From Odontesthes bonariensis (taxonomy: Eukaryota; Chordata; Actinopteri; Atheriniformes; Atherinopsidae): 64,000 nt of DNA. A program made the position numbers and the translations under genes. The stretch spans positions 10,444,743 to 10,508,742 of the forward strand of contig NC_134510.1 in assembly GCF_027942865.1 (NCBI RefSeq), in the 5' to 3' direction. Below, piece after piece: positions 1 to 64,000 of this stretch; position 1 is the stretch's first letter; every line of letters starts with the position of its first letter. The notes beneath the pieces were generated by a model. It had not been told where the DNA came from. It searched no databases and saw nothing but the letters and a program-made list of their open reading frames with translations.

Positions 1-3000
1 CACTACCAGGCCTCGGAGCTCCTCCTGTCCAGCCCTTCCACTGCGGATCTGAGTGAAGTCTAATAAAAGACAAAGAAGAAAAAAAAAGGATAGAGGAAAA
101 AATATATATTTAAATGAAGTGCGATACAGGTACAGAATATGTTCTTATCATAGAGTTAATATCCACTGCTCACTGTCAGGGAAGCCAGAGTCTCTGGTGT
201 AGACCGGGTCCGATGGGTCCTGTTCCGGTGGGTCAGGGAACACCTGGGTCCAGTGGCGCTGCGCCTGTACCCTCTGAATAGAGACTCTGTGAGTCTTGGG
301 ATGGAGCAGAAGAAGGAGGAGTGGTTCAAGGACCCGTGCAATGTCGTGTCTCTGAAGGACCTGATTCAGCCAAGCCCGACCAACCGCACTGGTACATGGA
401 TCCCAATAACTCAAGCTGTCGAGCATGATGAAAAGAGACCTGAAAGACATAGTGAGAGGAAGGGAGGATGGCAAAATAGTGTGAAAGTTAACCATTTCAA
501 ACAGCAGGAGTTCCATCGCTCTACAAATTCAAACTGACCTGTCGAACGTGCGACTAAAAGGCGAAGACTTGGTGATGTTCAAATCTCGTGTTAAATGCCA
601 CAGCACAGAGAACTTCACGTGGGCCTCCAAACGAATTCTCTGAAACAGAGGGAGCGTGGATTTGTATGAGTTTTATAAGAGAAGTATTCCAGTGGGTGAC
701 CGGCCATAACGTCTTGTCAGCAGTAAGTTTGTATCATCTTCTTCCTAGATTCACCATGTGGATCTGTTCCACAGTACATGCAGTTTGACAAAGTCATATA
801 TCTATCGTGTGGAGTTACTGTATAAAACACCTTCTACTCCTACGCATTGTCCTCTCTGCAGCCGTCTATAGAAAGGATCAGTAGTGTCATAGAGCACCTT
901 GTATTTTTCTACTATTTTTTTACCTCTTATCCTCCAGAGAAAATCCTCAGAACGGTGAAGTATATTTGTTTTTTTTGTTGTTGTTGTTTTTTAAAGCTAA
1001 CTTGATTCTCTAAAAAGTCACATGTTTGACTACATGTCTGACTTCCTGTCTGGCATATCTGCTCTTAGACTAGGCTGTTTTTAATAGAATTGGCACCTAT
1101 TCTTATGTGATGCGGCATAAATGAAGAAATCATAAGCACCATCTTCATTAGCTCCACAGCAACGACACAGCTGGACCCAGTGGAATCAAGTGGTATGTAT
1201 GTGGGAATATATGTGTTTGTTTGGTTTGTCATTCTGGCATGGGAAGCAAAGTGTTCACTCTGCTGACCTTGTCCCTGTGCATGAGTTGCTGGCTGATGAC
1301 ATCCTCACAGATGCTGGATGAAGGAACCAGGTTGTGGAGCTGGTAGAAGAGCTCCACGCTGCGCTGATGATGCTGAGGTGTTCCTTCACTCAGTTGGTTC
1401 CACAAGATCAAAGCCACACTCTGAGCACAGGGTTGTTCATTAAACAGAGTGAAAAGTGTCCAAAACTAACAGAAGTTCCACTGAATCCTAAAACAGCAAC
1501 AATCTCTACCTTGAAGAAGTCGGTCTTATCTGCGATGTACTTTAGGATTCCCTGAGTGAGTGGAGGCCTGATAATGACAGCCACTCGACCCTGGCTGGGA
1601 CTCATTGTCTGTGCAGACTCAGTGCCGCCTGCAGATGCCACACTCTCAGCCGCCACCATGGCAACCGACTGGGTAAGCCCTACTAGGTCCATCAGCAGGG
1701 AGATGGCTGTGCCCTGGAGGCTGAAGTCAACGGCCAGGCAACAGGCATCCATCAGTGTCTGCAGCCACATTGGCAGCCGTATCTGCTCACTGTCTACATG
1801 GTGAAAGTGGGACATAAGACACTAACTGCTTATGCTAAACTCAAAGGGTTTACACTCTTACATGCATGCATACTCATAAACTCCCATTGTTTCCAAACAT
1901 CCAAATGTTATCTATAACAAGGTGAGTTTTGGGACTTACCAAACTGCTCTTCCTGTGTGGGTGAGGACTTGAGGTTGCCCTCTGCGATGTAGACGGGGAA
2001 ACTGGAGCATTCTAAGAAGAGCTGACAGGCAGCAGTGAAGGCAGCAACATACTCTCTCTGGACCGTACCAGATCCAGAGCATGACTTGATATGATCACAG
2101 TGCTGGGAGCTCTCCGAAACCAGTGGCCCTGAGTGTATGAGCTCGTCTCTCGGACCCTCAGCTTTGTCCACCTGCTCAGGGATTATATACAAGGTGATGA
2201 GGCGGGAAAGAAACTGCTGGAAGTGCTCCAGGCAGCACTGCATGACTGGTTTATCTAACGGCTTGGTCTGACACGGCCCTGAAGAGCGACTGCCTGTTTT
2301 GAGTGCAGGGTGGAGATGAGGTGTTTGCTCGCTCTCCTCTGGACCATCTCCCTGGTACTGGACAAAGTCTGTGAAGCCACTTTCAGAGGAGCGACTGCTG
2401 AGGGGAGTTCCCCCGTCATCAAACACCTCCCCGCTGCCAGGTATCTCCAGAGTGGAGGAGTGAGACTGTCACAGAAAGAGAAAAGGCAAAAAAAAAAATT
2501 CAGCTCAGCACAGATTTGATGAATTTCTAATAATACCTTCAAACAAACTTTCTTTTGCCAGTCATATCATCAATGTGACAGGGTCCTGGTGACAAACGAG
2601 CATAAGAAGGTAGCCATAAATAGCAGCATGAAAGCCATCCATAACAGGACTGTCACAATTAGGAGATTTTAGGATTTCATTGTCTTTTCATTATTACGAC
2701 ATTATTTTACCATAAGCCTTTAATGATTGAATAGTTCAGCAAATCTTTACGAAGAATAAATGCCATCTGTTGGCATTGCAACATGAAAACAAGAACAGCT
2801 CCATTCCACGTTCACAGATGTTCTGAATCTGACCGATCGGCCAAATGAAGGCTCGCTCCAGGAAGTGTCCCAGGAACCGATTCTTGCAGCCAGCATGTAC
2901 AATATCAGGAGCTATGGAAGAGATTCACCTGAACGGAAGAAGGCCTTTAGTTGAGTTATAAAAAAATAAAAATACTTTGCTCCCTCTACAGTGGCATAAT

Positions 3001-6000
3001 AAAAACCTGCAGTTGTTAATGATGGCCAAATAAATCACACAAATATCTCATCTGTTTGTTTGCCACTTGATCAAATACAAAATGAATTTATCCCATTTTG
3101 CCCCTAACTAAATCCTGACCTGAAACTGCACTATAGACAAATAACTTCTATACATCTCTACAGACAATGATTATCCATCGTCATCCGCTTAACCCCACAC
3201 TGATAATGCAATACAACATCTGTAGATTTCTTCAGTCAAAAACAAACTAAAACCTGTTCCCCATTTCGTCACTTTTGCCGTGCATTTATTAGTTTCAATT
3301 GTGGTGACTAAAAACGACTCATGAGCATCATAACTCACTGTGTTCTGTGTACTGGTCTTGAAAAAGTGAGGCTGTGCACACAGCTGATGGGTCTGACCTG
3401 AGGGACATGTTTAGACTGAACGTTGCCCCAGGGTAGCATCCTGCTGCAGACAGAGCGACAGATTCAAGTTCTTACAATTCTTTGTCACAGCCCTCCTGTG
3501 GGGGCCTGAGGGCTTCCTGACACACTCTTTGATCGAGCCAGCATGCTCGCTTTCTGCAGCCTGGACTCAGATGGCACGTTGGCTACCGCGTTCTCTATAT
3601 GCCCCTCAGGGTGGGGGTGGGAGCACTACAGTATATAGTGGATGTTTTCCACTCTGATGGATACGGCACACCCCTGAGGCATCTCAAGCTAGTTTACTCA
3701 TCTATTTCCACAGAGGGAAAAAAAAAAAAGAGCATGCTGGGCTCAGCTGTTGGGTAAACATCTTCTGTCATTCAACTCATCTATTCGTCCCCTCCTCATG
3801 GGTCTACCTCAGTCCATCCTGCCTCTATCCATCAATGGGAAGAGGACTCTGAACTTTTAATCATGGGTTAATAGGTTACAAAATACTTAAACAGCCAGGT
3901 TGTTGGACACGGACCAGAAGGACCCCGACAAACCAAACAGACCATTTGTTCTGAACAAGTCTTCAAATGCCTTGTGTCAAGGGAGTGTGGGATGTGCCAC
4001 CGAGCCAACTGTGCTACAGGCCGCAAGGCTGGCAGGGGGCACCAAGAGGCCCTGCTCAGGGACCAGGTCTCACCATCAGAGCCTAAAGTAATGAGTTTTT
4101 GGGCGATAACTTGTAAGGGAAGTAGATGAAGGAGGGCACACTAGGACTTTATGTGTCTATGGCGAGAGTAGGGCCTAGTTTATTTCAAAAGATTTTAACG
4201 GATCAGAGACAGAGTAGCTATCAGCTTGGAATGTTTTTCAAAGCCAGAGACAAGCATAGCATTAGTTTTAGTTTTGCAGCTTGTGGACAAGTTTTACTTC
4301 CAACTCGCAACTAAAGAAGGAGAAACTCTGATCCAATCATTACTTAAGTGTCAGGGTTAATGCTTATGCTTTCAGAATAATGTCTGCTTTTGATCAACAA
4401 GCCTTTCACTAAAAAAAAAAAAAAAAAAAACACTGAAACCATTCTCCTCACCCGTCTGTCCTCCACGTCTCGGCTTTTGTCCCTTGCAGAGGTTGATGGA
4501 TGGCTGGTGGAGTTGGAGAGGCCCTGAGCCTGGGGACCCGTGGGCAGGGCCAGAGGGGACACCAGCGGAGGCTGAACTTTGCTGAGGATCTTGGAGCAGA
4601 GGCGAAGGCAGTGGGTGAGCTCCTCGAGGCCCAGGGCCTGCAGGTGACACGTCAGAGCTGCCACCATCCGCAACAGCAGCTGAGGGAGATGCTCTGTCTG
4701 GATTTCTATGTAGGTTTCCTGGAAATGATGAGGAAAACTAATTAATTAAAGAATTTTAAGCACAGCTACTGGCCATTTGGAAGGAGGTGAACATGATTTA
4801 CTGAGATTGATGCTGGACTTTGACTTATATCTTCAAAATAACTCAAAATAACTAATAAAGTTTACTTGAAAAAAAACAAACACAATTTGCTACGGTTGGT
4901 TCGAGTTTAAAAACATGGAAATCTTTTTTTTTTTTTTGTATTTTGGCGAAAAGAATGTGGATACGATACCAGTCAGAAATGTGGACATACCTACCCATTC
5001 ATAACCAATCCATTCAGATTCTAAAGTGTTTTTATTGAACAAGCAAAAGATGTTTTCATGAAAAGCCAAAATAAAGCAAAAATAAAATCCAAGTTTGAAA
5101 ATAAGCCTTAAATCATTGAATGAAATCAAATAGTCATATTTCGTAAAAAAAAAATATGAGAATTATGGTAGATTATAAGTGCATGCATGCTGAACAAAAA
5201 CCGTACACACTGGGCGAGGATTTCATTTTCACAAGATCCAGACCAAACAGCCGGGGGAAGTTTTCGCCATAAGTAATGGCCATAATCCCTTTGGATCATG
5301 TTCTTTCTTTTTTTCTTTATTACATTAAAGTATGAAAGTGAGTCGGTCAGAGTGACGTGACACTCAAAGCGGGAAAGGAACAAAGACGACCTGAGGGATG
5401 TTGGCAGGACGTTGCAGAAATGTTATCGTAGCCTCAGTGAAGCAGGGTGAGGTGAAAAAGCAGGAAAGAGCAGTACTTTACCTGGCAGATTACCCTCATG
5501 CTTCTAGTAGGCTTCAAGGAGAAAGAGCAGATCATTTGAACAGACAGGAGCAAGCAGAGCACAGGCCACACATCACTGTTTGCAGAGACACACACACACA
5601 CGCTCGCTCCACCCAAACTGAACAATGAGGCTCTACCCCCTCATTCCAACAAACACACACACAAAGACAAAGTAAAGCATTTCAACAGGGTAAAAAAAAA
5701 AAAGAGCGTGGGATTTTCCAAACTACTCAGATTGGAAATTCACTACAGACAAGCATATTTCTAAGAAGATGCTAACAATATTTTAGCAGGGAAAATAAAT
5801 CCTCACACAGATCAAAGGCCTGTGTGGGGATTGTTTACAGTATTAACACAGGGATACAAAACACACAAGAGGATCTCACACACACACACCGCAGTGGAAG
5901 ATCAAAACCGGACCCAGAAAATAAATTTAAAAAATAAAAAAAAGTTCAATGACAACTCTAACAATGTGGATTCCACATTGTAAATGTCTGTGTAAGGTAC

Positions 6001-9000
6001 TAAAAGTGAACATGCTGGATATGATGGAGGAGAGGTTGAGACAAAAAGCTGAGAACAGGAGTTTAAAATGACACGGTCTGAAGAAGAGAAACGAAAAGGA
6101 TGCAAATAAAACATGAAGGGATAGGAAGTAAGAGGACAGATGGCGTGAAACGATTCTTCTTAAACAGTTTGATGCCAAAACTGTAAAAACTAAAACGCAG
6201 TGTGGTGGATGCTAAAAAAAAACAAACCTCTCTAACCTATCCGATCTAACCTTAATGAAGAATTCAAGGTCATGGGTTTTCCCTTTGCAATGTTAACTCC
6301 ATTCCTCAAGGAACCTCCTGTTCTGTACCGTTAACACTGCTGCTCGTCACCTCAGACATTTGGCAACTTTTGTGGGAACGCTCAACAAATAAAATCTGAA
6401 GTAACTAATGTGTTGCCGTTCAGGCTTATGCAGCAACAACATCTATGTACATCTATCTACACATCTAGACCAATTATTAACCTTCTGTAACGAATTTAGC
6501 ATTGGAGGCATAACATTTCCTACTGTGGCCTCCGTGCTACAGAGAGAAAAAAAAATGAGCAGTACTGAATCTAGTAAGACTAAACAAATGACACAGAGGA
6601 TGATAAAAGTGAAAAGAAAAGCATGAACATATGTCGGTAAAAGAATGTAAGAGTTTATTAGAACCAGGAAAATCTTGTCTGGATAAAAGCAAAAAGAAAG
6701 AGGGAAAGACTGAGAGACACATCAGAAAAATAGAGAAGGGGAAGAAAAAAAGAAGAACAAAAGAGATAAACAGGCAAAGAGAAAAGAGACAAAAAGACAG
6801 AAAAATTCTCACCAAGGAAACAATATCCAGCAGGAAATCAACCAGCTGGCAGAACTCCACCAGCTCAGGGGGATCTAAACTCCCAGCATGCCGTGCTGCG
6901 CACGTGGAGCTGTTCACTGTCCTCCTGTAACACATCACGATTCCTGATTATCCCGAGTTGAAAAACACATCAGGCCCAGGCTAGCAGCTAAGCAATGTTT
7001 CAACACCGAATTGTGCCAAAAGTGGACAGCATCCCATTTACTCTTCATCATGAAGAGATCTCCAGGAGGATCATTTGGATCATTATCCAAAAGTAGCTCC
7101 GAAAATATCAAAGCAGTTTCAGTTTTCCTCAGACTGTCAACCTAATCTATCTGTCAGGTGTTAGCGGATTTAAATACGCGTGTAATACAGACCTGCAGCA
7201 GTCCTCAAACCAGCAGGCGATGTAGTCCCACATATAGTACGGCTCAAATGAGTTGAACAGAAGATTGGCTGTTTTAATGAGCTCCGCCGTCTTCTTGTTC
7301 TCTCGTAGTTTACTAGGAAAGAGAGAAAACTGTGAGTTTTGCAGTTCATGTTTTTCCTGCAAAAAAAAAAACAAAACAAAACACTGAACGCCGTACGCCA
7401 TCATGTGGTTTGTAATTGGACTGAAGAAATAAATTAAAGTTTTCCACTTTCCATCTTTAATTGGTCCCAAAAAAGGGCAACAGCTGCTACAGTTTGAACT
7501 CTGCATGCAGTTTGAACCCTGCCTGCATGCTTTAGCATCTAATAATATTCCTATTTGCTACGTTTCTATTGGGGCTAATGTTCTTTGAGCAAAGTGTCTA
7601 AGAATGCTGTACAAAGGTGTCTCATATGGTGTTTCCTAGAATATTTTAAAAATAATATAAATATCACGCATTTTAATCTTTCCAGGTAAAAGATAATAAA
7701 TACAACCTCTGGCCCATTTAAAGCGAAGCTCAATAACATGCAGTGTCATTGTTAAATAAGCTAACTAACATTTCATCAGAGCTCAGGGAGCTGAGCAGCG
7801 GGCCGGACTGACCTGCTGAGGTGTGTGTGATCTTTGCTGAATGGACTCTGGTTCTGGAGGTCTAACTCTGTCCGGCACTGTGTGTGCAGAGTCCGGAAAA
7901 CCTCAATCAGAACATCCTCAAGGATGGCTGGCCCTGCAGAGTGGAGCGAAGCATGCGATACAGAGGACAGACACAACACAGTCAGTTTATGTGACAGGCT
8001 GCTTGTACGGCAAAGGCAGTTTTCACAGCACTAACACAAACCGGTTACCTAGCTCTGGTTTGTCCAGTAAACTGATGAGGATGCGAAATGGCTTGAGGTC
8101 GTGCATGAGAACGCTCTCCTCTTCTCCACCTCGGGCCTTGCCCTGCAGGATCCCGACCATCGCCTAACAACACAACACACACACACACAGCCGTATATTA
8201 CAGTAGGAATCAGAGAATACATGTTAACTCCTCACCCAGATGCTTTGATATATTTATTTGTCTACTTTACTTTCAATCGTATAAGGCAGAACCAGAGTCA
8301 TATGTACATTGACATGCCTTCATTTCTTTTTTTCCTGTTTCACGCTTCGTCTGCCTCGTAATTGGCAGAAGTATGGCACAGACGGTCCCTGTAGTACCAA
8401 CATTCTCCCTATTAAGGGAGCTTCAATGACTATCTCTGAACAGATGGCAGAAAAAAAAAAAAAAAAAACTTCCCCTCCTGGTTGGTCTCTGTGCCCCCAG
8501 TTACCAGAATGAATCACGCACCAGGAGGGCAGGAGCCGTTTTAAGGGTGACAGGACGGATCACATAAGAGTTAGGAATAGTCTTCAAAGCCGAGGCTGCT
8601 GGGAATAGGAGCAGGACTTACAATGTACACAATCCCCAGAGAGAAAGTGAGGGAGCAGAAGGATTAAAGAGCAAGGGTAAACACAAAAGATCTGTGCAAT
8701 TTAGGACAAACCCAACCAAGAGACACTTCCCGGCCCCACAGATACACGCCTGCTTTCAAGAGAATTTAGATTATGCTGAAAGGCGGTTTCAACCTTTATT
8801 TATTGTTCCTTGCCGTGTGGGCAATATCTACTTTTATCCTGTTCAGCGTGCATTGTGAGTACTTGCCATGTCTGTCTTTGTACTGTCCTCTGGATCTGTC
8901 CTCTGTCAAATGAATGTCTGTTAATAAGGTGTGTGAGATGCCTTCTCCTATTTTCTGCAGAACAAATCTACCCACGGGTACTAATAAAGTCAACTTGAAC

Positions 9001-12000
9001 TTGATACATGAGGCTGTAAATGGTCCTTTTGATATCATCTAGGTTCTACAAAGCACCTTTACAGTCCCTTTCTTATTCACTTCAATACTCATCTGGCAAT
9101 TCTTATGATACATACAGAGACCTTTTTACAAACACCAATGAGCACATGACGGACATCGTCACAATATACCAGTACTGTACTGACGATAATAATGACACTA
9201 GAGAAATAGAATACTGATCCCTGATATTTCTCAGCTGATAAACGCAAAATCTTATTGAATGCAGATGGTTTTTTGTTTTTGTGTTTAACTCCCACCTGAG
9301 TTTAACTCAACATGAATGAATTTATCTGGTAGCAATATTAGTTTTTTCAAGTTTCCTTTAGATAATGCAATAACATTGTTATTGCAAATGCTTTTGGCAA
9401 CAATAACTACGTAGTGAAAGCCACGGATATTCCGAACGGAAGACAAAACATCACCTGAGCCACAGCTGCCCCTATCAGGTCACGTGATGACGTGACTGTA
9501 CGTTTAAACCTCACCTGGACCAACATGTCCTTTGAGAAGGTGTTGAAGTACTGGCTGGCATGCTCCTCTGGGTTGCTCTGTCGAGTGCTGCGGGGGCCTA
9601 TCATCGCCCCGTTGTTGTCAAAGCCTTTAATCAACAGAGACATACAGTTAGAATCATTTGCAGTGAACCCTAAGATGTGTACGGAGCATATTAAGCATGA
9701 GGAGTTATATCAAACACTTATCCAACGACAGATTAACTGTGTGACTGGGCATCGCTGTTCTTTTACTGTTGATCATCGTGTTAATACTTACCAGTGTGTT
9801 CACCCACAGTGGGTAGCAAATAAGAAAAAAATAAAGTAAGACAGTGACCAATCCGGACACAAACCCACAGTATATTTTTCCAAGAGGAACAAGTAAAAAT
9901 ATGAAGAAAAATAAATAAATAAACAAAGCACACATAATAAATCTTGTTTGAGAATCACCAACCAGAATAATTGGTTCATAAAGGCTGGAAACTCTGAAGT
10001 TCCTGCACTGGCCCGAATAAAATCTCTACAAGTCTCATAACTTTATAAATTACAGTTGCTTCCAGATCTGTAAATAACAAAGGCTCATGCAGCAAAATAA
10101 ATAAGGAAGATAATTCATGACACCCCTGCACTTCGCTAAATGTGAAACAAATTCCTACTGGACTTTTCCTTTTGGGATCATTTGAGAAGTACCTCTAACT
10201 CTGTAATATTTCATAAAATCACACAACGAGAAGGATGTCCGGAACATCGGAGTGTCAGTGTTGTGTCTGAATGTGTATTTCGCACCCAGCAGCCAGGCGT
10301 AGAGTCTGCGGTTCAGGGACATGTCTCTTCTTAAAACCACATGCAAAGCTGCTGACAGGATCCGGATCATGTCAGGCCGAGTCGCCTGAACACAACACAC
10401 AACAGACCAGAACATTTGTGACTGCGTTGCCTGTGACGCCTTCAAACATGTAAAAACACACACACACACACACACAAGAGACAGTGTTTGTCAAATAGGA
10501 GGTGTGTCCCAGAACTGTCAGGCCCAGGAATGTTTAGTGGAGGAGGATTAAACAAGCAGCCACCTAAGAGGCATCTGCATCGCCAAACACACAAAGACAC
10601 ACACTCATTGCATACAACATAACAGCAATGCAAATATCATTGATTTACAAAATGTTTTGGTTTTAAGACCAACACATATATCAAGTCAATATTACAGAAG
10701 CCACACAGACATTGAGTTTCAGCCCAGTCTCTCACACAGTTTTCTTTACCTGGCTCATATGGAAGGGGAAGCAGAATAGAATCAGGTCCAGTGTGCTCCT
10801 CTGCACTAAAACACTGGAGTCCTGGACCGACGTACTGACCGCCTCCACCTGGTGAGAGCAGAAACGGAGTTTTATGTACATAAGCCTTGACACTGTCAGC
10901 CTATTCCGATCCATCCGTTGATCCCAGTTTAACCTATGATGACATTTTATCTGACTGGATCAACGCATTCAATACATACAAAGTTCAAAATGCAGCAAAC
11001 CCAGCTTACATTCGGCAAGAAAATGGTGAGTATTTCATCTCCTTACACACAAGATGAAAATGTCAGGAGTTGAATTTTGCCTCTAACCGAAGGCCGTGAA
11101 ATTCTCTCATGAGGAAAATTAAAAGGACAATAAGTCATGTACCATAAGCTCGATGTCACTGCCCATGACATACAGCTGGTCCTCCATGGAGAGCTTTCGG
11201 TTGAGGTGCAGCAGGACAAAGGACACCCCTGGGAGACGCACCGCGGGGCTCGTCAGGATGCTGCCCCACAAGGCACTGTAGAAGGCCGACTGTTCCACTG
11301 CTGCAGCCACCTTCTCCAGCAGGGTGTTGGTTCTGTGGGAAACACAGGCAGCACAGTGACACACCTAATTAAACACCAGCCGTTTCCTCTGACCACACCG
11401 TCACTGAACATAAAGCAGTGATGGCATTTCTACTTTTATTGGCAGACGTTATTGTTCGTCTTCCTCGTGTTATCCTTCTGTCAGAAAGCAGTATGATTTA
11501 AAGAATAACTGTTGATACCTGTTGTCCCACACAGCAGATTTTTTTATATGAGACACTTTAAATTTATTCAATTAAGAAAAATATATGGTTTTCCTGTCAA
11601 AACAAGCTGAACAGTCAAATATGTAAAGGCTCATAGAGCAGGCCTCCTTTTGGCCCGTTACAATGTGATTTAGGTGCAACTGTGGCGCCCTCTAGAGTCT
11701 GCTTCAGATTATGTGAATCATTTCTTAAACATCTTCACAATCTGATGTATAAATAATCCAGACTGCACTGAGTCAGTTCAAAGCATTCTTCTAGTTTCTA
11801 CTTAATTGTGGATGTTTTCAGAGGATTGTTGAATCATGATGATGCTTGTTGTCCATAAACGGACATATTTCTAATGCTATCTGCAGTTTCAAATATCAGA
11901 TCATGCGTCATTAATGCCACCGGCAATCTTCTCTTTTCTATACAGTGCTGCATAATACCTAATTCACCTAATGGCCATTCCCAGTGCATGAGCCATTACC

Positions 12001-14096
12001 ATATTCTAAGTTTGTTTCTTTCCATTTCTCTTCTCCTTACCTATCGTAATACTCCGAGCCCTCCTCCAGACCAGGCAGAACTCCAGTCAGTAGCCCCTGT
12101 AGGCCTGGTTTCAGAGTCTTTCCCAGAGGCAGATAGTAGGTCTCGTAGAGCCCCAGCAGCACAGGCTTCACAGACATAGCAGCATTGGAGAGTAAAGGGA
12201 AGAGCCCAGAGCTGCAGAGATGAGAAACACATGAATCTAATAACAGCTGAAGACATTGTAACTAGCTTGCTGCGTTAGCTCCTGGAGCTATCAGTGTTGT
12301 ATTACCTATACAGAAAGAGGTCTTTGGCCAGCCTCTTAGGTCCAATGATCTTGAAGATGATCTCATAGGTCTCCAAGGCTTTACGGTGGACCCCGCTGGG
12401 CAGGGCAGGGTGGAGGCATTGGGCCAGCCGTTTGCCTATTGTCAGCTTCTTGGGAACAACTTGATATTTTGCATTGTTCTGTAAAACCTGAAACCAGCAG
12501 AATATGGAAGGGATGCAGCTGAACATGATCTGCATATGCCGTCAGAAAATGTTAAACTCCTGGTGCATTAAAGTCATCAATAACCCCTGGTTTAATGAAG
12601 AAATCCCCAAACTTGGAGCATGTGAACCCCCCATTTACTTAACTCTACTTTTAAAAATGTAATTGAAATAAAAAGCTGAATGAACATCCTCCAAGTCTGG
12701 AGATCCCCCAATTTAGGGGTTGTAATTAGGCTTACAAAACATCAAAAGCAATTTAAATGTGTATTTGACAACATCAGTAAAAGAATAACAGTCAGGAAAA
12801 ATAATGAACAATAATTGTTTAAAGGCCTACAGAAAGGTGATTTTTCGCACAAAACTGAAATAGCAGATCGATTCCTTATATACCATGGAATTTTTTTATG
12901 ATTTTAAAATAATTTTAGGCCCCTGGATAGTCCTGATTAGGCCCAATAAACTATCACCACATTTGACTCGAATTTGGCAAACTGGAACGACAGGTGCGTG
13001 ACGTCGCGAGTGCCAGCAGCTGGAACAATCCCCAGTAGTTCTAGTAGCGAAGCCAGCAGTTTGCCAGACCTGGACAGCTTCTTCACGGCAAATTTCGATG
13101 TGTGCCGCGGGACGTCGCTTGGAAATATAAAACGTTGGGTTCAGTGCAATTTTTATTGCGAGTAGATGTACGAAGTGCTGTGGGTGCGTGTGTTGTCCTC
13201 AGCAGCTCACACCACCGGGGACAGAGGAAGCAGAGAGACCCGCGGTCTTGTGTCTGTGTCTCCCTGTTCGCCTGCCTCCTCTCTGGTGAAATCAGCCGGA
13301 GCCATCCCGCCGTGTTCAGCTCCCTGCGGTGCGGACGCTCAGGGGGAATCCACCTGGCGGAGAGCGGACACACCGCGGGATGGTTGCCCTGAAATCAGCC
13401 GGCCACGTCGGGGCTCTTGATGATCGCTCTGCCGAGATTTCCACTCTCCACCTGGCGGAGACTGTGTCCGCTCTCCGCCAGGTGGATTCCCCCTGAGTGT
13501 CCGCACCGCAGGGAGCTTCCTCTGTCCCCGGTGGTGTGAGCTGCTGGTGCTGAGGGCAACACACGCACCCACAGCACTTCGTACATCTACTCGCAATAAA
13601 AACTGCACTGAACCCAACGTTTTATTGCCTTCACCACTCAACAAGCATACTAATAGCGGCAGCCAGGAAAACCCATGGCACCTGTGACGTCACACGGAAG
13701 CCCCGCCCCCAGTCTGGAATTCCAGGAAGGATTTCCTAGCGGCAAATTCAAAATCGCAAATTTCATGCGTTTATGAAATGTTTTGGTGTAGAGTCCAATG
13801 ATCATTATTGTTCCTCTGTGTATGTATTATCATTATGTATTGGGTGTAGTGTCAGCTTTCTGTAGGCCTTTAACCGATGGCGTTTTGATGTTTTAGTTGT
13901 ACCGAGTCTCTGTAACACACTGCAGAGTAATCCAAGCTGTGACTCGTCTAATTCTTACCTTGTTGAGTTTGCCCAGTGCAGAGATGAGGTCTGCCCATTC
14001 ACTGGAATACTCAAAGTTTTTGAGGGCTTTGTCAACCGCTGCCACATAGTTCCTGTACTTCGAGTCGCTGAGCAGCTCCACTTCCTCTGCATTCAT
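1..14096 (-). CDS. dop1a: DOP1A (dopey-1) 5' half, 18 coding exons, continues beyond window
   Basis: DOP1 proteins are large leucine-zipper/HEAT-like peripheral membrane proteins that act with MON2 in Golgi-endosome trafficking. Translated exons match the vertebrate DOP1A N terminus closely (start [17 protein letters not shown]; the DOP1B start differs). Coding exons, 5' to 3' on minus: 14096-13959, 12487-12306, 12211-12041, 11332-11143, 10848-10750, 10385-10286, 9624-9515, 8163-8049, 7933-7813, 7312-7193, 6924-6813, 4718-4452, 2465-1940, 1793-1510, 1420-1268, 639-539, 439-174, 59-1. All have GT-AG boundaries and phases agree throughout, giving 3,114 nt = 1,038 codons with no stop. That is roughly 40-45% of the usual ~2,400+ residues; the rest lies before position 1. 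Exons 1940-2465 and 174-439 are the most divergent from the mammalian sequence. The last exon (1-59) is assigned by its acceptor after a long pyrimidine tract and phase agreement, so it is less certain. Confidence 0.93.
2466..4451 (-). other. dop1a intron, no other feature seen
   Basis: The flanking exons end and begin in phase 0, so no missing exon is required. I see only A/T-rich single-copy-looking sequence, an A-run near 3720 and a 20-nt A-run near 4411. Confidence 0.5.
4719..6812 (-). other. dop1a intron with simple repeats only
   Basis: The 2.1-kb intron contains short (CA)n tracts near 5590 and 5880 and a purine-rich stretch at about 6,540-6,810 that yields low-complexity Lys/Arg-rich frames on the plus strand. 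No coding signal is supported. Confidence 0.5.
8790..9006 (+). mobile_element. Possible LINE 3' tail inside dop1a intron
   Basis: The segment ends with a '...cccacgggtactaataaagt' type motif followed by short AACTTG repeats, the form of many fish non-LTR retrotransposon 3' ends. No coding part remains. The rest of this intron (8164-9514) has no other feature. Confidence 0.3.
12960..13780. mobile_element. Non-autonomous element with internal palindrome, in dop1a intron
   Basis: The ends share an imperfect inverted motif (CGAATTTGGC near 12,970; GGCAAATTCAAA near 13,741). About 60 nt at 13,034-13,099 is nearly identical to 63,363-63,426, the start of the P2X7-like reading frame near the right end of the window, so both derive from one repeat family. 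The segment reads as [20 protein letters not shown], then breaks into unrelated palindromic sequence. The intron sequence between 12,488 and 12,960 shows nothing further. Confidence 0.5.
13126..13625. repeat. Large inverted repeat (~500 bp palindrome)
   Basis: The left arm starting ATAAAACGTTGGGTTCAGTG at 13,126 is the reverse complement of the right arm ending at 13,625. Arms run inward through a block with CACCACCGGGGACAGAGG on the left and its complement on the right, to a centre near 13,400-13,440. The left arm carries about 80 nt that the right arm lacks. Overlapping frames on both strands are consequences of the palindrome, not genes. Confidence 0.8.
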
Positions 14097-16320
14097 TCTC
14101 CTGGCTGGTAATTACTCTAATGTACAACACCGGCCACACATATGTACATCACACCTGCTAAAAAAAGAAAACAGACGCAAAAGAGATGAGGAATAAGGAG
14201 ATCATGAGCTACAGTGTCCATGTCTAATTAAAAGCATGAGCCGATCAGGCAACACTAGGGTGGGGCTGCAGCCATTTCAACTGAGTCATATGAAATCATG
14301 TGTGCAAAGTCTGATATGATTACTGCATTTATTCAGTGTTTATCGGTGAGACGAGACAGCTGACACAGAAACGCTGTTCAAAGTTTTTAAAAAGAGTGGT
14401 CCATCACTCCTACAGTGCAGTCTCTCAAAAGAAATTTAAAGGACTCCTAAAATCGTTCCAGACACTCGTTTCTTTTTTATGATCACAAAGAATTGATCAT
14501 AGTTTGTCAGCATGGGTAAGTTCTTAAATTACTGCAGGACTCACGATTCCTTCCCTTTATTGGGGTATTCAATACGTAGCTTGGCTTGTTATCCGTACAT
14601 CATGTCCTTAAGTGAGTCAGTACCTCATACCGAACAACTAATGATGCTTCATTTCTTACAGCAAACATCCGGTGAGCAGTTTTAATGTCCTTGCAGTGTG
14701 TCTAAACTAAAACACTTCGGGCTGAATTCTCACTTCCTCTTGCTCAGTCTGCAGGATTACAAGAGAAAAGTCATACATTTCAGCTGACCAATAAATATGA
14801 TCAGCCAAGCAGTAGCGGATTTTTGAGGTACTAAAGGGCTCAAAGAGCCAATATTGCCTACATCCCGACCAGCCTGAATTGTGATGCGGGACGGATCGGA
14901 CACCGTGTTCATGTTTTTATGCCAAATCCAACCCTACCATGTGAATATTGAATAAATTGACTCAGGCAACCCAGTTTTACTATCATCCCACAGTGGTGTA
15001 GCTACTGGTAAGGCCTTCAGCAACTGTGACCTGACGGGTTGTGCATTCAGGGATGCCTTTCAGTATAGTGTGACTTAGGTATGTAAGCTGGTTAGCCTAG
15101 TTAAATTGCATCTGCTTTTCTATCACCAAAAACCTGTGTAGCCTGTCTATTTGGACCTTTGCACCCAACAAGGCATTTCTGCTGAGGAAAACACATCCAC
15201 TTGATGTTCCACCCACTGTAAACCCAAGAGAAAGCCCCAGCACAGCAGAAGTTTCTGAAACACTCAAAAACTAAATCTATCATAAACCGTCTCTTTTCCC
15301 TTCCCATGTTGATGCTTGGTTGGAACTTCAGCAGAGCCTGGTGACCACAAATTTCCTCGTTTTCGGTCACGTGATTTGCTGAGGCGCACATTTACGTTAA
15401 TAAGCAGCTAAACAGGTGTGTAGAGTAATGAAGCGGCTGCCGTGCGTACAGTTAAGACTTGACGTGAGTCTCAGAAGGTTTAAAAAGCAGACACTAAACT
15501 AAGAATTCGGCTGTCGAACAATTAAGTTTCGAGGTCATATAACGGCGTGTGAGAGGCTAGCTTGTGACAGCAACGACTCTGCATCCACTGAGTAACACAA
15601 ACTTTAGTAAGACTATCAACAAGTCAGAGGGGCGGAGCAGGTTCTCATCTGTCTCTTGTGCCACGGTAACCGCTGCGTACATAATTTATCGTTCGGTGGT
15701 GGAAACCTCTACAAACTAAGAAAAAATACTATATACCTTAGCTATTTTCAATGACCTCTCCATAAACAGTTTGTGAAGAAGAGAGATAAACCTGTTTAAA
15801 AATGCTGTTTACAGTCAAGCTAATTAGCTATCTTTTCCCAAGCTAGGTCATCTTATTTCACCTCGAGCAGGTTATGACAACTGGCAGAGCAGGGAAAAGG
15901 AAATCTTACCGTTACAATACCAGCGACTGTCATTCAATCATGTATCCAGCTGAATGAATAAAAACGGCTGACAACGTCAGTAATGTCTTCCAAGCTAGCT
16001 GTTTAGCAGGTTGTTTAAAAGATGGGCCCGGCTCCGGTGTCACCCTTTCATTCAATTCGGGTCCCTTAACAAAAAGACAGACATTAGCTGATTCTATTCT
16101 ACATATTCTTGCTTCTTTTCGAACTGTTCCAGTGTGTGTAAATAAATAGTAGCGAACGCCCAGGGGCTCCCATCACCAGAGATACAAAGCTAAACGATTG
16201 ACAGTTCCCAGACTGCACTGCAGATTAGCTGTACGTCCAACCCAGAGCGTCCAACTGCTCTTCCGCATGGACGTCCTCCCCCTATCCGCTGCCGCCGTGG
16301 AGTCACCCGCCATAACACGG
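14097..16320 (-). promoter_or_regulatory. dop1a: dop1a 5' UTR, first intron and probable promoter
   Basis: The start-codon exon appears to begin at 14157 after a pyrimidine-rich acceptor, giving about 60 nt of leader before the ATG at 14096. A good donor (AACG|GTAAGA) on the minus strand ends a probable non-coding first exon at 15910. The sequence from there to about 16,320 is GC-rich, with CpGs, and is the likely transcription start region. No TATA box is evident. The 1.75-kb leader intron (14158-15909) shows no recognisable gene or repeat; a 96-codon minus-strand frame at 15101-15391 resembles nothing I know. Confidence 0.5.
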
Positions 16321-17520
16321 AAATAGGTGGCTTCGCCTTCAAAATAAAAAATAAATATTTGAATGGTTGAATATTTGAAAAAGTTCGTATTATTTCGTAT
16401 TATTTATTTCGTATATTTCATGAAGAAACTTACTTCACATGTACATATAAATACATATGTATTTTTTGGAAATAACAGATTATTTATTGTAGTTTGAGAA
16501 CCCAATGTATAATACTATGATACATTTTTTTAAATACACAAACATGTTCCTTTAGTAAACATAAAGATAGATCACTGAAAGTTTCTTTGTACTTGAGATG
16601 GGAAAAAATGAGTTTTCTTCTTTCGGAATTGTTTTAACGTGGATTTATTGAATACGTTCTTGGATTCCTGTTGTTTTCTTTGAGTTAAATTCCTCATAAT
16701 ACATAAAGTGACATGCCTTGAGACATGGAATAGTACTCATGGACACAGTAACATACACAGCATGTTTCACTTTACATAAGCAACATGAAAACACACATTA
16801 CAGCATTAAATATGTCAGACAAGATCAGATCTCCAATGTGTGTTTGTGAGCATTATAACTGAGAATAAAACATTTATTGATGATCTCTTTATCTTTTGAA
16901 TTTTATTTAAATCGTCCAAATTTTCTTGAAATATTGAACAGACATTTAGTGAAGCTATATTTTCTCTCAGTTTTTCTCTCCACAGATGACATCATGAAGG
17001 ATGTGTCACATTGTCCATGTTAAAACAAGATTATAAACAATCTAAAGAAAAGAAAACAACATTTAAAATGTTTTGGACTCATATTCTCTCTCAAAAGTGA
17101 AAACATTATACAAAAAGATGTTAAACCATATTTTCTTCTGTAGTTCACTTCCTGTAAAACACTAAAGAACAAACAAGAAGATGGATCACTGAAGGTTTCT
17201 CTATACCTGTGATGGAAAGCAAACACAGTTTTGTTGCTTCATATTTGTTTTAACATCAATTTAACTCAAAAAGGAACTTGAATTTTGCTTTTTTTTCTGT
17301 ATAAACTACTTAAAAAGGAAGAAACTGACACATTTCCACTCAAATTCATATCAACTATAAACAGTAAGTTATCGCCTGACTCTGTCTGAATATTATTCAT
17401 ATATGAGAAGGAGTGGATCAAACCCTGTAAACAACACAGTGAACAAATACAACAACACAATGTTAAAACAAATCTACATGAAAGAAAGTTGAGGAAATCT
17501 CATCTGTTTCACTAATCGTG

Positions 17521-19285
17521 TTTGCTATGGTTGAAAAACTCACAAATCCTCCTAAACAGTCAAACCCAGACCTCCTCTCCACAGAGAAATGCAACGAATT
17601 TGCCAACTTTTTTAGCCAAAAAATTAAACAAAACATTCACGCAACACAGACAAACAAGGTAACTAATCTGTCTCTAAAACCTAGAAATAACTCTGACGTA
17701 ATGTCACAGTTGAAATTTTGTTGATTTAAAAATCCTAGAGGAAACAGTTCGGCATCTGAAATCAACAACTTGCACTCTGGACATAATACCATCCGACTTT
17801 TTAAAAACTGTTTTTACCTCAGTAGAAAGTGATCTCCTACGAATAGTTAACAGCTCACTGGCATCAGGCATTTTTCCCAAGTCACTAAAGACAGCTGCCA
17901 TTAAGCCACTCCTAAAGAAGAGAACTCTAGACGCCTCTATGATGAACAACTACAGACCTGTCTCTAATCTCTCTTTTATATCTAAGATTATTGAGAAAGT
18001 TGTATTTAACCAGCTCAGCGACTTTCTGAATGAAAGTGGAAGTCTTGATAACTTTCAATCAGGCTTCAGACGTCATCACAGCACTGAAACAGCTCTGGTA
18101 AAAGTTTTAAACGACATCAGGTTGAATACTGATTCTGGTAATGTTTCAGTCCTGGTTCTGTTGGACCTCAGTGCTGCGTTTGATACTGTAGATCACAGAA
18201 TCCTGTTGCACAGGCTGGAAAACTGGGTTGGACTTTCTGGAGCGGTCCTTAACTGGTTCAGGTCCTACTTAGAAGGCCGGAGTTATTTTGCTACAATTGG
18301 CAGCTATGAATCTGAGCGAGTGGCCATGACTTGTGGAGTCCCCCAGGGGTCAATTCTTGGACCTCTTCTGTTTAACTTGTATATGCTCCCTTTGGGTCAG
18401 ATATTGCACAGCTTTGACATCAATTATCACAGTTATGCAGATGATACACAACTTTATGTGTCTCTGTCACCGGACGACTGCAGCCCAGCAGACGTACTGT
18501 GTCAGTGTCTGGAGGAAGTAAACACCTGGATGAGAGAGAATTTTTTAAAATTAAATGAAGACAAAACTGAGATCATTCTGTTTGGTAGCAAAGAGAAGAG
18601 GGTCAGCGTTGGTAAATATCTTGAGACTCGGGCCCTTACAATCACTGACCAAGTTCGTAACCTCAGAGTGTTGATAGACTCAGATCTGACTTTCAGAAGC
18701 CACATCAAAGCTGTCACCAAGGCAGCTTTTTACCATCTCAGAAAAATCAACAGAATTAAAGGTTTCCTCTCCCAAAAAGACCAGGAGAAACTCATCCATG
18801 CATTCATCTCCAGTAGACTCCATTACTGTAACGCTCTTTTAACTGGACTTCCCAAAAAGAGCATTAAACATCTGCAGCTCATCCAGAACGCTGCTGCTAG
18901 AGTTTTAACCCGGACTAAGAGATCTGAACACATCACACCAGTTTTAAAATCTTTACACTGGCTTCCAGTCAGTCACAGAATAGATTTTAAAAGCCTGCTG
19001 ATGGTTTACTAATCCCAGAACGGTTTAGGCCCAAAATACATCTGTGATATGTTCAGAGAATATAAACCTAGCAGAGCTCTTAGATCCAAGGACTCAGGTC
19101 AGCTGGTCCAGCCCAGAGTCCAGACTAAACATGGAGAAGCAGCATTTAGCTGTTATGCTGCAAACAAGTGGAACAAACTGCCAGTGGAGATTAAACTTTC
19201 ACCAAATGTAGACATTTTTAAATCCAGGTTAAAAACATTTCTGTTCTCATGTGTCTATGCATGTAATCTGCACGATATCTTTTAA
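17521..19285 (+). pseudogene. L2 LINE reverse transcriptase (broken)
   Basis: Frame 17,939-19,012 encodes a recognisable reverse transcriptase: NNYRPVSNLS entry motif, LLDLSAAFDTVDH, GVPQGSILGPLLFNLY and the catalytic YADDTQLY at about 18,435. The frame continues after an in-frame TAA (19,010-19,012) to 19,285 with the usual C-terminal block (RALRSKDSGQL, WNKLPVEIK, FKSRLKTFLF). The sister copy at 37,966-38,229 has Lys (AAA) at the TAA position, so this is a single nonsense change. The upstream piece (17,521-17,724) is in another frame, so there is also a frameshift. The element cannot make a full protein. Confidence 0.88.
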
Positions 19286-19471
19286 TTTATCTGGACTGTT
19301 GCTTGTTTTTGAATTTATTTAAATTGTTTTATTTGTTTTTCTTTATATTCTTTTATGTATTTTTAATGCTTCTTCCACTCCCTGCTGCAATGCTTTTATT
19401 TTATGTAAAGCACTTTGAATTGTTTTGTACATGAAATGTGCTACAAATACATTTGATTTGATTTGATTTGA
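17521..19471 (+). mobile_element. L2-type LINE, 5'-truncated
   Basis: The body interrupts the 7SL flank exactly between ...CACTAATCGTG and TAAAAGCTC, as shown by the uninterrupted copy at about 21,366. It ends in short TTTGA repeats (19,452-19,471), a typical L2-clade tail. Only the reverse transcriptase half is present; the endonuclease domain is missing. Confidence 0.85.
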
Positions 19472-19714
19472 TAAAAGCTCAATTATAAAATGATGAAGCT
19501 CAAAGGGAAACATGAAACTGTACAAATGGAACACAGAGATTCTCCTGTATGGATGCTGCTCCATTCATCAAGTTTCCAAAAACTGAGCTGGGATTTTCTG
19601 CAGGAATGAAAACGATCCAAACACTTGTCAGTCTTTGCTGCTCGATGCCGCTGTTGTGTTTGATGACATCACCATGTTGACAAGCTGAAAGTCTGATAAA
19701 CGTGAGAGTCTCTC

Positions 19715-20012
19715 GCTGGGTGCTGTGGCGCGCGCCTGTAATCCAAGCTACCGGGAGGCTGAGGCTGGAGGATCGCTTGGGCTCAGGAGCTCTGAGCTGC
19801 AGTGGGCTATGCCGATCGGGTGTCCGCACTAAGCTCGGTACGGATATGGTGCTCCTGGGGGAGCCCGGGACCACCAGGTCGTCTAAGGAGGGGAGAACAG
19901 GCCCAGGTCGGAAACGGAGCAGGTCAAAGCCCCCGTGCCGCTCAGTAGTGGGATCGCACCTGTGATTAGACGCAGCAGTGCAGCCTGAGTCATACAGCGG
20001 GACCCAGTCTTT
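19715..20012 (+). ncRNA. rn7sl: 7SL / SRP RNA, full length
   Basis: The ~298-nt sequence aligns end to end with vertebrate 7SL RNA, the scaffold of the signal recognition particle that halts and targets secretory ribosomes to the ER. It starts GCTGGGTGCTGTGGCGCG, keeps the GGGAGGCTGAGG Alu-domain segment, GCCGATCGGGTGTCCGCACT, the helix-6 GGGACCACCAGG loop, and the helix-8 CCAGGTCGGAAACGGAGCAG symmetric loop, and ends in a pol III TTTTT terminator at 20,010-20,014. The upstream region, shared with the other full copies, has a CRE-like TGATGACATCA near -55 and an A/T-rich GATAAAC near -20, comparable in placement to known 7SL upstream elements. The first bases differ from the two minus-strand copies (GCTGGG against GCCGGG). 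It could be a functional gene or a recent pseudocopy. Confidence 0.9.
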
Positions 20013-21580
20013 TTACACTCTTTGTTCTCTCCAACAAAATACTGGGACAACACACACGCTCCAACATCACCTCTTTACACGTTACAGCAGTTTCTCTATC
20101 TTCTCTTTTCCACTGAAAAGCACAGCTGTTTCTTGGACCTACAGCGCCCCCACCTGGAGAAGACGAGCAATGACCATCAGCCACATCACTCACCGCTGCT
20201 TCACAGATACACTCTGCTCCATCACTCATTCAATCAAGCTGCTGCTGTCACATCACACACACTTTGAGGAGACTTTTACTGCTTTGATTAATTGAATACG
20301 TCCACAGAGATTCTTTTGGGGTGACAATGAGACACACACAACATAAATATGCAAACATTTTAGACTGTCTATCGTGTGACCTTCTCTACAGTTCTTGGAT
20401 GTTTGTTAGATTGTAATATCAGCACTTGACATCTCCGAGTGTGTGCAACACTCAGACTATAAGACAGTGATGCAGATGAACTGCAAGAATTCTTACTGTT
20501 AAACAGCAGAAGTGTAAAGTGAAACATGCTGTGTGTGTTACTGCTCATGAGTATTATTTCATGTCTTCTGCTGTGACAGAGGTCGTAATAATTCTGTGAA
20601 TTACAACATTCGCTTTGCTCCAATCGTGCAGTTGTGTGGCATCATCACACTTCCACTGATTTTTATTTGAAAATGTGACATGTGGTTTTATCACAAGTGC
20701 TTCTACTTCTGCTCAGTTAACATGTTAAACATGATCTTTTTAAAACTACCTGATGTGTAATTTAAAGTGTGCGTTCTTTATCTCAACAGTTAGGTGTTAG
20801 AAATGAGCAGTTTCTCCTCTCTCAGGTAGATGTGGTATTTATCAAAATCCCTTCCTATAATTGTACATTTTAGTTAATAGAGTCAAATAATCTGAGATGG
20901 AGACAGGATTCTAAATTGTTAGTGTTGCTGGGTTTCAGGGTGAGAAATGAATTACACGTTAAAATGAAATGAGGGCTGAGTCTTTGTACTGACGAACAGA
21001 ACTGGGAGTTCTATAGTTCACTTCCTGAAAAATACTAAAGAACAAACATGAAGATGGATCACTGAAGGTTTCTTTATACCTGTAATGGAAAACAAACACA
21101 GTTTTGTTGCTTCATATTTGTTTTATCATCAATTTAACTGAAAAAAGAAGATTTTTTTTTCTGTATAAGATACTTAAAAAGAAAGAAACTGAAACATTTC
21201 CACTCAAATTCATATAAACTATAAACTGTAAGTTATCGTCTGACTCTGTCTGAATATTATTCATGTAAGAGAAGGAGTGGATCAAACACTGTAAACAAAT
21301 ACAACACCACAATGTTAAAACATATTTTCATGAAAGACAGTTGAGGAAATCTCATCTGTTTCACTCATCGTGTAAAAGTTCTATTATAAAATGATGAAGC
21401 TCAAAGGGAAACATGAAACTGTACAAATGGAACACAGAGATTCTCCTGTATGGATGCTGCTCCATTCATCAAGTTTCCAAAAACTGAGCTGGGATTTTCT
21501 GCAGGAATGAAAACGATCCAAACACTTGTCAGTCTTTGCCACTCGATGCCGCTGTAGTGTTTGATGACATCAAAATGTCA

Positions 21581-21668
21581 TCAGGAGCTCTGAGCTGCAG
21601 TGGGCTATGCCGATCGGGTGTCCGCACTAAGCTTGGTACCGACATGGTGCTCCTGGGGGAACCCGGGA
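21581..21668 (+). pseudogene. 7SL RNA fragment
   Basis: Starting TCAGGAGCTCTGAGCTGCAG and ending at CCCGGGA, this is about 88 nt from the middle of 7SL. The 5' Alu-domain start, the S-domain 3' part and the terminator are all missing, so it cannot be a working SRP RNA. Its upstream flank is that of the repeat unit. Confidence 0.85.
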
Positions 21669-21954
21669 TTGGGGATAGCTACAGTTTATTATATCAAGCA
21701 AATGTGATTTATATCAAAAGGAAGTCAAAAGGAAGAAAAGATGACTGAGATATTATCTGTAGAGGTGTCGGAAAATACCGACGTTCAGTCAGTGACATTA
21801 AAGCCAGTGAATTTGGATATATTTGAGCAGTTGAAGTGTTGAAGAGATGCAAAGTTTTACATAGTGACTAATTACAGAAAGCGTTGGATTAATTGAGCTT
21901 CTTTAAAAGTGCTCGTTGCTCTGTTGTTTGTTCACGAAGCGTTTTTACTTCATA

Positions 21955-22225
21955 TACATCACATCTGGAACACTCAGTGTATTTAAGTCCAGGTTGAACA
22001 CACACCTATTTTCAGCTGCATTTGAACAAAGCTCCAAATCTGAAGCTTCACTTTCAAAACTTAATCATATTTTAACTATTGTTCTTCTTTCTTTCTTTCT
22101 TTCTTTCTTTTTTATTTAAAATATAAATCCTGCTTTTTATTTCTACTGTTTAAATGTCTCTGTAAAGCACTTTGAATCGCCTTGTTGTTGGATTCTGCTG
22201 CACAAATAAACTTGCCTTGCCTTAT
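21955..22225 (+). mobile_element. LINE 3' end relic
   Basis: A short coding remnant (TLSVFKSRLNTHLFSAAF) is followed by a (TTTC)n tract and the fish LINE tail motif CTGTAAAGCACTTTGAATCG ... AATAAACTTGCCTTGCC. Only the last ~270 nt of an element are present. Confidence 0.65.
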
Positions 22226-22281
22226 ATTTCATGCTGACACACAGGGGCAGCCCAACTGTATGAAACTCGGGGTCAGAGGTC

Positions 22282-22404
22282 ATGGGTTCTGCGGTGGAAA
22301 GGACAGACGAGCACGTCAGGGAGTACCTGATCTACCGCGGCTTCACCAGCACGCTGAAACACCTCGACAGTAAAATCAAAACCGACAAGGAGAGGGGCTT
22401 CCGG
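22282..22404 (+). CDS. wdr91: WDR91 first coding exon (rest not found)
   Basis: ATG in a reasonable context opens 41 codons, [20 protein letters not shown] followed by [20 protein letters not shown] and R, then a GT donor (CGG|GTACGG). This matches the conserved N terminus of WDR91, a Rab7/Beclin-1-linked regulator of early-to-late endosome conversion, up to the point where the vertebrate protein continues with VDKIVDQL. No exon encoding that continuation, nor any of the C-terminal WD repeats, is visible downstream before the opposite-strand tubulin gene, about 5.8 kb away. So this is either the first exon of a gene whose remainder is displaced or lost, or a duplicated exon fragment. The donor sits 17 nt before a transposon. 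Confidence 0.7.
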
Positions 22405-22467
22405 GTACGGACAGAGATACGTTAAAGGGACAGTTCGCATCTTTTGACATGGCTGTATGACATCCCA

Positions 22468-23553
22468 TACTAATTCAATTCAATTCAATTCAATTCAATT
22501 CAATTCAATTCATTTTTATTTATATAGCGCCAAATACAACAAATGTCATCTCAAGGCATGATCAAAGGATATCTGTTGGAACAGGGAAACACGAGTTAAT
22601 GACCACAATAATGTCACATATACATAAAGAGAGTAAAGTGAGGAAAGGTGTGACAGATGAGGCCCCCCAGCAGTCTAGGCCTATAGCAGCTTAACTATGG
22701 GATGTTTCAGGATCACCTGAGCCATCCCTAACTATAAGCTTTATCAAAAAGGAAAGTTTTAAGCCTGGTCTTAAAAGTGGAAAGGGTGTCTGCTTCCCGG
22801 ACATTTACTGGCAGCTTATTCCACAAGAGAGGGGCCTGATAACTGAAGGCTCTGCCTCCCATTCTACTTTTAGAAACTCTGGGAACCTCAAGTAAACCTG
22901 CAGTTTGGGAACGAAGTGCTCTGTTAGGAAAATATCTTACAATGAGATCTTTAAGATATGATGGAGCTCGGTCATTAAGAGCTTTATATGTAAGGAGAGG
23001 AATCTTAAATTCTATTCTGAATTTAACAGGGAGCCAATGAAGAGAAGCTAAAACTGGAGAAATATGATCTCTCCTGTTAGATCTCATCAGAACTCTGGCT
23101 GCAGCATTTTGGATCAGCTGAAGGCTTTTCAGAGAATATGTGGGACAGCCCAATAATAAAGAATTACAGTAGTCCAATCTTGAAGTGACAAATGCATAGA
23201 CTAGTTTTTCTGCATCACTCTGAGACAAGATGTTCCTGATTTTAACAATATTACAAAGGTGAAAGAAGGCAGTCCTAGAAACCTGTTTTATATGCGAGGT
23301 TTTATAGATAAGTACAGCTGAGTATCATCAGCATAGCAATGGAAATTTATGCCATGCTGTCTAATAATGTTACCTAATGGAAGCATGTATAAAGTGAAAA
23401 GAATCGGTCCAAGCACAGAACCCTGAGGAACTCCATGACTTACTCTGGTGTGTGAGGAATATTCTTCATTTACAAGAACAAACTGAAATCTATCAGATGA
23501 ATATGACTTAAACCAGCCTAATGCAGTTCCTTTAATCCCAATAACATGTTGAA
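22468..23553 (-). mobile_element. L2-type LINE 3' fragment
   Basis: Read on minus, the fragment encodes the end of a reverse transcriptase: [29 protein letters not shown] (near 23,320), then, after a disruption, a 166-codon frame (23,228-22,728) with SRLDYCNSLL, LHWLPV, YKALND and FKTRLKTFLF. It ends in an (AATTC)n tail at 22,468-22,512. It belongs to a subfamily different from the 17.5-kb element. Confidence 0.85.
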
Positions 23554-23561
23554 GTCACTAA

Positions 23562-23974
23562 TGTAACCGGTATGACACCTCTGTGTTGTGTTAAGGTTAG
23601 AACGAATAGAGACCACACTGCTGCTCTTTCGAAGGTCTTTATTTTCCTCAACCTTTCCTCACCGAACATCAGAAAAAAGAGCACCGCGATTACAATGACG
23701 CAAACATTAGCACAAAAAAGTAAAACATGGAGCATACCTGACAAAATAAAATGTCAAATATAAAAGACAAAATGGGAGCTCACCTTTCCTCACCAAACAT
23801 CAGAAAAAAATAGGAAGAGTTTAGGCGGGACCGTGTCTTTTGTCGCGAATGTTGCTCTCCCATAAAAGAATGTACAGAAACAGAAAGAGAAAAAAGTTCA
23901 ACCTGACTCGTCTTGTCAGGTTAAAAACAATAATTTTGTGGAATTATACACAAGCCAAATTAAGGATTGTTACA
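23562..23974. mobile_element. Possible solo LTR
   Basis: The 413-bp segment begins TGTAAC and ends GTTACA, a perfect 6-bp inverted TG...CA terminus, and contains AATAAA signals. The flanks CTAA and CTAG are only an approximate target duplication. It lies between the L2 fragment and the resumed MITE. Confidence 0.35.
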
Positions 23975-24295
23975 CTAGCAATATCATTTATGAACATTTT
24001 CTTACCCCCTGCGGCATCCTGTGAGCCGAGTTCCAGCCTCGTTTTGGTGTTGACGAAGGTAGTCCGGCTAGTTGGCTGGGGTTTAAAAAATAAAGCGTTT
24101 TGCTTCTCAAAACAATATGCGTTCAAAAGAGTAATACATTTGCATCACAAAATCGTTCTCCAGAAAAAGTCAGACCTCACAATCGCAGTGATACGAAGGG
24201 AGAGAAAATAGGGCCAAGCGATTGTGAGGTCTGACTTTTTCCTGGAGAACAATTTTGTGATGCAAATGTATTACTCTTTTGAACACATATTGTTT

Positions 24296-24432
24296 TCAAT
24301 TCAATTCATTTTTATTTATGTAGCGCCAAATAAAACAAATGTTATCTCAAGGCACTTAAATGATAAAGTCCAATTGAAGCCAATTGGAATTTAATTCATT
24401 GTAATCATAATTATTTACAAAATAATCCAATT
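24296..24432 (-). mobile_element. Short L2 tail inserted in MITE arm
   Basis: CAATTCAATTCATTTTTATTTATGTAGCGCC at its left edge matches the 3' end of the 22.5-kb L2 fragment; the MITE arm resumes with GAGAAGCAAAACGC after it. Confidence 0.6.
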
Positions 24433-24617
24433 TGAGAAGCAAAACGCTTTATTTTTTAAACCCCTGCCAACTAGCCGGACTACCTTCATCAACACCAAAA
24501 CTCGCCTGAAACTCGGCTCACAGGACGCAGCAGGGGGTAAGAAAATGTTCAGAAATGATGTTGCTGATATGGGATGTCATACAGCTTCATGTCAAAAGAG
24601 GCGAAATATACCTTTAA

Positions 24618-25287
24618 CTTAAACAGAATCCTTACGGCTGATTTGACCTACAGCCTTCTTTCATACCATGTTATTCCCATGACGGAGCACATAATTACTA
24701 TAATTACTACATAATCAACTTCTAAACAAATTCAAAGCTTTGAATGAATGAATTTATTTATCTTATTTAATAGTTGAAGAATAAAAAAACAAGTTAAACT
24801 TGTTAAGATTAAGCGCCTTATTCACATGTGTTTGGGCTAAAAATGGCTTCATCCTGCTGTGATTTGTTGTGTTCGTGCTGTGGAAACTCCTCGATCAGCG
24901 AGTCAAAGGGCTGCTTCTCATTCAGCCTCATGCTTTACCGTCCTGTTGGAGGTTCGCTCTTTTCTCCTGAAGCTCGGTGAGGTTTTCCCTGCGTCTGCCG
25001 CTTCAGATCGCAGAGGAAGTTGCTCCTGCTGCAGGCCTGCGGTGAGGCGGTGACGCCACGGAGCCGCCGGCTGCGCTCAGAGGCTGCGTTGGCTTCCTGT
25101 TGATCAGCGGCTGAGGCACGGCTCACTCTGAGGCTGAAGCTTTACTTTCAGTTTGGCTGGTAGTGACTCATCAGTTCCAGTAAGGAAACGAGTCAGCGGG
25201 TCAACTTAGTGGAAGAGCAGCAGCACCCTGCTTCGGCCTCCACAGGCTCCATCTTTGCAGGGCAGCCATGGCTAGATTTACGCCCTT
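24618..25287. other. Unassigned spacer with a GC-rich block
   Basis: The 24,860-25,150 part is moderately GC-rich and reads open for short distances on both strands, but no frame resembles a known protein and no convincing exon pair is visible. Confidence 0.3.
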
Positions 25288-25769
25288 GGGGCCTGATAAC
25301 TGAAGGCTCTGCCTCCCAAACTAGCAGCTGGTTCCACAGAGAGGGGCCTGATAACTGAAGGCTCTGCCTCCCAAACTGGCAGCTGGTTCCACAGAGAGGG
25401 GCCTGATAACTGAAGGCTCTGCCTCCCAAACTGGCAGCCGGTTCCACAGAGAGGGGCCTTATAACTGAAGGCTCTGCCTCCAAACTGGCAGCTGGTTCCA
25501 CAGAGAGGGGCCTGATAACTGAAGGCTCTGCCTCCCAAACTGGCAGCTGGTTCCACAGAGAGGGGCCTGATAACTGAAGGCTCTGCCTCCCAAACTAGCA
25601 GCTGGTTCCATAGAGAGGGGCCTGATAACTGAAGGCTCTGCCTCCCAAACTAGCAGCTGGTTCCACAGAGAGGGACCTGATAACTGAAGGCTCTGCCTCC
25701 TCCCAAACTGGCAGCTGGTTCCACAGAGAGGGGCCTGATAACTGAAGGCTCTGCCTCCCATTCTACTTT
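25288..25769. repeat. 55-bp minisatellite derived from L2 coding sequence
   Basis: About 8.7 tandem copies of a unit beginning GGGGCCTGATAACTGAAGGC and continuing through TCTGCCTCCCAAACTGGCAG. Single units are 54 or 58 bp. The unit is the complement of an L2 segment coding for GGRAFSYQAPLLWNKLP, seen intact at about 22,805-22,865. The last unit ends in CCCATTCTACTTT, the L2 sequence normally next to it. The 55-bp period shifts the frame every unit, so the long Gly/Ser-rich frames here are not proteins. Confidence 0.93.
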
Positions 25770-26085
25770 CCGGATGTGCAGGATGTGCTGTTTGCAGTAT
25801 TGATGGATGATTCTGTCCTCAGAGTGTTGCATCACCTGAGCTGCCTGAAGCTGCTGGTGGAGGAACCCCAACAAAAAGGCAGAAAAGAGGGAGAAGAGGA
25901 GAAGGATGAAGATGAAGGACGGTTCTCTTCTTCGTCCGCTTATGGACCGATCTGCTCTCAGCAGGAACCCTCCTGAAGCCGATGGACTGAATGGGCGTCC
26001 GTCCGTCCTTCATGTCAGTGTGCAGATTCCTGAATGGGAATGAAGTGTAACATCGATGTGTGTAAATAAAAGTTAACATTATTCC
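25770..26085 (+). other. Possible terminal exon of unknown gene
   Basis: An open frame reads DVLFAVLMDDSVLRVLHHLS, then a Lys/Glu/Asp-rich tail, ending at TGA 25,974-25,976. An AG acceptor candidate is present at 25,778, and an AATAAA lies near 26,066 in the right place for a poly(A) signal. I do not recognise the protein. It does not match the known end of WDR91. It could equally be unconstrained sequence next to the minisatellite. Confidence 0.3.
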
Positions 26086-26673
26086 ATCCCCGAGACTTTA
26101 ACAGGCTCAGGACAACTTGTTTCTTCCTACACACAGAGTGCAGCCAGGTTGTTTCTTAAAAGCTAACATTAGCTTGTTAGCACACGGTAGCATAGCCATA
26201 GTGAATGCTAACATCACTTTGTATAACATGGCACCTGTTAGATGTTTCAGGGGTAAATGTTTCATACCCAAAGTGGGTCGCTCAGCATGAACATGCTTAT
26301 AAGAACAGGTGTTAGAAACTAATGTCCACATGCTACAGGGTTTCATAGATCCGTCACCATCAAGGTTGTTCTGTTCACCAGGAAAAAGAGATTGTGGACC
26401 TTAGTTATTCTGAAGAAGTAAACATCAGTCGTATGTAATCAGTACAAAGTTGTTTTTGTAAAGTGCTGTTTGATTGTGAGCAGTCAGCATGTTTCCTTCT
26501 GCTTCATGTTGATGAGCTCTGATATTTACTGTTTATCACATCAAATGTCCAATACTTCAGTTACAGGCATGTCTCCCTGTCTTCTGCCATGTGTCTGACT
26601 TGTATTAGAGCCCACTGAGGTTCACCATCTTCCTGTAGTCGTGTCATTTTTCATTTCTTCTCTCCCGTGAAGA

Positions 26674-26965
26674 TTAAAGGGATAGTTCGCCTCTTTTGAC
26701 ATGAAGCTGTATGACATCCCAAATCAGCAACATCATTTCTGAACATTTTCTTACCCCCTGCTGCATCCTGTGAGCCGAGTTCCAGCCGAGTTTTGGCGTT
26801 GACGAAGGTAGTCCGGCTAGTTGGCTGGGGGCACAAAAATAAAGCGTTTTGCTTCTCAAAACAATATGCGTTCAAAAGAGTAATAAATTTGCATCACAAA
26901 ATCGTTCTCCAGGAAAGTCATACCTCACAATCGCTTGGTGCTATTTTCTCTCCCTTCGTATCAGG
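26674..26965. mobile_element. piggyBac-like MITE, left half only
   Basis: Starts at TTAAAGGGATAGTTCGCC and follows the family consensus for about 290 nt, then stops near the palindrome centre with no right arm or second TTAA. Confidence 0.75.
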
Positions 26966-26969
26966 ATCT

Positions 26970-28100
26970 GGCATCATCAAAGTATCTTATAAAGTTAAAC
27001 CAACAGTTTAACTCGAGTTGAATCGACGAATAAATCAGTTTCGTTACCTTGGTGATGATTCTACCAACGAACCTTGTGAGGTGAATCCAGACAGTAATAA
27101 ACTTTGATAATATAAAATAAGAATAATAAGTCTTGATTGGAAAGAAAACCGAAGGTCCAGCAACCTTTAACCTACAGTATCAGGAGGCTGCCTGTCCACT
27201 CAAATTCATTCACAGGTTTGTTTTGTTCATTTAGTCTTTTTCAGAAACTCAAATCCTTAATGTTTGACCTTTTTTAAGATGGAATCTTTTGTTTCTTTTC
27301 AAACTTTAATGTCAATGTCAAATGGCTGTTTTTGCTTTTTTTAGGCTCTTCACTGGAATCAACTCATTTCCCATTTTCTAATTTACCAAAAGGTGAAGTC
27401 ACCCCTTTAATGTCGGTTTTGAAAACAGTATCTGGTTGCTGCTGCTCACAGGATTATAAAACTTTGATGCATTCATGTGTAACAGCTTGAACTTAAGTTT
27501 AATTGACAGATTTAATTACCCAGAAAGCATTTGATAACTTTTTAATAACTCATTCCTTTGAAGGTTAAAGTACCACCTGTAAGTTTACACAGTTATAAAA
27601 GATAACAGCTGACATTGGGCACATTTACTGTCTTTTATTATATTTCAAACTCTGAGCTGAAAGACCAGATACGCAGACGCCTTAAAAAAATAGTTTTTCT
27701 CCAGGACTTCGGTTACAACTTTAAAAAAAAACTGGGTGATTCACACAACCCTAAATTGGAGAAATTAAAAAGAAAAAAAAAAAACACTTTCAGATATGAA
27801 TCAGAAATTAAGTCTTTACCACATTTGCAATATGTTCCAGAACTTATGAAGGTAACAAAACCAACAGAACTCATGCTATTAAAAACCAAAATGAGAACCC
27901 AGTGAGGGATACCAGCACTTAAATTCTGACTGGTTTTCAACTTCCTATCAGGAAGTATTTTCCAAAGACAAAGATATAATGGATGCTGCTGGCAGCAGAG
28001 CAATTATTCTGTCTATATTTGATCAGATACAAGTGACCAACAATTTCATTCTTTAAACAATAAGGTAAAATAAAGAGACTAAATTAACATGCTTCAAATA
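26970..28100. other. Intergenic spacer, nothing recognised
   Basis: A/T-rich sequence between the MITE half and the tubulin 3' end. A 96-codon plus-strand frame at 27,615-27,905 is Lys-rich and has no recognisable domain. Confidence 0.5.
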
Positions 28101-28103
28101 ACA

Positions 28104-28109
28104 TTTATT
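28104..28109 (-). terminator. alpha-tubulin poly(A) signal
   Basis: AATAAA on the minus strand about 130 nt after the stop codon. Confidence 0.8.
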
Positions 28110-28240
28110 AAAAAGTCAACTTTAAAACTATTCATACAGATTGGAAAACATCTGGAACCGAACCGGCAAACATCCAAGTCCAGAACACATGTAAAGAACA
28201 TCTGGAAGCTGGGTTCCTGCTCAGCGCCTCCATGAGCGTC

Positions 28241-33246
<5,006 letters not shown>

Positions 33247-33649
33247 TTTTGTTGAGTTATCCTCGTATTAAACTGCACCAGAAAAATCCTCGATAAGAAA
33301 CCAGTCAACCAGACCATACCACTCCACGGACAGGCTGGCTAGGAGTGGCTACAGCCACCATCAGATCACTCACTGCCACCCCGTTAGCCACCACAAGGGA
33401 GCACATTGGATTTGTGTGGATTAGGGAATGTATTTTAATCCACAACAGTTAATAATGTGAAAATGGTGCTATCACAAGAGCAACGACAACAACAATAATA
33501 ATAATAATAATATCTAATTTAATTAGAATAAGAAACAGAGCTCAGTGGGGTCTTACGCACTTTGGTGCTCTGGACCTAAAACCTGAAGCAGCTGTTGCTA
33601 CGTTCTCGTGCCCTGCCCCTCCCCCTCCCCCCCCTCTTCGGAGCTCTAA

Positions 33650-35060
33650 TTTGAAGTGGAGAAATTTTGCAAAGATGCACATGTAAGCAAGATCAAACAA
33701 CAAGCAGGTTCAACGAATTCTGAAGAGAACTTTTGTAGGTATGTATACTGAAATGTGTGACTCGTTTGCATGCTCTCTGAAGTTAGCATGCTAAGCGGAA
33801 AGTTAGCTAAGTAACTTGAATTACCTAAATATATTAAGTTAATATTATTAAAGTGTGACAGCAATAATAAGAATTCAGTGTTTTAATATATGAATATACT
33901 GTAAATTCAGTAAATCAATAAATAGGTGGTTTTTTTTTTTTGGTTAGGTATGCCACCCCAAAATTTTGCCTTGCCCCCACCAGCCACCCTTCTGCTGGCG
34001 CCACTGTAAACCAATAGCAGCAATACTCAAATGTATTTAGCCTACTAAGAGGAAAAAAAACTTGAATAAATAAATAAATCTGTGTAAAACACTGGGTATG
34101 TTGTAATATAATGTGATTATTTTTTATATGATTTAACACCTATTATTTTTAAGTTAGATTTACTTTTTCGCGCCTTGCCGCCATATTGCCATTGCAACAA
34201 CGTCACAGGGTTCTGATTGAAAGGTTAAATCAATAAAACAGCAGTCCTTTCACGCCGACAAGGACATATGGCAGAAGATGACATTGCGAGAGACTATTGT
34301 CCCAAAAAACCTTCTGGTTTACAAGTTCCAATCTGTGAGGGGCAGAGAAGTTCAAGCTCAAGGTTGGGAGAGGAACAGGAAACTCAAAAGATGGCGGCAG
34401 TAATGTCACTTCCGGTGGCAGCTGCCGCTGCAAAGCTGTGACAACTCAGGCTGCCACCGCTGCTGCCGGTGTTTGTGGAAGCCAACGCTGATCATCCACT
34501 CACTGACTCAAGTGTTTTCTTGTTTTTTTTAATGTTTTTCTTTCTGTGTAAAGGTCTTATTCACAAACACAAAACGTAATAATAATAATAATAATAGAAT
34601 GATAATACTAATTTCTTTTAACACAGTCTTCACAAATGGGATCATATACATATAAATACATATATTTACATACAGTGAACGCACATTTGATATTCACAGT
34701 CAAGAGCACATGACTGAACATAGGAGCAGGTTTAAAATATTTGTGAAAAAAATAGCTTATATGAATAGTTTTTTTAGTCATCATTTAAAACAAACCACAC
34801 TTTCAGCACATCTGGTTGAAAGAGGAACGTTTGGGACCTCTAATTTCTGGTTATAAAACTGAAAGGGTGGAAAGATAAGAAACCTTAGTCTGAGGCTTGA
34901 AGAGAGGGCCAAATTTAATTTAATTTACAATCTTTGTAAATATTTTAATTGAGCTACATGATCATTTGAATTTGGATGGATAGAGTATTTTTTGCTATTT
35001 CTATTTTTCTAAATTAATAAATGAAAGCCCTAAAAGCACCTATCAGATCACGCAGTGTAA
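33650..35060. other. Intergenic region between tubulin and spag16
   Basis: A tubulin promoter is expected left of here, but I see no clear core motif. A GC-rich patch with CACTTCCGG (ETS-like) lies at about 34,390-34,490. The remainder is A/T-rich with short (AAT)n tracts, and has no supported gene. Confidence 0.35.
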
Positions 35061-35068
35061 AACACAGG

Positions 35069-35117
35069 GTTGCTTTGGTAACCGGCCAAACAGCTCAGAA
35101 GCCGTTACCATAGCAAC
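35069..35117 (+). promoter_or_regulatory. Paired RFX X-box motifs upstream of spag16
   Basis: GTTACCATAGCAAC at 35,104-35,117 fits the X-box consensus (GTNRCC, spacer, RGYAAC) perfectly. GTTGCTTTGGTAAC at 35,069-35,082 fits with one mismatch. They end 36 and 71 nt before the spag16 ATG, the usual distance for RFX control of ciliary genes. Confidence 0.72.
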
Positions 35118-35152
35118 ATGTAATCAAACAGCTCAGGAGCAGAACAGAGAAA

Positions 35153-38100
35153 ATGTCAGCAAGAAGAAGAGAAACGGCAGAGCAGAGGAGGAGGGAGGAT
35201 TTATCAGAGGAGGAAAAGAAGAGTGCTGAAGATGAGGACTTTGAGGAAGCCATGAAGGCGGCTGCCTCCTCCACCCAGAGGAAACTTAAGCCGCCTGAGC
35301 AGCAAATCCTACTGAACACCCCAGAGACGGTGGATGACTTCCTGAGGAACTTCCTCCGCAGAGCCGGCCTGAATCGGACTCTTGGCTGCTTTGAGGCAGA
35401 GTGGTATGGCTCCACTCAGAAACTCCTGACCAGAGGTGGGTAGTAACGAGTTACATTTACTTGAGTAAGTTCTTGAAAAAAATATACTTCTAGGAGTAGT
35501 TTTAAATCTCTATACTTTTTACTTTTACTTGAGTAGATGTGTGCAGCAGAAACTGTCCTCTTACTCCGCTACATTAGGCTACAATGAGCTGGTTACTTTT
35601 CTTCTTACCTCTTTGGTATTCTACGCCTCATTATTTTTATCCCCCCGCGTACGCCTCATTTTAATGTTTTATTCTGACAGAGAGAGAGACTTCCACCAAA
35701 GGCTCTACCACCTGACTGTGTTTCACCAATCAGACGTAGCCGTGCAGTCTGGTCACGTGACCGTACTCGATCTCAGCGGCGGGACGGGTTAGCTTTAGCA
35801 TTAGCAGTCGTAGCAAACAAACAAAGAAACAGATGAAAAATGTCAGAATCAACGGTGGGAAATGAAGACGCAGACGAGGCCTCATACTGAAAGCATGTTT
35901 ACCTTACAAAGAGTGAGAAACAGCAGCTACATTATGTGTCTTCTGTGTCAACCAAAACAAACGCACATTTCAGCAGAAACTCCCCCATGGATAGGTGAAT
36001 GTTTGTTTTTTAGGTTACATATGGGTTACATATGTTTTAAACATTTCCTCTCTTTTTTATTGAAGTACTTGAATTTACCTGGATTATTTCAATTTAAGCT
36101 ATTTTGTAATTAATTAATTCATTTTAATTTATTTTATCAATGCATGAACTCTAATTTGCCTAAAGATGATTATTTAGTATTTTTGTCTGTCTGATTGAAT
36201 GCTTGTGTTAACAAATAAATCAGACGTTACTCTACAGTTACTCAGTACTTGAGTAGTTTTTTCACCAAGCACTTTCTTACTCTTACTCAAGTAATTTTTT
36301 GGATGACTACTTTTTACTTTTACCTGAGTCATATTATTCTGAAGTAACAGTACTTTTACTTGAGTAAAATTTTCTCTGCTCCTGACAAAAAACCCTGTCG
36401 ACCGTAGAGACGGCAGGAACGGGCGTCTTCTTCATCCCTGATGCTCTCACACACGGGCAGCTCCTCCAGCTCGAGCTGGACTCGGTCCACAGAGAGACGG
36501 ACCAGCTCAGGCAGGAGGTGCAGGCGACAGCGGAGAGCCTGGCGAGGACACAAAGGGAGAGGGATTTCCATCGGCTGCAGTATCAGCGAGTCGCTGAGCA
36601 GAAAAACGAGCTGGTTAGCAACTTCAAACAGCTGAGGGAACATTTGGAGTCTTATAAGCTGGTGCTGAGGCAGCTGGACGACAAATACCAAACAGCTCTG
36701 AGGCAGAAAGGGCTCATCAGTTTACAAAAGGACCGAGTTCAAAAGTCCACAGACCCAGACCCAGGACTGGATCAGGAAAAAGCCAAAGAGAAGAAGGAGA
36801 GCACTGAGAGGGCAGCAAAGAGCTCCCCAAAGGACTCAGAGTTTCCCGCCTGCAGCAGGCTGCAGAGACCCCAGCAGGCCCAGGGGAAATCTCTGAAAGG
36901 TCAAAACTCCTTCAGGTTGTCAGGCTCCATCCGAGCACACGAGCTGCCAATCAGCTGCATCGCCCTCCATCCCAGGAAACTCCTCCTGGCGTCTGCCAGC
37001 GACGACCGCAGCTGGAGGCTGTGGGCTCTCCCAACCAATGAAGAGAAGGTAACGCAGCAGGGCTTCTGTGGTTGGGCCAATCAGAGGGGTCAGATTTAAC
37101 CTCATAGGCCGTCTAAACCACCAGCCTTTAAAAGTTATTACTAGGGCTGGGCAACGATTACGATTTTTAATCTAATTAATCGCATGATTTCCCTGATTAA
37201 TCACGATTAATCGCATTTGTACGCAGAATCCAAAAATGAATCCAGAAGTAGTGTATAGCTTTAACATTTAGTTTTATTTTAAATGTACTGCCATATGAAT
37301 GAAAGCACCATAACATTTGTTGTGCAAACACACTTTTAACATCAGCATCTTTCTGTAGTTTTTATGTAGAAGCCTCGCTCCACTGTCTGTTTCCTTGAAT
37401 GACTTGCTGCTATCAGTTGTGTGTTTTGCCTTTAAGTGATATTTTAGACTGGAACTACTACAGTGATAAGACGTGCTTTTATGTTGAAACAAGTAAAACA
37501 GGAAGTAGCGCCGGTTAGCTCCGTTAGCTTCACACAGAAACCGAGGAGGAACTGCTAGTTTATCTTTATTTTATCACTCCATGCTTCGTGGTGTTTGCTG
37601 TAACTGTGTGAACGTGATGCATTCAACAGACTTTTATAATAATAAAACCTGCGTTAATGCGCCATAAAATATTTATCGGCACGAGTTAACGCGATAATAA
37701 CGAGTTAACTCGCCCAGCCCTAGTTATTACCAAAGTGGAACAACTGCAATCAAGTGCTTTTGACTAAAGTCAGAGTCAAATTTATTTGTAGCACATTTCA
37801 TGTACAAAACAATTAAAAGTGCTTCTCATAAAGTAAAAGCATTGCAGCAGGGAGTGTAAGAAGCATTAAAAATACATAAAAGAATATAAAGAGAAACAAA
37901 TAAAGTAATTAAAATTATTAAAAACGAGCAACAGTCCAGATAAGTTCAAAGATATCGTGCAGATTTCATGCATAGACACATGAGAACAGAAATGTTTTTA
38001 ACCTGGATTTAAAAATGTCTACATTTGGTGAAAGTTTAATCTCCACTGGCAGTTTGTTCCACTTGTTTGCAGCATAACAGCTAAATGCTGCTTCTCCATG

Positions 38101-41100
38101 TTTAGTCTGGACTCTGGACTGGACCAGCTGACCTGAGTCCTTGGATCTAAGAGCTCTGCTGGGTTTATATTCTCTGAACATATCACAGATGTATTTTGGG
38201 CCTAAACCGTTCTGGGATTTGTAAACCATCAGCAGACTTTTAAAATCTATTCTGTGACTGACTGGAAGCCAGAGTAAAGATTTTAAAACTGCTGTGATGT
38301 GTTCAGATCTCTTAGTCCGGGTTAAAACTCTAGCAGCAGCGTTCTGGATGAGCTGCAGATGTTTAATGCTCTTTTAAACTACTGGAGATCAGTGGTTTCT
38401 GCAGGACTTATTCACTCAGAAACTTAGTTATAGCTTTGTACCCTGAAGCTGCACAACATTTCTCTGTCACCACCTTGCTTGAGACTACATTCCACATCTG
38501 ATAGTGACACATATTCATATGGTGCCTTAGGGTATTGGTGTGATTAGTAAGATCTGAGATCTATATCGGATCTATCAAAAGAAGATGCTCCTTCGACTAA
38601 GCAGTGCTTAGTCTCCCCTCCTCGGTTTGAACACACACCCAAATGCTTCTTACTTTCTTAACTCCTATGAAAGGTTACACTTTTAATACAGATTCTGCAT
38701 TTAGTTTTTGTGAGATAAACACAGTGAAATGTGAGTTATGGTGAACTGTCATGTGCTGCTGCCAGGTTGGTCACATGGTGCTGTCAGGTGAGGGTCACTC
38801 TGACTGGCTGTCGGGTTGCAGTTTTCACCCTGATGGATCCAAACTGGCAACTACCAGCGGAGACACAACAGTAAGTTTGTCCTTGTGAGACCACCACACA
38901 CAGCGGGACTCATGCACGGGTGGGGACGAGTGTTGTGACTGGACACCACCTGCAGTTAATACACAATGAGAAATAAAACATACAATAGTGGTCGTTCCTT
39001 GTCTCCTGGACCACATTAAAGAACAGTATCAGCTTTACAGTTGGAGCTAGTGAAAATATGTGCACACAGAGACATGCTTTATATGGGGTCAGTTCATAGA
39101 AAAGTAAAGAATGTGGGGTGTAACATGCAAACGGGGTAGTGGGCTGCACGTGGGCTGCACGTGGGCTGCATGTGTGCAACGTTTCATCAGTCAGTGGGGT
39201 CACATGGCACTCAAAGGATCAGATTATTGGCTAAATTACAATTAGACTGAGTTATTAAGTTCATGTAAACACCTTAATCTGACTAAGAATTGGATCAGAT
39301 CAGATTAAGACCCCGAGATAACTGGGTTGAAAGTCACTCTAAACCTGCTTGTAGACGCTGAAGCACGTGTTGAATTAGGCTGTGTTTGAAACCGCCTACT
39401 TCTCCTACTACTCCCACTACTCCTACTAACTTTAACTTTTTTTAAGTTCCCGGATGCATACTAGATTCTCCGAAATGTTGGGTATGCATCGTGAGGTTAC
39501 TACTCATACTCAAACTACCCAAGATGCAACGTAACGTGACGTCACCGATCGTCATTTCCTGTCAAAACGGCAGTTTCAAGCTAGCTACAACGAGGGTACG
39601 TTCACTTCCTGTTTTCAGAACAAAAGCACCAATTGTATGGTAATGGCTTTCCCTATGATAAAAGGTAACGGGTGTTTTATTTTGTGAAAATAACCGGAAG
39701 TGCGTTACTCACTGCGGCTAGCTTTAGTGGCGCCGAATTCGTTGGAACAAAATTGTAAATAGCCGGTATTTTGTCAGGTTTTCAACACATTGGGGATCTA
39801 AACGACTACTTTCTCACCTGAAAATGTTTCAAACGTTTCTAAAGTTTACAGAGTTTAGAGCTTAAGAGAAATCAGCTTCAGGCCGGCTGATTTCAGCTCG
39901 GACAGGAGCGAAATGCATTGTGGGTAAACGCTCTGCATATTGTCTGATTGATGAGTATGCAGTATGTAGTATGTAGTACAGAGTTGTTTTTGACAACCAT
40001 CTTAGATTTAGTCTTAGTCTTAGTCTTTTGGACTAAAATGCTTATTAGTTTTAGTCACATTTTAGTCACTTCTATATGTGATAGTTTTAGTCCAGTTTTA
40101 GTCGACGAAAAGTCAAAAAAGTTTTAGTCTAGTTTTAGTAAAAAAAAAAGTATAGTATAGTCTTAACAAATTAATTTAGGTCAATAAATATTGGAGATTG
40201 CTGTTGGGCAGTGTCACACATAAGTTGTGAAAATAGCAGCAGATCTATAAGTTCAACACATTGTAAGCTTGCAGATCTGCTTTTTTCACAAATAATAACA
40301 ATAATAAAGGAATGGTTTTAGACATATAAGGTTTACACCCAACGGCAAATTTCTGATCTAAGGATTGTGTATTACATTCAGATAAAGTGGTAACAGTGGA
40401 ATCAATGTTCATTACTCCAAAAAAGCCAAAAAACAAAAACATTCTACTTCAGCAATTGTGGCTTTATTTCTCAGAATTAAAGTACAATGAACATACACAT
40501 GCCCCAAAAAAATGAGGATAGATGTAAATATGCTGGGATAGATGACTGTGCGCTTATTGTAAGTCGCTTTGGTAAAAAGCGTCTGCAAAATGACCGTAAT
40601 GTAATGTAATGTAATGTAATGTTGTTATTTGGATCACCAGGTTTCTCTTTAGTAGTTTTGGTCTCTGGGATCTGGTTGAGGAAAAAACAAAGAAGGGATA
40701 CAATTACTCTTTCTCTGTATACAACGTACACCTCCTTTAAAGATTTACAGGTGAATACAAAACAATCAAATGTATACCATAAAAATACTCAAAATACTAC
40801 CGTGTTAAGAAAATAGTATGGTCTTAACTATCAAACAAGCAGAACAAAAATACATAGCTTATTAACTGACCCTGTACTAAAGCTTTCTGATTTTTCATTC
40901 TGTACTGTGCGTGTGTCCCAACTTTACTGTAAGCGCACTAAACGCACAGGTCCTGGTTAGGGCTGCACAACGTCACTTGTGCCTTTTAGGCAAAAGCTAG
41001 CAGACTCTACGTATAACAGTAACTCGACCTGTTTAACATATCAAGTTACGTGCTGACAGAACGTACACACAAAGAGATAACCACACCGTCACTGAATGTA

Positions 41101-43855
41101 AACATGGCTAAACATGCTGCTAAAGTAACACACACATAATGAATTGACGTTAGCGTAACAAAAGCTAACTTTAGCCTGAAGTTAGCAGCCCATTTGCGCC
41201 AGGAGTATGTGGAAAACGTACTAATGTATTAGCTTACTATGAAATTGATCGATTATGTTAACAGCATTTGTAACTTACCTTCGAAAAAATATCCTTGTGG
41301 CGAGCCTTAAAGTGCCGCTTAAGGTTGGTCGTATTTTTTCCGCCTACTTTTTGGCCACATTTGTCACCGTCTTCCTTCACAATACACTCTGTTTTATTAT
41401 CTGCTGTAGGCAGCAGCAGATACTTTTTAGGTTTTAATTGACACACACAATAAGCAGAAATGTCATGCATTTTAAACGTCTGACAGATCACCCACTAACA
41501 TTTTCGTCCATTTTCGTCAACGAAAACTCACACACGTCTCGTCATGTTTTCGTCATCAGAGAGCTATGTTTATCTCGTCACCGTCTCGTTATCGTCATGA
41601 AAAAAAGTGGCGTCAACGAAATGATTTCGTCATTGTCATCGTTGACGAAAACAACACTGATGTAGTATGTAGTAGGCGGTTTCGAACACAACCTTAGACT
41701 TTGCGTTCTGCGCATGCTCCAGATGTCTTCCCGGGGTCGTGACCCGGAAGTCAAAGGAGAAGATATTACTAGTGATGTTACCTCCAACACCGAAGCGTCA
41801 AAGCTCGCTTCAAACTCGACAGGGTAGTTATGGCGCTTGCTTCATGTGACGTCACTGATGACGTTTGAACACTTCACTGCTTCATTCAGATCGAGTCAGC
41901 TGACTGCTTCGAGTTGATGGGCGGAGCTTTGAACATTTGCCGCGATTCAGTGTATTCAAGATGGCCGAAGCCCCGGTTCATGTCCCCGTTCTACACGTAT
42001 AATACGTTACGAACAGCTCTCGTTTTTTGATAATCGGAGTTTTGGATTATTCTGTCATGGAGCAACCATCGAGGAAGCGTTCCCAAGTGTGGGAATATTT
42101 CGAGCCAAACAGTTCCTGGTCACACCAGCCTCCTCTGTTCCCTGTGACAGAGTATTTTCCAAAGCTGGAGAAATTGTCTAAAAAAAAAAAAGAAACCATT
42201 TGAGCCCTTCCACTGAGAAAAAACTAGTTTTCTTGAATAAAAACACCTGAAGTAACACAAGCACCCTCTTTATTACACCAAGCACACTCCCAAAGAAAAC
42301 ATGAATGACAAACCAAACATTTTTCACATTGTTTTTAAATGATTATTGTTTCATGGGTAAATTACTCAATCTTTAATGAGGTACTAAAAACACACATGTA
42401 CAACACACATACCTACATAGATAAGTGTTATTATAGTGTTATTATAATACACAAGAGATGCATCACATTCGCAGGGCTTCATTTGGTGCAACAATCGCTA
42501 CTGCCAGTAGATGTCACCCAAGGGAATTGAACGAAGCTTCAGGTAGTGAACCACTTTATGACACAATGCTTCAAAAAGCCTCATTTTGCCATCACTAGAG
42601 ATTACTGTTGTTGTCGCCGTCAGAAAGAAACAAACAACGCGATGGAGAATGCTCCGTTGTGCATCGCGTTTGTGCAACAAGCAGCTCATCACAGACCAAA
42701 TGTAGAGGGACGTAGCTTCATCTTGCTCTGCGTTCTCCATCTTTCTCCAATGCCTGAGTTTGTTGTTGTTGTTGGTGGTGGTGAAGAGGTCAACAGGAAG
42801 TGGCTCTATTAGCAATAGTTGGAATGGGTTCAGCGCCACCTATCACACCGGGGTATGACACGCTTTGTGCCTCTGATCCCATTCATTCACCGCCATATAT
42901 CCTAGGTGAATTACCCTTGCTCAGCTCATTCTGATTGTAATGTAGCCAATAATCCGATCCTTTCAGTGCCATGTGACCCCACTGAGTGGCTCTTGCACAG
43001 TTGTAACTTTAACCCGATCTAAAGGCTCTCCTGGACCACATTTTGGTGGGATTACACACACACACATACAGATTAACAAGATGAAATCATTGCAGCCATA
43101 CTGTTATAACTGGTAATGATCAGATCTCCTTAATCAGAATTAAAGCCTGCTTCAGAGGTTGTTCTTTTTGTATTTTTATTCCACCCTCCTCCTTCCTCCT
43201 CTTGCAGGTGCGGCTCTGGGATTTCTCTCGTGGCAGCTGTGTGCTGACTCTGTCCGGTCACACTCGGCCCACCTGGGGCTGCTCCTTCCACTCCTGCGGC
43301 CACTTCCTGGCTTCCTGCTCTGCCGACCGAACCGCCAAGCTGTGGGACCTGAGCAGCCGCCGCTGCAGACTCACCCTCCGGTGTCACACTGCTGCCGTCA
43401 GCAGCGTCTGTTTCCTGCCCTCCTCAAACCTTCTGCTCACCTGCTCCGCTGATAAAACTCTGGTCCTCTGGGACGCCAGGCGGGGCGTAGGCGCCGCCAC
43501 TTTACGTGGACACCAGCACCCCTGCAACCACGCTGCCTTCAGCTTTGAGACGCATCTCGTGGCCTCGTGCGACTCTGGTGGGATCATCAACCTGTGGGAC
43601 GTCAGGAAATGTGCGTCGCCGATGGCTGCTGTCGATGCCGGACCTCTGGGAGCCAATCAGGTGGCGTTCGGCCAATCGGGGAGGCTGCTGGGAGTGTCCA
43701 GCAGCGATGGCGTGGTGAGGCTGATAGATACGGACTGTTGCACAGCGAGCAGCCTGGTGGGGCACAGCAGCAGTGTGCAGAGTGTGACGTTTGACCACAT
43801 GGGGGAGACTCTGCTGTCGGCTGGGAGCGACGGGCTGATCAACATCTGGGAGTGA
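35153..43855 (+). CDS. spag16: SPAG16 / PF20, axonemal WD40 protein, 4 exons
   Basis: SPAG16 (Chlamydomonas PF20) sits on the central-pair apparatus of motile cilia and sperm flagella. Exons: 35153-35435, 36408-37048, 38766-38870, 43208-43855; phases agree and give 558 residues (mammalian long form about 630). Order: charged N terminus; a LisH-like segment DDFLRNFLRRAGLNRTLGCF at about residues 60-80; a coiled coil at about 100-195 containing RERDFHRLQYQRV; a Lys/Glu-rich linker; then about seven WD40 repeats from residue 268 to the end, with HSDWLSGCSFHPDG, SGDTTVRLWD, CSADRTAKLWD, SADKTLVLWD and final SDGLINIWE. This matches SPAG16 domain by domain. Six WD repeats lie in one uninterrupted final exon. 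Intron 1 is a hAT element; introns 2 and 3 are packed with transposons. Confidence 0.92.
35431..36378. mobile_element. hAT transposon forming spag16 intron 1
   Basis: The element starts CAGAGGTGGG and ends TTTTCTCTG (5-bp CAGAG terminal inverted repeat) and is flanked on both sides by CTCCTGAC (35,423-35,430 and 36,379-36,386), a perfect 8-bp target duplication as made by hAT transposases. The left duplication is codons Leu-Leu-Thr of spag16. The splice donor GTGGGT (35,436) is inside the element's own left end; the acceptor lies 29 nt past its right end. Interior is ACTTGAGTAA-rich sequence with no intact frame. Confidence 0.88.
37142..37722. mobile_element. Non-autonomous hAT with BED-finger remnant, spag16 intron 2
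   Basis: TAGGGCTGGGC at the left end and GCCCAGCCCTA at the right, flanked by the perfect 8-bp duplication GTTATTAC (37,134-37,141; 37,723-37,730). The minus strand at 37,492-37,274 encodes SSSSLKYHLKAKHTTDSSKS, part of a BED zinc finger, as in the related copy at 45.9 kb. Confidence 0.92.
37777..38376 (-). mobile_element. L2 LINE 3' fragment in spag16 intron 2
   Basis: Same subfamily as the 17.5-kb element. Frame 38,229-37,966 (MVYKSQNGLGPKY ... FKSRLKTFLFSCVYA) is intact here across the position where the other copy has a stop. It is 5'-truncated at about 38,376. Confidence 0.88.
39378..41693. mobile_element. Harbinger-like MITE (3-bp TTA duplication), split by hAT
   Basis: GGCTGTGTTTGAAACCGCC at the left and GGCGGTTTCGAACACAACC at the right, flanked by TTA on both sides (39,375-39,377; 41,694-41,696), as expected for PIF/Harbinger. 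Without the inner insertion it is about 630 bp. A (GTAGTAT)-rich tract marks the insertion point. Confidence 0.7.
39979..41659 (-). mobile_element. hAT transposon with BED-finger exon, nested
   Basis: CAGAGTTGTTTTTGAC left, GACGAAAACAACACTG right, flanked by perfect 8-bp ATGTAGTA duplications (39,971-39,978; 41,660-41,667). The minus frame 41,491-41,258 encodes a BED zinc finger (CGQKVGGKNTTNLKRHFKAR then H). The catalytic part is absent, so it is non-autonomous. A short LINE-like tail with (TAATG)n lies at about 40,555-40,620. Confidence 0.88.
41770..42597 (+). mobile_element. Non-autonomous hAT with dimerisation-domain remnant
   Basis: TAGTGATG left and CATCACTA right; flanks GATATTAC and GAGATTAC match at 7 of 8. 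On plus at about 42,120-42,180 a frame reads ASSVPCDRVFSKAGEIV before a stop, the hAT C-terminal dimerisation motif. The middle of the transposase is deleted. Confidence 0.8.
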
Positions 43856-44046
43856 CGGGCTGATGATCAACATCTGGGAGCGACGGGCTGATGATCAACA
43901 TCTGGGAGTGACGGGCTGATGATCAACATCTGGGAGCGACGGGCTGATGATCAACATCTGAGAGTGACGGGCTGATCAACATCTGGGAGTGACGGGCTGA
44001 TCAACATCTGGGAGCGACGGGCTGATGATCAACATCTGGGAGTGAC
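43828..44046. repeat. Minisatellite spanning the spag16 stop codon and 3' UTR
   Basis: Eight tandem units of GACGGGCTGATGATCAACAT plus CTGGGAGY, 28 bp each or 25 bp where one GAT is missing. The first unit is the last coding segment (DGLINIWE); the stop codon is formed by the unit junction GAG|TGAC. Units alternate GAGT and GAGC endings, so only some junctions carry a TGA in the spag16 frame. Confidence 0.95.
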
Positions 44047-44083
44047 GGGGTTCTCATTTTCCATTTCAATGCTGTGATCACAG

Positions 44084-44089
44084 AATAAA
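44084..44089 (+). terminator. spag16 poly(A) signal
   Basis: AATAAA 230 nt after the stop, immediately past the minisatellite. Confidence 0.8.
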
Positions 44090-44110
44090 TCTTTCATGAA
44101 GCTCTTTATC

Positions 44111-44774
44111 TTAAAGGATAAGACCGTTTTTTTGACATTGGGCCCTTGATTTCACATTATAACATGATGTTCTACTCACCCCTGCGTGTTGTTGGTCATT
44201 TGGAGCTGTTCCGAAGATATTCGCGAGGCGTCTGGCTGCTCTCTTGAGATATTTCGGCCATGAAACGGTTTCCTATGGGCAAGCTTTCCTATGGCACAAA
44301 CTATGCTGTTTATAATTTATTAATTACTGTACACTAGCACTGATAACGTGGAGGTGCGTCGCTTACTCAAAAAAATCCGGGTTACTAATTTTGAATTTTA
44401 GCCGAATGAATGAATAGGCAGCAGGTCTGTGGGCTGTCTGTGGCAGTAGCACAATGAGGACGTCAGTAACACCCACTTTACGACAAAAATGCAAAATTAC
44501 AGTAACCCGGATTTTTTTAAGTAAGTGACGCACCTCCACGTTATCAGTGCTAGTGTACAGTAATTAATAAATTATAAACAGCATAGTTTGTGCCTGTATA
44601 AGCTTGCCCATAGGAAACCGTTTCATGGCCGAATATCTCAAGAGAGCAGCCAGACGCCTCGCGAATATCTTCGGAACAGCTCCAAATGTTCAACAACAAG
44701 CAGGGGTGAGTAGAACATCATGTTATAATGTGAAATCAAGGGCCCAATGTCAAAAAAACGGTCTTATCCTTTAA
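44111..44774. mobile_element. Long-palindrome piggyBac-like MITE
   Basis: TTAA on both sides of AGGATAAGACCG ... CGGTCTTATCCT. The arms are inverted copies of each other for about 280 bp, with a short loop around 44,390-44,480. No coding capacity. Confidence 0.88.
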
Positions 44775-44893
44775 TTAGAAATGAGCTTTTCTTCAAAAAT
44801 AAAAATGGTGCGTTGAGACCAAATGCAAAATAAACCTTGTCAGTGGTGTGATTACTTATAAACTAGGGCTCGGCAAGTTAACTTGTTAATTAT

Positions 44894-45584
44894 TTAAAGG
44901 GATATTTCACCTCTTTTGGTATGAAGCTGTATGACATCCCATATTAGCAATATCATTTATGAATGTTGACTTACCCCCTGCTGCGTCCTGTGAGCCGAGT
45001 TCCAGCCTCGTTTTGGCGCTAACAAAGGTAGTCCGGCTAGTTGGCTGGGGCTAGAAAAATAAAGCATCTTGCTTCTCAAAACAATATGCGTTCAAAAGAG
45101 TAATACATTTGCATCACAAAATCGTTTTGCATGAAAAAGTCAGACCTCGCATCGCTTGGCGCTATTTTTGCCTCCCTTGATATCAATGCGCTCAGCCACC
45201 TAGCGATAGCCGCACCTGTTACGGTGTTTACTGCTCGGAAGCGGGGACTGCTCCGTCTGCACTTCGGTCTGCACAGTTTTACATTGGATGCATTGATATC
45301 AAGGGAGGCAAAAATAGAGCCAAGCGATGTGAGGTCTGACTTTTTCCTGGACAACGATTTTGTGATGCAAATGTATTACTCTTTTGAACGCATATTGTTT
45401 TGAGAAGCAAGATGCTTTATTTTTGTGCCCCCAGCCAACTAGCCGGACTACCTTCGTCAACTCCAAAACTCGGCTGGAACTCGGCTCACAGGACGCAGCG
45501 GGGGGTAAGTCAATGTTCATAAATGATATTGCTAATATGGGATGTCATACAGCTTCATGTCAAAAGAGGCGAACTATCCTTTAA
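44894..45584. mobile_element. piggyBac-like MITE, complete copy
   Basis: TTAA-bounded with ends AAAGGGATATTTCACCTCTT and the complementary AAGAGGCGAACTATCC; the two halves are inverted copies (AGCCAACTAGCCGGACTACC near 45,435 against its complement near 45,035). Best intact member of the family also seen at 22.4 and 26.7 kb. Confidence 0.88.
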
Positions 45585-45611
45585 TGTCGGTGCATTAACA
45601 CAGTTTTTTTT

Positions 45612-45787
45612 AATTATTATTATTGGGGGCTTTTTTGCCTTTAATGGATAGGGTAGTTCGGAGAGAGGGGGAACAACACGCAGCACAGGGCCATCCAATG
45701 CGGGACTCAAACCGGGGTCAGCTGCAGCGAGAACTATAGCCTCTGTACATGGGGCGCCTGCTCAACCCACTACGCCACGGACCACCT
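45612..45787 (-). mobile_element. tRNA-derived SINE
   Basis: Read on minus it starts GTGGCGTAGTGGGTTGAGCA (A-box) with GGTTTGAGTCC (B-box-like, near 45,707), continues into a non-tRNA body and ends in an (AAT)n tail at about 45,613-45,628. Confidence 0.75.
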
Positions 45788-45904
45788 GTTTTATTTTTCA
45801 TTTTATTTTGTAAAAGTCTGTTGCTCACAGGCTTTTATTTTGTAAAAGTCTGTTGCTGTCTGCTGCAGAACCGGAAAAGAAAGTAATCGGTGGATCCACC
45901 AAAC

Positions 45905-46267
45905 ATGGAGAAGGGTACGGAACTTTTACTCGGCCATTTTCATTTTAAAGTTCTTCCAGACGGCGGAGTCGACAGAACCAAAGTCATCTGTAAACTCTGC
46001 CAAGTTGAATTGTCTTCTCAGCGTAGTAGTTCCAGTCTAAAATATCACTTAAAGGCAAAACACACAACTGATAGCAGCAAGTCATTCAAGGAAACAGACT
46101 GTGGAGCGAGGCTTCTACATAAAAATGCTGATGTTAAAAGTGTGTTTGCACAACAAATGTTATGGCTCTTTCATTCATATGGCAGTACATTTAAAATAAA
46201 ACTAAATGCTAAAAGCTATACGCTACTTTTGGATTCATTTTTGGATTTTGCTTACAAATGCTATTAA
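45905..46267 (+). pseudogene. hAT transposase BED-finger exon remnant
   Basis: MEKGTELLLGHFHFKVLPDG leads to a BED zinc finger with CKLC and a KYHLKAKHTT His segment, then degenerates and stops. It lacks any catalytic domain. Confidence 0.75.
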
Positions 46268-46330
46268 TCGTGATTAATCAGGGAAATCATGTGATTACTT
46301 AGATTAAATATTTGAATCGTTGCCCAGCTA

Positions 46331-46697
46331 TAGTTTTTATATGTAAGTATGTAATGTTTAAACTGAAGTAATATCGGGATTAGCCGACAGATGGCGCTCC
46401 AGGTTTCTGAGTGCGGTCCTGTGGCTACGTCAGATGAGCTCGTCACATGACCACCAGGAGGACAACAGCAAGAGAGTTTCTTTTGTTGATAATATTATTT
46501 ATGACAGAGGAACAGCTCTCTTCTCTGCTGGGTGCGCGGATGGAAAATAAACTTTAATGACTTTTTTCATGTTCTCTGTTCTGTTTCGCGGCTGTATTTA
46601 ATGCGGAAACACCCAAACTTCATGTGAATCGGTTTTAATCCTCACTGTCAATGAAGGTACTGGATATGAAACTACAGCATGTGACACGGTTATTGGG
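46331..46697. other. Spacer, nothing recognised
   Basis: Short single-copy-looking stretch between two transposons; no coding or RNA signal. Confidence 0.5.
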
Positions 46698-46934
46698 CAT
46701 GGGCGTCAATTGGGTATGGCAAGGTATGGCAGCTTACACACCTTGGCTCCAGGGGAAAATGTAAATGTTCGTTTTTCTTTAAAAAAAATATAGATATATT
46801 TATGGAATAGGGCTCGGGCACACGCGTTGCATTCTGGGATATGGTCGCCATATTGGAGGCACAATCTCGTAAACAAACCCTGAGGCAAGACGGAGATCAA
46901 GGACCAAACAGTGAGAGAAAAGTAAGAGAAAAGC

Positions 46935-47165
46935 ATGTTAAAATCGAAGAAAGGATGTGGGATATACCGGGATACATTACAGAAGGAAGCCAGAGATCGG
47001 TACATGCAGAAGATTGGCGTTATAAACGGACTGGACCCTTATGAAATACCGAGCAAGGAATGGAGTGTCGACGAAGATTTACTGCCTAAGTTCACCCTTT
47101 CGGACATAATTGCGTATATAGTATGTGGTGTCAGTGCTTATACTTTGCAACAGTTTCAATTCTAA
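46935..47165 (+). pseudogene. Transposon accessory protein remnant
   Basis: A frame with QKEARDRYMQKIGVINGLDP and the following SKEWSVDEDLLPK and GVSAYTLQQF resembles the N-terminal part of the YqaJ-nuclease-type proteins found in fish transposons (recollection, unverified). It stops after 76 codons. Confidence 0.5.
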
Positions 47166-47262
47166 TGACACTTTACACTTTTGTCATGTTACTCTACTTG
47201 TAAATAAATAATGAAACACACACACTTGGCTGTATCTCAAAGCATATTTATTTCAGACGACT

Positions 47263-47878
47263 TCAACTTTGCACAACACTCCTGCTCATGGTGGTCAGAG
47301 TACAACATACAGACACAATCTTGTCAAAGAATGTTTTGTCTTCACCGTCGCATGGCAAAACTATGTTGATAGGTACTTTTGCTGACAAAAAGGTGTAGCC
47401 TATTGTTTCTGACAGTTCCAATCGCCCTTTCCATGTGAATTTGGAGATGGGCAATTTTCCTTGTATTTTCCACATTAAATTAAGATTAAGATCAGATTTA
47501 TTTTCATGTATACATGCATACACATGAAATTTGTCCTCCGCTTTTAACCCATTGAGACATCCCTTGCTTCCAACTGACAGTGTCCTCTTGTGAAGGCGGG
47601 GATCTTTACCTCAGCACACAAAAGTCTGTAACTTACCAGAATGAAAATACAGAGAATACACTCTCATCGACACCGGGATTGAGTGGAAAGTTATGCTTGT
47701 TCGTCTTACAGCAGCGATCCATGCTAGTTGACGACGCTTTGTTATCTCGGACACTTGGTCTCCGTGGGTGCGCCTCCAAGCAGGAAACCGGTAAAAAGAT
47801 AAACCATTTACGATTCCCCCCCCCATTCCTGTCACGGCTTACGCTATTGCACCCCACGACACAGCAACGTGCGACCAT
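47263..47878 (-). pseudogene. THAP-domain transposase remnant, frameshifted
   Basis: Minus frame from ATG 47,878 starts MVARCCVVGCNS (first THAP Cys pair). The domain continues in another frame as FYRFPAW, RRQLAWIAAVRR and FHSIPV, ending RVYSLYFHSGK. The usual Cys-x2-His zinc ligands of THAP (as in VCSxHF) are both Tyr here. A separate minus frame (47,523-47,263) reads CDGEDKTFFDKIVSVCC, like the end of a DDE-type transposase. The middle is missing. Confidence 0.65.
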
Positions 47879-49177
47879 AGTGGCAAAGACAATAAGTAAA
47901 ATAGATAAACCAACGAAGAAAGTTCCGACACCAGACGGGAGTACGTCTGCGCGCAGTGGAAAACAATGTAAACAAAACAGCTCTGAGCCTCCAGTATAGA
48001 GCTTGAAAGTCCCGCCCCCTTTTTTGCTTCTTCTTCCTACTTCCGTCGTCCCCATGGGACCTCATGCCTGGATCTATTGACATGGGCAGGATGATGTCTT
48101 CTGTTCCCAGTCATTATATGCCTTTTTACAGTACACGCATGATGTGCTGGGGTTAAATATGGATGAGTTCATGCAAAAACATTGGCGATTTGTCGTAGGA
48201 GTGCCTGGTTAAACGTTGTAAAAAAAAGTTAGGGTAAAAAGACTACATTGCGTCGCATATGCTACGTCACTGATCCCACATCAACTGTATACCGGCGGTC
48301 TCGCTGGCTGGCATGGACGAAGCCAGACATATCACCACCAGCATAGCAGAAGCTCTCCACGTGCCCCGACTGGTAGTGGTTCTCTCCTCGGCTCACAAGT
48401 TTTCGTTCGCCCTCGAAAAACTGAGTGAAACTGGCCAACGACAGCGCCATTCTTCCACTCCTCCGCGCGCCCAAACGTGATGACGTTTATTTTCCGTGCC
48501 AAACGCTACATGCTGTAGTTCGAGAAATGCTCAGAAAAATAACTTAACAATGAAGCACTTATGCCCGCTAAACTGTTACACTACTGGTATGAAAAAATAT
48601 TAAAAAATGTCCTACACAACATATGTGAAATGCAAGACTCAATTCCATCAAGCGCAAAAAATAGTTTTATTCCGCCTTGGCTCCGTCATTGACTTGAATT
48701 GCAAATTATTACACTTCCGTGGTCCCGAGGGGAGGAAGTTGAATGACGTCAAGGAGGCGGGACTTTCAAGCTCTATGGCCGCCACTCACGTAGTGACGTC
48801 ACGTGCCCGAGCCCTATTACTCTGTGTCAATTTGTATTGATTATTCTATTATTTAATACATATAAATGAACTACAAATGAAATTCTGAAAAACACAATCA
48901 ATTGATCTAAGTATCATCTTCCCTTTTGAAATGTGGTATCTCCAAGCCTCCCCTCCCTTCCACGAGATGACGGAGCCTGGAAGTCAAAGCTGATGTTATT
49001 AGCGCGATTTGTTGTTTGCTAATTAATGTAAAATATGGAAAGAAAGCAGAAAACTTTAGATTTATTGATCACCAAAAAAAAGGGCAGTGATGATGGGTCC
49101 AATGTTGCCACAGCGGCGGAGGAAGGAGGACCAGGTAGTGAAGGCTGTTAACGAGGCTGTCCACTTCAGCACCTCCG

Positions 49178-49216
49178 CCGCTAATGCTAATGCTAACGCT
49201 AATGCTAATGCTAACA
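49178..49216. repeat. (GCTAAT)n hexanucleotide repeat
   Basis: Six consecutive GCTAAT/GCTAAC units. Confidence 0.9.
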
Positions 49217-49400
49217 GGGAGAATGAGACGAGTCCATTGTTATGTTAGCGGCTATGTGAGTGAGACTGCATTTGCACACAGATAAGCTACGTAGCAGACT
49301 TTTGTGGTGATTATTGTATATTTATTGATTTATTGATACTGTAGTCATGTGACTATAGTGACATTGCCATACCTTAGCTTTGGCTCAATTGACGCCAATG

Positions 49401-49661
49401 CGGGAGGCTGAGGCTGGTGGATCGCTTGAGCTCAGGAGCTCTGAGCTGCAGTGGACTACGCCGATCGGATGTCTGTCCTAAGCTCGGTACCGATATGGTT
49501 CTCCTGGGGGAGCCCGGGACCACCAGGTCGTCTAAGGAGGGGAGAACCGGCCCAGGTCGGAAACGGAGCAGGTCAAAGCCCCCGTGCTGCTCAGTAGTGG
49601 GATCGCACCTGTGATTAGACGCTGCAGTGCAGCCTGAGTCATACAGCGGGACCCAGTCTTT
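49401..49661 (+). pseudogene. 7SL RNA copy lacking its first ~38 nt
   Basis: From CGGGAGGCTGAGG to the TTTTT terminator the sequence is a 7SL copy with GGACCACCAGG and GGTCGGAAACGGAGCAGG retained. The 5' part of the Alu domain, including the start and A-box region, is replaced by the right end of a hAT-like element. It also carries extra substitutions (GGATGTCTGTCC for GGGTGTCCGCAC). Most likely non-functional. Confidence 0.88.
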
Positions 49662-49663
49662 TT

Positions 49664-51322
49664 ACACTCTTTGTTCTCTCCAACAAAATACTGGGACAAC
49701 ACACACGCTCCAACATCACCTCTTTACACGTTACAGCAGTTTCTCTCTCTTCTCTTTTCCATTGAAAAGCACAGCTGTTTCTTGGACCTGCAGCGCCCCC
49801 ACCTGGAGAAGACGAGCAACGACCATCAGCCACATCACTCACCGCTGCTTCACAGATACACTCTGCTCCATCACTCATTCAATCAAGCTGCTGCTGTCAC
49901 ATCACACACACTTTGAGGAGACTTTTACTGCTTTGATTAATTGAATACGTCCACAGAGATTCTTTTGGGGTGACAATGAGACACACACAACATAAATATG
50001 CAAACATTTTAGACTGTCTATCGTGTGACCTTCTCTACAGTTCTTGGATGTTTGTTAGATTGTAATATCAGCACTTGACATCTCCGAGTGTGTGCAACAC
50101 TCAGACTATAAGACAGTGATGCAGATGAACTGCAAGAATTCTTACTGTTAAACAGCAGAAGTGTAAAGTGAAACATGCTGTGTGTGTTACTGTGCTCATG
50201 AGTATTATTTCATGTCTTCTGCTGTGACAGAGGTCGTACTAATTCTGTGAATTACAACATTCGCTTTGCTCCAATCGTGCAGTTATGTGGCAACATCACA
50301 CTTACACTGATTTTTATTTGAAAATGTCTCTGACTGAGGTGACATGCGGTTTTATCACAAGTGCTTCTACTTCTGCTCAGTTAACATGTTAAACATGATC
50401 TTTTTAAAACAAGCTGATGTGTAATTTAAAGTGTGCGTTCTTTATCTCAACAGTTAGGTGTTAGAAATGAGCAGTTTCTCCTCTCTCAGGTAGATGTGGT
50501 ATTTATCAAAATCCCTTCATATAATTGTACATTTTAGTTAATAGAGTCAAATAATCTGAGATGGAGACAGGATTCTAAATTGTTTGTGTTACTGGGTTTC
50601 AGGGTGAGAAATTAATTAATTTCGTTATACCTGTAATTGAAAACAAACACAGTTTTGTTGCTTCATATTTGTTTTAGCATCAATTTAACTCAAAGAGGAA
50701 CTCTTTTTTTCTGTATGAGATACTTAAAAGGAAGAAACTGACTCATTTCCACTCATATAGTTCATATCAACTCTAAACTGTAAGTTATCATCTGACTGTC
50801 TGAATATTATTCATGAAAGAGAAGGAGTGGATCAAACACTGTAAACAAATACAACAACACAATGTTAAAACAAATCTTTATGAAAGACAGTTGAGAAAAT
50901 CTCATCTGTTTCACTCATCTAAAAGTGTAAAAGTTCTATTATAAAATGTTAGATCGATTCTTTCAATGGAAGCTCAAGAACAAGCTGGAGGAATCTCAAG
51001 TTAAATAAAGTGTTTATTGGTAGTCACACGTCAAGCATATCAGCGCTGGGCTCAGTGGAACAGAGCTCCTGCAGGAAATCCGTCAGACTGAGCCTCGATT
51101 TCCGGGTATCATTTGCGTTTATAGCCTCATAGGTTGGACATGAGTAGGTTCAACATGCTTCATCAAATTCTCTGGATCAGCCAAAACAATGTGTGTGTGT
51201 GAATCTGCACCTGCTTTCTCAATTGTTTTGTCTTCCCATTCCTGGATCACTTTAGGTCATTGTGGAAAAGTAAAGAGACTATTTCATTCATAATGTCTAA
51301 GAACAAAGCATATTTTAACAAA
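49664..51322 (+). repeat. 7SL downstream flank, right locus
   Basis: 49,664-50,948 closely matches the downstream flank at 20,014-21,390, ending inside the ...TTCTATTATAAAATG motif. From 50,949 to 51,322 the sequence is unrelated and unrecognised. Confidence 0.8.
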
Positions 51323-54124
51323 ATAACTGGCCTTTCTGTACCATAATCACTTACAGACGCACATCCAAGAAATGTCCATTTGACTTGTGGTCTTGTTCAC
51401 ATGTAAACACAACACATTAGGATGGAACTTTGTCACTTCCTGTTTAGGTTTAGCCAATAACGCAGGGTTGGGACTTTAAAAATCCAGACTTCTTAGCGAG
51501 GGTTAGGAAATGATCATGGTTAGGGGTCAAATGTAATCTTTAGACAGAGAGTTGGTACCTTATTTGGATAAAGGACAGTCTTTGAGTTAGGATTCAATTC
51601 AATTCAAACAAGAAAGAATGCCTTTCTAATCCCAAATTGAAAAAGATAACATTATAGTGATTGCTTTTCCACAATTTACACATTACCTTTACATGTGACT
51701 ATGTGTCCCAGCAGGAAGCTGAAGACTTCTGTCCTGTGAATAGTTTTATCAGCTGTATAAATAAATATATATGATTTAATGTTCAACTCTTCATACCAAT
51801 TTCTATGTGTAACTATAAAAAAGATTGATTCATAAAAAAAATGACCCTGTTCTACACTTGGTCCAATTTGAGAAGAGCTAATGTTTGGAGGCTGTTTTGT
51901 CTTTTGAAATGAGTTTAAACCTGACTTCAGCATACTTTGCCTTTAAGCTGAAGGTGGGAAGTGTTTATTTCAGAGGTTTTTGGTCATTTGAATATGAGTG
52001 ACTATGAACTTTTTCAAAATCTTCTCAGTGGAAACTTTAGAAAAGAGTGCAGACTTTGACATTTCTCAAACCTGATATTTTTCCTGTTGGAAGTATGTTG
52101 TTCCACTTTTCTGGGTTTCTGAGAGTGTTTTCTTCATGTTGGGATGCAACAAGTCCTCAGCAGAAGTTAGAATCTTCCACAACTGGTGGAGTGAAAAGTG
52201 AAGAAAAAAAGTTGTGTAGACTGATGGTGTTTATGATTGTTTTTAAATGATGCTGCGATGATGCTTCTGAGGAGGGAACCATGGCGATCATGGAATTCCT
52301 CTGGGCTGTGGCCAGAAAGCTAAGAATCCTCTCAGGGAACTGCAAACTTAACCTGAAAGTCCTGCAGCTCGGAATCACAGTTTAAGAGTAATTATTGAGC
52401 CTGAATATCACAGCACCTCTGAGCAAAGACAGAAAAAAAAAAAACTCATCTTATGAGGACGTGGGGCTGACCCCGTTGTTGGGCAGGACACCTGCTTTTC
52501 AAGACTGTGATAGCTGATCAAAGGAAAAACCCACACAGTCACATGTGAAAGTGCTCCTAAATATGACAGATCTTAAGCCTTTACTTTGAAATAACTGGCC
52601 TCTCTGTACCATAATCACTTACAGACGCACATACAAGTAGTGTCCATTTTACTTGTGGTCTTGTTCACATGTAAACACAACACATTAGGATGGAACTTTG
52701 TCACTTCCTGTTTAGGTTTAGCCAATAACGCAGGGTTGGGACTTTAAAAATCCAGACTTCTTAGCGAGGCTTAGGAAATGATCATGGTTAGGGGTCAAAT
52801 GTAATCTTATGACAGAGAGTTGGTACCTTATTTAGATAAAAGACAGTCTTTGATTTAGGATTCAATTCAATTCAAACAAGAAAGAATGCCTTTCTAATCC
52901 CAAATTTGAAAAAGATAACATTACAGTGATTGTTTTTCCACAATTTACACATTACCTTTACATGTGACTATGTGTCCCAGCAGGAAGCTGAGGACTTCTG
53001 TCCTGTGAATAGTTTTATCAGCTGTATAAATAAATATATATGATTTAATGTTCAACTCTTCATATCAATTTCTATGTGTAACTATAAAAAAGATAGATTC
53101 ATAAAAAAAAAAGACCCTGTTCTACACTTAGTCCAATTTGAGAAGAGCTAATGTTTGGATGCTGTTTTTTCTTTTGAATCGAGTTTAAACCTGACTTCAG
53201 CATACTTTGCCTTTAAGCTGAAGGTGGGAAGTGTTTATTTCAGAGGTTTTTGGTCATTTGAATATGAGTGACTATGTACTTTTTCAAAATCTTCTCAGTG
53301 GAAACTTTAGAAAAGAGTGCAGACTTTGACATTTCTCAAACCTGATATTTTTCCTGTTGGAAGTATGTTGTTCCACTTTTCTGGGTTTCTGAGAGTGTTT
53401 TCTTCATGTTGGGATGCAACAAGTCCTCAGCAGAAGTTAGAATCTTCCACAACTGGTGGAGTGAAATGTGAAGAAAAAAAGTTGTGTAGACTGATGGTGT
53501 TTATGTTTGTTTTTAAATGATGCTGCGATGATGCTTCTGAGGAGGGAACCATGGCGATCATGGAATTCCTCTGGGCTGTGGCCAGAAAGCTAAGAATCCT
53601 CTCACGGAACTGCAAACTTAACCTGAAAGTCCTGCAGCTCGGAATCATAGTTTAAGAGTAATTATTGAGCCTGAATATCACAGCACCTTTGAGCAAAGAA
53701 AGATAAAAAAAACTCATCTTATGAGGAAGTGGGGCTGACCCCGTTGTTGGGCAGGACACCTGCTTTTCAAGACTGTGATAGCTGATCAAAGGAAAAACCC
53801 ACACAGTCACATGTGAAAGTGCTCCTAAATATGACAGATCTTAAGCTTTTACTTTGAAATAACTGGCCTCTCTGTACCATAATCACTTACAGACGCACAT
53901 ACAAGTAGTGTCCATTTTACTTGTGGTCTTGTTCACATGTAAACACAACACATTAGGATGGAACTTTGTCACTTCCTGTTTAGGTTTAGCCAATAACGCA
54001 GGGTTGGGACTTTAAAAATCCAGACTTCTTAGCGAGGGTTAGGAAATGATCATGGTTAGGGGTCAAATGTAATCTTTTGACAGGGAGTTGGTACCTTATT
54101 TAGATAAAGGACAGTCTTTGAGTT
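51323..54124. repeat. 1,268-bp direct tandem repeat, 2.2 copies
   Basis: ATAACTGGCC(T/C)(T/C)TCTGTACC starts units at 51,323, 52,591 and 53,859, two exact 1,268-nt steps. Copies differ by scattered substitutions and small indels. The third copy stops after ~265 nt at the junction with inverted 7SL flank. Short frames of 67 and 73 codons recur in the copies but resemble nothing known. Confidence 0.95.
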
Positions 54125-54361
54125 GACAGCAGCAGCTTGATTGAATTAGTGATGGAGCAGAGTGTATCTGTGAAGCAGCGGTGAGTGATGTGGCTGATGG
54201 TCGTTGCTCGTCTTCTCCAGGTGGGGGCGCTGCAGGTCCAAGAAACAGCTGTGCTTTTCAATGGAAAAGAGAAGATAGAGAAACTGCTGTAACGTGTAAA
54301 GAGGTGATGTTGGAGCGTGTGTGTTGTCCCAGTATTTTGTTGGAGAGAACAAAGAGTGTAA

Positions 54362-54659
54362 AAAGACTGGGTCCCGCTGTATGACTCAGGCTGCACTGCA
54401 GCGTCTAATCACAGGTGCGATCCCACTACTGAGCGGCACGGGGGCTTTGACCTGCTCCGTTTCCGACCTGGGCCGGTTCTCCCCTCCTTAGACGACCTGG
54501 TGGTCCCGGGCTCCCCCAGGAGCACCATATCGGTACCGAGCTTAGTGCAGACACCCGATCGGCATAGCCCACTGCAGCTCAGAGCTCCTGAGCTCAAGCG
54601 ATCCACCAGCCTCAGCCTCCCGGTAGCTTGGATTACAGGCGCGCGCCACAGCACCCGGC
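54362..54659 (-). ncRNA. rn7sl: 7SL / SRP RNA, full length
   Basis: 298 nt from GCCGGGTGCTGTGGCGCG to a T5 terminator. The Alu-domain, GGGACCACCAGG helix-6 loop and helix-8 GGTCGGAAACGGAGCAGG are intact. The 5' flank beyond -35 is interrupted by a hAT element at 54,700, so distal promoter elements (the CRE-like site) are displaced by 1 kb; the proximal GATAAAC motif remains. Confidence 0.9.
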
Positions 54660-54699
54660 GAGAGACTCTCACGTTTATCAGACTTTCAGCTTTTTGAAG

Positions 54700-55713
54700 C
54701 AGGGATGTAGTCAAGACCACCTTTGTCGAGTCCAAGACAAGTCCAAGACCAGGACCGGTCGAGACCAAGACAAGACCGAGTCCAAAAGACCCGAGTCCGA
54801 GTCAAGACCAAGTCCAGGACAGAAAAGAACGAGTTGCATGCATGACAGTAAAAAGTCAATCATTTTTGGTTATTATTTGTTGATCTAAAAGAAAAAATAG
54901 TGTCACAACACCCAGTTTACTTTACCCGACCATTTATTTTACCCTACGTTTACCTTTCCCTAAAGTGAACGTTAACGTAAACGCTCGAGCGTTCGTGTAG
55001 CTGCTACCCTTTGTAACACAAGTACAGTATCACACAACCACAAATGTAATTCACAACAACCAATCGCTTATTCCATTTTCACAATCGTTTGATTTTTTTA
55101 TCTCATGAAACCAGTAATACCAGACGTACAGTAAGTGATGATAACTATGTCCAAAAACACATTACCTTGGCTTATCTTCCGCTATGTTAGCTAATGCATA
55201 ACACATAGCCTAGCCTATGAGGCTAAGCACCGCCTAGCTCTGCAGTTAACTTACCGAGATGAATGATGCCTCTGCAGGTGTCTCACGAAGTTTGAAGTCG
55301 TCCCAGATGTCTCCGAGATAGTCGATTTGCAGAATCTGCAATCTGCCCTGTGTTTTTTTTTTCAGTGATGTGCTGAGAAATTATTTGTGATTAGTAAAAC
55401 CAAATTTCACTAGAGCGGAATTGGCCGACATCTTCTCACTGTGTGTGAATCAATAAATGAACGATAAGGATAAGAACGTTGGCAAGGCTCAGATGTAGGG
55501 CGCGCGGAAATAAACTGGTGTGTGATTGGTTATCAAGTGGTTACTTTTCCCTTGAATATTGTAACAAAATAAAGACGCCTGAACTCGGTCGAGACCAAGA
55601 ACCATATTTGGCAAGACCAGTGGCCAAGACCGAGACAAGTCCAAGTCAAATACCAGTGAGTCCGAGACCATAAAAAAACGGTCTCGAGTCCGGACTCGAG
55701 TACTACAGCCCTG
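54700..55713. mobile_element. hAT element inserted upstream of a 7SL gene
   Basis: CAGGGATGTAGT left, ACTACAGCCCTG right, with perfect 8-bp TTTTGAAG duplications (54,692-54,699; 55,714-55,721). Both ends are rich in GAGTCC/AAGACC motifs. No transposase frame is visible. Other copies of the 7SL unit lack it. Confidence 0.9.
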
Positions 55714-57900
55714 TTTTGAAGTAAACAACATTTTGATGTCATCAAACACAACAGCGGCATCGAGCAGCAAAGACTGACAAGTGTTTGGATCGTTTTCATT
55801 CCTGCAGAAAATCCCAGCTCAGTTTTTGGAAACTTGATGAATGGAGCAGCATCCATACAGGAGAATCTCTGTGTTCCATTTGTACAGTTTCATGTTTCCC
55901 TTTGAGCTTCATCATTTTATAATAGAACTTTTACACAATGAGTGAAACAGATGAGATTTCCTCAACTGTCTTTCATGAAAATATGTTTTAACATTGTGTT
56001 GTTGTATATGTTTACAGTGTTTGATCCACTCCTTCTCTTACATGAATAATATTCAGACAGAGTCAGACGATGACTTACAGTTTATAGTTTATATGAATTT
56101 GAGTGGAAATGTTTCAGTTTCTCCTTTTTATGTATCTAATACAGAAAAAAATCTAAATTCAAGTTCTTTTTTTAGTTAAATTGATGCTAAAACAAATATG
56201 AAGCAACAAAACTGTGTTTGTTTTCCATTACAGGTATAAAGAAACCTTCAGTGATCCATCTTCATGTTTGTTCTTTAGTATTTTACAGGAAGTGAACTAT
56301 AGAACTCCCAGTTCTGTTCGTCAATACAAAGACTCAGCCCTCATTTCATTTTAACATGTAATTCATTTCTCACCCTGAAACCCAGCGACACTAACAATTT
56401 AGAATCCTGTCTCCATCTCAGATTATTTGACTCTATTAACTAAAATGTACAATTATAGGAAGGGATTTTGATAAATACCACATCTACCTGAGAGAGGAGA
56501 AACTGCTCATTTCTAACACCTAACTGTTGAGATAAAGAACGCACACTTTAAATTACACATCAGCTTGTTTTAAAAAGATCATGTTTAACATGTTAACTGA
56601 GCAGAAGTAGAAGCACTTGTGATAAAACCACATGTCACCTCTGCAGAAACAGTCAGAGACATTTTCAAATAAAAATCTGTGTAAGTGTGATGATGCCACA
56701 CAACTGCACGATTGGAGCAAAGCGAATGTTGTAATTCACAGAATTAGTACGACCTCTGTCACAGCAGAAGACATGAAATAATACTCATGAGCACAACACA
56801 CACAGCATGTTTCACTTTACACTTCTGCTGTTTAACAGTAAGAATTCTTGCAGTTCATCTGCATCACTGTCTTATAGTCTGAGTGTTGCACACACTCGGA
56901 GATGTCAAGTGCTGATTTTACAATCTAACAAACATCCAAGAACTGTAGAGAAGGTCACACGATAGACAGTCTAAAATGTTTGCATATTTATGTTGTGTGT
57001 GTCTCATTGTCACCCCAAAAGAATCTCTGTGGACGTATTCAATTAATCAAACCAGTAAAAGTCTCCTCAAAGTGTGTGTGATGTGACAGCAGCAGCTTGA
57101 TTGAATGAGTGATAGAGCAGAGTGTATCTGTGAAGCAGCGGTGAGTGATGTGGCTGATGGTCGTTGCTCGTCTTCTCCAGGTGGGGGCGCTGCAGGTCCA
57201 AGAAACAGCTGTGCTTTTCAATGGAAAAGAGAAGATAGAGAAACTGCTGTAACGTGTAAAGAGGTGATGTTGGAGCGTGTGTGTTGTCCCAGTATTTTGT
57301 TGGAGAGAACAAAGAGTGTAAAAAGACTGGGTCCCGCTGTATGACTCAGGCTGCACTGCAGCGTCTAATCACAGGTGCGATCCCACTACTGAGCGGCACG
57401 GGGGCTTTGACCTGCTCCGTTTCCGACCTGGGCCGGTTCTCCCCTCCTTAGACGACCTGGTGGTCCCAGGCTCCCCCAGGAGCACCATATCAGTACCGAG
57501 CTTAGTGCGGACACCCGATCGTCATAGCCCACTGCAGCTCAGAGCTCCTGAGCTCAAGCGATCCACCAGCCTCAGCCTCCCGGTAGCTTGGATTACAGGC
57601 GCGCGCCACAGCACCCGGCGAGAGACTCTCATGTTTATCAGACTTTCAGCTTGTTGAAGTAAACAACATTTTAATGTCATCAAACACTACAGCGGCATCG
57701 AGCAGCAAAGACTGACAAGTGTTTGGATCGTTTTCATTCCTGCAGAAAATCCCAGCTCAGTTTTTGGAAACTTGATGAATGGAGCAGCATCCATACAGGA
57801 GAATCTCTGTGTTCCATTTGTACAGTTTCATGTTTCCCTTTCAGCTTCATCATTTTATAATAGAGCTTTTACATTTATTTACTTTCTTTTTTAAATGTTT
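55714..57900 (-). repeat. 7SL repeat unit, inverted right locus
   Basis: On minus this runs upstream flank (57,870-57,620), 7SL, downstream flank (57,321-56,330) and the next unit's upstream flank (56,330-55,722), in the same order as the left locus. With the hAT removed, the two minus-strand 7SL genes are about 1.95 kb apart. Confidence 0.85.
57322..57619 (-). ncRNA. rn7sl: 7SL / SRP RNA, full length
   Basis: 298 nt, GCCGGGTGCTGTGGCGCG start and T5 terminator. Differs from its neighbour at only a few sites (for example ATGACGATCGGG where the other has ATGCCGATCGGG). Its upstream flank is uninterrupted and holds TGATGACAT and GATAAACAT motifs, making this the best candidate for an active gene on the minus strand. 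Confidence 0.92.
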
Positions 57901-58486
57901 TTTTTATTATTATTATTTTTATAACACATATCCAGAAATGAATATGGCTGGTTTAAGGAGTTTTAAACAACATCCTCCTCAGTACTATGCATTTTCCAGA
58001 TAAATTCATTAGACTGAGCCAGGCAAAAAAACCTGAAATATTTCCACATGATGCAGCTGAAAGAGCTGTGATGTCATGTCATTGTTAAGGAAACCTGAAG
58101 AAAAACCTGTTAAATTACAGACTCTTGGATAATACAATTTAATTTGATGCACTTCAGTAGAAATGAGTAGAAAAAAAGCTTTTTCTGAGTTTTAAAGGCA
58201 TTCTACCAACAGGATGATATCTACTGTAAACTGCCTGCCATGTTTGTTCTGTCATATCTGTGGAATGAGGCTATTAGTCAAAGAAGAAAGACTAAATCAA
58301 ATGTTATAGCTGATCATTTAGAATTCGGATTAGTAAAATATTCCTTATGTGTCTGACAGACTGCAGAAAGCTTTGTAGGGTCTGCTTTTAAGAGTGTTGC
58401 ATCAGAAGATGGTCGTTCTCTGAGGCAAAGTTATTGTTTGGTGTTTCATTTAAGAGAGGAGAGGGTAAGTGTAAAAACTGTTCATT
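57901..58486. other. Spacer, nothing recognised
   Basis: A/T-rich; a T-run near 57,895 and no supported gene. Confidence 0.5.
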
Positions 58487-58492
58487 TTTATT
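58487..58492 (-). terminator. Poly(A) signal for the 58.7-kb terminal exon
   Basis: AATAAA on minus about 250 nt after the TGA at 58,744. Confidence 0.5.
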
Positions 58493-58743
58493 GATTCCAG
58501 CACCAAAGCAGCATGTAAAATGTAAATGCAAACCATTTTTTTTAAATACATAATTTACAAATAATGTCTTTAAAGAACAACACTGTCCCACTGGTTGTCT
58601 TTCAGTCCCAATTGTCTGCGTCTTGTCTGGACTGTGTTATTTCTGCAGGTGTAGGTGAGCAGATCTTCTCTGTGTCTGTGAGGAGCTTCACACACGGAGA
58701 CGGCTTCATCTGTACGGCTCGGTGTGGGATGCTTTTCATCGTT

Positions 58744-58860
58744 TCAGCTGGGGCCGATCAACAGTCCGGTGTCTGGGAGCAGATTTGGTGCTGGAGTGTG
58801 TTCAGGGGACGGCTGTGCTGCTGGAGCTTCCTGGGAATGGTCCATGTCCACTGTGAGGTG
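58744..58860 (-). CDS. Terminal coding exon of an unidentified gene
   Basis: A strong acceptor (pyrimidine tract ...TTCCTTGTAG) precedes 38 codons, HLTVDMDHSQEAPAAQPSPE then HTPAPNLLPDTGLLIGPS, ending in TGA, with a poly(A) signal downstream. A possible preceding exon ends at 59,353 with donor CGCAG|GTAACG and joins in phase (NNNSDTNGGQSGTPELPQ), but its start is unclear. I do not recognise the Pro/Ala-rich C terminus. Confidence 0.4.
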   Translation of the reverse strand, partial: HLTVDMDHSQEAPAAQPSPEHTPAPNLLPDTGLLIGPS

Positions 58861-59148
58861 CTACAAGGAAGACAGAAAGAAAGTCATGATTTAAGCTTAA
58901 GCATAACTTTGTGACAATTTTGTCATCTTTTGTTTTTAAAATAGCAGCTTGTTTCCTTACTTTTCTCTATAATATCAGCTAATATCATCTAAATGCAGTA
59001 TATAATGTGCCGTTTAACTTATCACGCTCTGTGACACTAAAAAGGACCTACCCCAAGTCCTCCTTTATTTCTTTTTTTTTTAACATCAGCTTCTCTCATC
59101 CGACTGGGAGCTCCTCGTCGTCACGGAAACCCTGGGTGCATAGCGGCA

Positions 59149-59216
59149 ATGTCGGGTCCACAGTCTCTCTCCTTCGGACCTGCGCTCGAGTCTCATCTCA
59201 TCCCTGATCACCTCGG
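59149..59216 (+). other. Possible first exon, plus strand
   Basis: GCGGCAATGTCGG opens MSGPQSLSFGPALESHLIPD followed by a donor-like CTCG|GTAAAA. The segment is GC-richer than its surroundings. No second exon was found, so this is weak. Confidence 0.2.
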
Positions 59217-59589
59217 TAAAACACAGCAGGAAAAGGAAGGAAAAACTGCACAAGTACTCAACATGTGTGAGCTAGCACACATTCATTTCTGTAGATTTCA
59301 TTCATTAGTTAGACGGAATCATGCACTCACCTGTTTTGCACAATACGTTACCTGCGGTAGCTCAGGTGTTCCACTTTGTCCTCCGTTGGTGTCAGAGTTG
59401 TTGTTTCTTTGTCATCCGCTGGTCCTTCCATCAGCAGGAAGCCCACAGAGGCTTTTTTGAGTAACTACCCCAACACTGGTTATCATTTAAGATACTTGTA
59501 TTATGTCGCCAAGACGTGTTTTTCTTTTTATTGTCTATGTGTAGGGTCAGATAAACAGGTGAATGATACCCAGGCTCCGCCCTCGCAGT

Positions 59590-60180
59590 GACGCAACACC
59601 TTCGGCTCTGCTACACTTACTCAGGCAAACTGCTCATTCAGGTGGATTTGAGTTCCCGAAAAAATGGGAACTCCATCCACTTTGTCGGGAAGCAATCAAC
59701 TTTGAGCAGTGCCAACGGCCCAGGGTAGAGGCGTGTTCAAGGTAGTGACGTGGTTGAACTGCCACTCAACCCATGGATTGTACACGGAAGGGCTTCATTT
59801 AATATCAACATGGAGCAGCGTCAAGCTTTTGACACTGCTGTAGATGCTGTAATGAAAGTGTTCGACGGGAGATTCTCGTTAAAAATCGAGCAAAGAACAG
59901 CCCTTGAATCATTTCTTGACAGGAAAGACGTTTTCGCCTTGCTCCCTACTGGCTTTGGTAAGAGTTTAATCTACCAGTTAGCCCCGCTGGTAGCTAAATC
60001 ATACGTCAGAGGAAAGAGTGGTGTGATTGGCTTAAGCTTAGGCACAGCCTTTTCTGGCCACAACCAGTAGCAACCCGAGGGAGGCGGGTTGACCAGGCCA
60101 TTTCGAATCGTATTCGTTATGGTCTTGGTCAGACCAGAATCTCGAGGAGATTTGAAAGTCTATGTTAATCAGGCTAGGTG
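59590..60180 (+). mobile_element. Transposon fragment with RecQ-like helicase start
   Basis: Contains a fragment typical of fish mobile elements that carry a RecQ-family helicase. Exact ends and target duplication not found. Confidence 0.45.
59810..60070 (+). pseudogene. RecQ-like helicase N-terminal fragment
   Basis: From ATG 59,810: MEQRQAFDTAVDAVMKVFDG, then SLKIEQRTALESFLDRKDVF and the Walker A motif LLPTGFGKS, then LIYQLAPLVAK. After about 70 residues the frame runs into unrelated sequence and stops, so helicase motifs II-VI are missing. Confidence 0.7.
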
Positions 60181-60219
60181 AATGACATCTCAAATCCCTA
60201 TACTGCACTCTTTAAGTCT

Positions 60220-60845
60220 GTGTCTGTCAGAGTTATATGTAAAGAAATAGTCAATTCTTGAGTGCACTCTATGACTTGCTGAATAAAATGTATACCGTCT
60301 TTCTGTTGGGTGGAGCTCCCTCGATACATCAATCATCCCGAGCTCTGTCAACATGTGTCAGCAGGACACAGTTACTCTGGTGTGGGAGCAGATCTCTTTA
60401 ATGTGTTAGAGGAGTCTAGCTTACATTGTAGCTGCATATTCCAGTCTCCTCCACATATTAAAACCCCAGTGGCTTCGGAAGCAATCAAACCAAAAATTTC
60501 TCTAATACAGGAATTATCCTTGCCAGGTGGTACATACACATTAACTAGTGTGACCTCTTTCTGTTTAAGGAACCCCTAGATTTCAGAAACCACTTGGAAA
60601 TTCACTCTATTACGAATCATTATTGCTACCCCTCATTTTCTCCCTTTCTTATAACATGAGTAGAATGTATTTCTAAAACCATATTTTTTTTAACTTTTCA
60701 TTCTGTCGAGATGGGTCTCCTGCCAGAATATTACATGCAGTTTCTCTCTCTTCATCTTTGCAAGAACCTTGCCTCACTTGATTGGATTGTGTAAGCCCTT
60801 TACATTGAGGGTAACTACCCTATATTCCTGACATTGCATTTATAT
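60220..60845 (-). mobile_element. L1-type LINE endonuclease relic
   Basis: Minus frames with several stops read NVKGLHNPIKREVLAKMKRE, VIFWQETHLDR, then VTLVNVYVPPG and ICGGDWN, the ordered motifs of an L1/Tx1-like apurinic endonuclease. Strongly decayed. Confidence 0.65.
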
Positions 60846-61286
60846 CCACAGATAACACAGGTAGGGGAATGACATTGCAAGATAAAACAAGCCAGTAAAT
60901 GGAAAAACTACCCTGTGTACAACTCTTGTTTCACAGGGTACTGAAAAATTTCAGGAAGCTGACGCAACGGAACGAGAATGCTACGTAGGTAAATTGCTTG
61001 GCGAGAGGCTGTAGTATGCTCTCCACTTTAAGACTACTGCCGTGACATGCCCCAACAATTTCAGCAGGCATAAAAAGCTATTTGGGAGTTTTAAATGCTT
61101 TCGTCCAATTCCTTCAAATCAGATTTCCCTTTTCCATCACTGATCCGATCCATTATATTGCTCACCTAAGATCATTCTTTAAAAGGGTGTCTGTACATAC
61201 CTCGTCCGTTTGACTACACATAGCCCGCTGCTAAATGGACAACGAGGCACAAGAGGCAACATCCATAGTTCACAAAAATCAAAGGC
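60846..61286. other. Spacer, nothing recognised
   Basis: May be further 5' sequence of the decayed LINE; no motif supports this. Confidence 0.35.
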
Positions 61287-61345
61287 TCCCTGGTGGTCTG
61301 CTGGCTAGGATTTGGTGTTTTCACTGTCGTGGTGTAGGTCAGGAA
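61287..61345 (+). pseudogene. tRNA-Glu(TTC)-like relic missing the T arm
   Basis: TCCCTGGTGGTCTGCTGGCT matches the acceptor and D arm of tRNA-Glu, followed by AGGATTTGGTGTTTTCACTG with the TTC anticodon in place. The T-arm GGTTCGATTCC is deleted and the end AGGTCAGGAA resembles the acceptor 3' strand. It cannot fold as a normal tRNA. Confidence 0.72.
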
Positions 61346-61615
61346 TGTTTTATTTATTTAGTCATCTATCAACTGTTTTTCTTGCAGGGCTATGACACAC
61401 TCACTCTTACTCAGGAATCTTTCTATTTCTCCCTGAAATAAGAGAGAAGTCTAAAGCGTGAAACTTCTGCTTGCTTGGATTCATTCTCCAGATGCGCAGA
61501 ATTGCTTTCATCTAAGGCTAAAATGTTCACAACTTCAGTACAATGCCAATTAATTTGCCAGTTAGGAAGAGTTTACCACAGTGTTTCAACCTGTACCGTG
61601 TGCGCTGCTTTCGGG

Positions 61616-61632
61616 TCCCTGATGGTCTAGTG
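61616..61632 (+). pseudogene. tRNA-Glu 5' end cut by hAT terminus
   Basis: TCCCTGATGGTCTAGTG is the first 17 nt of tRNA-Glu, followed immediately by CAGACCTGGG, a hAT-type terminus. Confidence 0.55.
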
Positions 61633-63600
61633 CAGACCTGGGCATTGTACGGCCCCCGGGCCGCATACGGCCCTTTGGTTGACTCTGACCGGCCCGTGTA
61701 AGGTTAATTGGAAATTACAAAATAAACATATTTTCTTATTTTACGTGATGCATGGACTGAAGCTGCATTTTATTTTTATTTTGAAGTTGTTTTTTATTCA
61801 CGTACATGATGATGTAAAACGTATATCGAGACATGCACATGATTGGATCGTTGTCACTAGCAAGTCACAAGACGACTTTAGCCCTCAGAAATGTCTGCTC
61901 GTGCTAAAAAAAGAAAGGTAGATGCCGAATGCAGGGTTTTCAACAAAAATTGGACTGCTAAGTATTTATTTACTGAAGTCAGAGGTAAAGCCGTGTGTTT
62001 AGTTTGCGGGGAGCAGATCGTCGTGTTTAAGGACTACAATTTGAGTCAGCATTAGGAGACGAAACACGCGGAGAAATTCAAGAACGTGACTGATGCTGAA
62101 AGGGCGCGGACATCGGAAGCTTTGCTAGCTAAACTGCAAAAGCAGCAAGGCTTTTTTGCCAAGCTTCACACATCCAGGGATGCAGCAACCAAGACCAGCT
62201 TTGTGATATCCCACAAAATCGCTAAAAACAGTAAGCCATTCTCGGAGGAGGAGTTTATCAAAGAGTGCTTGGTGGACTCTGCAACACTAATATGCCCTGA
62301 ACAAAAAGAAGCATTTGAGAAAGTCCCGCTCTCCAGGCGAACCGTGACGAGAAGGGTCGAGGACATATCGGGGAATCTGGAGCTTCAGCTGCAACGTGAA
62401 GTGGCAACTTTTGACTTTTTCTCCTTGGCTTTGGACGAAAGCTGTGATGTCCGTGACACAGCCCAGTTACTCGTATTTGTCCGCGGGATAACGTCGGACT
62501 TCAAGATTACGGAGGAGCTGGCAGCAATGCAGTCGCTGAAAGGGACGACTACAGGGAGCGATCTCTTCACGGAGGTAAATGCGTGCATGGACACACTGGG
62601 ACTGAAATGGGACAGACTGGCAAGTGTCACAACGGACGGTTGTCCAAATCTTACAGGGAAAAATGTGGGACTTTTAAAACGTATGCAAGATAAAGTGACT
62701 GAAATCGACACAGATCAGAAATTGGTATTTTTGCATTGTATTATACACCAACATGTGTTGTGCAAGTCACTGCTAAAAATGAACCATGTTATTGATGTTG
62801 TTACTAAAATAGTAAACTTCATCAGGGCACGGGCATTGAATCACAGACAGTTTGTTGCACTTTTGGAGGACCATGAGTCTGAGCATAGTGACATCGGCTA
62901 CCACACAGCTGTCAGATGGCTCAGCCTGGGCAAAGTGCTAAAAAGAGTTTGGGACCTGAAAACAGAGATTCGAGAGTTTTGTCAGATAAAAGGCAAAGAC
63001 ATCCCAGAGCTCTCAGATGAGAACTGTATGGCAGATTTTGCATTTGCTGTTGATGTGACTGCACTGATGAATGAACTGAACACCAAATTGCAAGGCAGGG
63101 GCCTTTTTGTTCATGAAATGCAAACCCTGGTGAAGGCTTTCATGAGAAAGATGCTGTTTCTTTCAAGCCAAGTGGAGAGCAACAATCTCACTCACGTGCA
63201 AACCCTGAAAGAAGTCACACCATCAGCTGATCACCTCCACAGGTACTCATCCATGTTAGGAGCATTGCATTGTGAGTTTTTAAGGAGATTTGAAGATCTC
63301 AGAACAATCGAGGATGAAAAGCTGCTGGAACAACCCCCAACAATCAACATGTCTGATACTAGTAATTCTAGTAGCGAAGCCAGCAGTTTGGCAGACCTGG
63401 ACAGCTTCTTCACGGCAAATTTCGATCCGAATATTGTTGATGACAATGAAGAGCCTGAAGAAGAAACCGAGGAGGGATTGGGGCTACAACCATACAGGTT
63501 CGAGCCAGCCATTGCCAGTGACAGTGGGTCGGAGTCCGAGTCCGAGTGCAGTGGGGACGATGATGGTGATTTTGGTCGTCTTCAGAATGCCGATTGGTGA
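61633..63600 (+). mobile_element. hAT element fused to a P2X7-like repeat segment
   Basis: Starts CAGACCTGGGCATTG followed by GGCCCCCGGGCCGC, the usual left end of a common vertebrate hAT family. The right terminus of that hAT was not found before the P2X7-like segment begins at about 63,350. Confidence 0.65.
61891..63600 (+). pseudogene. hAT transposase (GTF2IRD2-like) with P2X7-like C terminus
   Basis: ATG 61,891 opens MSARAKKRKVDAECRVFNKN and a BED-like finger (CLVCGEQ ... LSQH) broken by an in-frame TAG at 62,053-62,055 (Tyr in relatives), then 504 further codons in the same frame from 62,086. Motifs TFDFFSLALDESCDV, VTTDGCPNLTG and HCIIHQHVLC are the hAT catalytic region resembling the transposase-derived part of GTF2IRD2-type proteins. 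Near residue 420 after the stop the hAT homology ends (FLRRFEDLRTIE) and a different module starts, [20 protein letters not shown] to LGLQPYRFEP, ending RLQNADW, like the start of the P2X7 intracellular-domain proteins spread by fish repeats. A donor (GATTG|GTGAGC) coincides with the final TGA. Confidence 0.78.
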
Positions 63601-63806
63601 GCATACACTGTGTTTGGTCTAGGCCACGAGTCTGGACGATGTTGATGAGGCATAAATAATTTTGTCGAGAGGGATAAGCACTGCACTGACAACTGAAGCT
63701 AACTCACACTGACAGCCTGTCAAAACACTTTTTACACAGTGCCGGAGTCAGTGAGTGCAGACTGGAATGCTGGGTCACAATTTTAATAGCTTCTTGTCAG
63801 ACTTAC

Positions 63807-64000
63807 CAGTCTCTAGCGTTTGTGATCGCTTTAGCCCGGTCGGATTGTGAAGGAAGGGGGCTGCTTAACGCGGTGATGACCGGTTGTTGAGCCGTTTTCG
63901 GTTTCACTCCTGTCAGTGAAACACCGGGGTGATATCGCTGCAAATACGTGGCCATGCTCGATATGTTTCCACTGCTGTGTGGCTTTCTTGTACCACAGTG
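63807..64000 (-). CDS. hAT (ZBED-like) transposase exon, partial at window edge
   Basis: Minus frame from the window edge reads through MATYLQRYHPGVSLTGVKPK, then QQPVITALSSPLPSQSDRAK and AITNARDW, ending at a good donor (GACTG|GTAAGT). This is the segment following the BED finger in ZBED-type hAT transposases. Upstream continues outside the window. The spacer 63,601-63,806 shows nothing. Confidence 0.6.

Follow-up and report, generated by a model that had tools for sequence, protein, structure and literature searches.

A Tol2-like hAT element inserted into a spag16 exon very probably became the first intron of the gene in Odontesthes bonariensis

In the South American silverside fish Odontesthes bonariensis, intron 1 of the cilium gene spag16 very probably arose from a hAT transposon that inserted into an exon, the tip of the element providing the splice donor and the old exon providing the acceptor side. 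We reached this reading by comparing a 64,000-nt stretch of genomic DNA (hereafter "the window") with the proteins and contigs of related fishes. An earlier note had proposed an exon insertion followed by splicing and drift of the remaining stub, and this course of events is supported both by relatives that lack the intron and by the coding match of the stub.

Once joined, the four coding exons of spag16 (Table 1) form a 558-aa open frame that is letter-for-letter equal to the NCBI spag16 protein of O. bonariensis (P0001), which was found by a search across 5.8 billion proteins. The junction between exons 1 and 2 (35,435/36,408) is the same in P0001, an annotated NCBI model whose supporting evidence is not visible. 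Of 33 Pfam matches for P0001, the 25 listed are all to WD40 or beta-propeller families, and the solved chains of SPAG16 and Pf20 can be aligned to either side of the junction region. The gene as a whole (35,153-43,855) has four coding exons only, two of them of about 645 nt; mammalian SPAG16 has many introns, and this difference suggests older intron losses in spag16. Two further observations concern the same gene. A 28-bp tandem repeat (8.5 copies, 43,821-44,049) begins in the last spag16 codons, from which it seems to be built, and extends past the stop codon into 3' flanking sequence. Within intron 2, the segment 37,141-37,723 has inverted ends (CTAGGGCTGGGC / GCCCAGCCCTAG) with TTATTA on both sides, and looks like a second DNA transposon.

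Table 1. Coordinates of spag16 coding exons, intron 1 and the parts of the inserted element in the window
Feature	Position	Strand	Remarks
spag16 exon 1 (coding part)	35153..35435	+	ATG-started open frame; last 5 nt CAGAG (35,431-35,435) are transposon
Left target-site duplication CTCCTGAC	35423..35430	+	Codes Leu-Leu-(Thr); exact copy of 36,379-36,386
Non-autonomous hAT element, Tol2-like, 948 bp	35431..36378	+	CAGAG...CTCTG; 8-bp duplication; 5-bp inverted tips
spag16 intron 1, 972 nt	35436..36407	+	GT-AG; same junction in P0001
5' splice site GTGGGT	35436..35441	+	Element bases 6-11; best U1 pairing locally
Right target-site duplication CTCCTGAC	36379..36386	+	Intronic today; exact copy of the left one
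CTGAC, branch-point-like yTnAy motif	36382..36386	+	In right duplication; A at 36,385; presumed function
Former coding stub, 21 nt	36387..36407	+	Intron end; AG acceptor at 36,406-36,407
spag16 exon 2	36408..37048	+	Matches P0001 and relatives
spag16 exon 3	38766..38870	+	P0001
spag16 exon 4 with stop codon	43208..43855	+	P0001

Intron 1 consists of 943 nt of the element, the 8 nt of the right duplication and the 21 nt of the stub, in agreement with the earlier description of it as almost entirely one hAT element, and the boundaries given for that element hold. Four features are shared by hAT transposons, namely inverted repeats, subterminal repeats, 8-bp duplications and a transposase gene of ~600-800 aa (PMC4890040), and the element displays the first three of them. 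The two copies of the duplication, which had been called perfect, are indeed identical at both ends with zero mismatches, and eight bases would agree fully by chance at two fixed ends with a probability of about 1.5e-5. The exact inverted ends are short, at 5 bp only (CAGAG/CTCTG). The motif TTACTTGAGTA is found in four exact copies in subterminal position at both ends of the element: three of them, at 35,457, 35,525 and 36,356, share a strand, and the fourth, at 36,284, is on the minus strand; 0.09 occurrences are expected in the whole window, and all four window matches sit inside the element. No frame of at least 150 aa, and hence no transposase frame, was detected in the element, which therefore represents a non-autonomous copy. 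No second copy was identified within the 64-kb window, and the 18-base tip of the element had no match in a scan against viral contigs.

The element resembles Tol2 and Tgf2 in its tips and repeats, and we provisionally refer to it as Tol2-like. The printed Tol2 tips are CAGAGGTGTAAAGTACTTGA and CAGAGGTGTAAAAAGTACTC, starting with CAGAGGTG, and the printed Tgf2 tips likewise carry CAGAGGTG, with repeats resembling those of the spag16 element. Set against these tips and their TACTTGAGTA-type subterminal repeats, the 5' tip of the element is alike at 8 of 8 bases, while at its 3' tip only the first five bases (CAGAG) agree with CAGAGGTG, and the element holds no transposase by which to place it. 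At the position of the splice donor, the element has GAG/GTGGGT with a U1 pairing energy of -9.7 kcal/mol, versus a weak -5.3 kcal/mol for the GAG/GTGTAA in the printed tips of Tol2 and Tgf2.

Both flanks of the element carry coding information. The left duplication, which had been read as Leu-Leu-Thr, is coding, with the refinement that its Thr codon is finished by the first base of the element. On the right, the 21 nt reported between duplication and acceptor are all there, and translation confirmed the claim that this stub is shifted by one base and becomes open with one A fewer. Read unchanged, the duplication and the following 21 nt give LLTKNPVDRR; with one A fewer they give LLTKTLSTVETAGTGVFFIP, and P0002, a contig open reading frame (ORF) from a close relative, has LLAETLSTTETAETGIFFIP. 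Likewise, the stub minus one A, preceded by the last bases of the duplication, reads TKTLSTV, compared to AETLSTT in P0002. Shuffled versions of the stub scored as well in 34 of 20,000 cases when any single-base deletion was permitted. With the left copy of the duplication coding and the stub encoding residues that are missing from Odontesthes, the insertion point falls inside coding sequence and the stub is evidently of exonic origin.

The length of the protein is consistent with the same event. The element lies in a linker between two conserved blocks, which measures 19 aa in Odontesthes, as against 23 in Leuresthes and 24 in both P0002 and Menidia. The loss of 20 ancestral exon bases and the gain of 5 transposon bases amount to -15 nt, i.e. 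five codons in frame, which is the exact linker difference between Odontesthes and P0002. The insertion, its duplication and this in-frame arithmetic are all apparent from the sequence. Across 145 proteins, a search pattern measured linkers of 7 to 35 aa in 127 and gave no measurement in 18, and this range suggests that the place tolerates length change.

The donor had been placed inside the terminal repeat of the element: it is element-borne, but it starts at base 6, directly internal to the exact 5-bp repeat rather than within it, and the five element bases in front of it (CAGAG) are kept in the exon and are coding. Its pairing energy ranks first among the 82 GT sites between 35,160 and 37,060 and is attained by 29 of the 7,530 GT sites on both strands of the window. 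At the other end, the candidate branch A of CTGAC lies 22 nt before the end of the intron, and the acceptor is the first AG after this motif; the 20 nt between the presumed branch A and the AG are half pyrimidine only, which makes for a weak tract. We predict that the spliceosome uses this pair of sites (35,436/36,407) with CTGAC as a likely branch site, in which case the element would have given the donor and the intron length, and the old exon the branch site and the acceptor.

Splicing need not be efficient, and we considered whether the insertion could instead be a null or hypomorphic allele, perhaps polymorphic, whose annotated intron would be the construct of a gene predictor. The weak pyrimidine tract would be compatible with such an allele, as would the in-frame stops encountered if the element is retained (the frame then ends after 96 codons) and the fact that the insertion is known from one O. 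bonariensis assembly. However, the 558-aa frame is otherwise undamaged, no repair is needed to keep the junction in frame, and the donor scores within the top 0.4% of the window's GT sites. In addition, the stub is out of frame while the exons kept theirs, as expected for a standing intron, and we regard an inefficiently spliced allele as unlikely. Less probable again is the removal of the element by another splice pair, for instance the same donor with an acceptor at 36,416, which would make the protein three codons shorter. We tried 255 combinations of GT and AG near the site. A complete open frame results from 8 of them, which include the proposed pair and two others with its donor, their acceptors being at 36,416 and 36,494. 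The proposed pair nevertheless combines the top donor score with the longest protein, its acceptor at 36,407 is both the first AG past CTGAC and the junction of the NCBI protein, and the alternatives cut more protein, which led us to set the other pairs aside.

If intron 1 derives from an exon insertion, relatives should lack it and read straight through the site, a test that the earlier note had set in advance. Three protein searches, with 120 of 197, 1 of 1 and 120 of 164 matches listed, gave 50 unnamed proteins among the matches listed, of which 44, all contig ORFs, were examined. The six long ones left out (P0114, P0115, P0116, P0118, P0120 and P0142) all span the site and also hold the WD-repeat continuation; they are uninformative on introns because they may be cDNA. 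Among the matches listed, each of the 44 contig ORFs crosses the site and can be aligned before and after the junction without a change of frame, although they do not stand for 44 species and some are closely related to one another. The end of exon 2 is reached by 42 of these 44 listed ORFs, with tails past it of at least 4 residues in 38 of the 42 and of two residues, which prove little, in the other 4. None of the 42 tails, again among the matches listed, contains the WD-repeat continuation, which indicates unspliced DNA, and hence that exons 1 and 2 are a single exon in these sequences. The intron is therefore absent from unspliced contigs of relatives, including one from the sister lineage of Odontesthes: P0002, the closest contig ORF among the matches listed (85% identity across the aligned region; its longest contig has 2,052 bases), is one of the 38.

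This placement of P0002 derives from a tree of 19 proteins, in which P0002 and Leuresthes pair with support of 99/95 and are joined by Odontesthes (96/91), and these three group with Menidia (97/97). In Leuresthes tenuis, a member of the same subfamily, the protein reads LLAETLTMETADTG where Odontesthes has LLT-R-ETAGTG, without the element-derived change; the L. tenuis and Menidia sequences are continuous over the site, as known from protein rather than exon structure. When further carriers were sought with the 96-aa exon 1 end that includes element sequence, the one match among three candidates, P0121, turned out to read through, so that no second carrier was found, and no intron at the same position in a species without the element was seen among the relatives examined. 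The intronless state of P0002, together with its position in the tree, suggests that the intron was gained on the Odontesthes branch. That an older intron stood here, was entered or mostly replaced by the hAT element and was then lost by the relatives is hardly credible and was rejected, since, although intron losses probably did occur in spag16 given its few exons, one duplication copy is coding and the stub encodes residues of the relatives, leaving the insertion point exonic on both sides, and the examined contigs, P0002 included, read through.

Taken together, we propose that, once the Leuresthes line had branched off, a non-autonomous Tol2-like hAT element entered spag16 in sense orientation in the Odontesthes lineage. 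Its target would have been the then-single first coding exon, within the variable-length linker between the two conserved blocks. The 5' tip (CAGAG/GTGGGT) would have provided a strong 5' splice site, and the exon just downstream may already have had a usable 3' side, consisting of the CTGAC that the target duplication includes and the first AG beyond it. With a donor in the tip and an existing 3' side, the spliceosome could remove the element along with 20 nt of old exon, and splicing may have been functional from the start. Five nucleotides of transposon would have been left behind, for a net change of -15 nt and five codons lost from a length-tolerant linker. The 20-nt stub, intronic and unconstrained, would afterwards have gained an A in its homopolymer.

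Other features of the window lie outside this gene. Matches to the metazoan signal recognition particle RNA, all well above the gathering score, were identified at 19,715-20,013 (+), 49,394-49,662 (+), 54,361-54,659 (-) and 57,321-57,619 (-). A 514-aa open frame at 62,056-63,600 gave the impression of a transposase-derived sequence, and no Pfam family was assigned to it at an E-value of 0.001. An uninterrupted 336-aa frame spans 28,241-29,251 (-), which we take to be alpha-tubulin-like.

Insertions of the maize hAT elements Ds and Ds1 into exons are reportedly spliced as introns, going by the titles of reports by Dennis (1988), Wessler (1991) and Giroux (1994). As judged by these titles, the likeness is that of a non-autonomous hAT element which acts as an intron when located in an exon. 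The maize Ds cases are mutant alleles in a plant, whereas the spag16 intron evolved in a vertebrate, and relatives show the state without it. A recent gain of exonic introns by transposon-like insertion is also described in teleosts, where introns 3 and 5 of notothenioid slc26a2 are traced to unclassified transposon-like elements (PMC12357937). These are distinguished by 4-nt direct repeats and tips of the form tgt...aca, as opposed to a hAT element with an 8-bp duplication in spag16. According to the same text, the splice sites of slc26a2 intron 3 (gt and ag both) lie in direct and inverted repeats, such that the repeats give both sites, while the spag16 element gives the donor only and the acceptor comes from the old exon (PMC12357937).

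Many introner families resemble DNA transposons, carry duplications and terminal repeats, and create introns (PMC9860276). These families make many introns per genome while spag16 is one case, and that survey saw no evidence for such a pattern in vertebrates (PMC9860276). The spag16 intron also resembles products of intronization, of which three are counted among 342 intron gains in human genes (PMC12124190), in that 20 nt of old exon from a variable segment turned intronic and were lost from the protein; it differs in that a transposon contributed the donor and almost the entire intron length. A published table names Oryza, Drosophila, Oikopleura and Zea for intron gain by transposon insertion. 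For vertebrates, a study of fish serpins calls intron gain very rare and its mechanisms largely unknown, and notes that shared sequences of the new introns were not detectable by the authors (PMC2746811); many gains are reported elsewhere for placental mammals (PMC3257199) and for human genes (342 gains; PMC12124190). Within the open-licence literature on intron gain, judged by titles and abstract openings of the matches listed, we found no hAT-derived vertebrate intron, and a literature search on spag16 introns in teleosts gave a single review on sperm.

Few vertebrate intron gains show how they happened, and the transposon route is rarely resolved. Intron 1 of spag16 is a clean and unusually complete new case of a known mechanism, most of whose steps are readable in both duplications, the donor of the element, the old-exon acceptor side, the coding relic and an intronless sister lineage. 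With a strong donor five bases inside the left tip, a sense insertion into an exon would need only a downstream branch site and an AG. It is conceivable, albeit rather improbable, that a Tol2-like family carrying such a ready-made donor has made several introns in silversides and may thus represent an introner-like process in vertebrates, and the tip of the element could be traced through silverside genomes.
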